Shown here: piece by piece, positions 1 to 64,000 of the stretch
How positions within the stretch are numbered: the stretch's first letter is position 1
Layout: every line of letters starts with the position of its first letter
Origin: Chitinophagales bacterium
Lineage (GTDB): Bacteria; Bacteroidota; Bacteroidia; Chitinophagales; LD1
Assembly: GCA_016786765.1 (NCBI GenBank)
Contig: JAEUUZ010000003.1
Span: 1-64,000 of the forward strand
Length of the DNA: 64,000 nucleotides
Direction: 5' to 3'
Translations under genes and position numbers: made by a program
The notes under the pieces: model-generated
What the model was told of the DNA's origin: nothing
Seen by the model: only the letters and a program-made list of their open reading frames with translations
Database searches by the model: none

Positions 1-14
1 TTTGAGATTTTGAT

Positions 15-88
15 GAAAAAGTGTTTAAGTCTTTATCCCTAAATGAGTTTTACTCAGATTGAAGCGTAGTTTACTTAAACACTTTCTC
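15..88. repeat. nested inverted repeat, possible terminator
   Basis: A 13-bp perfect inverted repeat (18-30 with 73-85, GTGTTTAAGT paired with ACTTAAACAC plus three A/T pairs) encloses a second hairpin, TGAGT-TTT-ACTCA at 44-56. Runs of A on the left and T on the right flank it, so it could end transcription on either strand. It may serve a gene lying to the left of the window. No coding sequence is visible before about 302; the rest of this 300-bp stretch holds the dispersed element at 131-221. Confidence 0.45.
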
Positions 89-130
89 TTTTAGCTAAAT
101 TCAATATTTCTATTCAAATACGAACCTAAA

Positions 131-221
131 GGATTGAAGCGGAAAGCCCACAGGGCCAATTCCTATTGGCACGAGGACTTGCAGCGAAAAGCCTGATACC
201 GCTGCTTAGCGGTACACGCCC
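131..221 (-). repeat. dispersed intergenic element, copy A
   Basis: Read on the minus strand this starts with GGGCGTGT, then a small hairpin (ACCGCT-AAGC-AGCGGT), then CAGGCTTTTCGCTGCAAGTCC, then a hairpin (GCCAAT-AGGA-ATTGGC), and ends with GGCTTTCCGCTTCAATCC. The same order of blocks recurs at 8459-8563 and 34125-34211. It has no ORF of its own and lies in the spacer before the secreted esterase gene. Similar intergenic repeats occur in many Bacteroidota genomes; their role is unknown to me. Confidence 0.6.
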
Positions 222-301
222 AACTTGTAGTATGTTTTGAAGAGATGCAATGGCACATCGATAAAGGAGATAGAGAATATCGTTTTTGTTTTTCTACCTT
301 T

Positions 302-1423
302 ATGAAAATTGCTTTTATGAAAAAAATGTTGTTGTTGCTATTCTGTTTTGTGACTTTGGTTTCTTTTGCCCAAACCAACATTGTCGATTCTTTTCTTGTT
401 GATGGCGTTTACCGCAATTATATTTTGCATGTTCCCACCGGCTATTCGGGTGCTACACAACACCCATTAGTGTTGAATTTACATGGCTACACCTCCAATG
501 CTTCGCAAGAGCAACTCTATACCCAAATGGATGTAACGGCCGATGCCAATGGCTTTCTGGTAGTTTACCCCAATGGCATTAGCAATTATTGGAACTCGTT
601 TGGTGCCGGTGCCAATGACGTGAAATTTTTAGACTCCTTAATAGAACGTATAAAACGCAGTTACACCATTGATACAAAATGCATTTATAGTTGCGGCATG
701 AGTAATGGTGGATTTATGAGCTATACGCTAGCGTGTCAATTAAGCCATAAAATTGCTGCCGTTGCATCTGTAACAGGTGTTATTAGTAACAACACTTTGG
801 CCAATTGCGCCTTAACACACAAAGTACCTGTGTTGCAAATACATGGTACTGCCGACCCTACCGTAAACTATTCAACAGGAGTAGCAAATGCTGTTGGTGT
901 AGAAGCTACACTTGCCTTTTGGCTGGATACCAATAATTGTTTGTTAGTTTCAGACACCACGAACATTCCCAACACCAACCTTGCCGATGGGTGTACGGCC
1001 CAACTTATCCGCTATCAAACCTGTGAGCAAAATGCTGAGGTGTATTTTTACAAAATTGCCGGGGGCGGACATACCTGGCCGGGAGGCTCTGTAACCGTTG
1101 GGGTTACCAATCGCGATTTTAATGCGAGTACGGAAATTTGGAACTTTTTCAAACGCCACAAACTGAACACCTCTGTAGGTATTGAAAACAATTCGCCTAA
1201 AACGTTAAACGCATTCCCGAATCCTTTCGACAATGTGATTACACTTCAGCTTACTTCGCCTCACGATGTGGTGCTCTTCAATGCTCAAGGTAAAATGGTT
1301 TTCGAGGCAAAACAGCAAAAACAGACGGTATCCATCAACACCACGGAACTTCCAGCTGGCGTTTACTTTTTAGTAACAGATGACCACAATGCTCCAAAAT
1401 CGGTAAAAAAGCTAATTAAATAA
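302..1423 (+). CDS. secreted PHB-depolymerase/feruloyl-esterase-like alpha/beta hydrolase with T9SS sorting tail
   Basis: A 373-residue alpha/beta hydrolase of the LpqC/polyhydroxybutyrate depolymerase-like esterase family. The likely triad is visible: Ser134 in GMSNGG, Asp185 in HGTADP and His257 in GGGHTWPG. The N-terminus is a signal peptide (MKKMLLLLFCFVTLVSFAQ); the last ~75 residues (from about FPNPFDN to KKLIK) form a Por-type C-terminal sorting domain, so export by the Sec and type IX systems to the cell surface or medium is expected. The start is uncertain between ATG 302 and ATG 317; the reading frame is open further upstream but that part is not signal-like. The substrate is not predictable: plant ester, polyester and short-chain esters are all possible. 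The stop abuts the stop of the next, convergent gene with no gap. Confidence 0.85.
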   Translation: MKIAFMKKMLLLLFCFVTLVSFAQTNIVDSFLVDGVYRNYILHVPTGYSGATQHPLVLNLHGYTSNASQEQLYTQMDVTADANGFLVVYPNGISNYWNSFGAGANDVKFLDSLIERIKRSYTIDTKCIYSCGMSNGGFMSYTLACQLSHKIAAVASVTGVISNNTLANCALTHKVPVLQIHGTADPTVNYSTGVANAVGVEATLAFWLDTNNCLLVSDTTNIPNTNLADGCTAQLIRYQTCEQNAEVYFYKIAGGGHTWPGGSVTVGVTNRDFNASTEIWNFFKRHKLNTSVGIENNSPKTLNAFPNPFDNVITLQLTSPHDVVLFNAQGKMVFEAKQQKQTVSINTTELPAGVYFLVTDDHNAPKSVKKLIK

Positions 1424-2539
1424 CTATTGCTTTTCAATACCAAAACGAACGACTACAGGGTAGTGATCGGAGTAGTTTTCGCGTATGGTGCTATAGCTGT
1501 GAATTGGGAGCGAAGGAGAAAATAGCAAGTAATCTATTCTGAAAAAGTTGAATTTATTCACGAAAGTTGCTCCTATGCCGTTGCCCTTTGCAATAAAGGC
1601 ATCTACTAAGCCATTGCTCAATTTATGGTAGGAATAAGAAATGGGCTGATCGTTAAAATCGCCACATACAATCACCGGTACTGTTGACAATTGTGTTGCC
1701 GCATTAATTTGCGCCACCTGCAAAGCTCGTTTCACATAAGCGTTTTTGAACTTGCGTAAAATGTTTTTCACCTTAAACCAACTGGCCGTTTTCTCTTCCT
1801 CAATTTCTTCGATGGTGTTATAATCATCATACCCTAAATGAATGGATTGTAAATGAGTGTTGAACACCCGAACCGTCTTACCCTTAACCTCCACATCGGC
1901 CCACTGACAATTGTTACTCAGTGCATTCGAAAAATCAACCGTGCCTGTATCGCGAATTGGGAACTTTGAAAAAATGGCTAAACCCCAATGCAAATCAATT
2001 AAACCATGCTTCTTCGAGTTGTAATGCCGGGTAAATGTTTTGTTGAAGAACGAATAACCGTAGCCCAAACTATCTTTTAAATAAACTTGGTTTTTATGTT
2101 CTGCGGTATCTTGCGAATAAAACTCCTGAAAGCAAATAATATCTGGGTTTTCACGCTTAATCAGCGAAAATATTTTGTGTCGTGTTTCTGCGTTATGTGA
2201 CCAATTATACAAGTCAAAATTCTTTACGTTATACGTCATTATCGACACCGCATCGTTCGGAATTGTTGTTGGTCCGGAGAAGGATATGAATGATCGAATC
2301 TGCGTCCAACAAAAAATTAATGCCAACAACGACACAATGAAATAGGGCTTTCTATTTAACAGCCAAAATAAAACAAAGGAAAGGTTAAGCACTAAAAACA
2401 AAGGAAATAGTATACCCACAAAGGCAAGCCACCAAACAGCTTCAGGGCTTATAATGCCAGAATATTTTGAAGCCAGCAACAGTACAGCTACCACTCCATT
2501 CACACTCAGCATCGTGTTTCTTAACAATGCGCGTATCAT
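1424..2539 (-). CDS. endonuclease/exonuclease/phosphatase family protein, membrane anchored
   Basis: A 371-residue protein. The first ~95 residues hold three hydrophobic segments, followed by an EEP (DNase I-like) domain. Family motifs are visible: MTYNVKNFD near the domain start, ICFQEF (metal-binding Glu), CGDFND, and SDHYPV at the C-terminus (catalytic His). EEP enzymes cleave phosphodiesters or phosphomonoesters of nucleic acids, lipids or inositols; the membrane anchor places the domain at the cell envelope and does not favour a DNA-repair role. The start overlaps the stop of the upstream rhomboid gene by 4 nt (ATGA), so it is the third gene of a rhomboid-rhomboid-EEP operon. Substrate unknown. 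Confidence 0.85.
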   Translation of the reverse strand: MIRALLRNTMLSVNGVVAVLLLASKYSGIISPEAVWWLAFVGILFPLFLVLNLSFVLFWLLNRKPYFIVSLLALIFCWTQIRSFISFSGPTTIPNDAVSIMTYNVKNFDLYNWSHNAETRHKIFSLIKRENPDIICFQEFYSQDTAEHKNQVYLKDSLGYGYSFFNKTFTRHYNSKKHGLIDLHWGLAIFSKFPIRDTGTVDFSNALSNNCQWADVEVKGKTVRVFNTHLQSIHLGYDDYNTIEEIEEEKTASWFKVKNILRKFKNAYVKRALQVAQINAATQLSTVPVIVCGDFNDQPISYSYHKLSNGLVDAFIAKGNGIGATFVNKFNFFRIDYLLFSPSLPIHSYSTIRENYSDHYPVVVRFGIEKQ

Positions 2540-3420
2540 TCGTTATTTCCGTATTGAAACAAAAAGTCTTTTTCTTCTTTACTCAAACTGTCGTATCCCG
2601 ATTGCCCTATCTTATCGAGAATAGCATCTAATCGTTCTTGCGTTTTATCGGTTGGTGCATGGGGCACTTCTTTTCGCTTCTCGTGCACATTAACATGCAC
2701 AACTTTCATTTTTGGTTTCGGTTGAAACCATTTTTTAAACATATCTGAAAAGGCCAACCAGTCTCGTCCATCTTGAATTTGACGCATATAAAAATAACCA
2801 AATGCCGCCCCTCCAAGATGAGCAATTACACCAGCAGAATTTCCACCGGCAATACCTATGTAGTTCAACAAAAGCGAAAACAAAGCGATGTATTTCAACT
2901 TAACTCGCCCTATGAACAATAGATTAATTTCATGCTCAGGATTAATGGCGGTAACCGCAAACACTATCGCTTCAACGCCTCCGGAGGCACCTACTAAATT
3001 CGACAAATCCGCACTTGTTTTTAGAAATGGAACAACTTGATAAGCAAGTAATGCCAATAACCCGCCAAATATACCACCACCAATAAAAATCTTCCACCCG
3101 TATTTGTTATTTAGATATAACTGATAAATCTGCCCAAACCAAAACAACATCAACAAATTTGAAAAAATATGCCCCAGTCCACGATGAAAAAAAATGTTTG
3201 TGAACGCTGTCCAAGGCTTATGAATAAACCCCGTTAACGAAAGTGGCAACGCAAAAAAAGGTGTAGCAATATCGATTAGGATAGCATTGTTTATGCTTAA
3301 GCCTATTAAACTGATGGTATGTTGAAGCACGAATACTACGCCACACACTACAATAATAGACCACACAAAATCGCCTTCGCGAAATTTATCTTTAACCTCT
3401 TCTACAAACGTGCCTACCAT
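2536..3420 (-). CDS. rhomboid family intramembrane serine protease (second of a pair)
   Basis: A 294-residue multi-pass membrane protein with rhomboid motifs: the HRGLGHIFSNLLMLFWFG segment, the nucleophile motif GASGG and the catalytic His in AHLGGAAFGY. The motif continues GASGGVEA where the neighbouring paralogue has GASGAVFG. The last ~70 residues are a charged cytoplasmic tail of the kind common in Bacteroidota rhomboids. ATG at 3420 is preferred to the in-frame TTG three bases upstream because it makes a TGATG junction with the upstream paralogue. Translational coupling with both neighbours suggests the products are made together. Substrates unknown. Confidence 0.88.
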   Translation of the reverse strand: MVGTFVEEVKDKFREGDFVWSIIVVCGVVFVLQHTISLIGLSINNAILIDIATPFFALPLSLTGFIHKPWTAFTNIFFHRGLGHIFSNLLMLFWFGQIYQLYLNNKYGWKIFIGGGIFGGLLALLAYQVVPFLKTSADLSNLVGASGGVEAIVFAVTAINPEHEINLLFIGRVKLKYIALFSLLLNYIGIAGGNSAGVIAHLGGAAFGYFYMRQIQDGRDWLAFSDMFKKWFQPKPKMKVVHVNVHEKRKEVPHAPTDKTQERLDAILDKIGQSGYDSLSKEEKDFLFQYGNNE

Positions 3421-4139
3421 CAATATAAAGTCGTTCTGTTTTTGTTCCAGATCTTAACCAAAATATACCCGAAAAGTGCACCGCCTAGATGCGCAAAATG
3501 GGCTACATTATCGCCATGCGACATACTTATTCCACGATAGATTTCCCACAATACGTACATCGAAACAAAGTATTTTGCTTTGATAGGAACCGGAAAAAAC
3601 ATCAACATCAATTCAGTGTTGGGGAATAACATGCCGAAGGCCACCAAAATTCCAAACACGGCTCCGGAAGCACCCACTGTATTAGAAAAATAAGTACCGG
3701 CAATTTCCGGATGTTGTTCCAATGCTGAAAAAAGCGGATCTACCATACCGGTAGCATCATACACCAAATACACTTGCACCAACATATGCAACAATACTGC
3801 TCCAAATCCGGTGCTTAAATAAAAAAATAAGAATCGTTGCCCTCCCCAAAAGCGTTCTAATATGGAACCGAACATAAACAAGGCAAACATATTTGAAAAA
3901 ATATGCCCCAAGTTGCCATGCATAAACATGTGTGTTACTAACTGAAAGGGCTGGAAAGATGAGCTTTCCGTTGGGTCGAGTCGTTTGATGAAATCATGTG
4001 TATTGAAAACATAATGCAAGCTCAGCAAATCGTTTAAACTGTCTATCATTTGCGATGCCACAAACAGCAACACATTTATAGCTATCAAATTAAAAACGAC
4101 CGAGCGGGTGTCAATAGACCGATTGTTGGTATTAAACAT
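3420..4139 (-). CDS. rhomboid family intramembrane serine protease (first of a pair)
   Basis: A 239-residue rhomboid protease. It shows the expected helix-1/2 loop region, FMHGNLGHIFSNMFALFMFG, the serine nucleophile in GASGAVFG and the catalytic His in AHLGGALFGY, spread over about six membrane segments. It is shorter than its downstream neighbour and lacks the cytoplasmic tail. It heads the tightly coupled rhomboid-rhomboid-EEP operon. The sequence just before the ATG (4142-4149) reads TACCTTTA on this strand, close to the phylum's -7 element, so the mRNA may have almost no leader. Confidence 0.9.
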   Translation of the reverse strand: MFNTNNRSIDTRSVVFNLIAINVLLFVASQMIDSLNDLLSLHYVFNTHDFIKRLDPTESSSFQPFQLVTHMFMHGNLGHIFSNMFALFMFGSILERFWGGQRFLFFYLSTGFGAVLLHMLVQVYLVYDATGMVDPLFSALEQHPEIAGTYFSNTVGASGAVFGILVAFGMLFPNTELMLMFFPVPIKAKYFVSMYVLWEIYRGISMSHGDNVAHFAHLGGALFGYILVKIWNKNRTTLY

Positions 4140-4151
4140 GCGCTAAAGGTA

Positions 4152-4171
4152 GCAGACTAAGTATAGTCTGC
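4152..4171. promoter_or_regulatory. perfect inverted repeat upstream of the rhomboid operon
   Basis: GCAGACTA-AGTA-TAGTCTGC, an 8-bp perfect palindrome with a 4-nt centre, lies 12 bp upstream of the first rhomboid start codon. There is no T-run on the minus-strand exit side, so it does not look like a terminator for the gene at 4218-4637. An operator overlapping the rhomboid promoter is one reading. Confidence 0.35.
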
Positions 4172-4217
4172 AAAAAATTTAAAGGAAATTATAGATTGCC
4201 TCAAGCAAACACAGCAC

Positions 4218-4637
4218 TTACTTCTTCTGTCTGCGCAAAAAAGTTGCTCCTTGTGTAGACAGCTGATTCACGTATTCCTTCTCGTCTTTTTTAAACACTA
4301 AATAACCCGCGGTATCCGACAGAAAATATAAATCTCCGGTAATAAATTCTCTTCCGTTTTTTTGCCACATAATAAAGCCTGTTTTTTCAACATCCTTTTT
4401 GGCTGTAACGGATTGTGGAGCAACAAAAGTAGAAAACATAATCACGTTCCTTCCTTCCAACGACATGCTCCCTCCTGCTCCTGTTGTAAACACAATATCC
4501 ATTTGTGTACAAGAATCACGAAGTACTTTATAAAGTTTAGGCGGAAGTGGTGAAAATGCGGCCGGGGTGGGCTTTGTTTGTGCATTGATGGCACAAAACG
4601 AAATCATGATTAATAGAATTGTAAATAGATTTTTCAT
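4218..4637 (-). CDS. small secreted protein of unknown function
   Basis: A 139-residue protein with a clear signal peptide (MKNLFTILLIMISFCAINAQ). The mature part is mixed alpha/beta with no cysteine-pair or lipobox pattern beyond one Cys in RDSCTQMD. I do not recognise the family. A segment reading GFIMWQKNGREFITGDLYFLSD suggests a beta-sandwich or barrel-like small domain, but that is a guess. It stands alone between the rhomboid operon and the pyrophosphatase gene, all on the minus strand. Confidence 0.7.
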   Translation of the reverse strand: MKNLFTILLIMISFCAINAQTKPTPAAFSPLPPKLYKVLRDSCTQMDIVFTTGAGGSMSLEGRNVIMFSTFVAPQSVTAKKDVEKTGFIMWQKNGREFITGDLYFLSDTAGYLVFKKDEKEYVNQLSTQGATFLRRQKK

Positions 4638-4754
4638 TCCCTTTTCAGTTCAAATTCAATGCCAAACGAAGCTGCTTTGCAAAATAGTTGTTATAACACA
4701 GGAAATAACCGTCCCGCTTTCGGCTGTTAATATATAAAAATAGCCATATATGAA

Positions 4755-4786
4755 AAAAGCCCTCTGCATAATTGCAAAGGGCTTTT
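4755..4786 (-). terminator. rho-independent terminator after the pyrophosphatase gene
   Basis: AAAAGCCCTCTGCA (4755-4768) pairs with TGCAAAGGGCTTTT (4773-4786) with a single mismatch and a 4-nt loop, flanked by A and T runs. It lies about 20 bp past the stop codon of the pyrophosphatase gene and could work in both directions. Confidence 0.75.
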
Positions 4787-4807
4787 CGCTATAATTCTTT
4801 ATGGAAT

Positions 4808-7507
4808 TTATTTCTGACTTACACGAACATCAATTCTTCTGTTGCGTGCACGTCCTTCTTCTGTATCATTCGCAGCTACTGGATATTGATCTCCGTATCC
4901 TTCGCCATTCAAACGTTTTGCATCAACACCTAATTTCACTAACTCAGCTACTACGTTTTTAGCTCTTTCGTCAGATAATTTCAAGTTTGCTTTTGCATCG
5001 CCTGTGTTATCCGTATAACCACCCACTTTCAAACTTACTTTAGGGAAAGCTTTCAAGATTTCTACAATGTTGTTCAATTGATCTTGTGAAGATGGTTTCA
5101 AAACAGCTTTACCTGTTTCGAATTCTAAACGATCGAAAGAGAACCAAGTTGTTTTGTCTACTGCTTTTGTTTCATCGCTGATGAAATCAACCAATTTACC
5201 TTCAACTGCATTTTCTGAAGTCAAGTTCATAGCGTAGCCTGTAGATAATTTAAGCGCTTTTTCGTAGCTCGCTACTGTTGCATCAGTTCCTACAGAATCT
5301 GTTTTCGTTTCATTAATAACAGTTTCTGTTTCCATTTGGCAACAAGCTGTTTTTGTGTTATCTACAGCAATAAGTGGAGCAATAGCTAAACCAACCAACG
5401 AAGACAATTTAATCAAGATGTTCATCGATGGACCTGAAGTATCTTTAAAAGGATCACCTACTGTATCACCTACAACCGCAGCTTTGTGTGGTTCAGATTT
5501 TTTGTAGAAGATTTCTTTTTTGCCGTTCACTTCAATTTCAACACCTTTCTCGAACGATTTTTTCGCGTTATCCCAAGCACCACCGGCATTGTTTTGGAAG
5601 ATAGCCCAAAGCACACCCGATACTGTAACTCCGGCCATGTAAGCACCTAAACACTCTGCACCCATAGCTACTCCAATTAAGATTGGCGTAAGAATAGTGA
5701 TAGCACCAGGCAATAACATTTCACGCAATGCTGCTTTTGTAGAAATTTCCACACATTTATCGTACTCCGGTTGACCTGTTCCTTCCATAATACCCGGAAT
5801 TTCACGGAACTGACGTCTAACTTCATTCACCATATCCATTGCCGCACGACCCACAGCGCTCATCGCTAAAGCCGAGAACACCACCGGAATCATTGCTCCA
5901 ACAAACAAAGCCGACAAAACGTTTGCTTTGAAAATGTTGATTCCATCGATACCTGTAAACGTTACATACGCTGCAAACAAAGCCAATGCTGTTAACGCTG
6001 CAGATGCAATCGCAAATCCTTTTCCAATAGCGGCTGTGGTGTTACCAACTGAATCCAACACATCTGTTCGTCCACGTACTTCTTCCGGTAAACCGGCCAT
6101 CTCTGCAATACCACCTGCGTTATCAGCAATTGGTCCGAATGCATCAATCGCTAATTGCATTGCGGTTGTAGCCATCATTGCGGCAGCAGCAATAGCTACC
6201 CCGTAGAAACCTGCAAAATGATAAGAAGAGAAAATCGCAGCAGCAAACAAAATTACCGGTGTAGCTGTACTCATCATACCTGTTGCCAAACCTGCAATAA
6301 TGTTAGTCGCAGCACCTGTAGCCGATTGTTGAACGATGTTCAAAATTGGCTTAGTGCCTAAAGCGGTGTAGTACTCAGTAATCGAAGAAATCGCAGCACC
6401 CACTACCATACCTATAATTACAGCAATGAATACGTTTAAGCTTGGAATATCTTTCACGCCTTCGCCAAAGAATGCCATTTTCATGGTTTCAGGCAACATC
6501 CATTTAATCACGAAATAAGACGCTACAATGGTTAAGCCCATAGATACCCAGTTACCCAAGTTCAATGCACCTTGTACGTTTCCGTTATCATCTTTAATGC
6601 TCACGAAGAATGTTCCTATAATAGAGAACACTATACCTAAACCTGCAATCAACATCGGCAATACAATTGGAGCTATCCCTCCGAAAGCAAAGGCTTCAGC
6701 ACCGTTTTCATGAATGATATAGTTTCCTAATACCATTGCAGCCAATACCGTTGCTACATAAGAACCGAACAAATCAGCACCCATTCCGGCAACATCACCT
6801 ACGTTATCGCCCACGTTATCCGCAATAGTAGCCGGGTTACGCGGATCATCTTCCGGAATTCCTGCTTCTACTTTACCTACTAAGTCGGCACCCACATCGG
6901 CTGCTTTCGTATAGATACCTCCACCTACACGCGCAAACAACGCAATAGACTCAGCACCCAAAGAGAATCCTGCCAATACTTCCAACGTTTTTGTCATGGT
7001 TTCGTAATCGTAAACACCACCTACCACAAACATTTTGAAGAAGATGATGAACAACACCGTTAATCCAAGCACCGCCAAACCGGCAACACCCAATCCCATT
7101 ACAGTTCCTCCGGCAAACGATACTTTCAATGCTTGTGCTAATGAAGTTTTAGCGGCATTCGTAGTTCTTACGTTAGCTTTAGTTGCGATGTTCATACCAA
7201 TGAAACCCGCTAAAGCCGAGAAAAAGCAACCAATCACAAACGCAACAACAATAAGAATGTGCGAGTGTGCTGCTACTTTAGGGACTTGTGAAAGAACACC
7301 TAACGCTGTTCCGGCAATCACTACATAAATAGCTAGAATTCTGTATTCTGCTTTCAAAAACGCCATGGCACCATCGGCAATGTTTTTCGCAATGCCTTGC
7401 ATTTTGCTGTCTCCGGCATCTTGTTTAGACACCCAGCTCGATAGGATAGCCATGTACACCAAGGCAATAACACCAAAGAGAGGAAGGAAGTAAAGTAAAT
7501 TCTCCAT
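4808..7507 (-). CDS. hppA: K+-dependent membrane pyrophosphatase (Na+ and/or H+ pump) fused to a C-terminal OmpA domain
   Basis: An 899-residue fusion. Residues 1 to ~718 are a complete membrane-bound pyrophosphatase, which couples PPi hydrolysis to cation export; acidic PPi/Mg sites are visible in NVGDNVGDVAGMGADLF, PIADNAGGIAEM, GGAWDNAKK and VGDTVGDPFKD. The sequence GNTTAAIGKG has Ala where K+-independent enzymes carry Lys, so it belongs to the K+-dependent class; Na+ versus H+ cannot be settled by eye. After a ~65-residue polar linker (719-785), residues 786-899 form an OmpA/MotB-type domain with the peptidoglycan-binding pattern (GGYTDNTGD, LSDERAKNV, GRARNRRI). Family members usually end near 660-770 residues. 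The family's C-terminus faces the periplasm, so the domain could bind peptidoglycan. It is a single gene with its own terminator. Confidence 0.93.
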   Translation of the reverse strand: MENLLYFLPLFGVIALVYMAILSSWVSKQDAGDSKMQGIAKNIADGAMAFLKAEYRILAIYVVIAGTALGVLSQVPKVAAHSHILIVVAFVIGCFFSALAGFIGMNIATKANVRTTNAAKTSLAQALKVSFAGGTVMGLGVAGLAVLGLTVLFIIFFKMFVVGGVYDYETMTKTLEVLAGFSLGAESIALFARVGGGIYTKAADVGADLVGKVEAGIPEDDPRNPATIADNVGDNVGDVAGMGADLFGSYVATVLAAMVLGNYIIHENGAEAFAFGGIAPIVLPMLIAGLGIVFSIIGTFFVSIKDDNGNVQGALNLGNWVSMGLTIVASYFVIKWMLPETMKMAFFGEGVKDIPSLNVFIAVIIGMVVGAAISSITEYYTALGTKPILNIVQQSATGAATNIIAGLATGMMSTATPVILFAAAIFSSYHFAGFYGVAIAAAAMMATTAMQLAIDAFGPIADNAGGIAEMAGLPEEVRGRTDVLDSVGNTTAAIGKGFAIASAALTALALFAAYVTFTGIDGINIFKANVLSALFVGAMIPVVFSALAMSAVGRAAMDMVNEVRRQFREIPGIMEGTGQPEYDKCVEISTKAALREMLLPGAITILTPILIGVAMGAECLGAYMAGVTVSGVLWAIFQNNAGGAWDNAKKSFEKGVEIEVNGKKEIFYKKSEPHKAAVVGDTVGDPFKDTSGPSMNILIKLSSLVGLAIAPLIAVDNTKTACCQMETETVINETKTDSVGTDATVASYEKALKLSTGYAMNLTSENAVEGKLVDFISDETKAVDKTTWFSFDRLEFETGKAVLKPSSQDQLNNIVEILKAFPKVSLKVGGYTDNTGDAKANLKLSDERAKNVVAELVKLGVDAKRLNGEGYGDQYPVAANDTEEGRARNRRIDVRVSQK

Positions 7508-7551
7508 AATTGATTTTTAGTGAATAAAGTTTTTTGTTTTTTTAGAGGGCG

Positions 7552-7559
7552 CAAATATA
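7552..7559 (-). promoter_or_regulatory. -7 element of the pyrophosphatase promoter
   Basis: On the minus strand the sequence TATATTTG matches the Bacteroidota -7 consensus TAnnTTTG, 45 bp upstream of the start codon at 7507. No convincing TTG -33 element is present at the usual spacing, so the call rests on the -7 box and its position. Confidence 0.45.
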
Positions 7560-7672
7560 AGATTTTAAGTGAATTTTTGATCGTTTCATGCAGATACAGC
7601 TCAAAATGAACCGATTAAGTTCAAAAACGAGCATTCCCACTGCGAAAAGCCTACCTTTGCCTCTCTATTTTT

Positions 7673-8449
7673 ATGAAGAATAATCAATTGTTTACGCTTT
7701 TAGAACAATCCTACTCCCGTTTCAATACACCTCATTTTATTGAAAACGACCCTATTACCATTCCCCACCGTTTCACCAAACAGCAAGATGTAGAAATTAT
7801 GGCCTTTTGGGTAGCAATGCTGGCCTGGGGCAACCGCAAAAGTATTATCAATAGTGGCGAAAAACTGATTTCGTTGATGGATGGCGCACCGCATCAGTTT
7901 ATCACACAACATCACGAAAAAGACCTAAAACGTTTTGCCGATTTCAAACACCGCACCTTTAATTATACCGACACTTTGTATTTTATCGAATTCTTTAAAC
8001 AGCATTACAGCGTAGCTAATTCTCTTGAAACAGCATTCAGCAAACATCTTTCGAAAAAAGATTACACCACAGAAAAGGCGCTGATTGGCTTTCACGATTA
8101 CTTCTTTTCGTTGGAGGATGCACCGGATCGTACCCGTAAACATATCGCCACACCAATTCGAAATTCCACATGTAAACGCCTCAACATGTTCCTACGATGG
8201 ATGGTTCGCCCCAACACAACAGGCGTAGATTTTGGACTTTGGAAAAAAATAAAACCTGCTCAATTGCTGATGCCTTTAGATGTGCATGTAGATCGAAAGG
8301 CGCGTTTACTGGGTTTGCTAAAACGCGAAAAAACCGATTGGCCGGCTGTACTCGAACTCACCGAAGTCTTGCGTCAATTCGACCCAACCGATCCGGTGAA
8401 ATACGATTTTGCTTTGTTTGGCATGGGCGTGAATCAATTGAATGATTAG
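7673..8449 (+). CDS. TIGR02757 family protein (DUF2400)
   Basis: A 258-residue cytoplasmic protein that matches my memory of the TIGR02757/DUF2400 family in its opening region (a long N-terminal segment, then FWVAMLAWGNRKSI), its middle (CKRLNMFLRWMVRP) and its C-terminus (LDVHVDRKARLLGLL, then FALFGMGV). The LDxHxxR and helical arrangement resemble helix-hairpin-helix DNA glycosylases, but no biochemical role is established that I know of. It is divergent from the pyrophosphatase gene across a 165-bp spacer. A dispersed intergenic element follows 9 bp after the stop. Confidence 0.85.
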   Translation: MKNNQLFTLLEQSYSRFNTPHFIENDPITIPHRFTKQQDVEIMAFWVAMLAWGNRKSIINSGEKLISLMDGAPHQFITQHHEKDLKRFADFKHRTFNYTDTLYFIEFFKQHYSVANSLETAFSKHLSKKDYTTEKALIGFHDYFFSLEDAPDRTRKHIATPIRNSTCKRLNMFLRWMVRPNTTGVDFGLWKKIKPAQLLMPLDVHVDRKARLLGLLKREKTDWPAVLELTEVLRQFDPTDPVKYDFALFGMGVNQLND

Positions 8450-8458
8450 CATTTGTGT

Positions 8459-8563
8459 GGCGCGTTCCCGCTAAGAAGCGGCAAACAGGCTATCCGCTTC
8501 AATCTTTGTCCTGCTATGAAGCGGGACAAAGGATTTCCGCTGCTATCCTTCGCGCAGGCATCC
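8459..8563 (+). repeat. dispersed intergenic element, copy B
   Basis: Block order: GGCGCGTTCC, a small hairpin CCGCT-AAGA-AGCGG, CAGGCTATCCGCTTCAATC, a strong hairpin (CTTTGTCC paired with GGGACAAAG around TGCTATGAAGC), then GGATTTCCGCTGCTATCC and a GCGCAGGC tail. It follows the TIGR02757 stop by 9 bp. A 92-codon open frame across it is a by-product of the repeat. The rest of the spacer, to 8727, holds no feature I can support. Confidence 0.7.
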
Positions 8564-8727
8564 GTGTGCTATTCGTTGTTTCTTCTTAACATCATGCGCA
8601 ACAGCTTGATTACATTGAAATATAATGCTGTTTTTAAATATGAAACCGGTTTTCTTGTATTTAAAACCACCGCATTTTTCTTCTTTTATTTTACCAAAAC
8701 GTATCTTCGGCAACTCAATGCAAACAC

Positions 8728-9441
8728 ATGAAAAAAGTATTTCTACTCACCCTTGCAGTTTTTCTTTTGTCGGAAACCTTCGCCATCAACGATAAAATTC
8801 GTTTAGGTTTTGTGGCTTCACCGGGCATGGGCTGGTTCGCTCCAAAAGGCAACGATTTGAAAAAAGGCACTGTGCAATTCGCCATGAACTATGGGGTGGT
8901 AGTCGATTATTATTTTAAAGACCAAAACTACGGTATTCAATCGGGGCTGTTTGGCGGCATCGACAAAGGACAATTGTCGGACAGATTAGCCTTTACAACC
9001 AATACCGGCAGTGTAGTGAAAGAAACATACAACAATCAATACCTCGCAATTCCTTTGTACTTGAAACTGAAAACCAACAGCATCAAAGGGTTTCACATTT
9101 TCGGACAAGTAGGTTTTACAAATGTTTTCACCATCAGTTCCCGTGCTACTTTCGATCGTTCCCTAAAAGACGCATCGGGTGCCGATGTGCCGGTAGTAAA
9201 GGAAAACATCATGAAAAAAGGAAATGCTGTTAATTCGGTCATCAGCAACTTCAAAAGCAATGTGTACGATTTCAGAATCAGTGCCGGTGCGGGTTTCGAA
9301 TATGATGTAACCGAAAAAATTGCCGTTACTTTTGGTGTGTTCTATCACAACGGCTTTGTAAATACCTTGGCCGATCAAGACGCCAAAAAAGATCCGGTAT
9401 TGGTGCGAAACCTTCTGTTTTCGTGCGGGGTGATGTTTTAG
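8728..9441 (+). CDS. outer membrane beta-barrel protein (PorT-like)
   Basis: A 237-residue protein with an N-terminal signal peptide (MKKVFLLTLAVFLLSETFA), followed by alternating hydrophobic/polar strands with glycine and aromatic girdle residues, as in 8-stranded outer-membrane barrels of the PorT/OMP_b-brl families. It ends in a typical barrel terminus (VRNLLFSCGVMF, with a C-terminal Phe). Phrases such as GLFGGIDKGQLSD and ISAGAGFEYDVTEKIAVTFGVFYHNG are characteristic of this group. Function is unknown; many such proteins are structural or transport-related barrels. It appears to be first in a plus-strand series with the next small gene. Confidence 0.82.
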   Translation: MKKVFLLTLAVFLLSETFAINDKIRLGFVASPGMGWFAPKGNDLKKGTVQFAMNYGVVVDYYFKDQNYGIQSGLFGGIDKGQLSDRLAFTTNTGSVVKETYNNQYLAIPLYLKLKTNSIKGFHIFGQVGFTNVFTISSRATFDRSLKDASGADVPVVKENIMKKGNAVNSVISNFKSNVYDFRISAGAGFEYDVTEKIAVTFGVFYHNGFVNTLADQDAKKDPVLVRNLLFSCGVMF

Positions 9442-9463
9442 GCTTAGTTGAATTTCACCACTT

Positions 9464-9799
9464 ATGCCAAAAAGAAAGTCGTTACTCCTTCTTTGTTTGC
9501 TATTCCTTTTTGTTGAAATAGGCTCTAAATATACTTACAGCATAGAAAATGATAAAATTGGACAGCTGTTAGTTAGAGCGTTTTTCAGTTGTACAATTTG
9601 CTTTTTTGTCGTAAAAGATAAGAATTGGGCTAGATGGGTACTAGGTTTTGTTTGTATGCTAAGCGGATTCAAAGCAATACCTTTGAGCATCAAAATGTTC
9701 AGTCAAGATATTAATAACAGTCTGCTTATCTTACTCATTGGGTCTTTCTATTTGTTTTTTGCAACATATCTTATGCTAACGATGGAAAAAAAAGCATAA
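9464..9799 (+). CDS. small integral membrane protein, unknown function
   Basis: A 111-residue protein that is mostly hydrophobic, with about four predicted membrane segments (roughly residues 5-20, 33-47, 52-68 and 82-104) and a short charged C-terminus (MEKKA). I do not recognise a family. It follows the barrel gene by 22 bp on the same strand and may be cotranscribed. The surrounding base composition is slightly more AT-rich than that of its neighbours. Confidence 0.6.
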   Translation: MPKRKSLLLLCLLFLFVEIGSKYTYSIENDKIGQLLVRAFFSCTICFFVVKDKNWARWVLGFVCMLSGFKAIPLSIKMFSQDINNSLLILLIGSFYLFFATYLMLTMEKKA

Positions 9800-9910
9800 G
9801 CTATACTTGAGCAGAATAAAAACTACGCTTTTAAAGTTAAACATCGGCAGAACATTGAATTCCTGATTAAGATTTTGTTTGATTCTTATCTTCCGCAATA
9901 ATCTGCAATT

Positions 9911-11116
9911 ATGCGCCATTTAGGGTTTGTGTTTTGTTTGTTCTCTTCTGCATTATTTGCAGCTCCCGATTCCACTACTGTAAAGGTTTTAACGGTGAAA
10001 GAAGTTCCGTCTATATTTTTGAAACTCAGATTGAGCAACGATTCTATTGCCAATAACGACCGGCTCAACGAAGAATTGGTTGATATGGTACAAGTAGATG
10101 AATACGACCGAAAAGTACCCACGCTTTACACCACGCATCAAAGTTACGGTTTCGGTTGGTTCACACGCATGATTGGATTTTACTGGCATCCGGTAGATCG
10201 ACTGCGCTACAAATTTGTGGGCACCAACCTCAACGGCTTAAACATGCCCGGAGAAAAAGACGAACTCACTGAACACGATGTGAACTTCAATTTAATTCCG
10301 CACCTAGACCCCTACATGCATTTTGTTTACCGCGGCAGAACTGCACAATCAAAACGGTTTTTATTCAGAAGAAGAGATAAGCATGCAGACATCACGAAAC
10401 CTCCGTTCATACCGCCAACTTTGGAAACGGCTGATGTATATGATTTGCATTGCGAACTCACGCCACCTAAAAAAATGCGCGATTCGGTAAATGCCTATTT
10501 CTATCCATGTATGCACGGATGCAATCTCGATCGACATCCGAACTTTTACGACATGAAACCCACTATTGGCCTCTATGGTGTGTTTGTGTTAGATTGTAAT
10601 CATGCCTGCCATCCTGAAATTCACCCGTACGAATGGTTGTGGTGGATAAAAACAACTGCGGAAGAAAGAGCCAACAACAATTTCAACAAAAACTGGATGC
10701 TCGGTTTTTTTAAAGAAAGCAGTAACCGATTTATTTTGTGGTCGAGGCCGCCACGTGTAGGCACTATCTCCATTCCTTTTATTTTCAAAACATCTGAAAC
10801 TACTTCTTTCTTGAAATTACATCACATTGTAACCGGCAAATTCAAACCGAAAGGCATTGCAAAAATAAAAGATCGAATTCCCGCAAACACACACGAGTTC
10901 AACTTTTCAGACACACTTATAACACTACATCTTTCTGAAAACAAAAGTTTCCCTTTGCGCTTAGCTACAAATAAAATTATAGCAACACCTGCATTACAAT
11001 GGTGGTTCAGCGATGTACAAACCGATGAACAAAACCATTGGGTATGGGGCTATTTCAATATGGTGGTGAGTGTGAAAGACGGCTATACCGGGAAGTTGGA
11101 GACTGTAACGAAGTAA
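9911..11116 (+). CDS. secreted protein of unknown function with a Cys/His-rich segment
   Basis: A 401-residue protein with a signal peptide (MRHLGFVFCLFSSALFAAP). I do not recognise the family. The striking part is residues ~181-241: Cys181, then C200-M-H-G-C204, His209, and C229-N-H-A-C233-H with His238, ending in HPYEWLWW. Two CxxxC pairs with clustered His in an exported protein suggest a metal site or a heme/copper-binding fold, or disulfides. Tryptophan-rich segments (WLWWIKT, WVWGYFNMVVSV) point to a beta-rich fold. It stands between a small membrane protein gene and rnc with no obvious operon partner. Confidence 0.75.
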   Translation: MRHLGFVFCLFSSALFAAPDSTTVKVLTVKEVPSIFLKLRLSNDSIANNDRLNEELVDMVQVDEYDRKVPTLYTTHQSYGFGWFTRMIGFYWHPVDRLRYKFVGTNLNGLNMPGEKDELTEHDVNFNLIPHLDPYMHFVYRGRTAQSKRFLFRRRDKHADITKPPFIPPTLETADVYDLHCELTPPKKMRDSVNAYFYPCMHGCNLDRHPNFYDMKPTIGLYGVFVLDCNHACHPEIHPYEWLWWIKTTAEERANNNFNKNWMLGFFKESSNRFILWSRPPRVGTISIPFIFKTSETTSFLKLHHIVTGKFKPKGIAKIKDRIPANTHEFNFSDTLITLHLSENKSFPLRLATNKIIATPALQWWFSDVQTDEQNHWVWGYFNMVVSVKDGYTGKLETVTK

Positions 11117-11247
11117 TTATTCAATAAAATCTGTATAGGATAATTGGTGTTTTCTCTCTTTAAATTCCTTGTTTTATTATTGCTTTGTGGATTAGTTTTT
11201 TTTAGAAAGCAAAGGATTACGTTATTTTTACAAAAAAGAAAGACCGG

Positions 11248-11976
11248 TTGTCCATCATTCGAAAAGCATATAATTCCATATTTTCAGACGATAAAGAGTT
11301 GTCTAAATATGTACGCTCTATCACCGGCATTACGCCCTCAAAACTCAAAATTTACAAGCAAGTTTTTCGTCACCGCTCTGCATATATAAGTGCTAAAGAA
11401 AACAACGAGCGCTTAGAACTCCTTGGCGACTCGGTTCTAGACTTGTTGGTTGCCGAATTCTTATTCAAAAAATATCCTTTCCGCGAAGAAGGCTTTATGA
11501 CGGAAATGCGCGCAAAGATTGTAAATCGCGCCTCTTTAAATGTGGTAGGACAGAAGTTAGGCCTCATAGAAAAACTGGAAGTGAACAGAAAAGGATTGGG
11601 CGATGCACCAAAAGATTTAGCCGGAAATACCTTTGAAGCCTTGGTGGGTGCAATTTATTTGGATGCCGGTTTGGATGCCGCACGAAGATTTGTTCATAAA
11701 CGAGTACTTCAAAATTTAGTCGACATCGATAATTTGGAAGCCACTGAAACCGATCATAAAAGCAAAGTCTTCCACTATAGTCAACGCAATGGTAAAAAAT
11801 TAGAGTTTGTTGTGAACGCTGAAGAACAACGCAACCGTAGGTCATACTTTGTTATCGACCTTACAATCGATGGCCAAGTGATTGCCTCCGGTGAGGGGTA
11901 CAGCAAGAAAAATGCTGAACAAGCTGCAGCTATGAAAGCCCTTGCTCTACTCAAAAATGAGGAAACCCTACTTTGA
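11248..11976 (+). CDS. rnc: ribonuclease III
   Basis: A 242-residue RNase III, which processes rRNA precursors and other double-stranded RNA. The endonuclease domain carries the signature ERLELLGDSVLD and the second acidic site in NTFEALVGAIYLD. The C-terminal dsRBD runs from about DHKSKVFHYSQ to the end, including SKKNAEQAAAMKAL. The start is a TTG at 11248; no in-frame ATG gives the usual N-terminus. In many Bacteroidota rnc directly follows acpP-fabF, but here those two genes are about 19 kb away on the other strand, so rnc stands alone with a 131-bp leader region. Confidence 0.95.
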   Translation: MSIIRKAYNSIFSDDKELSKYVRSITGITPSKLKIYKQVFRHRSAYISAKENNERLELLGDSVLDLLVAEFLFKKYPFREEGFMTEMRAKIVNRASLNVVGQKLGLIEKLEVNRKGLGDAPKDLAGNTFEALVGAIYLDAGLDAARRFVHKRVLQNLVDIDNLEATETDHKSKVFHYSQRNGKKLEFVVNAEEQRNRRSYFVIDLTIDGQVIASGEGYSKKNAEQAAAMKALALLKNEETLL

Positions 11977-12032
11977 TAGGATAAATCTTTACGTTTGTTG
12001 AGAAATTATTGCATTTTAGCGACTCATTAAAT

Positions 12033-15000
12033 ATGAAAACCGAAAAAATCATGAAACAACTTTTCACGACTTGTCTTTTTTTTATTGCCGTTCACTTTAC
12101 CTCAGCACAAACTGTTATCCAAAACGGTGGCCTAGAAAACTGGGAGAACTTGGGCTCGGCAACAGAAGAACCTCTAAACTGGAATTCCAATAAAACCGGA
12201 GACAATAATGCTAGTTCATCATTCGCACCGCAAACTTGCTTCCGCGATGTGAATCCACACTCAGGCACTTATTGCGCAAAAATTGTGACCGGTACAGCTC
12301 AAATTGTGGGTACTGTAGTAAACGGCTCATTGACTACCGGACAAATCGATGCGCCTACTACCAATAAACAAGACGGATATATTTTCACCGACTCTACCCG
12401 TGCAGGAAAATATATGTATTTCTCCGGTCGTCCGGATAGTTTTATCGGTTGGTATAAATTTAGTCCGCAAGGGGGTGATGCTGCACGTATCAGCGCTTTC
12501 TTGCATGATGGCAAGTACGCAACACCCGATAATGGCTACTTAGGAGGTACCGCACAAAACAAAATTGCGGAAGCCGTTTTCATTACACCAACAACAGCTG
12601 TGGGCACTTGGACGCGTTTCGCTATTCCGTTTACTTATGCGAACGGAAGAACCCCTCGTTTCATTTTGATTGCAGCAACCAGTAGTGCTAACCAACTGGG
12701 CGGAACGAAAAACAGTACCTTTTGGTTAGATGATATAGAGGTGTTCTATCAACCGGCTGTTACGGTTAACGCAATTACGCCAACCACTTATTATGTTTCA
12801 TCAACAGCAGGTTCTGCTATCAGTGTTCCGTTTACATTGCTTGGTAATTTTGTAGCCGGCAATACTGTAACAGCTCAACTAAGCGATGCTTCAGGATCAT
12901 TTACTAGCCCAACAGTAATTGGCTCAACTGCCGCAACAGCGTCAGGAACAATTAGTGCAACTATTCCTGCAGGAACATTAGCCGGAACTGGTTATCGTGT
13001 TCGTGTAGTAACTTCAACTCCGGCATTGATTTCAGCCGATAACGGTGTAAACTTAACCGTTATCAATGTTAGCAATTCCATTGCACCTACAGCAACTCAA
13101 AATATCGCTGCCGGTCAAAACGGAACATTGCTTACTGTTACCGAAACTGCCGGTGCAACAACAAGAGCGTGGCAATATGCTAGTACAAGTGGAGGACCAT
13201 ACACGGCAGTTAGTCCGGCTCAAACAGGAACAACTTACACACCTAACTTCAGTGTAGGTGGCACATACTACGTAGTTTGCGTAACCACATACCCCGGAGG
13301 TGCAAAAGCTACAAGCAACGAAGTACAAGTGAATGTAATCGGCAATTCTATTGCACCACCTGCTCCTCAAAATCTTTCGGTGAACGTAGCAGGCACAACG
13401 CTTACTGTAACAGAAACAGCTCCTGCAACTACACGTGTTTGGAAATATAGTGCGGTATCGGGCGGACCTTATCAATTGTTCTCTCCATCACAAACAGGCA
13501 CAACGTATACTCCACTTTTCGCAACAAGCGGAACATTTTTCGTTATTTGCGAAAGTGTTATCAACGGTTCAACCGTGAAAAGTAATGAGGTGGTGATTAC
13601 CGTAACATCGCCATTCCTAATCACCGGAAACATTACCGGTTCACCATTCGAATTTAGTGGTACATCGCCAAACGCCAATGTTAATGTGCCTTACAGCACT
13701 ACCTCAGCAGTGTTTGCTTACAACAACATCTTCTCTGCACAACTTTCAGATGCTACCGGTTCTTTCTCTAGCCCAACCGTAATTGGAACAAGAGCTGATT
13801 CTGTAAGTGGTGTAATAAGTGCCATTATTCCTTCTACAACACCTGCGGGTATCGCTTATAGAATTCGCGTAGTGGGAAGTAATCAAGCCATTACAGGAAG
13901 CAACAACGGTGTAGACTTAATTGTTGATCAGTTTCACAACTCGATTAGCCCAACGGCAGATCAAACAATACTATACAGTACAAACGGAACTCCACTTGCT
14001 GTTTCTGCTTCACAAACATCAACTCATCAATGGAAATACAGTACTGTAAGTGGCGGACCATATCAAAGCTTCAGCCCAGCTGTAACCGGAGCGTCTTACA
14101 CGCCTATTTTTGCAATTCCCGGAACATATTACGTGGTTTCAGAGTCGAAAAATCAATACCTGGATATAGTCACCAGCAACGAAGTAAAAATTATTGTCAC
14201 CAACGGAAGCATACTAACCACTTCGATTGTGGCGGGTTCTCCATATTTAGTTTCCCCTAAAGCAAATGTGCAAATTCAAGTGCCGTTCACTTCGGATGTA
14301 GTGTTTGACACCAGCAATATTTTCGAAGCCTATTTGAGTGATGAAACGGGTTCATTTGCCGGTACACCGGTGAAAATCGGACAAGTAAAATCGAATGTGA
14401 TTCAACCATTCACTGCACAAATTCCAAACAATGCCAATGCGGGAACCCTTTACAAAATTAGAGTAGTATCTACTAATCCGGCTATCGTTGGAACGCCTTG
14501 CACGAACGACCTAACCATTATTCCATTTACGAATGCTATTGCACCTATCGATACACAACGCATCGTTATCAATCAGGCAGGAACTTCGATCTCTGTAACT
14601 GAATCGCACACCGCTAGCAGTGAATGGAAATGGACTACACTTTCCGGATTAGCCTATAAGAGTTTCAGCCCTATGCAAACCGGAAAATCGTTTGCACCAA
14701 GCTTCTCAGCCGCTAAAACATACTATGTAATTTGTCAATCGATCAATGCCGTTGACGATACAGTTAAATCAAACCAAGTAGTAGTTATCGTTTCGCTGGG
14801 GACCGCCATTAACGGTACAGGCGAACAGGTAATTAGCAAAATCTACGAAAGTGCTGGTCAATTGATGATTGAAACTAACATGCAATTAACCGCTGAAAAC
14901 AATTTATTTGAATTGTATAACATGGTGGGCCAAACCGTAATTTCGCAACGCATTACAAACGAAAAAACAAACATCAACATTAACGGATTGCCGGCCGGAA

Positions 15001-15050
15001 CATACGTATTCCGCTTTGCCGACTCTACCGGAAAAATAAACCTCCGATAA
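12033..15050 (+). CDS. large secreted repeat protein with carbohydrate-binding-like N-domain and T9SS tail
   Basis: A 1005-residue exported protein. After the signal peptide, residues ~25-235 resemble the PCMD/jelly-roll domains of Bacteroidota glycan-associated proteins (NGGLENWENLG at the start, STFWLDDIEVFY at the end). Next come two alternating repeat types: an ~90-residue module containing AQLSD..GSF..PTVIG (three copies) and an ~85-residue Ig-like module containing SGGPY..FSP.QTGTTYTP and ending SNEV.V.V (four copies). A ~75-residue Por-type sorting tail ends the protein (LFELYNMVGQ, LPAGTYVFRF). This suggests a surface adhesin or matrix protein; no catalytic motif is seen. ATG 12033 is chosen; an upstream in-frame TTG at 12009 is less likely. 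Confidence 0.83.
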   Translation: MKTEKIMKQLFTTCLFFIAVHFTSAQTVIQNGGLENWENLGSATEEPLNWNSNKTGDNNASSSFAPQTCFRDVNPHSGTYCAKIVTGTAQIVGTVVNGSLTTGQIDAPTTNKQDGYIFTDSTRAGKYMYFSGRPDSFIGWYKFSPQGGDAARISAFLHDGKYATPDNGYLGGTAQNKIAEAVFITPTTAVGTWTRFAIPFTYANGRTPRFILIAATSSANQLGGTKNSTFWLDDIEVFYQPAVTVNAITPTTYYVSSTAGSAISVPFTLLGNFVAGNTVTAQLSDASGSFTSPTVIGSTAATASGTISATIPAGTLAGTGYRVRVVTSTPALISADNGVNLTVINVSNSIAPTATQNIAAGQNGTLLTVTETAGATTRAWQYASTSGGPYTAVSPAQTGTTYTPNFSVGGTYYVVCVTTYPGGAKATSNEVQVNVIGNSIAPPAPQNLSVNVAGTTLTVTETAPATTRVWKYSAVSGGPYQLFSPSQTGTTYTPLFATSGTFFVICESVINGSTVKSNEVVITVTSPFLITGNITGSPFEFSGTSPNANVNVPYSTTSAVFAYNNIFSAQLSDATGSFSSPTVIGTRADSVSGVISAIIPSTTPAGIAYRIRVVGSNQAITGSNNGVDLIVDQFHNSISPTADQTILYSTNGTPLAVSASQTSTHQWKYSTVSGGPYQSFSPAVTGASYTPIFAIPGTYYVVSESKNQYLDIVTSNEVKIIVTNGSILTTSIVAGSPYLVSPKANVQIQVPFTSDVVFDTSNIFEAYLSDETGSFAGTPVKIGQVKSNVIQPFTAQIPNNANAGTLYKIRVVSTNPAIVGTPCTNDLTIIPFTNAIAPIDTQRIVINQAGTSISVTESHTASSEWKWTTLSGLAYKSFSPMQTGKSFAPSFSAAKTYYVICQSINAVDDTVKSNQVVVIVSLGTAINGTGEQVISKIYESAGQLMIETNMQLTAENNLFELYNMVGQTVISQRITNEKTNININGLPAGTYVFRFADSTGKINLR

Positions 15051-15070
15051 CCAAAACCATACGGAGTATT

Positions 15071-15105
15071 AAAAGACTATTCTCTCACGGGAATAGTCTT
15101 TTTTT
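15071..15105 (+). terminator. rho-independent terminator after the repeat protein
   Basis: AAAAGACTATTC (15071-15082) pairs perfectly with GAATAGTCTTTT (15091-15102) around an 8-nt loop, followed by a run of T to 15105. It lies 20 bp after the stop of the large secreted protein. Confidence 0.9.
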
Positions 15106-15210
15106 ATTTGCCTTTTTTGTTGGGATTTTTATTCCTTTGACTTCTGATTTTATACATCGATTAAATCACAAGCTTGCAACACAAAGTTGACAAGATTAAA
15201 ATATACATCT

Positions 15211-16269
15211 ATGCATCAATATTCCGAAACTGTAAGAAAAGCCATTGGTTACTGGCTTATACTGGGTTGTGTTTTGATTTTTTTTCAAGTGGTAATTGGC
15301 GGAGTAACGCGTCTTACCGGTAGCGGATTGTCTATCACCGAATGGAAACCTTTGGTAGGCGCTATTCCACCAACGAATGACGTTGAGTGGCAAAAAACGT
15401 TTGATGCGTATAAAGAAATCGTTCAGTTTAAGCACCTCAACCAAGACATGAATTTGAGTGAATTCAAACAGATTTTTTTTTGGGAATATTTTCATCGACT
15501 TTGGGCACGATTCATGGGCTTTGCGTTTATCATTCCCTTTGCTTTTTTCATTTATAAAAAATGGATAGATAAAAATTTGTTGATACGACTAGGCGTTATT
15601 CTAGTGGGCGGAGGTATCGTTGGATTTTATGGTTGGATTATGGTAAAAAACGGACTCACAGGGCTATACGTACCTCCGGTGTTTCTCAGTATTCACTTAA
15701 TTTTAGCGCTCAGTTTGTTTGCTTATTTGGTTTGGTTAGCCACTTATATGCTTCGCGGACATACACCAATGTTTACACTTCCTTCAACGTTAAAACGCCA
15801 CGGCATTGCCATAGTAGTGTTACTTTTTGTGCAATTGATATTGGGCGGAATCGTTTCCGGAATGAAAGCCGGATTGGCTTATCCTACATGGCCGTTGATG
15901 AATGGCGAATTTTTTCCAACGGCATTGAACACACTTTCCCCAACCTTAAGCGGTGTGCTCCATTACGACCCTTCTGATTTCTGGGGAAGAACAATGATTC
16001 AGTTCGTGCATCGCATGGTGGCTTACACGTTATTTGTAATGATTTTTTATTTCTCTTTCCGCATGTTGAAAATAAGCACCGATAAGACTTTTCGCGTGGG
16101 CGTTCTGATGATGCCTATAACAGTTTCTATTCAGGCACTCATTGGCATTATAACTGTTTTAAATTGCAAAGGAAGTATTCCGGTTAGCTTAGGCGTGTTG
16201 CACCAGGCAGGCGCTATGTTGCTTTTAGCGAATGTAATGTTTGTGGAATTTCATCTCACCAGAAAGTAA
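15211..16269 (+). CDS. ctaA: heme A synthase (CtaA/COX15 family)
   Basis: A 352-residue eight-helix membrane protein that oxidises heme O to heme A for cytochrome c oxidase. Family motifs are visible in both halves: GGVTRLTGSGLSITEWKP, EYFHRLWARFMG, then FVHRMVAYTLF and VLHQAGAMLLL, supplying the paired heme-ligand histidines. It is of the longer COX15-like form; several Bacteroidota have this length. ATG 15211 is preferred to the in-frame TTG at 15187. The gene ends 1 bp before the GNAT gene, so the two are probably cotranscribed. No other cytochrome oxidase genes are in the window. Confidence 0.93.
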   Translation: MHQYSETVRKAIGYWLILGCVLIFFQVVIGGVTRLTGSGLSITEWKPLVGAIPPTNDVEWQKTFDAYKEIVQFKHLNQDMNLSEFKQIFFWEYFHRLWARFMGFAFIIPFAFFIYKKWIDKNLLIRLGVILVGGGIVGFYGWIMVKNGLTGLYVPPVFLSIHLILALSLFAYLVWLATYMLRGHTPMFTLPSTLKRHGIAIVVLLFVQLILGGIVSGMKAGLAYPTWPLMNGEFFPTALNTLSPTLSGVLHYDPSDFWGRTMIQFVHRMVAYTLFVMIFYFSFRMLKISTDKTFRVGVLMMPITVSIQALIGIITVLNCKGSIPVSLGVLHQAGAMLLLANVMFVEFHLTRK

Positions 16270-16270
16270 C

Positions 16271-16747
16271 ATGGAGATCCGTCCAATTCTTGCACACGAC
16301 AATTCAACTATTGCAAAAATTATTCGCGACTCGTTGATGGAATTCGGTGCTGCAAAGCCCGGCACGGTTTATTTCGATGCCACCACTGACCATTTATTTG
16401 AATTGTTTCAGCAACCTAAAGCCGCTTACTTTGTAGTGAATAACGATGGAGTTGTTGTTGGCGGTGGTGGCATCTTTCCAACTGACGGCTTGCCTTCAGA
16501 TACTTGTGAGCTGGTTAAGATGTATCTGCATCCAACGGCACGTGGATATGGCTTTGGAAAAAAACTTATTGAACAATGTGTTCTTACAGCGAAAGAAAAC
16601 GGCTTCAATAACATTTATTTAGAAACCATGCCTGAATTGAAGCAGGCGCTTAATGTGTATGAAAAATTAGGCTTTAACTATCTTTCTGAACCCCTCGGCA
16701 ATACCGGACATTTCGGTTGTGGTTTGTGGATGTTGAAAGAACTTTAA
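16271..16747 (+). CDS. GNAT family N-acetyltransferase
   Basis: A 158-residue GCN5-related acetyltransferase. The acetyl-CoA binding region is clear: CELVKMYLHPTARGYGFGKKLIEQC holds motif A (the R/Q-x-x-G-x-G/A type loop, here RGYGFG), preceded by VVVGGGGIFP and followed by YLETMPELKQALNVYEKLGF. The acceptor substrate cannot be read from the sequence. ATG 16271 lies 1 bp after the heme A synthase stop, which fixes the start better than the upstream in-frame alternative inside ctaA. Confidence 0.9.
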   Translation: MEIRPILAHDNSTIAKIIRDSLMEFGAAKPGTVYFDATTDHLFELFQQPKAAYFVVNNDGVVVGGGGIFPTDGLPSDTCELVKMYLHPTARGYGFGKKLIEQCVLTAKENGFNNIYLETMPELKQALNVYEKLGFNYLSEPLGNTGHFGCGLWMLKEL

Positions 16748-16786
16748 TTCATTTTAATCCTTACTTTTCGTTTCGAAACTGCATCT

Positions 16787-17263
16787 ATGAAAGCCGCTAC
16801 ACTGAACGAGTTGAAACAAGAGTTATCCCATCTTCCGACTGATGAATTGCTTGATATTTGTACGCGTTTGGCTCGCTTTAAAAAAGAAAACAAAGAGCTA
16901 CTTACCTATCTGTTGTTTGAGGCACATGACGAGCGTAGTTATATTGCCAATGTAAAAGAATCGATTGCCTTGGAAATGGATGAAATTCCGAAAGACAACA
17001 ATTTGTATCTCATCAAAAAAAGCTTGCGAAAAGTAGTGCGCAATGCCACGAAATATATTCGCTATTCCGGCTCAAAAATTGTTGAAGTAGAGGTGTTACT
17101 TTTCTTTTGCGAGCAGCTTAAAGACTCTGGGATAGCCATTCACAAAAGTCAAGCTATTACCAATTTGTACGAAATGCAATTAAAGAAAACCAACAAAACT
17201 ATCGCCTTGTTGCACGAAGATTTACAATACGATTACCATCTGCAAATGGAGGCTTTCCTGTAA
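16787..17263 (+). CDS. conserved cytoplasmic protein of unknown function
   Basis: A 158-residue, highly charged, mostly alpha-helical protein with no signal peptide or membrane segment. It opens with TLNELKQELSHLPTDELLDICTRLARFKKENKELL, which looks like a helical repeat or coiled-coil start. I recall similar uncharacterised proteins in Bacteroidota but no named domain. It lies 39 bp after the GNAT gene on the same strand. Confidence 0.65.
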   Translation: MKAATLNELKQELSHLPTDELLDICTRLARFKKENKELLTYLLFEAHDERSYIANVKESIALEMDEIPKDNNLYLIKKSLRKVVRNATKYIRYSGSKIVEVEVLLFFCEQLKDSGIAIHKSQAITNLYEMQLKKTNKTIALLHEDLQYDYHLQMEAFL

Positions 17264-17310
17264 AAACAGACTAGATATGTTTTTTTCGTCTTGTTCTTTA
17301 TATTCATGCT

Positions 17311-18540
17311 ATGAACCCAACCAACCAATATTCAAAAACGGTTTTCACTACAGCCGTTATTGTAGCCGCTTTAGGCTATTTTGTTGATATCTACGATTTA
17401 CTTTTATTCAGTATCGTGCGGAAAGCCAGCTTAGAATCGATTGGCTATTCCGGTGCTGATTTAGAAAAATACGGTTTAATGCTTATCAATATCCAAATGG
17501 CCGGAATGTTGATTGGTGGCATACTTTGGGGCATGTGGGCCGATAAACGAGGAAGACTTTCTGTGTTGTTCGGTTCAATCGTATTGTATTCCTTAGCGAA
17601 TATCTTGAACGGTTTTGCCAGCGATATTACCTTTTATGCAATTCTTCGTTTCGTGGCAGGTATTGGCTTAGCGGGCGAGTTAGGTGCAGGCATAACCCTT
17701 GTAGCAGAATCGTTACCGAAAGAAAAACGCGGTTACGGCACTATGATTGTAGCCACTATTGGCGTGTCCGGAGCTGTGTTTGCGGGTATTATCAGTCGGT
17801 ATTTCGATTGGCGTACGTGTTACTTTATTGGTGGAGCATTGGGTATTGCTTTGTTGGTTTTGCGTATCAGTGTTTACGAATCGGGATTGTTTGAGAAAAT
17901 AACAACGCAAGAAGTTAAACGCGGTAACTTTTTTCAATTGTTTTCGAACCGAAAAACATTTCTTAAATACCTTAACTGCATTGTGATTGGTATGCCCACA
18001 TGGTTTACCATTGGCATTCTGGTTACCTTCTCGCCCGAGTTTTCTAAAATGCTCAACGTAAATGGCGTTATTAAAGGTGGTGATGCCATTATGTTTACCT
18101 ACTGCGGCATTACGGTGGGTGACTTCGCTTGCGGTTTCTTGAGTCAGGTTTTGAAAAGCAGAAAAAAAGCGGTGCTCGCTTTCCTTTTACTGACCTGTTT
18201 GGGTTTACTTCTCTACTTCACAGCCTACAACAGCTCTTCAACCTATTTCTACTTCACCATGTTTGTGATTGGTACCGGCACCGGGTTCTGGGCCGTGATT
18301 GTAACGAATGCAGCCGAACAATTCGGTACAAATATTAGGGGAACAGTAGCCACAACAGTGCCTAACTTTATTCGCGGCTCTTTGCCTATTATAACACTTG
18401 GTTACACCTTACTTCAACTTGGATTTTCAAAATTAGTTAGTGCCGAAATTTTGGCAGTAATCATCATGGGTATTTCCTTGTGGGCGCTGCATCATACGGC
18501 TGAGACCTACGGAAAAGACTTGGATTTTGTGGAAGAATAA
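17311..18540 (+). CDS. MFS transporter
   Basis: A 409-residue, 12-helix major facilitator. The conserved loop 2-3 motif is present as WADKRGRLSVLFGS, and the helix 4-5 region reads GIGLAGELGAGITLVAES, which resembles the sugar/organic-acid proton symporter branch of the family more than the multidrug branch. The substrate is unknown. Its stop codon at 18538-18540 directly abuts the stop codon of the convergent DUF1573 gene with no spacer. Confidence 0.88.
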   Translation: MNPTNQYSKTVFTTAVIVAALGYFVDIYDLLLFSIVRKASLESIGYSGADLEKYGLMLINIQMAGMLIGGILWGMWADKRGRLSVLFGSIVLYSLANILNGFASDITFYAILRFVAGIGLAGELGAGITLVAESLPKEKRGYGTMIVATIGVSGAVFAGIISRYFDWRTCYFIGGALGIALLVLRISVYESGLFEKITTQEVKRGNFFQLFSNRKTFLKYLNCIVIGMPTWFTIGILVTFSPEFSKMLNVNGVIKGGDAIMFTYCGITVGDFACGFLSQVLKSRKKAVLAFLLLTCLGLLLYFTAYNSSSTYFYFTMFVIGTGTGFWAVIVTNAAEQFGTNIRGTVATTVPNFIRGSLPIITLGYTLLQLGFSKLVSAEILAVIIMGISLWALHHTAETYGKDLDFVEE

Positions 18541-19317
18541 TCAATCAAACAGTAAAGACACACTCACCGGTTGTGCATCAATAAGCACATTGAATTGAAC
18601 GTTTTTTTCTTGCAAAATATTGATGTAGAGTATTTCGGTATCTTTCTTGGTAATGAAAAATTTATCGGGAGAAATATAAGCAAGTTTGTTATTCGCCAAT
18701 TCGCTTTTCAATACGCGAAGACTAACCATTTGCCTAGCTGTTGAATCTAAAACAATGGCAACTTCTTTTTCCTTATCTACTTTATTAGCAAACACCAACG
18801 TAACAGGACCCTTTTCTTTACTGCCTTTGGGAGCATGGAATACAATGCTCCTTTGTTTAATTTTGGCATCTTCCACAACATTAAAACTAACCATCGGACT
18901 GCCACCGGAATACAATTGTAAATCAGGGGCAAAGGTTTTTACGCTTCCGCGAATCATCAGTTCGATATCTTTCTCTCCGGTATTTGTAACAACATATATC
19001 GATTTGCTGATACCGCCTAAATGCGCAACACTGCTGTATTTTGCGCGAATAGTATCAATTGCTCCGGGTGGAGTTGAATCTCTCTCCCAGCTTGGACTAT
19101 AACAACCGCAAGAACTTTTCACCTGTGTAATTCGCAAAGGTTGATTGCCGGTATTTTTATAAATGTATTTCACTTCGGGCATTTCTCCTTCATAAATTTC
19201 GCCCACATTTACTTCCGTATTGATAAACTGAAGTCTGGGTTGCGCGTAAACAATTACAGCGTTCATCATAATGACAAACGCTGTACTTTTTTTAAAATAG
19301 CTAAGGAGTAATGGCAT
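18541..19317 (-). CDS. DUF1573 domain-containing exported protein
   Basis: A 258-residue protein with an N-terminal hydrophobic export signal, then a DUF1573 Ig-like (ASPM-SPD-2-Hydin type) domain: VGEIYEGEMPEVKYIYKNTG, the hallmark KSSCGCYSP and PGAIDTIRAKYSS. The paired cysteines are diagnostic of the family. The role is unknown; such domains are common in Bacteroidota periplasmic and surface proteins. The start codon is 1 bp from the end of the DUF4476 gene, so both are probably transcribed together. Confidence 0.85.
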   Translation of the reverse strand: MPLLLSYFKKSTAFVIMMNAVIVYAQPRLQFINTEVNVGEIYEGEMPEVKYIYKNTGNQPLRITQVKSSCGCYSPSWERDSTPPGAIDTIRAKYSSVAHLGGISKSIYVVTNTGEKDIELMIRGSVKTFAPDLQLYSGGSPMVSFNVVEDAKIKQRSIVFHAPKGSKEKGPVTLVFANKVDKEKEVAIVLDSTARQMVSLRVLKSELANNKLAYISPDKFFITKKDTEILYINILQEKNVQFNVLIDAQPVSVSLLFD

Positions 19318-19318
19318 C

Positions 19319-20269
19319 TTATCGACTTCCTCTGATATAATTGCTCAAATCTTCTTTACTGCTTGAAAAACTGAACACGTTGTTTACTTTGAAATAGTTA
19401 GAACGGTCGATGGTGTGATTATATGCGTATTTTGCAAAATCTAATTTTGAATCTTCGAAGCTAAACAATTTGCAAATTTGCGCTACTTGATCGGCATACA
19501 AACAATTCGATGAAATAATTTCTTTGGCTGTCGACAATTTAGTTTCATCAAATGAAGAGGCTTTAATTGTTTCCTTTGCTTCTTCAAAATCTTTCGGATT
19601 CATACTATAAGAATAAGTACAATCGCCATAAAGATTTGGACGTGGTTCAGATTGATTTGGTTGGCCCGGGTGAGTAGTTGTGGTATGAGAAGATGAAGAT
19701 GTTGTTGTTGTGGTAGTTGTCGTAGAACCCTGAATAATCGGATCATTTATGTTAATGTTTACGCCAACTCCTAAGCCCCCCATATTTACATTTACATTAG
19801 CTCCGGGTGTACCGGTAGTAGTAGTGGTAGTGGTGGTTTGTTGAACAACTGGAGCGGGTTGTGGTCTACCCCAATGATACACGGTTACATTCGATGGCGC
19901 GATGTAGTCTGGACGAACGGGCTCTTGCGAGAAATACTTCAATATTTGTTTACCGTTGTTTTTATCTGTTTTGATTTTATAGGTAACGTCTACCGGCATA
20001 TTATCGGCATCACGAACCATCAATGTGCCTTTGCTGATTTCACCTAAGGCTTTATCTTCAAAAATAATCTTACAATTGTAATAGGGTTGAACCAAGTCTT
20101 CAACACGGATATTGGTTTGCGCAACGTTGTTTTGGCGCTCTCCGTTCAGAATTAAGAAAAATTTGTTTCCATCCTCAGAAAATATAGTCAGGTTAGCGGT
20201 TGGGGCAGGTTGTGCAAAAAGAATCGCTGCATTTACAATAGCAACAAAGAGAAGTACCGTCTTTTTCAT
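19319..20269 (-). CDS. DUF4476 domain-containing secreted protein with poly-threonine linkers
   Basis: A 316-residue protein: signal peptide, an N-terminal beta-rich region (LTIFSEDGNKFFLILNGERQ), a low-complexity centre with two runs of about eight threonines around GANVNVNMGGLGVGVNININ, and a C-terminal DUF4476 helical domain (from about MNPKDFEEAKETIKASSFDE to the end). The domain's function is unknown. The threonine runs are encoded by short tandem codons and could vary in length between strains. It probably forms an operon with the DUF1573 gene. Confidence 0.83.
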   Translation of the reverse strand: MKKTVLLFVAIVNAAILFAQPAPTANLTIFSEDGNKFFLILNGERQNNVAQTNIRVEDLVQPYYNCKIIFEDKALGEISKGTLMVRDADNMPVDVTYKIKTDKNNGKQILKYFSQEPVRPDYIAPSNVTVYHWGRPQPAPVVQQTTTTTTTTGTPGANVNVNMGGLGVGVNININDPIIQGSTTTTTTTTSSSSHTTTTHPGQPNQSEPRPNLYGDCTYSYSMNPKDFEEAKETIKASSFDETKLSTAKEIISSNCLYADQVAQICKLFSFEDSKLDFAKYAYNHTIDRSNYFKVNNVFSFSSSKEDLSNYIRGSR

Positions 20270-20423
20270 AATTCAATTTTTTGTGTTTTTAATAATTCCT
20301 CAACATCTTTTTCGGCCAGAAGTTCAATCCAAAACGAAAACTATTGCTTTATAATTTCTTGCTTCAAAAGCATGCCAAAGAAAAGCATTTAAGACTTATT
20401 AAGAAATAAAAATAGCTATAAAA

Positions 20424-21641
20424 TCAACAATTTTGTGCCGCAATCCAGGCTGTTGTCCATGCCGCTTGAAAGTTGAAACCGCCCGTGATGGCATCAATGT
20501 CCAGCACCTCTCCACCAAAGAACAAACCTTCGTGTAGCTTGCTCTGCATGGTTTTGAAGTTGATTTGATTTAGTACTATGCCTCCGCAGGTTACAAACTC
20601 GTCTTTGTTGGTACTCTTCCCGTTCACCCTAAAAAGACCTTGCGTAAATTCTGTGGCCAATGCATCTATCTTTTGATTTGAGAGATCGGCCCATTTATCG
20701 CTTTCGGTGATGCCGGAAGCTGCACCTAAGCTTTTCCATAAACGCATCGGTATTTGAAATAGATTGTTCGCCAATACTGTTTTCTTGGGTGAAACTGTTT
20801 TGATGTCGCGCAACTCGGATTTCATCGATGCTAAATCGAATTCGCCTGTCCAATTCACCAGCAACTCAAATTGATGATTTTTTGCTTTCAATAATCGAGC
20901 ACCCCATGCCGACAATCGCAAGACAGCCGGACCACTCATACCCCAATGTGTAATCAGAAGCGGGCCATTAGCTTGCAGTTTCTCCCCCTTTACTGTTACG
21001 ATAGCATTCGGCACCGAGAGGCCTAACAAGCCCGTTATTCTTGGGTCTTTTATGTTGAAGGTAAACAACGATGGCACTGCCGGCTGCAATTTGTAATTCA
21101 ATCCACCTAAAATATCCCACATCTTAGATGCGCTACCTGTGGCGATAAATACAATATCAGCAGAATACGTTTTATCTCTATTCGTAACCACTTGCCATTG
21201 TTTGTTTGCATCTTGCTTTAAGTCCTCTACGCCTACAAGAGTTTCCACACGTACATTCCAGCGTTTCACTTCATTCAAAAAACACTGAATAATGGTTTCC
21301 GAGTTATCGGTTGTAGGAAACATCCGTCCGTCTTCTTCGGCTTTTATTTTCACGCCTCGCTCTTCAAACCAAGCAATGGTGTGCTGCGGCATGAATTGAT
21401 GAAAGGGGCCCAATAATTCTTTTTCACCCCGCGGATAAAAACGTGTAAGCGGTTTGGGTTCGAAACATTGATGCGTTACATTACATCGCCCACCGCCCGA
21501 AATACGTACTTTCTCTAGCACTTTTGGCGATTTCTCTAAGATGGTAATCTGATAATCGGGATGCTGTTGCGCACAATTTATGGCAAAGAAAAACCCGGCT
21601 GCTCCACCGCCAATCACTATAACCTGCTTTGCTTTTTGCAT
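20424..21641 (-). CDS. NAD(P)/FAD-dependent oxidoreductase, HI0933/BaiN family
   Basis: A 405-residue flavoprotein. An FAD-binding Rossmann motif opens the protein (VIVIGGGAAGFFFAINCA), followed by the family signature RISGGGRCNVTH, a middle domain (GLSVPNAIVTVKGEKL), and a C-terminal return to the FAD site (TCGGIVLNQINFKTMQS, DIDAITGGFNFQAAWTTAW). Some members (BaiN) act in bile-acid dehydroxylation, but most are uncharacterised; that role should not be inferred here. It is followed on the plus side by a 150-bp spacer with no clear signal before the DUF4476 gene. Confidence 0.9.
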   Translation of the reverse strand: MQKAKQVIVIGGGAAGFFFAINCAQQHPDYQITILEKSPKVLEKVRISGGGRCNVTHQCFEPKPLTRFYPRGEKELLGPFHQFMPQHTIAWFEERGVKIKAEEDGRMFPTTDNSETIIQCFLNEVKRWNVRVETLVGVEDLKQDANKQWQVVTNRDKTYSADIVFIATGSASKMWDILGGLNYKLQPAVPSLFTFNIKDPRITGLLGLSVPNAIVTVKGEKLQANGPLLITHWGMSGPAVLRLSAWGARLLKAKNHQFELLVNWTGEFDLASMKSELRDIKTVSPKKTVLANNLFQIPMRLWKSLGAASGITESDKWADLSNQKIDALATEFTQGLFRVNGKSTNKDEFVTCGGIVLNQINFKTMQSKLHEGLFFGGEVLDIDAITGGFNFQAAWTTAWIAAQNC

Positions 21642-21661
21642 GGCGATGTTTTGCTTTCGAT

Positions 21662-22765
21662 TTAAATGATAAAGGCCCCGTCTTTATAAATCAACTCCCC
21701 ATCGGCCCAAATCTCGCCACCATTGCGCATATCAGTAATCATATCCCAGTGCACGGTAGATTCGTTCTTGCCGCCACATTGTTTGTAGGCTTGTCCTACC
21801 GCCATGTGAATACTTCCGCCAATTTTTTCATCAAACAAAATATTGCGCGTAATACGTTGAATATTCATGTTGGTGCCAATGGCTACTTCGCCCCATTTGC
21901 GGGCACCTTCAATGGCAAACACTTTATCGAGCACATCTTTGCCTTTATCGGCATTCCACGAAACAATGAGTCCGTCTTTCACTTCCAGTGAAACGCCTTC
22001 TACATCTTTTCCCATGTAAATACACGGATAAGAAAAATAGACTTTACCGTTCACACTGTCTTCCACCGGTGCGCTGAACACCTCGCCACTCGGCATGTTG
22101 GAGCGCCCGTCTGAATTAATCCAAATTCTGTCTTTCACCGAAAAACGAATATCAATATTTGGACCTTTGTAATGTACTTGATTGGCTTTGTTTAAGCGAT
22201 CCACATACGCTTGTTGCTTGGCGCGTACATTCAACCATTGTTCTACCGGATTTTCGTCAAACAAATAACACGATTGAAAAACAAATTGAGTGTATTCTTC
22301 TAATGTCATGCCTGCATCATCGGCTCCGGCTTGTGTAGGGTACTGACATAAACATCTGCGCATACTGCCATTGCCAATGCGTTCGAAATACAATTTGTTC
22401 AACTCGTGTTGCCCTTGCTGGAACAGTTTCAATTTCTCGGGATGAGCCGGTTCCACATCGCCATCGCCACGGTGGAAAGGCGCACGAATATTCAAATACG
22501 CATCGAAGGTTTCGAAGGCCAATTTTTTCATGGGGTTCACCCACAATAGCTGATGTTCTTCGCCTACTTCAAGCAACGAATCGTTCACGCCATTCAATTC
22601 AATATTGAATATCGGATGGCCTCCGGCTAAGTATATTTCGCGGGCTACTTCCTTCAATAGGGGCTCCGCCAAGTACGATGAGTTGATGTAAATTTTGTCG
22701 TCTTTCTTCACTGCCAAACAATAATTCACCAGCAGCTTTGCATATTTTTTTACGATTTCTTGCAT
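21662..22765 (-). CDS. M29 family aminopeptidase
   Basis: A 367-residue metallo-aminopeptidase of the thermophilic M29 family. The middle and C-terminal parts carry the usual metal-site elements: SDGRSNMPSGEVFSAPVEDS (Glu), AIEGARKWGEVAIGTN (Glu) and STVHWDMITDMRNGG (His and Asp). These enzymes are cytosolic, dimeric, two-metal peptidases with broad N-terminal specificity. The gene lies 62 bp downstream of paaD and 20 bp upstream of the BaiN-like gene, on the same strand. No signal peptide is present. Confidence 0.92.
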   Translation of the reverse strand: MQEIVKKYAKLLVNYCLAVKKDDKIYINSSYLAEPLLKEVAREIYLAGGHPIFNIELNGVNDSLLEVGEEHQLLWVNPMKKLAFETFDAYLNIRAPFHRGDGDVEPAHPEKLKLFQQGQHELNKLYFERIGNGSMRRCLCQYPTQAGADDAGMTLEEYTQFVFQSCYLFDENPVEQWLNVRAKQQAYVDRLNKANQVHYKGPNIDIRFSVKDRIWINSDGRSNMPSGEVFSAPVEDSVNGKVYFSYPCIYMGKDVEGVSLEVKDGLIVSWNADKGKDVLDKVFAIEGARKWGEVAIGTNMNIQRITRNILFDEKIGGSIHMAVGQAYKQCGGKNESTVHWDMITDMRNGGEIWADGELIYKDGAFII

Positions 22766-22827
22766 CCTGTTTTTTTGAGAAATCGAATATAGAAATTATG
22801 GGATTCTTGGTAAGAAATTCTTCTATC

Positions 22828-23322
22828 CTATATTGGCTTAAACTGTTCAAAACCTTGTTTGCATGCGAAACAAAAACGTATCGCTCTACACAAGGTAGAA
22901 CCAAAAGCCGAGCGTAATGTTGTGTCGGTGCTATGGCAATGCGGACAACGTACACGATCCAGCGCCTCTTGCGTAAGTTCGCTATCATCGATAGTTACAG
23001 GCGGAGCGATGCCGAATTTTTCGAGTTTTGTTTTGGCTTCAGTGCTCATTTTATCGCTCGACCAAGTATTGTTCATATCCAATACTACTTCGGTGGCAAT
23101 GCCCAATAATTCCACTTCGGTTTTGATGTCGCGTTTCATCATATCTAATGCCGGACAACCCACAAACGTTGGGGTAAAGTGAATGACACATTTTTCGTTA
23201 GTGAGTTCTACCTTCGAAATCATCGCCATATCTACCAAGCTCAACACTGGAATTTCAGGGTCTTTCACGCGTTCGAGCGCAAGCCAAATATCTTGTTCCG
23301 TGATGGCTATACTGTGGTCCAT
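22828..23322 (-). CDS. paaD: phenylacetyl-CoA epoxidase subunit PaaD
   Basis: A 164-residue PaaD (PaaJ) homologue. An N-terminal MIP18/DUF59-type domain (RVKDPEIPVLSLVDMAMI, TPTFVGCPALDMM) is followed by a C-terminal cysteine cluster: RCPHCHS then CRAIRFCFACKQGFEQFK, a likely zinc or Fe-S site. PaaD is thought to help mature the PaaABCE oxygenase that epoxidises phenylacetyl-CoA. Its start overlaps the stop of the small membrane protein gene by 1 to 3 nt. PaaC is present upstream, but PaaA, PaaB and PaaE are not in the window. Confidence 0.9.
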   Translation of the reverse strand: MDHSIAITEQDIWLALERVKDPEIPVLSLVDMAMISKVELTNEKCVIHFTPTFVGCPALDMMKRDIKTEVELLGIATEVVLDMNNTWSSDKMSTEAKTKLEKFGIAPPVTIDDSELTQEALDRVRCPHCHSTDTTLRSAFGSTLCRAIRFCFACKQGFEQFKPI

Positions 23323-23561
23323 TATTTTTTCATTACTTTTTTAAAGAGCCAATAGCGAAAGAAATAAACGAGAATGCTCGTTAAGCCTACACCGCCTGCT
23401 GCTATTTCATCTAACCAACCAATACCGGGAATTAAATCGCTGGGTTCAGGAATAAAAATGTACACCAAACATACGACTGCAATAATCAATAACAGCCTAC
23501 CCGGTGTTTTTGTGCTTTGTTTTTTATCGGTAGTTTCAATACTCGATATTTCGTTATTCAT
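23322..23561 (-). CDS. small membrane protein, DUF1232-like
   Basis: A 79-residue protein with a polar N-terminus and two hydrophobic segments. The middle, YIFIPEPSDLIPGIGWLDEIAAGG, closely resembles the DUF1232 (YkvA) core sequence in which a short membrane helix ends in a S/P-x-DLIPD-like motif followed by GWLDD. The function is unknown. It is wedged between paaC and paaD and overlaps the start of paaD, so translation of the three is probably linked. Confidence 0.75.
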   Translation of the reverse strand: MNNEISSIETTDKKQSTKTPGRLLLIIAVVCLVYIFIPEPSDLIPGIGWLDEIAAGGVGLTSILVYFFRYWLFKKVMKK

Positions 23562-23604
23562 GGTTTACTTTTCTTTACTCATTAACCATACATTTCCGTG
23601 CCAA

Positions 23605-24357
23605 TTACCATTCGGCATCGGGGTCGGTATTCACCACTTCGCACATTTCGGTAAGCAGCGGTTGAAGATATTCCGAATGAAAGCCTTTTCTACCGCCATT
23701 CACCGCCTTACTTGGGTCAACGGCAGGAACTGTAAGTCCCGCACCTTGAAGTATTGCTGAAACATTTTCCAGCCAACGTTTTTGGAGTTCTGCTTCGCCC
23801 AAAAATACATTGCTGTCGATTAACTCTTTTTCTGAATCTACTGTTTCGAAAATCCCAAGCGCATAAGGAAAAGCAAAATTCAATGCCGATTGCATACGTG
23901 CTTTGCTTTCTTCGGTTCCGTTACTCAATTGTTTTATCCACGAATCGGCATGCATTACATGATATTTGATTTCGCCTTTTACTTTTTTCGCCACTTGCGC
24001 CAATGGTTGAAAACTAGAATTAGCGAGCATTTCATAACGTAAACTTTCGGCATGATCAAACAAGAAATGGCGCATCAAACTGAAATCGTATTCACCAATC
24101 GGCAATTCTACCAATTGGCAACATTTAAATTCTTTCTCTGTGCGTTTGAAAGCCAATGTGTCCGGCTCTGCTTCGCCAAACGATTCGTGCAAAATGGTAT
24201 ACAAAGCAAAGGCATGTCCGATTTTATCTTGTGCCATTGAAGAAAAAGCCAAGTCTTCTTCCAACACCGGCCCAATGCCTGTCCACTCCGAATTTCGGTG
24301 ACCAATAATCAAGGCATCGTCTGCCATTTTAAAAAGCAAATCTTTTATTCCGCTCAT
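23605..24357 (-). CDS. paaC: phenylacetyl-CoA epoxidase subunit PaaC
   Basis: A 250-residue PaaC (PaaI) homologue, the structural, non-catalytic ferritin-like subunit that pairs with catalytic PaaA. Recognisable parts are ADDALIIGHRNSEWTG, EEDLAFSSMAQDKIGHA and GEIKYHVMHADSWIKQL. It is followed by the small DUF1232-like gene and paaD. The upstream gene is an RsmI-like methyltransferase, not paaA or paaB, so the cluster is incomplete here; the missing subunits may be elsewhere in the genome. Confidence 0.9.
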   Translation of the reverse strand: MSGIKDLLFKMADDALIIGHRNSEWTGIGPVLEEDLAFSSMAQDKIGHAFALYTILHESFGEAEPDTLAFKRTEKEFKCCQLVELPIGEYDFSLMRHFLFDHAESLRYEMLANSSFQPLAQVAKKVKGEIKYHVMHADSWIKQLSNGTEESKARMQSALNFAFPYALGIFETVDSEKELIDSNVFLGEAELQKRWLENVSAILQGAGLTVPAVDPSKAVNGGRKGFHSEYLQPLLTEMCEVVNTDPDAEW

Positions 24358-24385
24358 AATGTGTTTTTTATATCAAATCTAATGA

Positions 24386-25087
24386 TTAAACACCAATTGC
24401 GTAAATGCAATAGCGTTTTTGAAAGGTGTGTTTCTCTTTTTTCCAATCCTCGATTTTTTTCGTGGCCGTGAATTCGGTGGCGAGCGTTAAATCGCAACTC
24501 ACATGAAAAAGTGTGCTTGGCTGCAATGCAATGAACACATCGCGCAACATCGATTCGTTTCGAAATGGTGTTTCCATGAATAACTGTGTGAAGCCGGTTC
24601 GTTTAGCCAGTTCTTCTAACTGTCGTAATTTTTTAATTCGGTCGGCCGATTGAATAGGCAAATAGCCATGAAAAGAAAATTGCTGTCCGCTAAACCCACT
24701 CGCCATTAACGCCAACAAAATAGAGTTCGCCCCAACCATAGGTACCACTTGAATGTTTTTGCGATGCGCTTCTTTCACAATCAAATTTCCCGGATCGGCA
24801 ATACAAGGTGTACCGCATTCGCTCATCAAGCCTACATCGAAGCCTTGTTCGCATTTTTCCAACCAACTGTGGATCGGATTTCCTTTGTGTTTATCCCACT
24901 CAAAAAATGTTACTTCTTCATCGAAATTTTTCTTGTAACCCATAGCCCGTAAATGTCTTCGGGCGGTTTTCACATCTTCTACAATAAAGCAAGTAAGCGT
25001 GTTGACCACGGTTTTGTTCCCTTCTAGAATGGTGTTGCTATCGGCATCACTCAGAAACGTTGGAACGATATATAATTTTCCTTTCAC
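24386..25087 (-). CDS. RsmI-like SAM-dependent methyltransferase (tetrapyrrole methylase fold)
   Basis: A 233-residue protein of the tetrapyrrole methylase superfamily, close to RsmI, which 2'-O-methylates 16S rRNA C1402. Visible motifs are LYIVPTFLSD at the start, SECGTPCIADPGNLIV (the family has SDAGTP.I.DPG) and VPMVGANSILLALMASGF. It lacks the C-terminal extension of classical RsmI and has SECGTP in place of SDAGTP, which is the form usual in the second RsmI-like paralogue of Bacteroidota. Its rRNA target is therefore not certain. It lies 9 bp downstream of the PBP1A gene. Confidence 0.88.
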   Translation of the reverse strand: MKGKLYIVPTFLSDADSNTILEGNKTVVNTLTCFIVEDVKTARRHLRAMGYKKNFDEEVTFFEWDKHKGNPIHSWLEKCEQGFDVGLMSECGTPCIADPGNLIVKEAHRKNIQVVPMVGANSILLALMASGFSGQQFSFHGYLPIQSADRIKKLRQLEELAKRTGFTQLFMETPFRNESMLRDVFIALQPSTLFHVSCDLTLATEFTATKKIEDWKKEKHTFQKRYCIYAIGV

Positions 25088-25096
25088 AGTTTTGTT

Positions 25097-27355
25097 TTAT
25101 TCTTTAGGTAACTTCCACACCGCAGTATCAGTGGCATTCACAATATTACTGCAATCAAAATTAGGTGCATAGGTACTGTCGCTTGGCATAGGGAAGCCGG
25201 CATTCGGATTTAAATGCAGTTGATTGTTATTATAACTTTTGCGCAGAAACTCACCAACAATGGGCAATGCAGCGGCACCTCCTTGTCCGGTGGCAGTAGA
25301 TGCAAAATGTACACTCGGTTGATCGAAACCTACCCAACAGCCGGTCACTAAATCGGGTGTAACACCTATAAACCAAGCATCAGCATTGCTTTGTGTGGTT
25401 CCGGTTTTGCCCGAAATGGCCATAGTTTTGAGATTATAGCGCGAGCGTAATTTTGCACCCGTTCCTTTATCAATCACGCCTTTCATCATTTCATTAGTAG
25501 TGTACGCCACATTCTCTGCCAATGCTTCTTGCTGATTAGTGCCGAAAGTAGCGAGCACATTGCCTTTTTTATCTGTGATTTTTTTGATGAACACCGGTTG
25601 CGAATAGGTCCCCAAATTTGCGAAAGCAGTGTAAGCGCCTACCATTTCTGTTAATGAAATATCGGAGACACCCAAACACAATGCAGGAACAGGTTCTAAC
25701 GCACTTTCAATTTTAAGTTTACGTGCCATTTCCACCAAAGCTTCCGGACCGAAATCGCACATTACATTCGCAGTCATACGGTTATCGGAATACCACAAGC
25801 CTTCTTGCATAGGCACCGATTCGCCTTCTTTCCAGCGGTTGGTACCTGCAGGATTCCAACCTCCGTTACCACAAGCCGGAGCACTGTAAGTGAACGGATG
25901 ACAAGGCTCGTAGCCGCGCTCAATCGCCACAGCATACTGCAATGGTTTCATGGTAGAACCTACCTGACGTTTCGTTGATTTTTTCGCATGATCGAGTTGG
26001 AAGTACTTCATGTGTGTGCCACCAATCCATGCTTTGATTTCTCCTGTTCGTGCATCTACAGCCAAAAAGCCACACTGCACCATTTGCAAATAATACGCCA
26101 ACGAATCCAAAGCACTCATCACGGTATCTTTGTTATAATCGCCATTCTCACCATTATAATCGTAGATAGTCATCTCATGTTTTTCGTTAAACGCTTTTTG
26201 AATATCGGCATCACTCTTTCCTGCAGCTTTCATCTGCTCGTACTGCGGTGTTTCACGCATGGCCTTGTTCAATAAATCGGGCTTGGCGCGCTCTCCAAAT
26301 TTCCAGGGTTGCTTACCACGCCATTCGGCAAAAAAGGTTTTCTGCAAATACTTCATCTGTTGGCGCATAGCGTCTTCAGCATATGCCTGCATACGCGAAT
26401 CGATAGTAGTATACACATTCAAACCATCTTTATAAATATCGTATTTTGATCCATCTGCTTTCTTATGATTATCGCACCAATGCTTCAGCTCTTCACGCAC
26501 AATCATGCGAAAGTATGTGGCTATGCCTTCTCTAAAGTCGGGGTTGTGAAAATTAAGTTTAATCGGCTTTTGCGCTACTGAATCAAACTGCTTTTGGGAG
26601 ATAAAATTCAACTCCACCATACGCTGTATAACCAAATTTCTGCGCTCACGTGTTTTAGGTTCGCGAATTCTAGGATTGAACAATGATGGGCCATTCAACA
26701 TGGCAACTAAGGTAGCGGATTCTTGTAAATTAAGGTCTTTCGGCTTTTTGTAGAAGTATGTAAAAGAAGCGGTTTTTATACCGTATGAATTGTAACCGAA
26801 TGCAATGGTGTTGAAATACAAATTAATGATTTCATCCTTCGTGAAATTGCGCTCAATTTTTGCCGCCAAAATCCATTCCTTTAGCTTTTGCTTCAACCGA
26901 CTTAACTTGCCTGTCTTTCCAAAGTCTTGATGAAATAAATTTTTCGCTAATTGTTGCGTTAAAGTACTTCCTCCACCGGCATCTTGTCCCATTAAACCGG
27001 TGCGAATAAATACACGGAACAAGCCTTTTAAATCGATTCCTGAATGGTCGTAAAAGCGTTTGTCTTCAGTTGCCACCAAAGCCTTCACTAAGTATGGGGA
27101 GAGTTCATCGTAAGAAACCTCAATGCGATTTTCGTTATAAAAGGTACCCAATACTTCCCCGTCTACCGACCAAACGGTTGTGGATACAGCGGTATGTGGG
27201 TTCTGAATGGCTTCTAAATCGGGCATTTCGCCTAATAATCCTTCGTTGATGCCAATAAAAAACACAATAACGAGCAAAATAAAGGCCCACAAATAAATCT
27301 GCACCAAACGAAACGTTTGCCAGAAATTATTGAAATTGGTTTTGGATTTTGCCAT
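25097..27355 (-). CDS. penicillin-binding protein 1A (bifunctional glycosyltransferase/transpeptidase)
   Basis: A 752-residue class A PBP. One N-terminal membrane anchor (~residues 18-38) precedes a GT51 domain with EDKRFYDHSGIDLKGLFR and GGGSTLTQQLAKN, then a transpeptidase domain with the SxxK nucleophile motif STMKPL, the SDN motif (YSDNRM) and the KTGT box (SGKTGTTQ). It polymerises glycan strands and crosslinks peptidoglycan from the periplasmic side. Length and order are normal. It sits between DUF3109 and the RsmI-like gene in a minus-strand run. Confidence 0.95.
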   Translation of the reverse strand: MAKSKTNFNNFWQTFRLVQIYLWAFILLVIVFFIGINEGLLGEMPDLEAIQNPHTAVSTTVWSVDGEVLGTFYNENRIEVSYDELSPYLVKALVATEDKRFYDHSGIDLKGLFRVFIRTGLMGQDAGGGSTLTQQLAKNLFHQDFGKTGKLSRLKQKLKEWILAAKIERNFTKDEIINLYFNTIAFGYNSYGIKTASFTYFYKKPKDLNLQESATLVAMLNGPSLFNPRIREPKTRERRNLVIQRMVELNFISQKQFDSVAQKPIKLNFHNPDFREGIATYFRMIVREELKHWCDNHKKADGSKYDIYKDGLNVYTTIDSRMQAYAEDAMRQQMKYLQKTFFAEWRGKQPWKFGERAKPDLLNKAMRETPQYEQMKAAGKSDADIQKAFNEKHEMTIYDYNGENGDYNKDTVMSALDSLAYYLQMVQCGFLAVDARTGEIKAWIGGTHMKYFQLDHAKKSTKRQVGSTMKPLQYAVAIERGYEPCHPFTYSAPACGNGGWNPAGTNRWKEGESVPMQEGLWYSDNRMTANVMCDFGPEALVEMARKLKIESALEPVPALCLGVSDISLTEMVGAYTAFANLGTYSQPVFIKKITDKKGNVLATFGTNQQEALAENVAYTTNEMMKGVIDKGTGAKLRSRYNLKTMAISGKTGTTQSNADAWFIGVTPDLVTGCWVGFDQPSVHFASTATGQGGAAALPIVGEFLRKSYNNNQLHLNPNAGFPMPSDSTYAPNFDCSNIVNATDTAVWKLPKE

Positions 27356-27394
27356 GCACGAAAACGCTAATGTATTGAATTTGAGAGAATAACC

Positions 27395-27961
27395 TTATCT
27401 CTTTTTTTGCTGATCGTAGGCCTCGAGCACGTTGTAAAATTCTTCTCCATATTTGCGAATGATGGGCTCTTTAAGAAATCGATAAACGGGTACTTTCAAC
27501 TTGTTTCCGTTTTTGCAGGCCGCCATACAAATACTCCAACGTTCGTAGTTCACCGCATCAAAATCTTTTTTCTTCGAAATGCGAATCGGATATAAGTGAC
27601 AAGAAATGGGTTTTTTGAATTTTACCTTGCCATCATAGAATGCTTTTTCTATACCGCAAACAGCAATACCGTTATCGTAGTTGATATAAGCACAAGGTCC
27701 GTTTTTTATCAGTGGTGTTTTATAACTCTGATCTTCTTCCTCCCACATATATTTCTCTTGCTCTAACACCGCAATTCCTTCCGGTGTAAGATAGGGTTTC
27801 ACTTGTTCGTAAATCTCCGTAAGTATATCCAATTCTTTTTCTTCCAATGGTGCTCCCGTATCGCCTTCCACACAACAAGCGCCTTTGCAGGCATTCAAAT
27901 CGCACACAAAATGCTCTTCGAGCACATCATCGCTCACTATTTTATCATCAATTACTATCAT
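27395..27961 (-). CDS. DUF3109 family protein (Cys-rich)
   Basis: A 188-residue cytoplasmic protein of the DUF3109 family. The N-terminal HFVCDLNACKGACCVEGD holds four cysteines; another pair is in AVCGIEK and PISCHLYPIRI, with a further one in RWSICMAACK. The family is related to the YkgJ-type CxxxCxxCC metal-binding proteins, so an Fe-S or zinc cluster is likely. The function is unknown. ATG 27961 is chosen over an upstream in-frame ATG, because that would overlap the divergent TraB/GumN gene. Only 24 bp separate the two start codons. Confidence 0.87.
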   Translation of the reverse strand: MIVIDDKIVSDDVLEEHFVCDLNACKGACCVEGDTGAPLEEKELDILTEIYEQVKPYLTPEGIAVLEQEKYMWEEEDQSYKTPLIKNGPCAYINYDNGIAVCGIEKAFYDGKVKFKKPISCHLYPIRISKKKDFDAVNYERWSICMAACKNGNKLKVPVYRFLKEPIIRKYGEEFYNVLEAYDQQKKR

Positions 27962-27985
27962 TGCATATAATTCAACGTTCCAAAG

Positions 27986-28837
27986 ATGCAAAACTCGCGA
28001 ATATTCTTTTTTGTTTTTGTACTATTTTATCAAGTATATGGTTATGGGCAATCTCTTTGTTGGAAAATCAGCAAAACCGGAGCCAAACACGATTCGTATG
28101 TTTTCGGTACTATGCACAGCTCCGATGCGCGTTTGTTTAAATTTAGCAAAGGAATGGAGGAGGCCATGAACAAATCGAATGTTTTCGTTAATGAAATGGA
28201 TATGGAAAACCTAGATGTAATGGGCATTATGAAAGATATGGTGAATCCTAAAAACTCGATAAAAGCAGAACTAAACGAAAAGGATTATGCGCTTTTAGAC
28301 TCGATTGTTACGGCAAAGTTTTCGGTGCCGGTAAGCATCTTCGATAACATTCAACCCATTATTATTAGCTCGCTAATTGAAACAACTACCGGAGACGAAA
28401 AAGACTCCAGTGGTCTCTTTCTGGATTTGTATTTGGCACAAAAAAGCAAGGCAAACGGGAAAAAAGTAATCGGGCTCGAAACCGCAGCAGAACAAATCAA
28501 ATCTTTAAACGCATTAAGCTACGAAGATCAAATTAAGTTATTGGTAGATGCACTTCACGAAGAACAAAAACCCAAAAGCGACTTCGATCGCATGATTGAT
28601 TTTTATGTGAAAGGAGAAATCGACAGTCTTCTAGCCATGAGTGAGGAAGCCAAAATGCCACCTCGAATGATGGAAGAGTTGGTCATCAAACGCAATAAAA
28701 GAATGGCCGATAGAATGGAGAAAATGTTTGCCGAAACATCGCACTTTTTTACGATTGGCGCACTGCATTTACCTGGCGAAAAAGGAGTGTTGAATCTGTT
28801 GCGCAAAAAAGGGTTTATCGTTACTCCGGTATTGTAA
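27986..28837 (+). CDS. TraB/GumN family protein
   Basis: A 283-residue protein with an N-terminal signal peptide (MQNSRIFFFVFVLFYQVYG) and the two motifs of the TraB/GumN (Tiki-like) family: YVFGTMHSSD near the N-terminus and FFTIGALHLPGEKGV near the C-terminus. The paired G-T-x-H and G-x-x-H-L-P-G histidines bind metal in the related Tiki proteases. A periplasmic or outer-membrane hydrolase is probable; the substrate is unknown. It is divergent from DUF3109 and ends 1 bp before the convergent lipoprotein gene. Confidence 0.88.
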   Translation: MQNSRIFFFVFVLFYQVYGYGQSLCWKISKTGAKHDSYVFGTMHSSDARLFKFSKGMEEAMNKSNVFVNEMDMENLDVMGIMKDMVNPKNSIKAELNEKDYALLDSIVTAKFSVPVSIFDNIQPIIISSLIETTTGDEKDSSGLFLDLYLAQKSKANGKKVIGLETAAEQIKSLNALSYEDQIKLLVDALHEEQKPKSDFDRMIDFYVKGEIDSLLAMSEEAKMPPRMMEELVIKRNKRMADRMEKMFAETSHFFTIGALHLPGEKGVLNLLRKKGFIVTPVL

Positions 28838-28838
28838 T

Positions 28839-29267
28839 CTACTTTCCGTTTTTCCCGATATTACCGGCCATCACATAGCCGGAGTCCACATATAGTCTAG
28901 GGTGTATCGTATCGTGCATCACAAAGCAAGCATTCGATTTTAAGGCATCATCGTAGCGAATAGACCAAGCTTGTTCGCGGTAAATATTGTGGGTGCCCGA
29001 CATAAAACTAGGAAACACCAGTAGTGTATCGGTAATTGAATCAATTACACCCTGATATAAGTATGTTGGATAAAGTACATTCGGACGTAAACCATCGGCC
29101 TCAATTCGAACTGTTGTTGTAGACGAATCGAGTGTTTCTACTAAGGTTAATTTGCCAAATACGCCAGAGTTTCTGTAGGTTGTTAAGGGATATATTTTGG
29201 TGCGCAAGTCTTTTTTACAAGCGGCAAGGGAAAGGACAATAAGTATTATGGGGGTTATATTTTTCAT
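28839..29267 (-). CDS. small lipoprotein of unknown function
   Basis: A 142-residue protein with a type II signal peptide: hydrophobic stretch then lipobox SLAACKK, so Cys17 is probably lipidated. The mature part is beta-rich, with short repeats of hydrophobic/polar alternation (GKLTLVETLDSSTTTVRIEA, and YPTYLYQGVIDS), like the CHRD or Ig-like small lipoproteins of this phylum, but I cannot assign a family. It lies just downstream of the TerC-family gene on the same strand (9-bp spacing). Confidence 0.72.
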   Translation of the reverse strand: MKNITPIILIVLSLAACKKDLRTKIYPLTTYRNSGVFGKLTLVETLDSSTTTVRIEADGLRPNVLYPTYLYQGVIDSITDTLLVFPSFMSGTHNIYREQAWSIRYDDALKSNACFVMHDTIHPRLYVDSGYVMAGNIGKNGK

Positions 29268-29276
29268 GATTTATAA

Positions 29277-30008
29277 TCAGTGTGGATGATTCGTTTTTTT
29301 GCGATAGCGAATGTTAATCACTTCTACTATCAACGAAAATAACACCGAAACATATACAATACGCTTATCTACATGAAATTCCAAGCCTTCCATTATCAAA
29401 GTCATTCCAATCATTATCAGAAACGAGAGCGCTAAAATTTGTAAGGTAGGATACTTTGTAACCAATTTCCCAACGGGCTCCGTGAACTGCATCATCACAA
29501 ACATAGAAATAACAACAGCAACAATCATTACGATAACTTCCTTCGCTAAACCCACAGCAGTAAGGATTGAATCGAAAGAAAAAACAATGTCTAATAATGC
29601 AATTTGAATCAGCACCGCGAAAAACGCTTTACCTTTACCTGTTTTCATTTCAGCCTCTTCATCGTGCGTTACTTTATGGTGGATTTCAGTGGTAGATTTG
29701 TAAATCAAGAACAATCCTCCAAAAAACAAAATGAGCGCCCGTCCAGTAATTTCTTTTCCAAACACACTAAACAAAGGTTCGGTTAAACCTAAAATCCAAC
29801 CAATAAAACACAAAAGGGTAATTCTAAGCCCTAGCGCCATAAGCATACCTAGCTTCTGGGCTTTTTTTCGTTCCCCTTCGGGTAGCCTACTGGTTACTAA
29901 TGAGATAAAAATGATATTATCTACACCTAAAACTATCTCTAAAAAAGTTAGTGTCAATAAACTCACCCATGCACCGGGTTGCGCAAATACGTTTAAGTTA
30001 AATTCCAT
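29277..30008 (-). CDS. TerC family integral membrane protein
   Basis: A 243-residue, seven-helix TerC/Alx-type protein: LTLTFLEIVLGVDNIIFISL in helix 1-2 and LIQIALLDIVFSFDSILTAVG in the middle are the two conserved acidic repeats (GxDN and SxDS). Recent work on related proteins links them to manganese export; tellurite resistance is only a historic label. ATG 30008 is chosen: the -7 promoter box at 30014-30021 would start the transcript almost at the codon. The longer frame from 30041 would overlap this promoter. Confidence 0.9.
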   Translation of the reverse strand: MEFNLNVFAQPGAWVSLLTLTFLEIVLGVDNIIFISLVTSRLPEGERKKAQKLGMLMALGLRITLLCFIGWILGLTEPLFSVFGKEITGRALILFFGGLFLIYKSTTEIHHKVTHDEEAEMKTGKGKAFFAVLIQIALLDIVFSFDSILTAVGLAKEVIVMIVAVVISMFVMMQFTEPVGKLVTKYPTLQILALSFLIMIGMTLIMEGLEFHVDKRIVYVSVLFSLIVEVINIRYRKKTNHPH

Positions 30009-30013
30009 AGATG

Positions 30014-30042
30014 CAAAGATAGAAAAGCGAGTGGTTTTCAAA
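30014..30042 (-). promoter_or_regulatory. Bacteroidota promoter of the TerC-family gene
   Basis: On the minus strand TTTG (30039-30042), 17 nt, then TATCTTTG (30014-30021), a match to TAnnTTTG. The predicted start of transcription is within a few bases of the ATG at 30008, so the mRNA would be leaderless or nearly so. Confidence 0.55.
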
Positions 30043-30085
30043 ACGTCTTACAATAATTACGTTTATTTGTAAAACAATTTTTCAC

Positions 30086-30556
30086 ATGATTGCTTTTGCT
30101 TCATTTGGCGATGCCGGTTTAAACTACGGTGATGTTGACCAACAACTGGTAATTACCATGCTCATTAAGTTTGCCATTTTTATTGCTATTCTGTTATTTG
30201 CTGGGTTAGCCTTTCTAATTGCTTTAGTTACAACACTATTTATTTCAACCAACAAAGCGCTACGCAATAATTCGATAGAATCGGGTTTGGGTGTTTTCTT
30301 AAAGGGGCTCTTTTTTATTCTTGTGTTTTTCATCACCCTTTTGTTGAGCTTAATTGCGTTGTTCTTTGTTAAATCGATGGCGTGGTGGATGGTTTTAGGC
30401 ATTGGCCTTTCAGCCGGACTAATATTGGCTTTCATTACTATATCAGCCATTCGCTTTGTGCTTACCAAACTAATTGCAAGAGCAATAGTAGTAAAACAAG
30501 TCTCCAGTTTCCTGCACAGGCTTTCACTGCTGATAGGGCATTACATCAATAAATAA
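30086..30556 (+). CDS. integral membrane protein of unknown function
   Basis: A 156-residue protein with three or four long hydrophobic stretches (~residues 20-55, 70-95 and 100-128) and a basic C-terminal segment (RAIVVKQVSSFLHRL). No family recognised. It is divergent from the TerC-family gene and converges on fabF with a 12-bp gap. Start at ATG 30086 follows a T-rich AT region; no ribosome-binding site is visible. Confidence 0.6.
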   Translation: MIAFASFGDAGLNYGDVDQQLVITMLIKFAIFIAILLFAGLAFLIALVTTLFISTNKALRNNSIESGLGVFLKGLFFILVFFITLLLSLIALFFVKSMAWWMVLGIGLSAGLILAFITISAIRFVLTKLIARAIVVKQVSSFLHRLSLLIGHYINK

Positions 30557-30568
30557 AAGGAAGTTTTC

Positions 30569-31816
30569 TTACTTCATTTTTCGCATTAACACAGCGGCAT
30601 TATGTCCGCCAAACCCAAAGGTGTTCGATAATGCCGTATTAATTTCCCGATGCTGAGCTACGTTCAACGTAAGATTCAAACGTGGGTCGATGTCCGAATC
30701 CGGTGTAACATGATTAATGGTAGGAGGAATAAAACTGTGTTCCATTGCCAGCAAACAAGCAATGGCTTCCACGGCACCCGCGGCACCTAACAAATGCCCG
30801 GTCATTGATTTGGTAGAACTAATATTTAGCGCATAAGCATGATCTCCGAAAATGTCTATAATCGCCTTTAGTTCTGAATTGTCGCCAAGTGGAGTAGATG
30901 TTCCATGTGTATTGATATAATCGACATCTGTTGCTTGTAAGCCCGATTCACGCAATACCTCTCGCATCACAATTTTTGCGCCTAATCCATCTGGGTGCGG
31001 TGCGGTCAAATGATATGCATCGGCACTCAATCCCGTTCCAATGATTTCGCCATGAATAGTTGCTCCCCGTGCCATCGCATGCTCATATGCCTCAATTACC
31101 AACGCTCCTGCACCTTCGCCCATTACAAAACCATCGCGATCTTTGTCGTATGGACGAGAAGCCGTTTCCGGACTATCATTCCGTTCGCTCAAGGCCTTCA
31201 TGGAATTGAAACCGCCAATCGCACCTTCGGTGATTGTAGCCTCTGCTCCTCCGGCAATAATCACATCAGCTTTACCCAACTGAATCAATTGCACCGCTTC
31301 AATAATAGCTATAGTTGATGAAGCGCAAGCCGCTACTGGAGAAAAATTCGGACCGCGATAACCATATTTCATGGAAATTTGTCCGGCCGCGATATCAGAA
31401 ATAATCTTTGGAATAAAAAACGGACTAAAACGAGGTGTTCCATCGCCTTTATAGTACTGCGAGTATTCTTCTTCAATCATGCGTAAACCACCAATCCCAC
31501 TGGAGAAAATCACACCAACGCGATCTTTGTTCAATGTGTCGTTGAAATTCGCATTGCGAACCGCTTCGTCAGCTGCTACCATAGCATATTGCGCAAATAC
31601 ATCAAAACGTTTCGCTTCCTTCCTATCGTAAAACTCGGATATATCAAAACCTTTTATTTCGCAAGCGATTTTGGTTTTGAACTTCGTGGTATCAAAATGG
31701 GTAATTAACCCTGCACCACTTTGGCCGGTTTGTAAGGCGGATAAAAACGCAGATAAATTATTTCCGATTGGCGTTAAAACGCCCATGCCGGTAACTACAA
31801 CCCTGCGGAGCTGCAT
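30569..31816 (-). CDS. fabF: 3-oxoacyl-[acyl-carrier-protein] synthase II
   Basis: A 415-residue beta-ketoacyl-ACP synthase that elongates fatty acids by condensing malonyl-ACP with acyl-ACP. The catalytic triad is visible: Cys in VAACASSTIAI, His in INTHGTSTPLGD and His in TKSMTGHLLGAAGAVEA; the family end FGFGGHNAAVLM is intact. It follows acpP by 9 bp in an acpP-fabF operon, the usual order. In many relatives rnc comes next; here a convergent unknown gene does. Confidence 0.97.
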   Translation of the reverse strand: MQLRRVVVTGMGVLTPIGNNLSAFLSALQTGQSGAGLITHFDTTKFKTKIACEIKGFDISEFYDRKEAKRFDVFAQYAMVAADEAVRNANFNDTLNKDRVGVIFSSGIGGLRMIEEEYSQYYKGDGTPRFSPFFIPKIISDIAAGQISMKYGYRGPNFSPVAACASSTIAIIEAVQLIQLGKADVIIAGGAEATITEGAIGGFNSMKALSERNDSPETASRPYDKDRDGFVMGEGAGALVIEAYEHAMARGATIHGEIIGTGLSADAYHLTAPHPDGLGAKIVMREVLRESGLQATDVDYINTHGTSTPLGDNSELKAIIDIFGDHAYALNISSTKSMTGHLLGAAGAVEAIACLLAMEHSFIPPTINHVTPDSDIDPRLNLTLNVAQHREINTALSNTFGFGGHNAAVLMRKMK

Positions 31817-31825
31817 ATATAACGT

Positions 31826-32062
31826 TTAAGCTAGAGTCTTTTCAAGGTATTCTACAGCTTGACCAACTGTAGTAATCGTTTCTGCCTGCTCATCTGGAAT
31901 AGAGATATTGAATTCTTTTTCAAACTCCATAATCAACTCTACTGTATCCAATGAATCCGCACCAAGATCGGTAGTGAAGCTAGCTTCTGAAGTAACTTGA
32001 CTTTCTTCAACACCTAATTTATCAACGATAATTTTCTTTACTCTTTCTGCAATTGTTGCCAT
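31826..32062 (-). CDS. acpP: acyl carrier protein
   Basis: A 78-residue acyl carrier protein with the phosphopantetheine attachment serine in [19 protein letters not shown]. It carries the growing acyl chain for fatty acid and lipid synthesis. It is acidic and of normal length. It is the first gene of acpP-fabF and has a good promoter at 32086-32115, giving a leader of about 19 nt. Confidence 0.97.
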
Positions 32063-32085
32063 TGTTATTTTTTTAATACGAAGCG

Positions 32086-32115
32086 CAAATTTACAAATTC
32101 AAATTACATCACCAA
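32086..32115 (-). promoter_or_regulatory. Bacteroidota promoter of acpP-fabF
   Basis: On the minus strand TTG (32113-32115), exactly 19 nt, then TAAATTTG (32086-32093), a textbook match to the -33/-7 consensus TTG-N19-TAnnTTTG. The transcript would start near 32081. Confidence 0.75.
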
Positions 32116-32156
32116 GTAGTTAACAAATCCTCAAAAATCGGTTCATCCTATTTTAC

Positions 32157-32164
32157 TAGATTTG
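32157..32164 (+). promoter_or_regulatory. -7 element of the IPExxxVDY gene promoter
   Basis: TAGATTTG matches TAnnTTTG. Its last three bases are the in-frame TTG that would otherwise be the most upstream start codon of the next gene, so that TTG is probably promoter and not start; translation more likely begins at GTG 32183. No TTG -33 element is seen at the right spacing. Confidence 0.5.
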
Positions 32165-32182
32165 CACAAACGATTAAACAAG

Positions 32183-32608
32183 GTGGCGGTTAAGAAAATA
32201 GATGACGATGAAATTGCTTGGGGTGAGTTCCAGCTCATTGGCATTAACACGTCTTTTAAAGGCTATACGCTCTGTTTTCATTTGAATCAACTACTTGAAG
32301 CTGAGTTCATTAAGCTAAACGACCACCGTGTTTTGTTAAAAGGCAAAAAGAGTGATACCCTATTCCAAATCTATGGCTGGAACGATGAAGCTCATAAGCT
32401 CCAACTGTACTTATTTGAGAACAAAAGCGGAAACGATTGGTTGCTTCCCGAGGCGGCCGGAGTGGATTTTATTCTTCGGGTGGATGGCATAAAAGACACA
32501 ACTGCCCTCTTAGAAGAGCTCAAAAAGTTACCCGAAATTTCGGCTGCTATACGTTTACCATCGTTTAAAATCAAATCCATTAAAAACCTAGACTACAGCG
32601 AATATTAA
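32183..32608 (+). CDS. IPExxxVDY family protein
   Basis: A 141-residue protein of a Bacteroidota-specific family named for its motif; here it reads LLPEAAGVDF, a conservative variant. The N-terminal half has the expected FQLIGINTSFKGYTLCFHLNQLL. The function is unknown. The family usually sits between rnc/fabF and pyruvate kinase; here it is divergent from acpP and 51 bp upstream of pyk, so the link to pyk is preserved. GTG 32183 is preferred as start to TTG 32162 because the latter overlaps a promoter element. Confidence 0.85.
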   Translation: MAVKKIDDDEIAWGEFQLIGINTSFKGYTLCFHLNQLLEAEFIKLNDHRVLLKGKKSDTLFQIYGWNDEAHKLQLYLFENKSGNDWLLPEAAGVDFILRVDGIKDTTALLEELKKLPEISAAIRLPSFKIKSIKNLDYSEY

Positions 32609-32659
32609 CAACCGAACGAGACATTTACTCGTATAAAACAGACCAATACCACCTAAAAA

Positions 32660-34090
32660 ATGAAAATACACCATAATAAAACCAAGATTATCGCCACCTG
32701 GGGGCCATCGTGCGAGGATAAAAAAGTAATGACAGAGATGATTAAATCGGGATTAGACTTATTCCGCTTTAATTTTTCGCACGGAACTCACGAAAAACAC
32801 CTCGAAGGTTTCAAAAAAGTACGTCAAATTACCACAGAGCTTGAAGCGTCTATCGGAATTTTGGCCGATTTACAAGGCCCAAAAATTAGAGTAGGAAAAG
32901 TGCTCGACAACAATCAACCCCTCAAAGCCGGCCATACCATTACCATCACTACCGAAGAATGCATATCTACTTCTGAACGCGTGTTTATCAGCTACGAAAA
33001 CTTAGCGAAAGAAGTAGAAATTGGTGATGCCATTTTGATTGATGACGGACGAATGGAACTACGTGTTACTTCCACCGACCGCAACCGTTCGCTGGAAGCA
33101 AAAGTAATTACCGGAGGAAAATTAAGCAACAACAAAGGCGTTAACCTTCCCGATACCAAAACCAAGGTGCCTGCACTTACCGATAAAGATAAAGAGGATT
33201 TGAAGTTTGCGATTGAACATGGCGCGAATTGGATTGCGCTTTCATTTGTGCGAACCGCCAAAGATGTATTGGATTTGAAAAAAATCATTGGCGAAAAAAA
33301 CAGCTACATGAAGGTAATGGCGAAGATCGAAAAGCCTGAAGCCCTCACCGAACTTGATGAGATTATTGACGCGGCAGATGGAATTATGATTGCCCGTGGC
33401 GATTTAGCGGTGGAAGTACCACAAGAAAAAATGCCGCTCATTCAAAAAGACATTATTAAACGTTGTATCCTAAAAGCTAAGCCGGTGATAGTGGCTACGC
33501 AAATGATGGATTCGATGATTGAATCACCAAACCCTACGCGTGCTGAAATAACAGACGTAGCTAATGCAGTGCTGGATGGTGCCGATGCGGTAATGCTGAG
33601 TGGAGAAACATCTACCGGTAAACATCCTGTGCGTGTTATTCAAATCATGGAAAAGATTTTGTTGAACGTGGAATCGAACGGCATGATTTACGATAAGGAT
33701 TTAAAGCCGAATAAATTTTCGCAAACCTTTATTTCCGATGCTATTTGTTACAACGCTGCTCGCCTCAGCAGTGAGCTTGGCGCTAAAGCCATTGTGGGCA
33801 TGACGTTCTCGGGCTACACCGGCTTTATGTTGTCGAGCTATCGCCCCAAAGCCAATATCTACATTTTTACCGAAAACCGCGAACTGCTCAACTCCCTCAG
33901 CTTATGTTGGGGCGTAGAGGCTTTCTACTACAATAAATTTGTGGGTACCGATTCTACCATTAAAGATGTAATCCGCATTCTCAAAGAAAAAGGACTTATT
34001 GAAAAGCACGAGCTCATCGTAAACATCGGTTCTATGCCGCTTTCCTCAAAGGGCAGAGCCAATATGGTGAAGGTAACGGAGGTGGAATAG
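32660..34090 (+). CDS. pyk: pyruvate kinase
   Basis: A 476-residue glycolytic enzyme that transfers phosphate from phosphoenolpyruvate to ADP. Motifs include the N-terminal KIIATWGPSC (the family more often has TLGP), FRFNFSHG, the catalytic lysine segment MKVMAKIEKPEAL and the downstream ATQMMDSM plus VMLSGETSTGKHPV. A C-terminal regulatory domain is present and normal in length. It probably shares a transcript with the IPExxxVDY gene. A dispersed intergenic element begins 35 bp after its stop. Confidence 0.96.
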   Translation: MKIHHNKTKIIATWGPSCEDKKVMTEMIKSGLDLFRFNFSHGTHEKHLEGFKKVRQITTELEASIGILADLQGPKIRVGKVLDNNQPLKAGHTITITTEECISTSERVFISYENLAKEVEIGDAILIDDGRMELRVTSTDRNRSLEAKVITGGKLSNNKGVNLPDTKTKVPALTDKDKEDLKFAIEHGANWIALSFVRTAKDVLDLKKIIGEKNSYMKVMAKIEKPEALTELDEIIDAADGIMIARGDLAVEVPQEKMPLIQKDIIKRCILKAKPVIVATQMMDSMIESPNPTRAEITDVANAVLDGADAVMLSGETSTGKHPVRVIQIMEKILLNVESNGMIYDKDLKPNKFSQTFISDAICYNAARLSSELGAKAIVGMTFSGYTGFMLSSYRPKANIYIFTENRELLNSLSLCWGVEAFYYNKFVGTDSTIKDVIRILKEKGLIEKHELIVNIGSMPLSSKGRANMVKVTEVE

Positions 34091-34124
34091 CGTTTGTTGA
34101 TTTAAGGTTTACCGATTTATGATT

Positions 34125-34211
34125 GGGGCGTGTCCCGCGCTATTCGTTCCAATCTTTGTCCCGCTATGAAGCGGGCAAAGGATTTCCACTGCTATCGCGC
34201 ACGCGGCATCC
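34125..34211 (+). repeat. dispersed intergenic element, copy C
   Basis: Block order: GGGGCGTGTCCC, then GCTATTCGTTCCAATC, a strong hairpin (CTTTGTCCCGC paired with GCGGGCAAAG around TATGAA), GGATTTCCACTGCTATC and a GCGCACGCGGCATC tail. It lacks the small CCGCT hairpin found near the start of copies A and B. It lies 35 bp after pyk. The remaining bases to 34293 show nothing further. Confidence 0.7.
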
Positions 34212-34293
34212 TGCTGCATTCAACAAAAGTCATGCAGAAGTTAATTTGTTTTCGGAGTCACCTCCTTCAAAAAGTCTAATTCAAAGTAACTCA

Positions 34294-34803
34294 TCACCAA
34301 GTTCCTAAGTATGCATCGAAAACGGATGCATTCTCTAGTTCCAATTCATCTTGCCAACGATAACTTGCTTGTAGTAGGTAGTAAATAGCATCAACATCCG
34401 AAAGCTCTATTTTATCTACGTTTTCTATATGTCTATAGCCTTCTAATGCGGCCAAATAGGTTTCGTTTCCAACTAATAACTGCGTATCGCTTATTCGTTT
34501 GGCTAACAAATTAACGGCTATACGTAAATCTTCCAATTGATGATATAACGCCATTGCTTTTTGCTTTTCCGGGGCATTGTAACCTTCCGGCTGTACGTCA
34601 GGATTATTCACTAGCACATGAATGGTGTTTTCGGTAAAGATTCTGGTTGCTGTGCTAATAGGATGTAACATACTACGTTCAACTGCCGATAGTCGATGCA
34701 AAAAAGGCATGTTGTTTTGAATGGTTTCTAGCGCTGATTTTACGGCCGTAATTTGTGCTACAGTCATAGTAACACTATGGCTGATGTTGGGGTTGTTTGC
34801 CAT
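34294..34803 (-). CDS. conserved protein of unknown function
   Basis: A 169-residue, soluble, mostly helical protein with no signal or membrane segment. The sequence begins MANNPNISHSVTMTVAQITA and ends with a Trp-rich acidic tail (YRWQDELELENASVFDAYLGTW). No known domain recognised. A second small open frame lies 18 bp upstream on the same strand (see 34822-34899). Codon use looks like that of the neighbours, so I take it as a real gene. Confidence 0.6.
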   Translation of the reverse strand: MANNPNISHSVTMTVAQITAVKSALETIQNNMPFLHRLSAVERSMLHPISTATRIFTENTIHVLVNNPDVQPEGYNAPEKQKAMALYHQLEDLRIAVNLLAKRISDTQLLVGNETYLAALEGYRHIENVDKIELSDVDAIYYLLQASYRWQDELELENASVFDAYLGTW

Positions 34804-34821
34804 ACGATATGGTTTTTTTGC

Positions 34822-34899
34822 CTACTCTTTGATTCCCTTTTCGGCATCCGGGGTGTATAGTTTTGTAATTAGGGTGAAGGTAAACAGAACGCCTACCAA
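34822..34899 (-). CDS. possible very small membrane protein
   Basis: A minus-strand frame ending in TAG at 34822 is open back to about 34936. From TTG at 34899 it would give 25 residues, VGVLFTFTLITKLYTPDAE and a short basic end; read from 34936 there is one complete hydrophobic helix followed by a polar C-terminus. No ATG is available, so it may be a small gene with a rare start or a remnant of a longer one. It ends 18 bp before the unknown gene at 34803, on the same strand. The rest of the 34804-35085 spacer shows only the -7 box at 35060. Confidence 0.25.
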   Translation of the reverse strand: MVGVLFTFTLITKLYTPDAEKGIKE

Positions 34900-35059
34900 C
34901 GTTAGGTAAAGGTAAATATCGTTTTTGAAAAAGACAAGTTAGTGCTGATTTAGAAAGATGATTTTTATTGCTTTTTTCACCTCCTTGGCAATTGCGACAA
35001 AGTGAATGAGCCTAATTCACACAACCCAAACAAGCCATTCAGAATTATACCCTTTTTGC

Positions 35060-35067
35060 TATGTTTG
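35060..35067 (+). promoter_or_regulatory. -7 element upstream of the M42 peptidase gene
   Basis: TATGTTTG matches TAnnTTTG and lies 18 bp before ATG 35086. A TTG at the -33 position is lacking, so only the -7 half is supported. Confidence 0.4.
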
Positions 35068-35085
35068 TTTTCAAAATAAAACTAG

Positions 35086-36141
35086 ATGTCTATCAACGTA
35101 AATCTCCTAAAAGCCTGTTGCGAAGTGCCGGGCATCTCGGGTTTCGAGCAAAAAGTAAGAGAACTCATTACAAAAGAATTGAGCGGCTGCGACCTATCGC
35201 TCTACACCGATCACATGGGTAATTTAGTGGCCCTCAAAAAAGGCAAAAGCTCCACCAAAAAAGTGATGGCAGCGGCTCACATGGATGAAATTGGTTTTAT
35301 TGTAAAACAAATTGACGATAACGGTTTTTTGAAGATACATACCGTTGGCGGTTTCGACCCGAAAACATTAACCGCACAACGTGTAGTAGTGCATGGTAGC
35401 AAAGATTTGATTGGGGTGATGGGCTCAAAACCGATTCACATCATGAGTCCGGAAGAACGCACCAAACCGGCTCAAATCCACGATTATTTTGTGGACTTAG
35501 GTTTGCCGAAATCGGAAGTAGAAAAAGTGGTAGAAATTGGAACACCCATTACACGTCTCAGCGAATTACTCGAATTAGGTGAGTGTGTTAACTGCAAGTC
35601 TATCGATAATCGTGTGGCTGTTTTTGTATTGATTGAAACCTTAAAAGAGTTGAACGGCAAAGAAATTCCGTTTGATTTTTACGGTGTATTCACGGTGCAA
35701 GAAGAAGTAGGAACAAGAGGCGCACACACGGCAGCACATCACATTAGCCCTGATTTTAGTTTTTGTATTGATACCACTATCGCTTTCGATACGCCCGGTG
35801 CGAAGCCGGAAGAAATGGTAACCAAATTAGGTGCCGGTGTGGGCATTAAAATTATGGATGGTGGCAGTATTTGCGATTACCGCATGGTACGCTTTATGAA
35901 AGATTTGGCAAAGCAACACAACGTGAAATGGCAAGCCGAAATTCTACCGGCCGGAGGTACGGATACAGCGGGTATGCAGCGTATGGCTACCAACGGAACC
36001 ATTGCGGGAGCGGTATCTATACCTACGCGACATATCCATTCGCATATTGAAATGGCGAACAAAGCCGACATTCGCGCCAACATAGATTTGCTGAAATTGT
36101 GCTTGGAGAATTTAGACAACTACGATTGGAGTTTTAAATAA
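35086..36141 (+). CDS. M42 family metallopeptidase (glutamyl aminopeptidase-like)
   Basis: A 351-residue cytosolic aminopeptidase of the M42 (PepA-like, TET-forming) family. Two-metal site residues are visible: His in AAHMDEIGF, Asp in [10 protein letters not shown], catalytic Glu in VQEEVGTRG, Asp in CIDTTIAFD and the late His in [11 protein letters not shown]. These enzymes trim short peptides as large tetrahedral complexes. It heads a plus-strand run with the pterin dehydratase gene (4-bp gap) and ligA. Confidence 0.94.
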
Positions 36142-36145
36142 GAAC

Positions 36146-36394
36146 ATGAGCAACGCAGCCCATTGGACAGAAGCAAACAATGCCCTTTCGAAAACATTCG
36201 TGTTTGCGGATTTCGCTGAAGCCTTTGCCTTCATGACACGTGTGGCGCTCATTGCCGAACAACTCAATCATCATCCGGAATGGAGCAATGTGTGGAATCG
36301 CGTGAGCATCACCTTACGCACACACAGTGCAGGAAATACGGTAACTGAAAAAGATCGCGAATTCGCACAACGCATAGACGCATTCATTCAATAA
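36146..36394 (+). CDS. pterin-4a-carbinolamine dehydratase
   Basis: An 82-residue PCD/DCoH-type protein. The family's catalytic region is visible as [21 protein letters not shown], containing the conserved double His and the W-S-N-V-x-N-x-V pattern. It dehydrates 4a-hydroxytetrahydrobiopterin, usually supporting aromatic amino acid hydroxylation; no hydroxylase gene is in the window. It is slightly shorter than the common ~95-110 residues but contains the whole core. It lies between the M42 peptidase and ligA genes and is probably cotranscribed with them. Confidence 0.92.
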
Positions 36395-36408
36395 ATCAAA
36401 TTTGTAAC

Positions 36409-38496
36409 GTGTATAGCTCTGAACAACAAATAGCGCTTCAACAACTCACGAGTACGCTCCTGTCAACATTTCTTCCGCCAACAGCAGAGGAATTGCGAAG
36501 TGTGTTACGCTATCACGATTGGCGTTATTATGTATTAAGCGAACCCATCATCACCGATACCGATTATGACTTTTTGTTCAAAGCCTTAAAAACGCTGGAA
36601 GAAAAAAATCCGGATTTAATTACGCCTGATTCTCCTACACAGCGCGTGGCGAAAGGACTAACGGAAGACTTTCAACCGGTGGATCATTTGGTGTCGATGC
36701 TTTCGCTTGAGAATACCTACAATATTGAAGAAGTAGCCACTTTCGAAAATCGTGTGAAAGAACTAGTGATGAATGGTGATGTTGAATATTGTATCGAACC
36801 TAAATTTGATGGTGCGAGTATTGCCCTCGTGTATGAAAACGATTTATTGATTCGTGCCGCTACACGTGGTGACGGTACAACCGGTGAAGAAATCACGAAC
36901 AACGCAAAAGCGATAGCCTCTGTGCCGCTTTCTGCACCCTTTTCTAAATACGGAATTTATAAAATTGAATTGCGAGGCGAAGTGGTGATTCAGAAAGATG
37001 TGTTCGAGCAAAAGAATAAAGAGCGTGTGGCGCGAGGCGAAAAAGCTTTTCAAAATCCGCGGAATACCGCTTCCGGTTCCTTGCGTATGAAAGATCCGAA
37101 AGAAGTGGCACAGCGAGGCTTGCAAGCCATCATGTACCATATCAGTTATGCTGTAGATAAGGCGGGTCAAAATTTAATCGGCACCACGTTGCTGCATCAC
37201 TTCGACAACATAAAAATGATTGCGGAATGCGGATTTAAGAGTCCGATACAAGAAGTATCAGTATGTAAAACTACCGAAGCAACAGAAGCTTTTTTAGCAA
37301 AGTGGATTGAATTGCGCTATACCTTTCCGATCGAAACAGACGGTATGGTAATTAAGGTGAACAGCCTGAAACAACAGCAGCAGTGCGGCTCTACAGCACA
37401 TCACCCGAAATGGGCAGTGGCCTATAAGTTTCCGGCAAAACAAGCACATTCGAAATTGTTAAGTGTTGATTTTCAAGTGGGAAGAACCGGAGCTATAACA
37501 CCAGTGGCGAAAATTGAACCCGTGCATTTGAGCGGGGTTACCATTTCTTCTATCTCGCTGCATAACGAAGACATGATTCGCGAAAAGGGCATAATGTTGG
37601 GCGATACATTGATAGTAGAAAGAGCCGGAGAAGTGATTCCATACATTGTTGGTGTAGTGGCTGATGTACGCAATGGAAGCGAGCAGCCGCTGGTGTTCCC
37701 GAGCAATTGCCCTTCGTGTGAGTCGCCATTAATTCGTCCGAATGAAGAAGTAGTTTGGCGCTGCGAGAATGCGGATTGTCCGGCCCAGTTGGAGGAACGT
37801 ATTATTCATTTTGTATCGAAAGATGCCATGGATATTGACGGACTTGGCCGACAAATTGTAATCGATTTTATTGCCAACGGCTTGCTGAAAAACATTGAAG
37901 GTATTTATGTGCTCGACTTTGAAAAAATTCGCACCTTGGAAGGTTGGGGCGAAAAGTCGATAGAGAATTTGAAGAACGGAATCGAGCAATCGAAGAAACG
38001 TCCGTTGTGGCGATTATTAGTGGCTTTGGGCGTACGTCATATGGGTACAGGTACAGCGAAAGACATAGCAGGACATATTTTGTCAATTCATGAATTGTCG
38101 ACAAAAACGGTAGAAGACCTAGTGGCGATTGAAGGCATTGGGCCAAAGGTGGCGAACAGTATTCATGATTTTTTTACTAACGAAGCCAATATTCATTTGA
38201 TTCATGACCTTGAAAAACTTGGATTGAATACGATAAATAATCCGATAGATAACGCACCTGCATCGAACAAACTAAACGGACAAACCTTTTTGTTTACGGG
38301 GACGTTAACCCAATTCGGTCGTGATCGTGCAAAGCAACTAGTAGAAGAAAATGGCGGAAAATTGTTGAGTGCCGTTTCTGTCAATTTGAACTATCTCGTA
38401 GCTGGCGAAAGCGCAGGAAGTAAACTCACTAAAGCAAAGGCCATTCCGTCTGTAAAGATTATTACAGAAGATGAATTCTTGTCGTTAATCGCCTAA
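36409..38496 (+). CDS. ligA: NAD+-dependent DNA ligase
   Basis: A 695-residue LigA, essential for sealing nicks in replication and repair. Domain order is normal: Ia region (YHDWRYYVLSEP, with NAD contacts), adenylation domain with the active-site lysine Lys132 in EPKFDGAS, OB fold (GRTGAITPVAKIEPV), a four-cysteine zinc finger (CPSCESPL, then WRCENADCPAQL), HhH repeats and a C-terminal BRCT domain (LFTGTLTQFGRDRAKQLVEENGG). The start is GTG 36409. Its 3' end overlaps the convergent EptA-like gene by 12 bp. Confidence 0.97.
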   Translation: MYSSEQQIALQQLTSTLLSTFLPPTAEELRSVLRYHDWRYYVLSEPIITDTDYDFLFKALKTLEEKNPDLITPDSPTQRVAKGLTEDFQPVDHLVSMLSLENTYNIEEVATFENRVKELVMNGDVEYCIEPKFDGASIALVYENDLLIRAATRGDGTTGEEITNNAKAIASVPLSAPFSKYGIYKIELRGEVVIQKDVFEQKNKERVARGEKAFQNPRNTASGSLRMKDPKEVAQRGLQAIMYHISYAVDKAGQNLIGTTLLHHFDNIKMIAECGFKSPIQEVSVCKTTEATEAFLAKWIELRYTFPIETDGMVIKVNSLKQQQQCGSTAHHPKWAVAYKFPAKQAHSKLLSVDFQVGRTGAITPVAKIEPVHLSGVTISSISLHNEDMIREKGIMLGDTLIVERAGEVIPYIVGVVADVRNGSEQPLVFPSNCPSCESPLIRPNEEVVWRCENADCPAQLEERIIHFVSKDAMDIDGLGRQIVIDFIANGLLKNIEGIYVLDFEKIRTLEGWGEKSIENLKNGIEQSKKRPLWRLLVALGVRHMGTGTAKDIAGHILSIHELSTKTVEDLVAIEGIGPKVANSIHDFFTNEANIHLIHDLEKLGLNTINNPIDNAPASNKLNGQTFLFTGTLTQFGRDRAKQLVEENGGKLLSAVSVNLNYLVAGESAGSKLTKAKAIPSVKIITEDEFLSLIA

Positions 38497-40251
38497 GTCA
38501 AAATGTAGGGCAAAGTTTTGCAGCACAAAGAGTCTAAACCGTTTAATGCGTTGGGCTTCCTGATTCACCAAATTATTATTCTCTGTTGAATCGCTTTTCA
38601 ATTCGTATAGCTCTTCCTGTTTAAAATCTTTTGAGAAAATGTATTTGTAAATCACCGAATCCTCATTATCGATGATGGCATATTGTTGTTGTTTGGTTTC
38701 GAGTCCAACCTTTCCGGTTTCATGAAATGAGTATTGAACCCTTGTAGAATCGAGCAACGAAACCCCTTGCCAACAAGAAGGTAGTGTGAAATGCAGTGCT
38801 TGGGCAATGGTTGGAGCGATATCAATTTGTCGACTGCATTTTTCAGATGGATACTTATTTTGATGATCGATAATCAGCAACGGAACACGTGTTTGTGGTT
38901 GATAAAGCCAGTCGACATGCCCGTCAATACCATGTTCTCCAAGTCCTTCCCCATGATCAGCTGTAATAATTATCAATGCGTCTTTCAAAATACCTTTCTG
39001 TTCTAGTTCTTCGAATATTTTTTTGATAGTAACATCGGCTTGAAGAATTTTGTTGTCGTAGAGATTCGTTAAGCGTAACCATCGGTCGGAGGTGTTTCCC
39101 ACTGCTTTTTCATAAGGTTTCCAAAGAGCAAAGTTCTTTTGCAATAAGGCGGTTTCGTGTGGCGATTGCAGGTGCAGATAAAAGAAATTGTTATCCTTCT
39201 TAAACTGCCCGTTTTCTATGCCTTCTAACACCACCCGATCATCTTTGAAATAGTGTTTTTGCGCATCCATTCCATCGAAATAATAATCGCAATCGCGCGC
39301 ATAGGTTCCGGCAATATTATACCAGGCTTTGTGTGCTCCGGCAATAATAGCAGATGTTTGATACCCTTGCTTTTTGAGCAACTTGAACAATGTAAACCCA
39401 TCGTGAGTACAGTTTTTCCATTCCTTACTTTGCATTAGACTTGGAATACCACAAATGGTGGATGCTGATGTGGTAATACAGTTTTCGATTTTTTGTATTT
39501 CTCCGCTAGCATATAATTGACTTAGAAAAGGGGTTGTGTTGCGGGAATAACCATATATGGGCAAATGGTCGGCACGAAGTGCATCACACACAATTAATAT
39601 CACGTTTCGAGTGTTGTTGGGCTGTTTTGGATAATCTGCGGCAACCCTTTGATCGTTAACAGCCACTTTTGTTCTGTAGGGATTGAAGAATGGGTTATCG
39701 GCTGCTCCCCACATTTTATCGAATACAAACACTAAGAAAGGCTCACTTCGAAAATGAAAAAACCGTTTTACAGGTAAACAAAACAACAGCAAAATGAAGA
39801 ACAAAACAACAGCAAAGCGAGCTCTTTTCGTATTTGGATGGGGTAGTATTTGCTTACACACCAACAATACCCACAAGAAATTGACGAGCAGAAAAACAAG
39901 TAAAAACAGATAAACCGAATATGGCGAAACAGCAACAGAAGCACAAAAATCAGTGAGGTTTAGAACATATGGTTTGAGCATACTAATGGTAAGAATATCT
40001 CCCCAGTAGATAAGCCCAACACAGATTAAAAAATAAACCAATGTAATGGCTAAATGATAGCTATAAAGGAGAGCAACACGCATATAGAACGAATGAATGC
40101 TATTCCATGTAACCGAAAGCAAATAGTGAAAAATGGCGATAAATGCTAAATGGTAGATAATTGAAACAAAAGGGAGGCTGAGGAAGAAGAACAATATAGC
40201 ACCAAGCACAGACTGCAGAAACAACAACAAAAACAGTCGGTTCTCTTTCAT
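38485..40251 (-). CDS. EptA-like membrane phosphoethanolamine transferase (sulfatase fold)
   Basis: A 588-residue protein with about five N-terminal membrane helices (~residues 1-165) followed by an alkaline-phosphatase/sulfatase-fold domain (~215-560). NVILIVCDALRADHLPIYGY starts the domain and supplies a metal ligand; ENCITTSASTICGIPSLM resembles the EptA/CptA nucleophile segment (a Thr in place of formylglycine); TADHGEGLGEHG and GHVDWL supply further metal ligands. It probably modifies lipid A or other envelope glycan with phosphoethanolamine, though other phosphotransferase donors are possible. Its 3' end overlaps ligA by 12 bp on the opposite strand. Confidence 0.85.
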   Translation of the reverse strand: MKENRLFLLLFLQSVLGAILFFFLSLPFVSIIYHLAFIAIFHYLLSVTWNSIHSFYMRVALLYSYHLAITLVYFLICVGLIYWGDILTISMLKPYVLNLTDFCASVAVSPYSVYLFLLVFLLVNFLWVLLVCKQILPHPNTKRARFAVVLFFILLLFCLPVKRFFHFRSEPFLVFVFDKMWGAADNPFFNPYRTKVAVNDQRVAADYPKQPNNTRNVILIVCDALRADHLPIYGYSRNTTPFLSQLYASGEIQKIENCITTSASTICGIPSLMQSKEWKNCTHDGFTLFKLLKKQGYQTSAIIAGAHKAWYNIAGTYARDCDYYFDGMDAQKHYFKDDRVVLEGIENGQFKKDNNFFYLHLQSPHETALLQKNFALWKPYEKAVGNTSDRWLRLTNLYDNKILQADVTIKKIFEELEQKGILKDALIIITADHGEGLGEHGIDGHVDWLYQPQTRVPLLIIDHQNKYPSEKCSRQIDIAPTIAQALHFTLPSCWQGVSLLDSTRVQYSFHETGKVGLETKQQQYAIIDNEDSVIYKYIFSKDFKQEELYELKSDSTENNNLVNQEAQRIKRFRLFVLQNFALHFDLGD

Positions 40252-40359
40252 GGCGTATTTATTTGTTGAGCTATTTTGGAAATTTGCTACGAAGCGTAAA
40301 TCGTTACATTGTTTTTGCGCAATCTAAAAACCAAAGCCATTTGTTGTCGGAAAAAAGAT

Positions 40360-40388
40360 TGGGAAATAAAAAAAAATAAATACTTTTG
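40360..40388 (+). promoter_or_regulatory. plus-strand promoter of the candidate small RNA
   Basis: TTG (ending at 40361), 19 nt that are nearly all A/T, then TACTTTTG at 40381-40388, an exact TAnnTTTG match. It faces away from the EptA-like gene and no protein gene follows on this strand until 44981, so its transcript should be the short RNA at 40394-40478. Confidence 0.6.
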
Positions 40389-40393
40389 ATTCA

Positions 40394-40478
40394 TGATTCG
40401 AAAGAATCGAAATTTATTCTAACTCTTTTCAGGGGTGAAAAACGGTGAGGCTTCCTTCGGGAGGCTTTGCTGTTTTTA
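40394..40478 (+). ncRNA. candidate small RNA, about 85 nt
   Basis: Predicted 5' end ~40393-40395 from the promoter, 3' end at the U-run ending 40477. The RNA would open with a hairpin GAUUC-GAAA-GAAUC (40395-40408, a GNRA loop), have an A/U-rich single-stranded middle, and close with an 18-bp stem (40438-40455 with 40460-40477) capped by UUCG. It lies between two minus-strand genes and is antisense to neither coding region. A 9-codon ORF (ATG 40393 to TAA 40422, MIRKNRNLF) overlaps the first hairpin, so a leader peptide plus attenuator is another reading, but no plus-strand gene follows. I recognise no known RNA family. Confidence 0.5.
40438..40477 (+). terminator. strong UUCG-capped terminator
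   Basis: An 18-bp stem with the extra-stable C(UUCG)G loop, ending in five U. In the plus-strand RNA all 18 positions pair, five of them as G-U; read on the minus strand the same five become A-C mismatches. The plus strand is therefore the direction under selection, although the minus-strand form could still help end the WecA-like gene transcript, whose stop is at 40498. Confidence 0.75.
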
Positions 40479-40497
40479 GTCCCTTTCATGTACAAAG

Positions 40498-41604
40498 TTA
40501 AACTGCAACTTCTCGTTCCTTTTTCTTCTTGAGTCCTTTGTTGTATATCCATTGAAAGAAAAGAAACAAGACCAAGAAGTATGCAAAATAACATATTGAA
40601 GTTTGAATAGACCATTCAAAAACATCGAACAAAAGAGGTAAAGCAACACCAATAGAAACTAAAGATGTAACAATAAGAATAATGGCTACATTCCTATCGC
40701 TAATACCTAAATACGCCAAGTGATGGGTTATATGGTCCTTCCCCCCTACAAATGGCGATTGCTTTCTGAGTAACCGTCTAATAGTAACTGTTGATGTGTC
40801 GATAATTGGAACCGTAAAAAACAACATAGGAATAATGAATTGTTGTATTTGAAAATGTTCCGAAGTTGGCTGTTTAAACTTCCAGAAATATACAATTCCG
40901 CCAGCTGCCAAGAACACGCCTAAGAACTGACTTCCGGTATCACCCATATATATTTTGGCCGGGTTCCAATTAAAATAAAGAAAACCTAATAGACTGCCGA
41001 AAACACCTATCATCATTACCAAATAGAAGTTCTGATTAATAGAGCCATCTGAAAAGATGATGACAATAAACCCAATAATAATTGTAGCTGAAGTTGAAGC
41101 GGTAATACCGTCCATGTTATCCAACATATTCACAGAATTCATAATTCCAATAACCCAGAAAGCGGTAAACGCAAAATCGAGGGCAGGAACCTCCGTAACA
41201 TGAATATAAACATCACAGACAATTAGGATGAAGGCACAGCTTAATTGACCAATAAATTTGACCAAAGGGTTTGTGTTGTAAGTGTCGTCAGCTAAGCCAA
41301 TGAGGAAACCAAGTGTTGATGCTATCGTAATGCCAATAATATGCTTGTCGAACAACCATTCCGTTTGTCGCGGCATAGCGCCAATGAATGCAATTGAAAT
41401 TAAAAAAACAATGAAAAAGGAAAACCCACCAACAGAGGGTTTTATGTTAGATGCCCATCTTACTTGCTCTAGCGTTTTTTCGTTTCTAACGCCTAAATTA
41501 AAAGAGAAGCGCAGAAAAAGCCAATTGATGAGAAAAGAAATAAAAACGGCCATTGCGAAAAACAAAGTCAAGAAAAAAAGCCAATATTTAATATTGAAAA
41601 TCAT
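40498..41604 (-). CDS. WecA/MraY-family polyprenyl-phosphate sugar-1-phosphate transferase
   Basis: A 368-residue protein with ~10 membrane helices of the glycosyltransferase family 4 type. Conserved acidic motifs are visible: GLADDTYNT, NMLDNMDGITA and YMGDTGSQFLG, with a cytoplasmic GGKDHITHHLA loop matching the GxDHxxHRL-type HIGH-like motif. It loads a sugar-1-phosphate (for example GlcNAc-1-P) on undecaprenyl phosphate to begin glycan synthesis. It is the last gene of the Wza-Wzc operon; its start overlaps the Wzc-like stop by 4 nt. The acceptor glycan is unknown. Confidence 0.9.
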   Translation of the reverse strand: MIFNIKYWLFFLTLFFAMAVFISFLINWLFLRFSFNLGVRNEKTLEQVRWASNIKPSVGGFSFFIVFLISIAFIGAMPRQTEWLFDKHIIGITIASTLGFLIGLADDTYNTNPLVKFIGQLSCAFILIVCDVYIHVTEVPALDFAFTAFWVIGIMNSVNMLDNMDGITASTSATIIIGFIVIIFSDGSINQNFYLVMMIGVFGSLLGFLYFNWNPAKIYMGDTGSQFLGVFLAAGGIVYFWKFKQPTSEHFQIQQFIIPMLFFTVPIIDTSTVTIRRLLRKQSPFVGGKDHITHHLAYLGISDRNVAIILIVTSLVSIGVALPLLFDVFEWSIQTSICYFAYFLVLFLFFQWIYNKGLKKKKEREVAV

Positions 41605-44069
41605 CCCTTTGTAAAAATTTTAGTGAGTATTTTTTGTATAAGCGATTGCTTCTTTTTCTCTGATCCTCCATAATAGCCATAACCTTTTTGGTTTCCATAA
41701 TTATAGCTGTAGCCATAACCGTAACCGTAGCCGTAACCATAGCCTGAACCCGAACCATAATAGTATCCATAACTTGAAGCGCCCCGACCAAAGTCGTTAA
41801 GGATAACCGACAGCTTTTCAATTTTACTGTCTTCTATCAACTTGTTAGCATTAATAATAAAGGTTCGGTTGGAGTAGGCTGCACGTAGAACATATATTGG
41901 AAAATCTGCCTTACGCAAAATCTCAAGAGAATCAGTAACCAACCCAATCGGAGGTGTATCAATAACTACGTAGTCGTACTTCGTTTTTAAATATGCTACC
42001 ATTTCATCCATTCGCTTAGATAAGATAAGCTCTGAAGGATTCGGTGGTACAGGGCCAGATGGAATTATATCGATGTTTTTTATACCAGAACTATAAACAC
42101 ATTCATCTTCTGTAGATTGATTACTTAAAATCGTACTTACGCCTATTGAGTTATCGCAGTCGAAGATTTTATTGATACGCGGTTTACGTAAATCGCAATC
42201 GACAATTATAACCTTTTTGTCTAACAGACTAATAATGGCAGCTAGATTAAGCCCGGTAAACGTTTTCCCCTCTCCGGGAATTGTAGAAGTGGTTGCAATA
42301 ACTTTAGGTCCGGGTGTATTATTCATAAACTGGAGGTTGGAACGTATCCCTCTATATGCTTCAGAAATAGTAGACTTTGGATCTTTTGTAACAACAATTT
42401 GAGAACGAACGAGTTTCTCTTCATAGCTTGGAATAACACCCAATAGCGGGGCCTTGGACTTGTACTGCACCTCTTGAACCGAAATAATCGTTTTGTGCAG
42501 CAGATAACGTATAATAACCAATAACAAGCCTAAAAGTATGCCCGATAAAATTCCGGCTAATTTAATCATTGTTTCTCTAGGAGATATGGGCGAATTCGGT
42601 GTGGTTGCATTCTGGAGTATTACATAATCAGAAACAACCCCTGCATTAGCAATCATATAATTGGCCCTCTGTTCAATAAGGTTTAGGTAAAACTTATCTT
42701 TTGAATCCTTTATTTTGTTTAAGCGATTAAAGTCTGACTCCACCTGAGGTAAGCCATAGATTTTTGCCAATTTTTCGGCACTTTCAGAAGTGAGTTGCTT
42801 AAGTCGTCCGTCAAGAACATTCAATGCGTTGTCGAGATTATTCCCTAGTTCTGTTGTGAAGTCTTGAATTTGTTGGTCGAGTAAGCGAACTTTTGGATGG
42901 TCGGGGGTTACATCTAAAAGCACTAAGTTGCGTTCGTTTTTTAATGCATTAACTCGATTTATCAGCGAGCTTACATCAATATCTTCAGTGTGGATTGAAA
43001 TCAGGGGAATTGTCGTAAAAGAATTGTCTGTTATGAGTTTTCTAAAACTTTTTATGGAAACAATATCTTGTGAAAGGCTACGGATGAGCTTATTTGTTGC
43101 AGAAACTTCAGTTGACATCGACTGCAATTCGTTTTTATCCATGTAACCGAATTGAGCTCTTAATGCCGAAATTGAATCTTCAAAAGCCGTATTCCCTTCC
43201 TCAAACTGACTAATTTGGTTGTTCAAAAAGGAAATTACATTCTCGAAACCTTCTCGCTTTTTTTCAACATCATACTCCACAAATACCTTAACCATCATAT
43301 TGGTGATGTCTCTGGTTTTGATAGCACTCTTGTCTTTGTAGCTAATCTTAAAACTTTTTGTTTTGAAATCCAACGGCTCTATAGATACCTTGTTTACAAC
43401 ATCGGCAATAACCACCGACTTATCGTATACCCTTACATAAAACACACCCCTAAAATCCTCTTTCTGGAATTTTTTAACCTTTTTGTTTACTACTCCTTTA
43501 AAAGACGGAGAATACATATCTTGACCAAACTTATAAATGCGCTCAAATTCTCCATCTTTATATATGTGGTTAATAGAGAATTTTTCTTCGTCAATGATGT
43601 TAATATAAATCGGGACTCTAAGAATATCCTGATCTTTCACCTCCATTGTGAGTTCAAAAGGGCAAGAGTTATATAGCTCTTCAGAAATAAACTTTGTTTT
43701 CCCTTCTTTAAAATAGGCCATTTGCAACGGCAAACTATCTACAATTCTTTCTACGAGCAATTTCGATTTAAAAAGCTGAATCTCTCTATTGATGGCTGCA
43801 TTATCTTGTTCAATCGCAATTTTTTCAACACCTAAAATCTGCGCTTTTTTCTCTGTAGAAAAGAGCATAGTAGCATTAGACTCATATATTTTAGGGGCAT
43901 ATCGCAAATACACTAAGGATATGATAATCGTAATGATGGTAAGTACAATTATCCACAAAATACTTTTGTTGAGTACATACACAAACAAACCCACATTGAA
44001 CTCCTTCAATGGGTTACTCAGCCTATCCTCTTCTTGCTGTAGATCAAAACTGTTTTGATTATTTTCCAA
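41601..44069 (-). CDS. polysaccharide co-polymerase / BY-family tyrosine autokinase (Wzc-like)
   Basis: An 822-residue protein. Two membrane helices flank a large periplasmic Wzz-type domain with a long coiled-coil section (~residues 90-500); the C-terminal cytoplasmic BY-kinase domain has Walker A (TSTIPGEGKTFTGLN), Walker A' (VIIVDCDLRKPRI) and Walker B (DYVVIDTPPIG). The final ~60 residues contain a tyrosine cluster built from repeated Gly-Tyr, the usual site of autophosphorylation that regulates capsule or exopolysaccharide chain length. It overlaps the upstream Wza-like gene by 11 nt and the downstream transferase gene by 4 nt, so the three are translationally coupled. Confidence 0.93.
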   Translation of the reverse strand: MENNQNSFDLQQEEDRLSNPLKEFNVGLFVYVLNKSILWIIVLTIITIIISLVYLRYAPKIYESNATMLFSTEKKAQILGVEKIAIEQDNAAINREIQLFKSKLLVERIVDSLPLQMAYFKEGKTKFISEELYNSCPFELTMEVKDQDILRVPIYINIIDEEKFSINHIYKDGEFERIYKFGQDMYSPSFKGVVNKKVKKFQKEDFRGVFYVRVYDKSVVIADVVNKVSIEPLDFKTKSFKISYKDKSAIKTRDITNMMVKVFVEYDVEKKREGFENVISFLNNQISQFEEGNTAFEDSISALRAQFGYMDKNELQSMSTEVSATNKLIRSLSQDIVSIKSFRKLITDNSFTTIPLISIHTEDIDVSSLINRVNALKNERNLVLLDVTPDHPKVRLLDQQIQDFTTELGNNLDNALNVLDGRLKQLTSESAEKLAKIYGLPQVESDFNRLNKIKDSKDKFYLNLIEQRANYMIANAGVVSDYVILQNATTPNSPISPRETMIKLAGILSGILLGLLLVIIRYLLHKTIISVQEVQYKSKAPLLGVIPSYEEKLVRSQIVVTKDPKSTISEAYRGIRSNLQFMNNTPGPKVIATTSTIPGEGKTFTGLNLAAIISLLDKKVIIVDCDLRKPRINKIFDCDNSIGVSTILSNQSTEDECVYSSGIKNIDIIPSGPVPPNPSELILSKRMDEMVAYLKTKYDYVVIDTPPIGLVTDSLEILRKADFPIYVLRAAYSNRTFIINANKLIEDSKIEKLSVILNDFGRGASSYGYYYGSGSGYGYGYGYGYGYSYNYGNQKGYGYYGGSEKKKQSLIQKILTKIFTKG
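41706..41744 (-). repeat. hexanucleotide tandem repeat coding the Gly-Tyr tail
   Basis: About six near-identical 6-bp units (GGTTAT, GGCTAC, GGTTAC variants on the coding strand) encode the Gly-Tyr run of the Wzc-like kinase. Copy-number change by slippage would add or remove Gly-Tyr pairs without shifting the frame. Confidence 0.6.
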
Positions 44070-44880
44070 TAGTCCTTATTAATAGTATAAAACTAAGCAC
44101 AGTGGTTACAGCTGTAAAAACAGGTGCTGCCTCCAAGAATGCGTCTCGCACAATACGTTTCCTATCTTCAACATAAACAATATCGTTAGGTTGCATTGTT
44201 AGCTCAGCAGTTCTTAAGCCTTCAAGTGTAGAGAGGTCAACTAAGTGCACCTCAGGATTTTTTACATCGCCTCTTATTATCTTGATTTTAAACGCCTTTA
44301 GCGACCTGTCTAGCCCCCCTGATCGTGCCAAAACCTCTATCAGAGAAGTTGGTGACTCGTTAAGAGCAATTACAGATGCTGTTCCGCCTTTAAAAACAAA
44401 GACCCTTCTATTTGTTACTTTTATCACTACATATGGATCAACAAAAAGGGATGCGTATTTTTGCGCTAGCTCTTTTTCCAATTGAAGATGTGAATAGCCC
44501 TTTACGTAGTAATCGCCCAATATGGGTAGTTTGGCGAAACCCTCATTATCTACCAAGTAGGTCACTTGATTAGTATTTGTTGTATTACTACCACTTGTTG
44601 ACAACATCCCAGTAGCGCTACTACTTTGCGTTCCCGAGTTTGTTGATCCGCCAGATACGCCACCGCCTAAAACATCAATAAGCTTAAATCCATCGCGCGA
44701 GTAAACCTGAAGCGACAATTGATCCCCGGGCTCAATCAAATATTCCTCCATTTTCTTGTGCGCAAACTCAAAATACTGATAGTCTTTTTGCTTAAACATC
44801 TGATTAGGGTAAAACAACTTACAGGAGTTCATGCCCATCAATGCGATTAATACCCAAAAAAACCCATTTCTATTTTTCAT
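44059..44880 (-). CDS. polysaccharide export outer membrane lipoprotein (Wza-like)
   Basis: A 273-residue export protein. A lipobox (GMNSCK) makes it a probable outer-membrane lipoprotein. A Poly_export domain follows: LIEPGDQLSLQVYSRDGF, with a Ser/Gly/Thr-rich insert (~residues 80-105), then SLBB-type region VDPYVVIKVTNRRVFVFKG. The C-terminus has a hydrophobic segment (AVTTVLSFILLIRTIGK). It forms the channel through which exopolysaccharide leaves the cell, working with the Wzc-like protein that overlaps it by 11 nt. It is first in the operon and has a matching promoter at 44889-44919. Confidence 0.92.
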   Translation of the reverse strand: MKNRNGFFWVLIALMGMNSCKLFYPNQMFKQKDYQYFEFAHKKMEEYLIEPGDQLSLQVYSRDGFKLIDVLGGGVSGGSTNSGTQSSSATGMLSTSGSNTTNTNQVTYLVDNEGFAKLPILGDYYVKGYSHLQLEKELAQKYASLFVDPYVVIKVTNRRVFVFKGGTASVIALNESPTSLIEVLARSGGLDRSLKAFKIKIIRGDVKNPEVHLVDLSTLEGLRTAELTMQPNDIVYVEDRKRIVRDAFLEAAPVFTAVTTVLSFILLIRTIGK

Positions 44881-44888
44881 AAACCATG

Positions 44889-44919
44889 CAAACTTATTAT
44901 TTTATGCAATACAAGTCAA
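44889..44919 (-). promoter_or_regulatory. Bacteroidota promoter of the exopolysaccharide operon
   Basis: On the minus strand TTG (44917-44919), 20 nt, then TAAGTTTG (44889-44896). The expected transcription start is about 44884, four bases from the ATG at 44880: an almost leaderless mRNA. Confidence 0.6.
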
Positions 44920-44934
44920 GAATTTACAAGGGTT

Positions 44935-44963
44935 TTGCCATTGAACCGAATTGATTATCTTTA
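44935..44963 (+). promoter_or_regulatory. promoter of the DUF962 gene
   Basis: TTG (44935-44937), 18 nt, TATCTTTA (44956-44963), one base off the TAnnTTTG consensus. It is divergent from the exopolysaccharide promoter, with only 15 bp between the two -33 elements. Confidence 0.5.
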
Positions 44964-44980
44964 TTTCAAATTCATTATCT

Positions 44981-45340
44981 ATGGAAACCGTTAAAGTTTA
45001 CTCCTCATTTTCAGAGTTTTATCCGTATTACTTAACGGAGCACGGCCGACCAATAAACCACTATTTGCATTTTGTAGGCACTTTTTTTGTCATCGCTAGT
45101 TTTATTGGTGGAATAGTTACTCAAAACGGAAACTTATTGTTTGCTGTTCCCTTCTTTGGATATGGGTTTGCTTGGTTCGGACATTTTATTTTTGAAAAAA
45201 ACCGTCCGGCTACTTTCGTGTATCCGCTATATAGCTTGGGTTCTGATTTTGTTATGTTTTGGCATATTCTTACCGGCCAAATCAATAAAAAAATGGAGGA
45301 GGCCCACAAAATCGTTGGCATTCCCAACAAATGGAAATAA
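44981..45340 (+). CDS. DUF962 (Mpo1-like) membrane protein
   Basis: A 119-residue protein with two hydrophobic regions. Family hallmarks are present: FSEFYPYYLTEHGRPINHYLHFVG at the N-terminus and GYGFAWFGHFIFEKNRPATF in the middle, with the conserved His residues. The yeast relative Mpo1 is an iron-dependent dioxygenase in fatty-acid alpha-oxidation; that role is only a possibility here. ATG 44981 is chosen; an upstream in-frame start would lie in the promoter. It is followed 17 bp later by the DinB-like gene. Confidence 0.87.
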   Translation: METVKVYSSFSEFYPYYLTEHGRPINHYLHFVGTFFVIASFIGGIVTQNGNLLFAVPFFGYGFAWFGHFIFEKNRPATFVYPLYSLGSDFVMFWHILTGQINKKMEEAHKIVGIPNKWK

Positions 45341-45357
45341 ACCTTTAATTTAAAATT

Positions 45358-45885
45358 ATGTCATCCAATTCACCGGAAACAAAAACACACCAAGTTATAG
45401 ACGCCTATATTCGGTTGCTCGACAAATATTCATTCGACCAACTCGTACAACAGCCGGATGAAAACAGTTGGTCTATCGGCCAAGTGTATATCCATGTTTG
45501 GATGGCATCGAAAGGTTTTTTCTTTAAAAATGCAGCGCTTTGCTTGAGTGACGAAACAGCGGAAAAGGGGAAATCGAAAAAGCTAATTGCCTACCCTATT
45601 TTTCTGTTCGAAAAAATGCCTACCGTTAAAATTAAAATGCCTGATAAAGTAGCCGTACAGCCCCGCCAGCCTGAATCTAAAGAACAGCTTGTGCAAAAAC
45701 TTACAGAGATAAAATCGTTGGTGAGTGAATTCACAACAAAAATCCAGCAATCGGATTCTTCGTTGAAAACCAGACATCCTTTTTTGGGTTACCTGAATTG
45801 TGAAGAGTGGGTGAAGTTATGTAACATTCATTTTAAACACCACCAAGCACAAATTAAGCGCATCAATAAGACCCTACATTTCTAA
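45358..45885 (+). CDS. DinB family protein
   Basis: A 175-residue DinB/YfiT-like four-helix protein. The opening KYSFDQLVQQPDENSWSIGQ and VYIHVWMA correspond to the first helix pair and the first His, and the C-terminal CNIHFKHHQAQIKRI supplies the usual HxxxH/HH metal ligands. Members include metal-dependent thiol S-transferases, with unknown substrates in most cases. It lies 17 bp after the DUF962 gene. Confidence 0.85.
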   Translation: MSSNSPETKTHQVIDAYIRLLDKYSFDQLVQQPDENSWSIGQVYIHVWMASKGFFFKNAALCLSDETAEKGKSKKLIAYPIFLFEKMPTVKIKMPDKVAVQPRQPESKEQLVQKLTEIKSLVSEFTTKIQQSDSSLKTRHPFLGYLNCEEWVKLCNIHFKHHQAQIKRINKTLHF

Positions 45886-45932
45886 TTTTTCAGAAATAAT
45901 GCCCACGCTATTTCTACTCCATTTATTTCTCC

Positions 45933-45940
45933 TACTTTTG
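45933..45940 (+). promoter_or_regulatory. -7 element of the TolC-adaptor operon
   Basis: TACTTTTG matches TAnnTTTG 17 bp upstream of the GTG start of the TolC-like gene; there is no good TTG at -33 (TTT is present at the right spacing). Confidence 0.45.
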
Positions 45941-45957
45941 CAGCTCAATTTTATTTT

Positions 45958-47313
45958 GTGAAACACCTTGTATTGCTTTTTGTGCTTGTCCTCACTTCTG
46001 TCTCCTCCTTTAGTCAAAAGAAATGGTCGCTTCAATCGTGTATTGAATATGCGGTTCAAAACAATGTTCAAATTAAACAAGCAGCGTTATACGAAAAAAT
46101 TGCGGCTAACAATACTCTGCAAAGTGGCTTGAATCTATTGCCAACCATCAATAGTGGTGCGAATTACAACTTTTCGTTCGGCAACTCTATTGACCCAACA
46201 ACATATACCTTTGTGAATAGCAATTCGCAATCGCTCACAACAAATTTAAATGCCAACTTAACCCTCATCAACGGCTTTCAAAAAATAAACACGATATACA
46301 GAAACATAGCAGAACAGGAGGCTGCAAAATTCGACAAAGAGAACTCGGTTAACAACACTGTACTTCAGCTCACCAATTTTTTTCTACAAGTATTGTTAAA
46401 CAAAGAGCTGCTTAAAACCACAGAAAAACAAATCGATCTTTCTGAAACCCAACTCAACAGGGCTAAGTCACAAGCTAAATCGGGAACACTTGCCGAAACC
46501 GGCTTGTTTGAGTTTGAGGCACAGCTAGCCCGCGATAAAGCATCTATGATTCAGGCCAAAAACAATGTGACTATTTCGCTTTTACAATTAAAATTAGCCT
46601 TGCAGTTAAACGATTCCATCGACTTTGACATCGAATCGCCCTCGATTGCAGAAAATATGGCTGTAAACTTTGAAACATTGAATGCGTCCGATATTTACAA
46701 AACGGCTGTTTACAATCAGCCATCGATTAAGAGTGCACAAGCAAAAGTAGCGAGTGCTATCTTCACCCGCAAGGTTGCCCTTGGCTCTTTGAGTCCTACT
46801 ATCAGCGCGAATTTCAGCATGAGCGACAACTATTTTAATAAAGCAACACGGATTGTTTCAGTAGTGCCGTATGTAACAGAACCTGTTGGTTTTAACGATC
46901 AATTTAAAAACAACTTTAGCAAAGTGGTTGGTTTCAATTTTTCGTTACCCATCTTAGCCGGTTGGTCGCGCATGAACAATATCGCGAATTCCAAAATCCA
47001 ACAACAGATTCGAACGCTCGAACTAGACAATCAAAAAAACAGATTAAGACAAGATATACAGCAGGCCTACAACAATGCAAAAGCGGCTCAAGAATCGTAT
47101 ATTGCTAACGATAAATCGGCTGCGGCAGCGCGAAAATCTTTTGATGTTTATCAGAAACGTTTTGACGTTGGGTTAGCGAATACCTTTGAGTTGCAACAAG
47201 CCAGAACGAACTTGTTACGCGCGGAATCACAGCTCATACAAGCGAAATATACTTACGTGTTGGATTTAAAAATTTTGGATTTCTATCTTGGAAAACCAAT
47301 CCGTTTACAATAA
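45958..47313 (+). CDS. TolC family outer membrane efflux protein
   Basis: A 451-residue TolC-like channel with a signal peptide (MKHLVLLFVLVLTSVSSFSQ) and the usual repeated structure: long helical segments beginning with CIEYAVQNNVQIKQA and closing with FDVGLANTFELQQARTNLLRAESQLIQA. It provides the outer-membrane duct of a tripartite exporter. The start is GTG 45958. It is followed 14 bp later by its periplasmic adaptor, but no inner-membrane pump gene follows in the window. Confidence 0.92.
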   Translation: MKHLVLLFVLVLTSVSSFSQKKWSLQSCIEYAVQNNVQIKQAALYEKIAANNTLQSGLNLLPTINSGANYNFSFGNSIDPTTYTFVNSNSQSLTTNLNANLTLINGFQKINTIYRNIAEQEAAKFDKENSVNNTVLQLTNFFLQVLLNKELLKTTEKQIDLSETQLNRAKSQAKSGTLAETGLFEFEAQLARDKASMIQAKNNVTISLLQLKLALQLNDSIDFDIESPSIAENMAVNFETLNASDIYKTAVYNQPSIKSAQAKVASAIFTRKVALGSLSPTISANFSMSDNYFNKATRIVSVVPYVTEPVGFNDQFKNNFSKVVGFNFSLPILAGWSRMNNIANSKIQQQIRTLELDNQKNRLRQDIQQAYNNAKAAQESYIANDKSAAAARKSFDVYQKRFDVGLANTFELQQARTNLLRAESQLIQAKYTYVLDLKILDFYLGKPIRLQ

Positions 47314-47327
47314 AATCAGATGAACTA

Positions 47328-48686
47328 ATGAAAAATAAAACGTTGATAGGGGTTTTGCTCGGCATTGTGATGCTATTGCTCGTTATCGCTGTAATAGGAA
47401 AGCAAAAAAACTGGTTCGGCAAAGGCGATTTGCAACAAGTAGCTGTTGAAAAATCCGAAAAGCGCGCAATCGTTGAAACCGTTACGGCTAGCGGAAAAAT
47501 TAATCCGGAAACAGAAGTGAAATTGTCTTCTGAGGTTTCGGGCGAAATCATCGGCTTGTATGTGAAAGAGGGCGATAGCGTGAAAAAGGGCGACTTATTG
47601 GTAGAAATCAACCCTTCCATTTATGAAGCGCAAGCTAGCCAAGCTTCCGCGAATGTGAGTCAAGTGAAGGCTAATTTGTTGAGCGCTGAAGCCACATTGA
47701 AAAACCAACAAACGCAATTTGAACAAGCACAACGCAACTTCGAACGCCAAAAACAATTGTATAACGAAAAAATTATTTCCGACCAGGAATTCGATCAGGC
47801 AAAAATGAGTTTACGTACAGCTCAAGCGGCTTTCGAGACCAGTCGTGAACAATATAACGCTTCCCAGTTTACCGTTAAATCTTCGGAAGCGCAACGCAAA
47901 TTAGCCGGAGATAATTTGGGCAAAACTAGAATCTATGCGCCTATCAGCGGTATCGTTTCATTGTTGAACGTGAAATTGGGTGAACGTGTTGTAGGTACAG
48001 CACAAATGGCCGGAACTGAACTGATTCGTATTGCCGATTTGAACAACATGCGTGCAGAAGTAGATGTGAACGAAAACGATGTGTTGCGCGTAAAAATTGG
48101 CGACACGGCTGTTGTGGAGGTGGATGCTTATCGCGCCAAAAAATTCAGAGGGGTGGTAACGCAAATCGCCTATTCATCAGCAACAAGCACCGGCATTGTA
48201 AGCACTTCGCAAGCCATTAATTTTTCGGTGAAAGTGAAGTTGCTGAAAGAGTCGTATGCTGAATTGATTCACCCGGAATACGGACAGGCGTATCCATTCC
48301 GTCCGGGCATGTCGGCTACCGTTGACATCAAAACACAATCGAAGGGAGATGTGCTTTCTGTGCCTATTCAAGCAGTTACAACTCGTGAAGAAAGCGAATT
48401 GAAAAACAAGGAGACTGCCTCGTACAAAAAAGACGATAATTTTGATGCAAAGGAGCACAAAGACATGAAAGAAGTAGTGTTTGTAGTGGAGAACGGCAAA
48501 GCGAATGCTGTTGTTGTAACTACGGGCATTCAAGACGCTTCACACATCGAAATTACAAGCGGTCTCACGGCCGGCAAAGAAGTGATAAAAGCACCATTTA
48601 AACTCATTTCAAAAACATTGAAAAATGGAGATTTGGTGCAAGTGGTAGAAGAAAAAGAATTGTTCAAGGAAAAGAAAGATAAATAA
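47328..48686 (+). CDS. periplasmic adaptor of a tripartite efflux system (MacA/HlyD type)
   Basis: A 452-residue membrane fusion protein. An N-terminal membrane anchor (~residues 6-24) is followed by a lipoyl half-domain (TVTASGKINPETEVKLSSEV), a helical hairpin (~100-185), the second lipoyl half (IYAPISGIVSLLNVKLGERV) and the beta-barrel (AEVDVNENDVLRVKIGDTA). It joins TolC to an inner-membrane transporter, most often of MacB type for this subfamily. A charged insert (~365-390, TASYKKDDNFDAKEHKDM) lies in the C-terminal membrane-proximal domain. The next gene begins 5 bp downstream. Confidence 0.92.
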   Translation: MKNKTLIGVLLGIVMLLLVIAVIGKQKNWFGKGDLQQVAVEKSEKRAIVETVTASGKINPETEVKLSSEVSGEIIGLYVKEGDSVKKGDLLVEINPSIYEAQASQASANVSQVKANLLSAEATLKNQQTQFEQAQRNFERQKQLYNEKIISDQEFDQAKMSLRTAQAAFETSREQYNASQFTVKSSEAQRKLAGDNLGKTRIYAPISGIVSLLNVKLGERVVGTAQMAGTELIRIADLNNMRAEVDVNENDVLRVKIGDTAVVEVDAYRAKKFRGVVTQIAYSSATSTGIVSTSQAINFSVKVKLLKESYAELIHPEYGQAYPFRPGMSATVDIKTQSKGDVLSVPIQAVTTREESELKNKETASYKKDDNFDAKEHKDMKEVVFVVENGKANAVVVTTGIQDASHIEITSGLTAGKEVIKAPFKLISKTLKNGDLVQVVEEKELFKEKKDK

Positions 48687-48691
48687 CCGCT

Positions 48692-49558
48692 GTGGTAACC
48701 ATTAAAATTGGCGGTGTTCCCGAACATTTCAACTTGCCTTGGCAGTTAGCAATTGAACACCAACTGTTCGAAAAGCACAATATTCATGTAGACTGGAACT
48801 ATTATGCCGGAGGAACCGGTGAAATGGTGGCTGCGCTGAAAAACAACGAACTCGATTTAGCCATTTTGCTCACAGAAGGCTTTCTCTCGGCTGTGTCGAA
48901 AGGCTTACAGGCTGTGGTAGTGAAAGAATATATTTCTTCTCCTTTGGTGTGGGGCATTTTCACAGGAGCCCGTTCCGGTATAAAATCAGTATATGACGAA
49001 TCGGCTAAAAAGATTGCCATCAGCAGACCCGGTTCAGGTTCACACCTCATGGCTTTGATCCATGCTGAACAGCGTGGCGAATCCATCTCCGATTATGAAC
49101 TCGTTGAAATCAAAAGTTTACAAGGTGCCGTTCATTCTTTGGTAAACAACGAAACCGATTTGTTCTACTGGGAAAAATACACTACCAAAGCGCATGTGGA
49201 ATCGGGTGAATTGAAGATGATTGGCGAGTTTTCGGCACCTTGGTCGAGTTTCTTAGTTACGGCTAACAAAAGTATTCTTACCGAAAAAGGCGAATCTATT
49301 CATACCGTTTTAGCGTTGATGAACGACTTCTGCATTGACTTCGTGAAAGACCCGAAAGCCGCTACAGAATTGCAAAAGCGATTTAATCTTACCGAAGCTG
49401 AAGTAAGAACATGGCTCGCACAAACCATTTGGAATACGAGTTTTTCGCTTCGCAAACAAGGCCTTAGAAATGCCATAGATTCGTTGCAAAAAATTGATGC
49501 TTCGTTTGCTATTCCGGACTACAATAGTTTCGTGGCGGAGAATATTTTTTTGCGATAA
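48692..49558 (+). CDS. substrate-binding-protein-like protein without a signal peptide
   Basis: A 288-residue protein of the periplasmic-binding-protein type II fold, close to NMT1/TauA-like (thiamine precursor or nitrate/taurine) binders: TIKIGGVPEHFNLPWQLAIE at the start, FEKHNIHVDWNYYAGGTGEM, and NNELDLAILLTEGFLSAVSK. Unusually, it starts directly at the fold with no export signal or lipobox (GTG 48692), and no ABC permease or ATPase gene is near. It follows the efflux adaptor by 5 bp. A cytoplasmic ligand-binding or enzyme role is possible; the frame upstream contains no alternative start that would add a signal. Confidence 0.8.
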   Translation: MVTIKIGGVPEHFNLPWQLAIEHQLFEKHNIHVDWNYYAGGTGEMVAALKNNELDLAILLTEGFLSAVSKGLQAVVVKEYISSPLVWGIFTGARSGIKSVYDESAKKIAISRPGSGSHLMALIHAEQRGESISDYELVEIKSLQGAVHSLVNNETDLFYWEKYTTKAHVESGELKMIGEFSAPWSSFLVTANKSILTEKGESIHTVLALMNDFCIDFVKDPKAATELQKRFNLTEAEVRTWLAQTIWNTSFSLRKQGLRNAIDSLQKIDASFAIPDYNSFVAENIFLR

Positions 49559-49654
49559 AATTCCGCAAAGATTTCACCTCCCTTTTCCGCCTATCTTTTT
49601 CGCTTTTTTAGTATCATTGTCCCACAACATTTTTCAGCCTAATAAACGACAACG

Positions 49655-51148
49655 ATGCCGGAAACAGCCCTACACATTTTTAATACTCTGAGCAGACAAA
49701 AAGAAAAGTTTGAAGCCATTAATCCGCCTTTTGTGGGGCTTTATTCTTGTGGTCCTACCGTGTATAACGAAGTGCATTTAGGCAACCTCCGCACCTTTCT
49801 TACCTTTGATATCGTACAACGCTATCTTACACACTTAGGCTACAAAGTGCGCTACGTGCGCAACATCACCGATGCAGGCCACCTTACCGATGATGCCGAT
49901 GCAGGTGAAGATAAAATCGAGAAAAGAGCAAAATTAGAGCAATTAGAGCCTATGGAGATTGTGCAGAAATACACGAATTCTTTCCATGAAGTATGTGCGA
50001 TTTTTAATCTTACTCCCCCAAGCATTGAGCCAACAGCTACTGGACATATTGTAGAGCAAATTCAAATGGTGAAACGCATTATTGCCAATGGTTTCGGTTA
50101 TGAATCCAATGGTTCGGTGTATTTCGATGTGAAAAAATTCATGGAGAAACACGAGTACGGCAAACTGAGCGGACGTAATGTGGACGATCTTTTGGAGGTA
50201 ACGCGCGATTTGAGCGGCACGAGCGATAAACGCAATTCATACGACTTTGCCCTCTGGATTAAAACTCCGGAAGCGGCTCTGCAAAAATGGGATTCGCCAT
50301 GGGGCGAAGGCTGTCCGGGTTGGCACTTAGAATGCTCGGCCATGGGAACAAAATATTTAGGTAAACAATTCGATATTCATGGTGGTGGTTTTGATTTGAA
50401 ATTCCCGCACCACGAATGTGAGATTGCACAGAGTGTAGGTGCTGATGGGGTTACACCGGTGCGTTATTGGATGCACTCGAATATGCTAACGGTGAACGGC
50501 ACAAAAATGAGTAAGTCGTTAGGCAATTCTTTTTTACCGAAAGAACTTTTTGGTGGCGCACATCCGTTATTGGAAAAGGCCTACAGCCCAATGTCGGTGC
50601 GTTTCTTTATGTTGCAAAGTCATTACCGTTCCACACTCGACTTTTCAAATGCTGCACTACAAGCGGCTGAGAGAGGCTTTTTACGTTTGTTGAACAGCTA
50701 TAAAACGTTGTCAAAGCTAGAGCACAAAGCAGGAACGGTTGACGCACAAGAACTGCTCGATGTGAAACAGTTGTGCGAAGCCATCTATGCAAATATTAAT
50801 GACGATTTCAATACTGCAGAATCGATTGCGGTGTTGTTCGATATGAGCAAAAAAATTAACGCTTACAAAGAAGGTGTTTTGTCGATTGGAACATTGGATG
50901 CTGAAACATACGAACTGCTAAAAACCACGTTTACCGTATTCTTCAGAGATATTCTTGGTTTGGATAAAGAAGAAGAGCACGACAATAATGTAACCGAAGG
51001 CTTAATGAATTTAATTTTGGAATTGCGAAAGCAAGTGCGTGCCAATAAAGATTTCGCGAGCTCCGATAAAATCAGAGATGCGCTAAATGAGTTGAACATT
51101 AAAGTGAAAGACGGTAAAGACGAAACTACCTGGAGCATTGAGCAATAA
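49655..51148 (+). CDS. cysS: cysteinyl-tRNA synthetase
   Basis: A 497-residue class I synthetase that charges tRNA-Cys. The HIGH motif is NEVHLGNLRTF, the KMSKS motif is NGTKMSKSLGN, and zinc ligands are in LYSCGPTVYN and CPGWHLECSAM with the later HHECEIAQS. Length and order are normal. The 96-bp spacer before it holds no clear promoter. It is followed 25 bp later by the transketolase subunit gene. Confidence 0.97.
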   Translation: MPETALHIFNTLSRQKEKFEAINPPFVGLYSCGPTVYNEVHLGNLRTFLTFDIVQRYLTHLGYKVRYVRNITDAGHLTDDADAGEDKIEKRAKLEQLEPMEIVQKYTNSFHEVCAIFNLTPPSIEPTATGHIVEQIQMVKRIIANGFGYESNGSVYFDVKKFMEKHEYGKLSGRNVDDLLEVTRDLSGTSDKRNSYDFALWIKTPEAALQKWDSPWGEGCPGWHLECSAMGTKYLGKQFDIHGGGFDLKFPHHECEIAQSVGADGVTPVRYWMHSNMLTVNGTKMSKSLGNSFLPKELFGGAHPLLEKAYSPMSVRFFMLQSHYRSTLDFSNAALQAAERGFLRLLNSYKTLSKLEHKAGTVDAQELLDVKQLCEAIYANINDDFNTAESIAVLFDMSKKINAYKEGVLSIGTLDAETYELLKTTFTVFFRDILGLDKEEEHDNNVTEGLMNLILELRKQVRANKDFASSDKIRDALNELNIKVKDGKDETTWSIEQ

Positions 51149-51173
51149 ATCAATCATCAAAAAATAAAAGAAC

Positions 51174-52133
51174 ATGGCGTTACAAGATTACACCGACCAA
51201 GGCGGAAAAGACACACGATCAGGATTTGGCGTTGGTATGTTGGAGTTGGGCAGAAATAATCCGAATGTGGTGGCACTATGTGCCGATTTACTCGGTTCGT
51301 TAAAGTTAGATGATTTTGTAAAAGAATTTCCTGAACGCTTTGTACAGTGCGGTATTGCCGAAGCGAATATGATTTCGGTGGCTGCAGGTATGACCATTGG
51401 CGGAAAAATTCCTTTCGCAACCACCTTTGCCAACTTTGCTACGGGACGTGTGTACGATCAAATTCGCCAGTCGGTAGCGTATTCGGGCAAAAACGTAAAA
51501 ATTGCTGCATCGCATGCCGGACTTACCCTTGGTGAAGATGGTGCAACGCATCAAATTTTGGAAGACATCGGTTTAATGCAAATGCTGCCGGGAATGACAG
51601 TGATAAATCCATGCGATTTTAATCAAACAAAGGCTGCAACATTGGCGCTGGGCGAACATGTTGGTCCTGCTTATTTACGTTTCGGCCGTCCGAAATGGCC
51701 TAATTTCACTCCCGAAAATCAAACCTTCGAGATTGGCAAAGCCGTTTTAATGAACGAAGGAAAAGACGTTACCATCTTTGCTACCGGGCATTTGGTTTGG
51801 AAAAGTTTGGAGGCGGCTCGTCAGTTAGAAGCGGAAGGTGTTTCGGTTGAACTCATCAATATACACACCATTAAACCTTTAGATGAAGAGGCGGTCTTAC
51901 GCTCAGTAAGCAAAACCGGATGCGCTGTAGTTTGCGAAGAACACAATGTAATTGGTGGTTTGGGAAGCACAATTGCTACTTTGTTAGCGAAAGGAAAACC
52001 AACACCTACCGAGTTTGTGGCCGTAAACGATTCGTTTGGCGAAAGTGGCACACCCGATCAATTGCTGGCTAAATACGGATTGGAAACAGTAAATGTATAT
52101 CAAGCCGCAAAAAAAGTGTTGAACCGAAAATAG
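51174..52133 (+). CDS. transketolase C-terminal subunit
   Basis: A 319-residue protein equal to the pyrimidine-binding and C-terminal domains of transketolase. The pyrimidine-binding domain includes the catalytic-Glu segment FVQCGIAEANMISVAAGM and ATTFANFATGR; the C-terminal domain begins near VLMNEGKDVTIFATGHLV. With the separate N-terminal (TPP-pyrophosphate-binding) subunit it would transfer two-carbon units in the pentose phosphate pathway. The N-terminal subunit gene is often adjacent, but is absent here. Confidence 0.9.
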   Translation: MALQDYTDQGGKDTRSGFGVGMLELGRNNPNVVALCADLLGSLKLDDFVKEFPERFVQCGIAEANMISVAAGMTIGGKIPFATTFANFATGRVYDQIRQSVAYSGKNVKIAASHAGLTLGEDGATHQILEDIGLMQMLPGMTVINPCDFNQTKAATLALGEHVGPAYLRFGRPKWPNFTPENQTFEIGKAVLMNEGKDVTIFATGHLVWKSLEAARQLEAEGVSVELINIHTIKPLDEEAVLRSVSKTGCAVVCEEHNVIGGLGSTIATLLAKGKPTPTEFVAVNDSFGESGTPDQLLAKYGLETVNVYQAAKKVLNRK

Positions 52134-52138
52134 AAGAT

Positions 52139-52711
52139 ATGACCGATAGTGCTTTATTAGAACTCTTTCACAATGGAGCTCGTGAGCGCGCGTTTAATTT
52201 GTTGATGGACAAATATCAGCAAAAATTGTATTGGCATATTCGAAGAATCGTGAACAATCACGATCATACGGGCGATGTGCTCCAAAACACCTTTATTAAA
52301 GCGTGGCAAGGCTTAGACAACTTTCGCGCTGAATCGCAGTTGTTTTCGTGGTTGTACAGAATTGCCACAAACGAAAGCATTAACTTTTTAAATAAGGAGA
52401 AGAAACATTCTTCCATCTCTTTTGAGGGTGGCTTTGGCCTAGATAATGACGAAGAAGGCAATTCTTCTGCGCCACAAAACTATGTACAAAGCAGTGGATC
52501 CGATATTGATGGCGACAAAATTCAGGCGAAGTTAGAGAAAGCCATTGCAGCGTTGCCGGAAAAACAACGCATTGTTTTCAACCTTCGCTATTATGATGAA
52601 ATGCCTTACGAGCAAATGAGTGACGTGCTGCAAACCTCTGTTGGCGCATTAAAGGCATCGTATTTTCATGCAGCACAAAAAATTGAAGCAGCGCTTTTGC
52701 GAGAAGAATAA
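52139..52711 (+). CDS. ECF-type RNA polymerase sigma factor
   Basis: A 190-residue sigma-70 family factor of the extracytoplasmic function type. Region 2 is seen as LLMDKYQQKLYWHIRRIVNN through DVLQNTFIKAWQGLDNFR and WLYRIATNESINFL (-10 recognition); region 4 is ALPEKQRIVFNLRYYDEMPY with the helix-turn-helix MSDVLQTSVGALKASYFHA. It starts 5 bp after the transketolase gene and is followed by a membrane protein and a small exported protein that probably form its control module. Confidence 0.93.
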   Translation: MTDSALLELFHNGARERAFNLLMDKYQQKLYWHIRRIVNNHDHTGDVLQNTFIKAWQGLDNFRAESQLFSWLYRIATNESINFLNKEKKHSSISFEGGFGLDNDEEGNSSAPQNYVQSSGSDIDGDKIQAKLEKAIAALPEKQRIVFNLRYYDEMPYEQMSDVLQTSVGALKASYFHAAQKIEAALLREE

Positions 52712-52762
52712 TTTACAGGAGATTAAACCTTTTGCGTTTTGAATGGTCATAACGACACAAAA

Positions 52763-53395
52763 ATGAAAACAGAGAATACCATACGAGAAGAATTAAAGCA
52801 CATTGCTCCTGTTTTAGCCAATGTTGAAAAACAAGGGAATGATGTGGTTTCTGCTGAATTTTTTTCTGCACTAAACGAAAACGTGATGAACGCTATTCGT
52901 GCAGCAGAGAAGCAAAAAGAGCTACAGCCTATTGCTCCGTTATTAGCTTCTCTTGAAAAGAATAAAGAGGCCGTTGTCTCTGATACTTTCTTTGCACAAA
53001 TGCAAGCAAAAACTTGGAAACAAATTCAAAGCCAATCATCAACTACTAAAAAGCAAGTGTCGAAAAAAACAAATGCTTTGGATCGATTGCTCGATTTGCT
53101 TTTCAGACCAAGTTTCGCGATGGGTTTTGCCGCTTTTTGTGCTTTAGTATTTTGTGGAACGCTCTTCTTGTCGAACAATTCAACGCAAGATTATACAACC
53201 ATTGCTAGTGCTCAACAGCTTACCAACAGTGAAATTCAAGCTTATATTGCTGAAAACAATGACGAGTTTGACGAATCGATATTGACAAAAGATTGGGAGA
53301 CTATCGACAACAAAAGCATACTCGAAAATTCAACGCTGAATGAAGAAGAGTTGAATGCCTATTATAATAGTGAACTAAACAACGAAAAAATATAA
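52763..53395 (+). CDS. putative anti-sigma factor with one membrane helix and an internal duplication
   Basis: A 210-residue protein: a cytoplasmic N-terminal part (~1-110), one membrane helix (~113-132, FAMGFAAFCALVFCGTLFLS) and an acidic external C-terminus. The N-terminal part contains two copies of a ~35-residue unit: LKHIAPVLANVEKQ...VVSAEFFSALNENV and LQPIAPLLASLEKN...VVSDTFFAQMQAKT. Position directly after the ECF sigma gene and topology suggest an anti-sigma factor; sequence alone does not prove it. ATG 52763 is chosen over an upstream TTG. Confidence 0.72.
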   Translation: MKTENTIREELKHIAPVLANVEKQGNDVVSAEFFSALNENVMNAIRAAEKQKELQPIAPLLASLEKNKEAVVSDTFFAQMQAKTWKQIQSQSSTTKKQVSKKTNALDRLLDLLFRPSFAMGFAAFCALVFCGTLFLSNNSTQDYTTIASAQQLTNSEIQAYIAENNDEFDESILTKDWETIDNKSILENSTLNEEELNAYYNSELNNEKI

Positions 53396-53396
53396 C

Positions 53397-53807
53397 ATGA
53401 AAACGCTAATCAACATCTTGCTTTTAAGCCTTGCGCTTTCTGCAACAGCTCAACAACCACAAGATAAAGGTCGCCACGAACGCGTAGAGTCTTTCCGTAT
53501 CGCTTATATCACAGAGCATTTAAAGCTTACTCCTGAAGAAGCGCAGCGATTTTGGCCGGTGTATAATGCTTATCGAGCGGATATGAAAACACTTCGTCAG
53601 AATTTTAAGGCCGATGATAAAGATGGCACTCCACTAACTGCCGATCAACAATTAGAGTTCGAACAAAAAAAATTGGATTTAAAGAAACGCTTTAAGCCTC
53701 AATTTGAGCAAGCCATTGGAAAAGAAAAGCTAAACCTACTCATGCAAGTTGAGGAAGACTTTAAGCGTGAACTGATGAAAGCCATGCAAGAGCGAAGAGG
53801 AAGATAA
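53397..53807 (+). CDS. Spy/CpxP-like small exported protein
   Basis: A 136-residue protein with a signal peptide (MKTLINILLLSLALSATAQ) and a helical, charged mature region. ITEHLKLTPEEAQRFWPVYNAY is a good match to the LTxxQ-type helix of Spy/CpxP proteins and related Bacteroidota sensors; the rest is K/E/R-rich helix. It starts 1 bp after the anti-sigma gene. It may be a chaperone or stress sensor in the envelope that feeds back on the sigma factor. It converges with the DUF1398 gene, 21 bp apart. Confidence 0.8.
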   Translation: MKTLINILLLSLALSATAQQPQDKGRHERVESFRIAYITEHLKLTPEEAQRFWPVYNAYRADMKTLRQNFKADDKDGTPLTADQQLEFEQKKLDLKKRFKPQFEQAIGKEKLNLLMQVEEDFKRELMKAMQERRGR

Positions 53808-53828
53808 AATCGACATTCTTGCGCAAAC

Positions 53829-54224
53829 TTATAGAGGAATGCTTTCCACTAAAACAGCCCCACTCGAAAGATCAAAATAAGTACAGGTTTTTTCGGAAAC
53901 ATCAATTATCCATTTGTTTACACCCGTCTTTGCGCAATCAGCACAGAAAGTAAAAAAGTCGGTTTCGCCACGTTGATGTCGCTTCAAATCAGCTTGAAAC
54001 TGTTGAGTGTTATGCGTTTCAGCAATAACCAATGGCGGATACTTTGATGCAGCGGTTACGGCATAACTTCCTTGTCCATGAAAAACAGTATTCCCGTCAA
54101 CAACAAAGGTTTCTATACGAATTACTCCCATGTCTATGAGCTCTTTCATGTAGTTCGGAAAATCAGCTCCGCTTTTTACTCTTGCCTCAGCGGTATTCAA
54201 CTGTTCTAGCGTGAAATGTTGCAT
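53829..54224 (-). CDS. DUF1398 family protein
   Basis: A 131-residue cytoplasmic protein. The N-terminal QLNTAEARVKSGADFPNYMKEL and the middle IETFVVDGNTVFHGQGSYAV fit the DUF1398 family, whose members are found as stress-associated proteins of unknown role. The C-terminal part includes FCADCAKTGVNKWIIDV with a Cys pair. It is 8 bp downstream of the caspase-like gene and probably the last gene of that operon. Confidence 0.82.
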   Translation of the reverse strand: MQHFTLEQLNTAEARVKSGADFPNYMKELIDMGVIRIETFVVDGNTVFHGQGSYAVTAASKYPPLVIAETHNTQQFQADLKRHQRGETDFFTFCADCAKTGVNKWIIDVSEKTCTYFDLSSGAVLVESIPL

Positions 54225-54232
54225 ATATCTGT

Positions 54233-56323
54233 TTATTGAATCGCACCTGTTAATTTCATATAAGAGCGAATGAATACAGCGCCAACATTTTTGTGAGGAG
54301 GAATGTAATCTACAAATCGAATGTACGATTCAGAGCCTTTCAATTGCTTATCGAGGTCCGACCAAATTTGTGCCCACTCAACGTCTCTGCCTTCACGTAC
54401 AGCATCTGCAATACGTTTCAACATAGGATTATTCACGCCTTGCACACCAATTTGTTTCGATGAAATAATATGCGCTTCAGGAGCCCGTTGGATTACTCCC
54501 GAAAGATTGTGATACCCACCACAAGAGCCCAACACAAAGAGCTTGGCAGATGGTTTTATTTTCTCAATTGTTTTCGAAGCATAATAACTATGTCCGCGGT
54601 GTATCAACACATCCGGTTGAATACCTGCGCTGTCCAATATTCGCTCAAGATACGCTTGTCCTTCATATTCTGCCTTTGGCTTATTGGCATAAATTACAAC
54701 GGGTTGGCCATTTACTGAGCGAATAACCACATGCAATGAGTCCTCTTCCTTTACCGCCCAATTCTTATCGGCAAAAGTGTTCATAAACGACTTAAACGAA
54801 GCTCCACCGTCTTCATCATCATAGAAATACATATGCCAAACAGACTCCTTATTTTGTTGGAATAGCGTTGCGTTTTTCAGCATGGTGATATCCGGAATAC
54901 CGTATTTCTCTGAAATGTTCTCGTACCAGTCTTCGTTGAATTCTCTCCCGCTATTGAAAAGACTAGTTAGTAATCCATAAATAGCCATTCCTTCGCGCGA
55001 TTTGGTTTGTTGTGAACGCTTATACTCTTCCCGAATATTTTTGCGAATAAAGGTCAGTAGTGTTTCATCGCTGATTCCAGTATAGGTATCGGCAACTTCC
55101 ACGGCTTGATCAATACTTGTGTTTGCATCATCCAAACCGCAAACGAACATTTTTAATAGAGCCTTTTGGTCGTCTACAGTCATAGTTGCCATAAACTCAT
55201 TCAGCTTTCCAAATGAAGCGCATTGTTTTATAAATGTTCTATAGCGATTCATTCCAACCGACTTCAAAAAGGTGAGTCCGTTTGTTTTTCCCATTTTAGT
55301 GAGAAATCGTTTCAACAAACCGTTAAACGAAGAGGTAAACACTTCTTCTTCGCTATAAACAATGAGCGTATACAGTTGCTCAGGCGTAAAGTTGTCAATC
55401 GATGCAAATCGTTTGCTATCCGGCTCGTTGTGCAATTCGTTCAAATTTCTAACAAATTTCAGCGATTGAATTTCCAATTCCTTTTCTAAAGAGAATTCCC
55501 CAATGGGATCTTTCTGCATACGAATCTGAATCATTTTTTTTAGAAAGGTTACCGGCTTCTGTGTAGTGAAATCTGCTGAAGCTAATGTCATTTCACCTCT
55601 TACGATGGGGTCCATCAGAACATAGGCTTGTGTCCGTTTTCCAAGGTTTTCGGTTATTTTCAGAATCTGTTGTACTGCGGGGTCTTTACTTTCTTTAAAT
55701 ATCTTGTTGATGGGGTTGCCCTCCAATACATACTTTTTCATTTCGTTTGGTGCAACTTTACCCACGCGCTCCACAATTTTATTTCTATACGGTCGGTCCC
55801 AATACTGATGATAGTTTTCAACCACTTCCTCCGGATAATTTGTAGCGGCATACAATAAAAAGGGTTCTGTTTCGGGTCGGAAACTATACAAAGAAACCTG
55901 TTTAATCGAAATCAAAATGTTTGTTTTAAGAGCGCTAAACAAATCGTTTTTATAAATGCCATCCAAAATGTGAAGAATATTCGTAATCTCTCGATTGTCT
56001 TTATCTAGGGCGTTTACATTCAGATTCCGTACACGTGTTAATGTATAGTATAAGTAGTAAGCTATCGAATCGCGTTGCCCTTCATTAACATCTACCTTCA
56101 ACATCAAACGCCAAATAGAATCTACTGTTGTAAAATAGATTTTATTAGCCAGTGCCGTTCGTGAAGAATCCGCCAGTTTCAGGCGTCCATCAAGTTTGCC
56201 ATCGAGCTTGTCGATTCGGTTTTTTTCCTTTATGAGGTAAAAGATAGGGTCGTTTTCCTTCTGTGCATTACTAGTTTGCGACAAGGCAAAGAGCAAACAA
56301 AAGATGGTTAATGCTTTTTTCAT
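54233..56323 (-). CDS. secreted protein with caspase-like C-terminal domain, smaller paralogue
   Basis: A 696-residue exported protein (signal peptide MKKALTIFCLLFALSQTSNA). Residues ~20-480 are helical and resemble the corresponding parts of the larger upstream paralogue (for example RFASIDNFTPEQLYTLIVYS). Residues ~500-696 form a domain with MYFYDDEDGG, VLIHRGHSYY (His578) and LFVLGSCGGY (Cys601), 23 residues apart, then IISSKQIGVQGVNNP and DYIPPHKN. A strand-HG/HS then strand-xCGG arrangement resembles clan CD peptidases (caspase, gingipain, CHAT); this is inference. ATG 56323 is preferred to TTG 56338. I know no named family for it. It is transcribed with its paralogue (4-bp gap) and DUF1398. 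Confidence 0.78.
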   Translation of the reverse strand: MKKALTIFCLLFALSQTSNAQKENDPIFYLIKEKNRIDKLDGKLDGRLKLADSSRTALANKIYFTTVDSIWRLMLKVDVNEGQRDSIAYYLYYTLTRVRNLNVNALDKDNREITNILHILDGIYKNDLFSALKTNILISIKQVSLYSFRPETEPFLLYAATNYPEEVVENYHQYWDRPYRNKIVERVGKVAPNEMKKYVLEGNPINKIFKESKDPAVQQILKITENLGKRTQAYVLMDPIVRGEMTLASADFTTQKPVTFLKKMIQIRMQKDPIGEFSLEKELEIQSLKFVRNLNELHNEPDSKRFASIDNFTPEQLYTLIVYSEEEVFTSSFNGLLKRFLTKMGKTNGLTFLKSVGMNRYRTFIKQCASFGKLNEFMATMTVDDQKALLKMFVCGLDDANTSIDQAVEVADTYTGISDETLLTFIRKNIREEYKRSQQTKSREGMAIYGLLTSLFNSGREFNEDWYENISEKYGIPDITMLKNATLFQQNKESVWHMYFYDDEDGGASFKSFMNTFADKNWAVKEEDSLHVVIRSVNGQPVVIYANKPKAEYEGQAYLERILDSAGIQPDVLIHRGHSYYASKTIEKIKPSAKLFVLGSCGGYHNLSGVIQRAPEAHIISSKQIGVQGVNNPMLKRIADAVREGRDVEWAQIWSDLDKQLKGSESYIRFVDYIPPHKNVGAVFIRSYMKLTGAIQ

Positions 56324-56327
56324 AGTT

Positions 56328-59300
56328 CTATAATCCAAATGTTTTATAATAAGCCCGTTGAAATAGCGATTCTATGTTTTTATGCGGAGGAACATAATCG
56401 TAGAATAGCGAGTAATTCCCGAGCTGTAATTTTAATTTCTCCCAAAAAGTAGGCCATTGTATGTCTTGTCGCTGACGAAAAGCTTCGTTAATAGAAAAAA
56501 TAATAGGATCGTTAATGTGTTGTGTTCCGATTTGACGTGTTGCAATGATATGTGCATCGGGAGCGTTCTTGATGGCTATTGATGCTTTGTAGAATCCACC
56601 GCAGGAACCAATAAAAACCAGCTTAGCAGAAGCAGGAATTTTCTCTAATGTTTTTTCGGTATGAAAGCTATGGCCTCGATGAATAATAATAGCAGGTTTA
56701 TAGCCGCCCTCAGCAAAAATCTTGTTGATGTTTAGTTCTCCGCTCTCTTCGTAGGACGGTTTATTGGCAAATATTTCAATGTTTTTACCAATTGTACTGG
56801 TTACTCTAACATAGCTGTAGTATTCTTCTAGTTTCCAGTTTGTAGAACTTCGGAAAGAAGATAAAAAACTCATATATGAATCCCGACCGTCCGGATCGTC
56901 ATAGAAATACATGCGCTCGATAATTTTTTCATCATTATCCATGCTTTTAAACTGAAGCGTAGCCAAAGCAGATGCTTGGTATTTTTTTGACATGGTGTAA
57001 AACCACTTTTTGTCGTAAACCGCTTTATCTTTACAGAGTCCCGCCAAGATTCCATAAATAGCCATACACTTCGAATCGTTCAAAGAATCACAAGTTGTGT
57101 ATTGTTGTTTTATGTTTTTTTCTATGGCCGACAAAATTTCTTCGCTGTTGGTATTGGCAATAGTTTCAGAAACCATTACGGCATCATCGAAAGAATTATC
57201 GCTTTCATCTAGGTGCGAAACAAATTGTCGCAAAAGAATTTCTCGCTGGCTTGTTGAAAAGTAAGAAAGAAGCTTGGACAACTTGTAGTTTGTTGCACAC
57301 AGGGCAACAAAGGTTCTCAATTTAGGTAAGGCTAAAAAACGTTGAAAGGCGATGTCGTCCATGGGTTGAAGCGAACTTTCGAAACGGGCAAAAATTCCAA
57401 GAAATGTGCTGTTGAACACTTCTTCTCGACCATAAACCGTTGCATAGTATAGCTCCTCTTTACTCAGATTATCTAATGCTGCAAATCGAATGTTATCAGG
57501 TTGAGCTACCTTATCGTTGATATCGCGTATAAAGCGTAAAGCATAATATGAAAACTCCTTTTCAATACTGTTGCGCCCTACATAGTTTTTCTTTGCAACT
57601 AACTTTACCAACTCCTTAAACAATCTATCTTGATTATTACAAATGGCCAAAGCCGTTTCAATAGACATTTCATTGCCCGTTAGTTGATTAATCAATAGAT
57701 ATGGTTTCGATTTAAAACCTGTAGCCATATTGACTTCTATCATTTTTTTGATAAATGGATTTTCGCTTTTGGCAAGAAAAAACGTGACTAAATGATATGG
57801 ATTTACCAAATATTTTTTTGCAGAAACTGGCGCCTGCAGTGCAGCTTTTTCCAACACTTCTTGCATAAAATATTTTGACTTAAATTTTTCTGCCCTTTTA
57901 AACACCTCGTCCGGTTCTATTTCTGCGGCATACAACAAAATTTCTTTAGCAAAAGGCTCGTTGATAAAAGCATCTATGTTTTGCAACGAAGCATATATAT
58001 TCTTTTTATAAATGAGCTTCCGTTTTTGCTCATCTGTAAAATCAAAATAAACCGGTTCAATGATTTCCTCAGCCGGCTCTAGAGATGGTTTTAACACCTC
58101 TACTTTCTGATCAATTTTAATTTTGTCTTCAATCTTAGCAAGCGATAATTGAACATCTTCTTTTTTTATTGGGGCTACATCTTCTCTCTTGCGCTGTGGC
58201 AAAGAAGCCGGCTCCTCCTTTTCAACAATAAGGGTGTTTATCATATCCGGGGTAAGGTCGTCTAATGGTTTTTCATAAGAAATAAGCGCTTTTAAAAACA
58301 AGCTGTTGGGCTCTCCCACGATTCGGATAAACGACTCCAACTTATCTTCCTGTTGTAAAAACCGAACGAATTCAGCCAAGCGACCCGTTGGAAAATTTTC
58401 CAAAAAGCTTTCTTCCACGGGTACCTCACCTTTCCGTAATAATATGCTTAACATATTCGAAAAATCAATAGGATACATTTCTTTGTATCCATATATCAAA
58501 ACTGCAATAATTTGTTCCTTCGTATATTCTGTTATCTGGTAATAATTTACAATAGCGGCATCCGATTTTAAAGACAATCCCCGAGCTATATCCACAGCCA
58601 TATAGTCCAGTTCTCTGTTCAGCGAATACAAACCAATCGGATTAGGCTGTTTCATCACGTCAACTAGGGCAGAAAAAGCACTCTCTTTTACTGACATTAA
58701 AGTATCGGCTCGAAAAACAGAGATGTCTTTTTTTACAATTGGATCAACTAAAAAATAGGCTTTTGTTCTTGCGGGTAACTTTGTATTAATGGTTCTAAGT
58801 GTTTGAAAAATGCCTGTAGTGTCGTTAAGCAAAATGTCTTTTATCTTAGATGATCCTGCAAAATAACGCTTTGCAGATTCTGGCGCAAATAAAGCAATCT
58901 TGGCAATAATTTTAGGTGCATACCAAAGCGACACAAAAGATTCGCTATTGCGTAAAATCTCATCCGGATATCGTGTAGCCATCGAATCCAAAAAACGATA
59001 TGCAGCCGTATCCATTGAAAATAAACGGAGTGCCTTAATGGAGAGTCGTGGATATTGCAAAACGTTTGCATATAGTTCGTTGCTGTTTTTCCATTGAATC
59101 AAAAAAAGATTATAGCGCAACAAAGAGGTATACTTTCCGTTTTTGAAAAACTCGGGCTCTTTTGTGCTTTCAAGAAAAAAAGCAAGCCGCTGTTGAAACT
59201 CAATCCTATGTTCAATAGTAATAGTGCTGTCGTTAATAGCATTCAAGTTTTTTTGCAACAATGAAAAAAAATCGGAAGGCACTTGTAATTTTTTGTCGCT

Positions 59301-59438
59301 TATAGCATCAATAGCCGCATTTATTCTGGCTGTATTTAACAGATATGCCTCTTCCGAGTTTTGCTGCGCCTCTGTTTTTTTTGACACCAAGAAAACCAAC
59401 AAGAATAAACAACAAAAATATTTGCGACTCAATTCCAT
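56328..59438 (-). CDS. secreted protein with caspase-like C-terminal domain and duplicated N-half, larger paralogue
   Basis: A 1036-residue exported protein (signal MELSRKYFCCLFLLVFLVS...EAQQ). The N-half (~40-410) and second half (~490-1036) look like duplicated copies of the body of the 696-residue paralogue: NPIGLYSLNRELDYMAVDIA in the first and NYVGRNSIEKEFSYYALRFI in the second align with DPIGEFSLEKELEIQSLKFV there. They are joined by a charged, low-complexity linker (~415-480). Only the second copy carries the putative catalytic domain: MYFYDDPDGR, IIIHRGHSFH (His923) and LVFIGSCGGF (Cys946), with the same 23-residue spacing. It heads the paralogue-paralogue-DUF1398 operon, 86 bp from the histidine kinase gene. 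Confidence 0.78.
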   Translation of the reverse strand: MELSRKYFCCLFLLVFLVSKKTEAQQNSEEAYLLNTARINAAIDAISDKKLQVPSDFFSLLQKNLNAINDSTITIEHRIEFQQRLAFFLESTKEPEFFKNGKYTSLLRYNLFLIQWKNSNELYANVLQYPRLSIKALRLFSMDTAAYRFLDSMATRYPDEILRNSESFVSLWYAPKIIAKIALFAPESAKRYFAGSSKIKDILLNDTTGIFQTLRTINTKLPARTKAYFLVDPIVKKDISVFRADTLMSVKESAFSALVDVMKQPNPIGLYSLNRELDYMAVDIARGLSLKSDAAIVNYYQITEYTKEQIIAVLIYGYKEMYPIDFSNMLSILLRKGEVPVEESFLENFPTGRLAEFVRFLQQEDKLESFIRIVGEPNSLFLKALISYEKPLDDLTPDMINTLIVEKEEPASLPQRKREDVAPIKKEDVQLSLAKIEDKIKIDQKVEVLKPSLEPAEEIIEPVYFDFTDEQKRKLIYKKNIYASLQNIDAFINEPFAKEILLYAAEIEPDEVFKRAEKFKSKYFMQEVLEKAALQAPVSAKKYLVNPYHLVTFFLAKSENPFIKKMIEVNMATGFKSKPYLLINQLTGNEMSIETALAICNNQDRLFKELVKLVAKKNYVGRNSIEKEFSYYALRFIRDINDKVAQPDNIRFAALDNLSKEELYYATVYGREEVFNSTFLGIFARFESSLQPMDDIAFQRFLALPKLRTFVALCATNYKLSKLLSYFSTSQREILLRQFVSHLDESDNSFDDAVMVSETIANTNSEEILSAIEKNIKQQYTTCDSLNDSKCMAIYGILAGLCKDKAVYDKKWFYTMSKKYQASALATLQFKSMDNDEKIIERMYFYDDPDGRDSYMSFLSSFRSSTNWKLEEYYSYVRVTSTIGKNIEIFANKPSYEESGELNINKIFAEGGYKPAIIIHRGHSFHTEKTLEKIPASAKLVFIGSCGGFYKASIAIKNAPDAHIIATRQIGTQHINDPIIFSINEAFRQRQDIQWPTFWEKLKLQLGNYSLFYDYVPPHKNIESLFQRAYYKTFGL

Positions 59439-59524
59439 GAATCGTAATATTATTGGTTTTTGGGGAGATTTTTACTTAAGATTTTTAAAAAAATAACGGG
59501 TTGTAGTTTTTCGGGTAAGTCGGC

Positions 59525-60568
59525 TTATGCCAACCTCAGCGCAAAACTAAACGTTGTGCCAATTCCCACTGTACTTCTAACATTCACGGCTTGTCCGTGT
59601 GCTTCCATGATGTGTTTTACAATAGACAAACCGAGGCCCGTTCCGCCTTTTTCTCTAGAACGTGCTTTATCTACACGGTAAAAACGCTCGAACAAACGCG
59701 ATAGGTGTTCTTGTGCAATACCCATTCCATCATCTGAAATTTCTGTGAGTACTGTGCTCTCGGTGGTTGAAAAACCTACAAATACATTCCCCTTTTCTCG
59801 CCCGTATTTTATAGCATTCGAGATTAAATTGTTGAGCACTTGCGAGATGCGAACTTTATCTGCTTCAACATAAAAGGGGCTATTACATTCGCCTTTAAAC
59901 GATAAATTAATCTGCTTACTTTTTGCCTGATAGCTCAGTGCATCAAAAATATCTTGAGTAAGTTGATGAATATCAAAACGCTCCATGTCCAAAACCAATT
60001 TGCCCGATTCGTACTGGGAAATTTGAAGTAAATCCTCTACTATACTGGCCAATCGATCTAAGTTTTTTGTGGCTTTCTCTAAATAATCCTTGTTAATCTT
60101 TGGGTCGGCTAAACCTCCGTCCAGCAGGGTTTCAATATAGCCTTGGGTATTGAAAATAGGGGTTTTTAACTCATGAGACACGTTGCCCAAAAAATCGCGC
60201 CTGTATTGTTCCAGGTTTTTTAATTCTTCAATTTCAGCCGATTTTCGCATCGAAAAATCAATAACCTGCTTTTCAACATCGTCAATAATATTAGCCGATT
60301 GTTGATCATTTACCGGATAGTCTTTACTGATTTTGAGTTGGTTAATTACAGAATAAATCGTTCTTATTTTTTTAAAAACATATTCCTCTAATATCAGGTA
60401 AGAGACCGCATACGTAAACAGAAAACTTCCAATGGAAAGCACAGCTAGCTGGGTCACAGCAATTGAATCTTGTTTCATCCAAAGAAAAAAACCGGTTGCA
60501 ACCAATATAAACATAGCGACTGCCGCAGCAATCATAAATGCAAATCGTTTTTGTGCCGGATTTTTCAA
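59525..60568 (-). CDS. sensor histidine kinase (PhoR-like)
   Basis: A 347-residue membrane sensor kinase. Two N-terminal helices (~10-32 and 38-60) with almost no periplasmic loop, a linker, then the HisKA domain with the phospho-accepting His in FLGNVSHELKTPIFNTQGYI, and a HATPase domain with N-box NLISNAIKYGREKG, D-box SDDGMGIAQEHL and G-box EKGGTGLGLSIVKH. Lack of a sensory loop suggests it senses through the membrane or another protein, as PhoR does with the Pst system. It follows the response regulator gene by 66 bp. Confidence 0.92.
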   Translation of the reverse strand: MKNPAQKRFAFMIAAAVAMFILVATGFFLWMKQDSIAVTQLAVLSIGSFLFTYAVSYLILEEYVFKKIRTIYSVINQLKISKDYPVNDQQSANIIDDVEKQVIDFSMRKSAEIEELKNLEQYRRDFLGNVSHELKTPIFNTQGYIETLLDGGLADPKINKDYLEKATKNLDRLASIVEDLLQISQYESGKLVLDMERFDIHQLTQDIFDALSYQAKSKQINLSFKGECNSPFYVEADKVRISQVLNNLISNAIKYGREKGNVFVGFSTTESTVLTEISDDGMGIAQEHLSRLFERFYRVDKARSREKGGTGLGLSIVKHIMEAHGQAVNVRSTVGIGTTFSFALRLA

Positions 60569-60634
60569 TGCTGGGTTACTAAAATATGAAGGACTAACAT
60601 AAGAAAAAACAGCAACCTAATGTTGTCGGTAATG

Positions 60635-61315
60635 TTAAGCGTCAAATTTATAACCAATCCCTTTAATGGTTTTGAAACAATCGTCACCAATTTTTTCACG
60701 CAGTTTTCGAATATGTACATCAATTGTTCGATCACCAACAATGGTATCGTTTCCCCAAACCCGACTCAAAATCTCTTCTCGCTTAAACACTCTTCCGGGC
60801 TTAGAAGCCAACAGCATCAATAGTTCAAACTCTTTTTTGGGCAAAGTTAGCTCTTCCGTTTTCGTTTTTACAATATAACGCTCTCGATCAATTTCTATAT
60901 CGCCTACTTTTACAACAGTTGGCGTTTCTTTTGTTTCCAATCTCCTCATCAATCCTTTGATGCGACTTACCAGCACCTTTGGTTTGATTGGTTTTGTGAT
61001 ATAATCATCGGCTCCTACTTCAAAACCTGCAATCTGCGAATAGTCTTCGTCTCGAGCCGTTAGAAATGTAATCAGTGTGCTTTTAAAATCGGGCATGGCT
61101 CTTAACTCTCTACATGCGGTAATACCATCCATTTTGGGCATCATCAAATCAAGAACAATAAGATGTGGCTTTATTTTTTGTGCAAGATGAATGCCGTCTT
61201 GCCCATTTGATGCCGTATAAACCCAAAACCCTTCCTTTTCTAAATTATATTTCATGAATTCTAACACATCCGGTTCGTCATCCACAAGCAGCACTTTAAA
61301 ATCATTAAACTCCAT
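60635..61315 (-). CDS. OmpR/PhoB-family response regulator
   Basis: A 226-residue transcription factor. Receiver domain: acidic pocket LLVDDEPDVLEF, phospho-acceptor Asp in LIVLDLMMPKMDG, Thr in TFLTARDED and Lys in YITKPIKP. C-terminal winged helix: GRVFKREEILSRVWGNDTIVGDRTIDVHIRKL with the recognition helix in the last part. ATG 61315 gives the standard N-terminus (MEFNDFKVLLVDD). Upstream lies a set of TTAA direct repeats at 11-bp spacing, likely its own binding site. Confidence 0.94.
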   Translation of the reverse strand: MEFNDFKVLLVDDEPDVLEFMKYNLEKEGFWVYTASNGQDGIHLAQKIKPHLIVLDLMMPKMDGITACRELRAMPDFKSTLITFLTARDEDYSQIAGFEVGADDYITKPIKPKVLVSRIKGLMRRLETKETPTVVKVGDIEIDRERYIVKTKTEELTLPKKEFELLMLLASKPGRVFKREEILSRVWGNDTIVGDRTIDVHIRKLREKIGDDCFKTIKGIGYKFDA

Positions 61316-61352
61316 ATCCCCTTTTTGTTTGTGCAAACTTAATATAGTCAAG

Positions 61353-61381
61353 TTAAACTAATGTTAAGTATGGTTTAAGTA
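61353..61381. promoter_or_regulatory. candidate response-regulator operator: three direct repeats at 11-bp spacing
   Basis: TTAAACTA at 61353, TTAAGTA at 61364 and TTAAGTA at 61375: three in-phase repeats, exactly one helical turn apart, as in PhoB/PhoP-type boxes (B. subtilis PhoP recognises TT(A/C/T)ACA-like repeats at 11-bp spacing). They lie 38 bp upstream of the response regulator ATG and 117 bp upstream of the divergent TonB receptor ATG. Confidence 0.6.
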
Positions 61382-61472
61382 ATCAACTTTTATTTACAAC
61401 TCAAATATTACGAACAGGCCATTCTTAACCTAGTGATAACATAGCCTTTACAATTTGCTTTCGTGCCGTCCT

Positions 61473-61480
61473 TAGTTTTG
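61473..61480 (+). promoter_or_regulatory. -7 element of the TonB receptor promoter
   Basis: TAGTTTTG matches TAnnTTTG 17 bp upstream of ATG 61498. A TTTG at 61454-61457 is closer than the usual 19 nt, so the -33 element is doubtful; activation by the upstream repeats could compensate. Confidence 0.45.
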
Positions 61481-61497
61481 CACGAAATTTAAATGAC

Positions 61498-64000
61498 ATG
61501 CGTTTAACATTACTCTCGGTTTTACTTTTTTCGCTCACGAGTGTATTCGCTTTTGAACCGGGGAAAGGTAGTATAGCCGGTAAAATTATAGATGCAAAAA
61601 ATGCGGATGTGTTGATTGGTGTTTCGGTATTTATTGAAAATACAACTGTGGGTTGTGCGTCCGACATAGATGGAAACTTTGTTATTTCGGGGGTTGCAGA
61701 GGGAAAGTATAACGTTGTATTCAAATATATTGGCTATCAGCAAAAAATAGAACGCGATGTAGTGGTGGAAAACGGCAAGGTAACTTCGCTAACTGTTTCC
61801 ATGAAGGAAGAACAGGTGAACTTGAATGAGGTGGTGGTAAAAGCGGATATCGTGAAACGCGATAATGAAAGTGCAATTGTTGTTATGCAACGGAATAGCA
61901 CTATCATTCAAAGCGGTATTTCTTCGGAAGAAATGAAGCGGTCTCCGGATAAGAGTTCCGGTGATGTGATTAAACGCGTTAGTGGATCTACCATTCAAGA
62001 CGGTAAATTTGCCATCATTCGCGGACTTTCCGATCGTTATAATATTGCACTCCTAAACAATGTTATGCTTCCCAGTACTGAGCCCGACAGAAAAGCTTTC
62101 GCTTTCGATGTTTTCCCTTCTAACATTTTAGATAATATTATAATCATGAAAACTGGACAACCGAACCTTCCGAGTGAATGGGCCGGGGGGATAATTCAGC
62201 TCAACACAAGAGACATTCAGGAAAAAAACTTCATCAATGTTAGCTATGGCATTGGTGTTAATGAAGGAACCACCTTCAAGGCTTTTGATGTATACGAGGG
62301 AAGCAAAACTGATTTTCTTGGATTCGACAACAGCATGCGAAACTTACCGAGTAACTTCCCGGGTATTGTGGCATTAAACGATTTAAAAATTAAGGGAAAA
62401 AACGACTCGCTTGTGTCTTTAGGTAAACAAATAAATAACAGCAGTTGGAAAGTGAACCAAAAAAAGATGGCTCGTCCTAATCAAAGCCTTCAACTTAGTG
62501 GAGGGTTTGCTATCCGAAAGAAAGCCGTTCAATTTGGAGGTGTTTTTGCTTTATCGTATTCTAACGCGCTACAATACGCTGATGGAAAACGAACTCGCTT
62601 TGAAAGTACAGGTGAATATTATTACGATTATAACGACCAACGCTATAACACTTCCGTTACCGCTGCTCTACTTGGTAATGTAGGCGTTGTAATTAAAAAC
62701 AACCACAAAATTAGTTGGAAAAACATTTACACCATTAACAGCGATAATACGGTTTACGAACGAGAAGGAATCAGCATTTTTAGTGCAACAGAGCAACAAA
62801 GAAAAAGCCTTGAGTTCATTAGTTCTAGAGTGCTTAACTCCAATCTTTCGGGAGAACATATGTTTTCTAAATATAAAATCAAACTTAAGTGGAACGGGGG
62901 GCTTGTTTTGGTTAATAGAGATCAACCGAAAACAATGCGTTATAGTTACGAAAGATTCTACTCAAGCGCTGTTCCACTTGGGCCGAATACCTCAACCGAT
63001 CCCTTCATCTATCAAATTCAAAATGGCGGTAGCGACCCAAAGCTTAGCGCGCTCTTCTACAGTAAATTATCCGAAAAAGTATACAATGCGGGTGCCGATT
63101 TAACTATACCATTCAAACTGTTTAAGGAAAAGCAATCGGTTTCTTTCGGTTATAGTTTCCAACATCGTCAACGCGATTTTGAAGCAAGAAACTTATTCTT
63201 TGATTACACCAGCGCCAACTATGGAAGCGACCCTATCATTCAAGACCCGAACGTAGACCACATCATCAATCAAGCGAATTTTGAAAACGGGAAACTCACT
63301 TTAAATCAGGTAGCACTTCCTACCGATTTATATCAAGCAAAGTCTAACCTACATGCTGCCTACGTAATGCTCGAAAATGCTTTCGGTAGTCGTGTTAAAG
63401 CGGTTTGGGGATTTAGGTTCGAATCGTTTAGCCAATCGCTTACAGCACCAACAAAAATTGGATTTGAAGTAATTCCTCACGATCCTGAACCGCCTACTAT
63501 TCAAACCAAACTAGAAGATAGTACATACGTTAAACAATACTTTAGTGGAGCATATACTTCCGATTCATTAGGGAAAGTGAAGACTGTTTTTCCCCTACTC
63601 CCTTCGGTTAACCTCATCTTTAAGTTAAACGAAAACATGAATCTACGTGCATCCTACAGTCAAAGTATGAGTCGTCCGGAATTTAGAGAAACGTCTCCCT
63701 TTGCCTACTACGATTTTCTTCGCGATGTTAACTTAACCGGAAATGTTGCGCTTCAACAAACCTTTATTCATAATGCCGATTTAAGATATGAGTGGTTTTT
63801 GGGGAAAGGACAAAGCTTTAATGTGAGCGCATTCTACAAAAACTTTACAAACACCATTGAGCTTACATCTATGGCTGCAGGTGGTGTTCCGCAATTTCAA
63901 TATAGTAATTCAGGAAAAGCTTTTCTTGTTGGAGCAGAATTAGAAGTGCGCAAAAACTTTGGCTTTATTTCGAAGCAAATGGAAGACCTCGTTTTTGTGG
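61498..64000 (+). CDS. TonB-dependent receptor, cut by the window end
   Basis: At least 834 residues, open to the last base of the window. A signal peptide (MRLTLLSVLLFSLTSVFAF) is followed by a carboxypeptidase-D regulatory-like domain (GKGSIAGKIIDAKNADVLIG, ending in MKEEQVNLNEVVV), a plug domain (SSGDVIKRVSGSTIQDGKFA, IIRGLSDRYN) and barrel strands (RASYSQSMSRPEFRETSPFA). The receptor imports a large or scarce nutrient using TonB energy. No SusD-like partner can be seen because the window ends. Position opposite a PhoB-type regulator suggests regulation by it, perhaps by phosphate, which is inference. Confidence 0.92.
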   Translation, partial: MRLTLLSVLLFSLTSVFAFEPGKGSIAGKIIDAKNADVLIGVSVFIENTTVGCASDIDGNFVISGVAEGKYNVVFKYIGYQQKIERDVVVENGKVTSLTVSMKEEQVNLNEVVVKADIVKRDNESAIVVMQRNSTIIQSGISSEEMKRSPDKSSGDVIKRVSGSTIQDGKFAIIRGLSDRYNIALLNNVMLPSTEPDRKAFAFDVFPSNILDNIIIMKTGQPNLPSEWAGGIIQLNTRDIQEKNFINVSYGIGVNEGTTFKAFDVYEGSKTDFLGFDNSMRNLPSNFPGIVALNDLKIKGKNDSLVSLGKQINNSSWKVNQKKMARPNQSLQLSGGFAIRKKAVQFGGVFALSYSNALQYADGKRTRFESTGEYYYDYNDQRYNTSVTAALLGNVGVVIKNNHKISWKNIYTINSDNTVYEREGISIFSATEQQRKSLEFISSRVLNSNLSGEHMFSKYKIKLKWNGGLVLVNRDQPKTMRYSYERFYSSAVPLGPNTSTDPFIYQIQNGGSDPKLSALFYSKLSEKVYNAGADLTIPFKLFKEKQSVSFGYSFQHRQRDFEARNLFFDYTSANYGSDPIIQDPNVDHIINQANFENGKLTLNQVALPTDLYQAKSNLHAAYVMLENAFGSRVKAVWGFRFESFSQSLTAPTKIGFEVIPHDPEPPTIQTKLEDSTYVKQYFSGAYTSDSLGKVKTVFPLLPSVNLIFKLNENMNLRASYSQSMSRPEFRETSPFAYYDFLRDVNLTGNVALQQTFIHNADLRYEWFLGKGQSFNVSAFYKNFTNTIELTSMAAGGVPQFQYSNSGKAFLVGAELEVRKNFGFISKQMEDLVFV

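Follow-up and report, generated by a model that had tools for sequence, protein, structure and literature searches.

We consider it moderately probable, judging largely from predicted structures, that two neighboring genes of the window (the whole 64,000-nucleotide stretch of Chitinophagales DNA analyzed here) encode exported cysteine proteases of a clan CD-like family that has not been described before and whose members combine a helical scaffold with a minimal caspase-like domain. Both open reading frames, which a first-pass annotation of this DNA had described as two adjacent paralogues with a caspase-like His-Cys dyad, exist and lie on the minus strand. The short gene (54236..56323, with its ATG at 56323 and the stop at 54233) encodes 696 amino acids, and the long paralogue (56331..59438, open reading frame 59438-56328) encodes 1036. 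The stop of the long gene and the ATG of the short gene are separated by a gap of four bases, and the two genes therefore probably constitute one operon. Export of both products, also proposed in that annotation, agrees with the appearance of their N-termini, which are hydrophobic and resemble Sec-type signal peptides (56261..56323, minus strand, for the signal peptide predicted by inspection of the short protein). In the short protein, this peptide is followed by an all-helical region, apparently a solenoid, that spans approximately residues 111-455 (54959..55993, minus strand; DSSP on an AlphaFold2 model). The helical N-terminal region matches the long protein twice, so that the latter contains two copies, a feature absent from the first-pass annotation; the first of these, the extra one (58179..59351, minus strand), is 24% identical to the short protein over residues 7-382 of the latter.

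The two proteins share the C-terminal domain, which encompasses residues 462-696 of the short protein (54236..54940) and residues 807-1036 of the long one (56331..57020), both on the minus strand. All the motifs on which the claim of a dyad was based were located in both: MYFYDDEDG, HRGHS, GSCGG, IGVQGVNNP, and DYIPPHKN start at positions 498, 575, 599, 625, and 672, respectively, of the short protein, and the corresponding motifs start at 843, 920, 944, 970, and 1014 of the long one. The proposed catalytic histidine is His578 (minus-strand codon 54590..54592) and the proposed nucleophile is Cys601 (54521..54523) in the short protein; the corresponding residues of the long paralogue are His923 (56670..56672) and Cys946 (56601..56603), also on the minus strand, and the His-Cys distance is 23 positions in each.

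As judged from sequence, the pair belongs to a Bacteroidota family that has not been described and has no name in the searched databases. Searches of Pfam, NCBIfam, PHROGs, and PADLOC, as well as of the PDB sequences, with the single sequences and with the domain profile A1 yielded no significant match; the viral contigs searched contained no relatives; and a text search of the literature found no description of the family, the articles retrieved with HRGHS or GSCGG appearing unrelated by title. Whole-genome searches revealed homologues in all 30 genomes of the host's family and in 53 of the 150 genomes of its order. With the domain profile, about 20 of the 345 genomes of the class were positive, two of these through marginal fragments, and in the sample of the phylum every strong match came from the order of the host. 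Those relatives that carry names are uncultured Bacteroidetes.

Conservation of the dyad across homologues, on which the first-pass annotation had made its reading depend, is nearly complete. The cysteine of GSCGG and the HRG tripeptide are present in 105 of the 105 homologous domains, the histidine of GHS in 101, and 104 domains have the spacing of 23, the remaining one having 22; the motif pattern is thus not due to chance. The four losses of the histidine (three HRGLS variants and one HRGYS) all occur in long paralogues that retain the cysteine, whereas both residues are retained in every short or single-copy protein. These four proteins (L048, L049, L050, and L053) are candidate pseudo-proteases. 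In the phylogenetic tree, all 37 long copies form one clade (support 100/98), so the duplication that gave rise to the long copy probably occurred once, before the split of families f1, f4, f10, f19, and f20; the three HRGLS copies sit together on one long branch.

The predicted structure is consistent with the proposed fold. The AlphaFold2 models were built on 14 related sequences. In the model of the mature short protein, an all-helical region (approximately mature residues 90-434) precedes an alpha/beta C-terminal domain, and the latter, when modeled alone, reaches a pLDDT of 87 and a pTM of 0.88. This domain model starts with a strand (33-39) that leads into the DDEDG loop, followed by a helix, three strands, and another helix; a strand at 111-115 then runs into HRGH (H117), a helix (118-126) follows, the strand at 134-138 runs into GSC (C140), and the chain ends with a helix, a strand (157-161), and further helices. 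The dyad histidine and cysteine would accordingly be located after successive strands, at the C-terminal ends of strands 3 and 4, respectively, which is the placement of the catalytic residues in clan CD (PMC4357240). The order of the elements along the predicted chain and the structural matches are compatible with the domain possibly having the caspase/haemoglobinase core, in which the sheet order is 2-1-3-4, with three helices.

A Foldseek search with the domain model produced no matches at E < 0.001. Structural re-ranking of the Foldseek candidates (999 chains) by VIA-align placed the SAVED-CHAT protein 8tl0 first (Z 9.5, 165 aligned residues, rmsd 3.5), followed by separase 5mz6 (Z 7.7), the C11 protease iotapain 6nag (7.2), and caspase-6 (6.8), so that the first four entries are all clan CD proteases. 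Because values of Z < 8 are common by chance, and only the Z of 9.5 clears the level of unrelated folds in this re-ranking, the case for the fold rests on the 2.7 units by which SAVED-CHAT exceeds the best GTPase (Z 6.8), on the clustering of clan CD proteases at the top, and on the placement of the dyad. Taken together, these observations favor a caspase-like alpha/beta domain, the outcome that the first-pass annotation had anticipated from structure prediction. A separate run with the full-length model put TPR-CHAT 7y85 (7.9), Csx29 8eex (7.7), and separase 5fby (7.5) near the top, the matches also including DdvA (Z 8.1), LpoA (Z 6.5), and GTPases. The CHAT profile A4, considered as a probe for a CHAT-like character of DdvA, gave no matches among PDB sequences at all, and no description of the DdvA structure was found in the literature.

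The spacing of the dyad, which had been the main doubt from the outset, is indeed short: 23 residues is the lowest value among the families that we measured, compared with 34 in C25, 48-68 in C14, and 45-82 in CHAT. In caspases, strand 3 is followed by a small insertion of three strands (PMC4357240). The domain model shows no such L3 insertion, and the strand that bears the histidine passes directly into a helix that begins right after this residue; most simply, therefore, the short spacing would reflect a trimmed loop and would not contradict a clan CD fold. The glycine that precedes the catalytic histidine in clan CD (PMC12445089) is present (RGHS in alignment A1), and the histidine is followed by serine rather than by the usual glycine.

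Searches of Pfam for clan CD profiles, recommended in the first-pass annotation, came back empty above the cut-offs. No match to CHAT (PF12770) was found in an hmmscan of 37 domains or in the host genome, none to Peptidase_C14 (PF00656) passed the curated cut-off, and the domains were not matched above cut-off by Peptidase_C25 (PF01364), which does have matches on other contigs of the host genome, or by Peptidase_C11 (PF03415), for which the host genome is also without a match. When the family was compared by hhalign with Bacteroidota sets of CHAT, C14, and C25, CHAT was the best (probability 1.9, score 21.8), with GHS aligned to THG and GSC aligned to SAC along the path. None of sixteen unrelated families exceeded 18.9, and the CHAT score was reached by 6 of 120 block-permuted profiles. 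CHAT and C25, both of clan CD, fail the same test when compared with each other, so that this failure is no argument against clan CD. Kinship with C25 through the DDEDG loop, a likeness noticed by eye, was considered and found no hhalign support, local or global. Sequence profiles thus do not prove kinship with clan CD, and we therefore call the family clan CD-like and do not place it in any known family: as far as prediction goes, that part of the original reading which concerns the fold and the placement and conservation of the dyad has stood.

Two rival explanations of the domain itself have to be weighed against these data. That it adopts some other three-layer alpha/beta fold, Ras-like or similar to periplasmic binding proteins, the whole protein then being a helical envelope regulator akin to LpoA, seems to us quite improbable, even though the top Foldseek rows for the domain are GTPases (Arf, Rab, and FeoB), LpoA appears among the matches of the full-length model, and a weak NCBIfam match to a binding protein (E 0.025) was detected. 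Should the two folds have the parallel sheet order in common, likeness to GTPases would be expected. The P-loop, GxxxxGK[ST], is absent after the first strand, where alignment A1 has the DDEDG loop; the competing matches rank below SAVED-CHAT, at or below the level of caspase-6; and such folds offer no reason why HRG-H and SC, each located where one of two successive strands ends, should be invariant. Somewhat more credible, but still unlikely, is a caspase-like fold devoid of proteolytic activity, that is, a ligand-binding or scaffolding pseudo-protease in which the histidine, arginine, and cysteine serve structure or bind a metal or ligand. HRG is kept more strictly than the GHS histidine, as four long paralogues lack the latter while retaining the cysteine, and the unusually short His-Cys distance points in the same direction. 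However, only the duplicated long copy shows such losses, mostly on one long branch, which is the pattern to be expected of relaxation after duplication.

Next to the gene pair, and also on the minus strand, are genes for a PhoR-like histidine kinase (59525..60568) and a PhoB-like, OmpR-type response regulator (60635..61351), conserved neighbors that score under the equivalog cut-offs. In the window and at locus L004, the order is regulator, kinase, long gene, short gene, and in f10, one additional gene intervenes between the kinase and the long gene. The other f1 genomes have only the kinase or only the regulator nearby, and one has neither, whereas 16 of the 17 f21 genomes have the response regulator as the adjacent, divergently oriented gene. 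Two f21 genomes (L060 and L070) additionally harbor a second, diverged single copy that does not have the two-component system nearby. No linkage to the regulator was seen in the sampled families f4, f6, f17, f19, f20, f74, and f81. At five f74 or f81 loci (L103, L104, L106, L107, and L108), a single-copy homologue adjoins the gene for an RlmB/TrmH-like (RNA) methyltransferase, and in f74, mutS is close by as well. On the other side of the pair in the window, directly downstream of the short gene and on the same strand, lies a gene for a DUF1398 protein (53829-54224; Pfam E 7e-34). Beyond it, a row of genes convergent with the pair (52139-53807) encodes a sigma factor-like protein (recognized by inspection), a putative anti-sigma factor to which no Pfam family matches, and an exported protein of the LTXXQ/Spy-like type, and looks like an envelope-stress cassette.

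There is a substantial chance, slightly below even, that the two-component linkage is merely an inherited neighborhood without a functional tie, which would concern the role of the proteins and not their fold. The seven families without the linkage and the methyltransferase and mutS neighbors in f74 and f81 are compatible with this possibility. Against it, the genes are divergent in f21 but co-directional in f1 and f10, and the association outlasts this change of orientation, more than would be expected from passive descent. The conserved linkage to one PhoB/PhoR-like pair, along with the analogy to TPR-CHAT/Csx29, which cleaves an inhibitor of a sigma factor (PMC10028731), suggests regulated use in an envelope signaling response.

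If the proteins are clan CD-like proteases, as we prefer to think, they would act after export, in the periplasm or at the surface, where the N-terminal solenoid would present a compact domain of the caspase/CHAT/separase-like fold; the histidine of GHS would activate the cysteine of GSCGG for the cleavage of peptide bonds, most probably in an envelope protein held by the solenoid. The short copy would be the likely active enzyme, whereas the long copy, with its second solenoid and with the histidine lost in four genomes, may be a partner or a pseudo-protease. The full scenario, in which a new family of minimal caspase-like proteases resides in the envelope and transduces signals together with a two-component system of its own, the solenoid sensing or holding an envelope protein, the short protein cleaving it, and the long one serving as a regulatory, sometimes catalytically dead partner, is a doubtful proposition that we offer as speculation.

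Among known systems, TPR-CHAT/Csx29 (Craspase) resembles the new family in that a caspase-like domain with a His-Cys dyad follows a scaffold of helical repeats (Z 7.7-7.9 with the full-length model), but it is cytoplasmic and CRISPR-linked and combines a pseudo-caspase CHAT1 with an active CHAT2, whereas the proteins described here are apparently exported and have one such domain; moreover, the Csx29 dyad (H615-C658) is 43 residues apart (PMC10028731), compared with 23. SAVED-CHAT 8tl0, to which the isolated domain is structurally most similar, contains, in addition to CHAT, a sensor of a second messenger, the SAVED domain, and displays no detectable sequence kinship with the family; we know of no helical scaffold in it like the one found here. 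Separase (MEROPS C50) likewise consists of a helical N-terminus and a C-terminal caspase-like domain (Z 7.3-7.7) and has a short His-Cys spacing, about 26, but it is eukaryotic, cleaves cohesin, and shows no sequence match. The C25 proteases (gingipain and PorU) are, like the new proteins, exported from Bacteroidota and, by eye, likewise have a first core strand followed by a DDEDG loop, but differ in spacing, lack hhalign support, and are encoded by separate, true C25 genes in the host genome. The C11 proteases (iotapain and PmC11) are also secreted by Bacteroidota and are structurally similar at Z 7.2, but have a longer spacing (His133-Cys179 in PmC11; PMC4357240), and PF03415 is unmatched in the host genome.

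If active, these proteins would constitute a protease family that neither Pfam nor NCBIfam contains and whose His-Cys spacing is below the values measured here for C25, C14, and CHAT, and would show the plan of separase and TPR-CHAT, a solenoid followed by a caspase-like domain, at work outside the cytoplasm. The conservation of this plan throughout entire families of environmental Bacteroidota, and its tie to a signaling pair, would make its role genetically testable.
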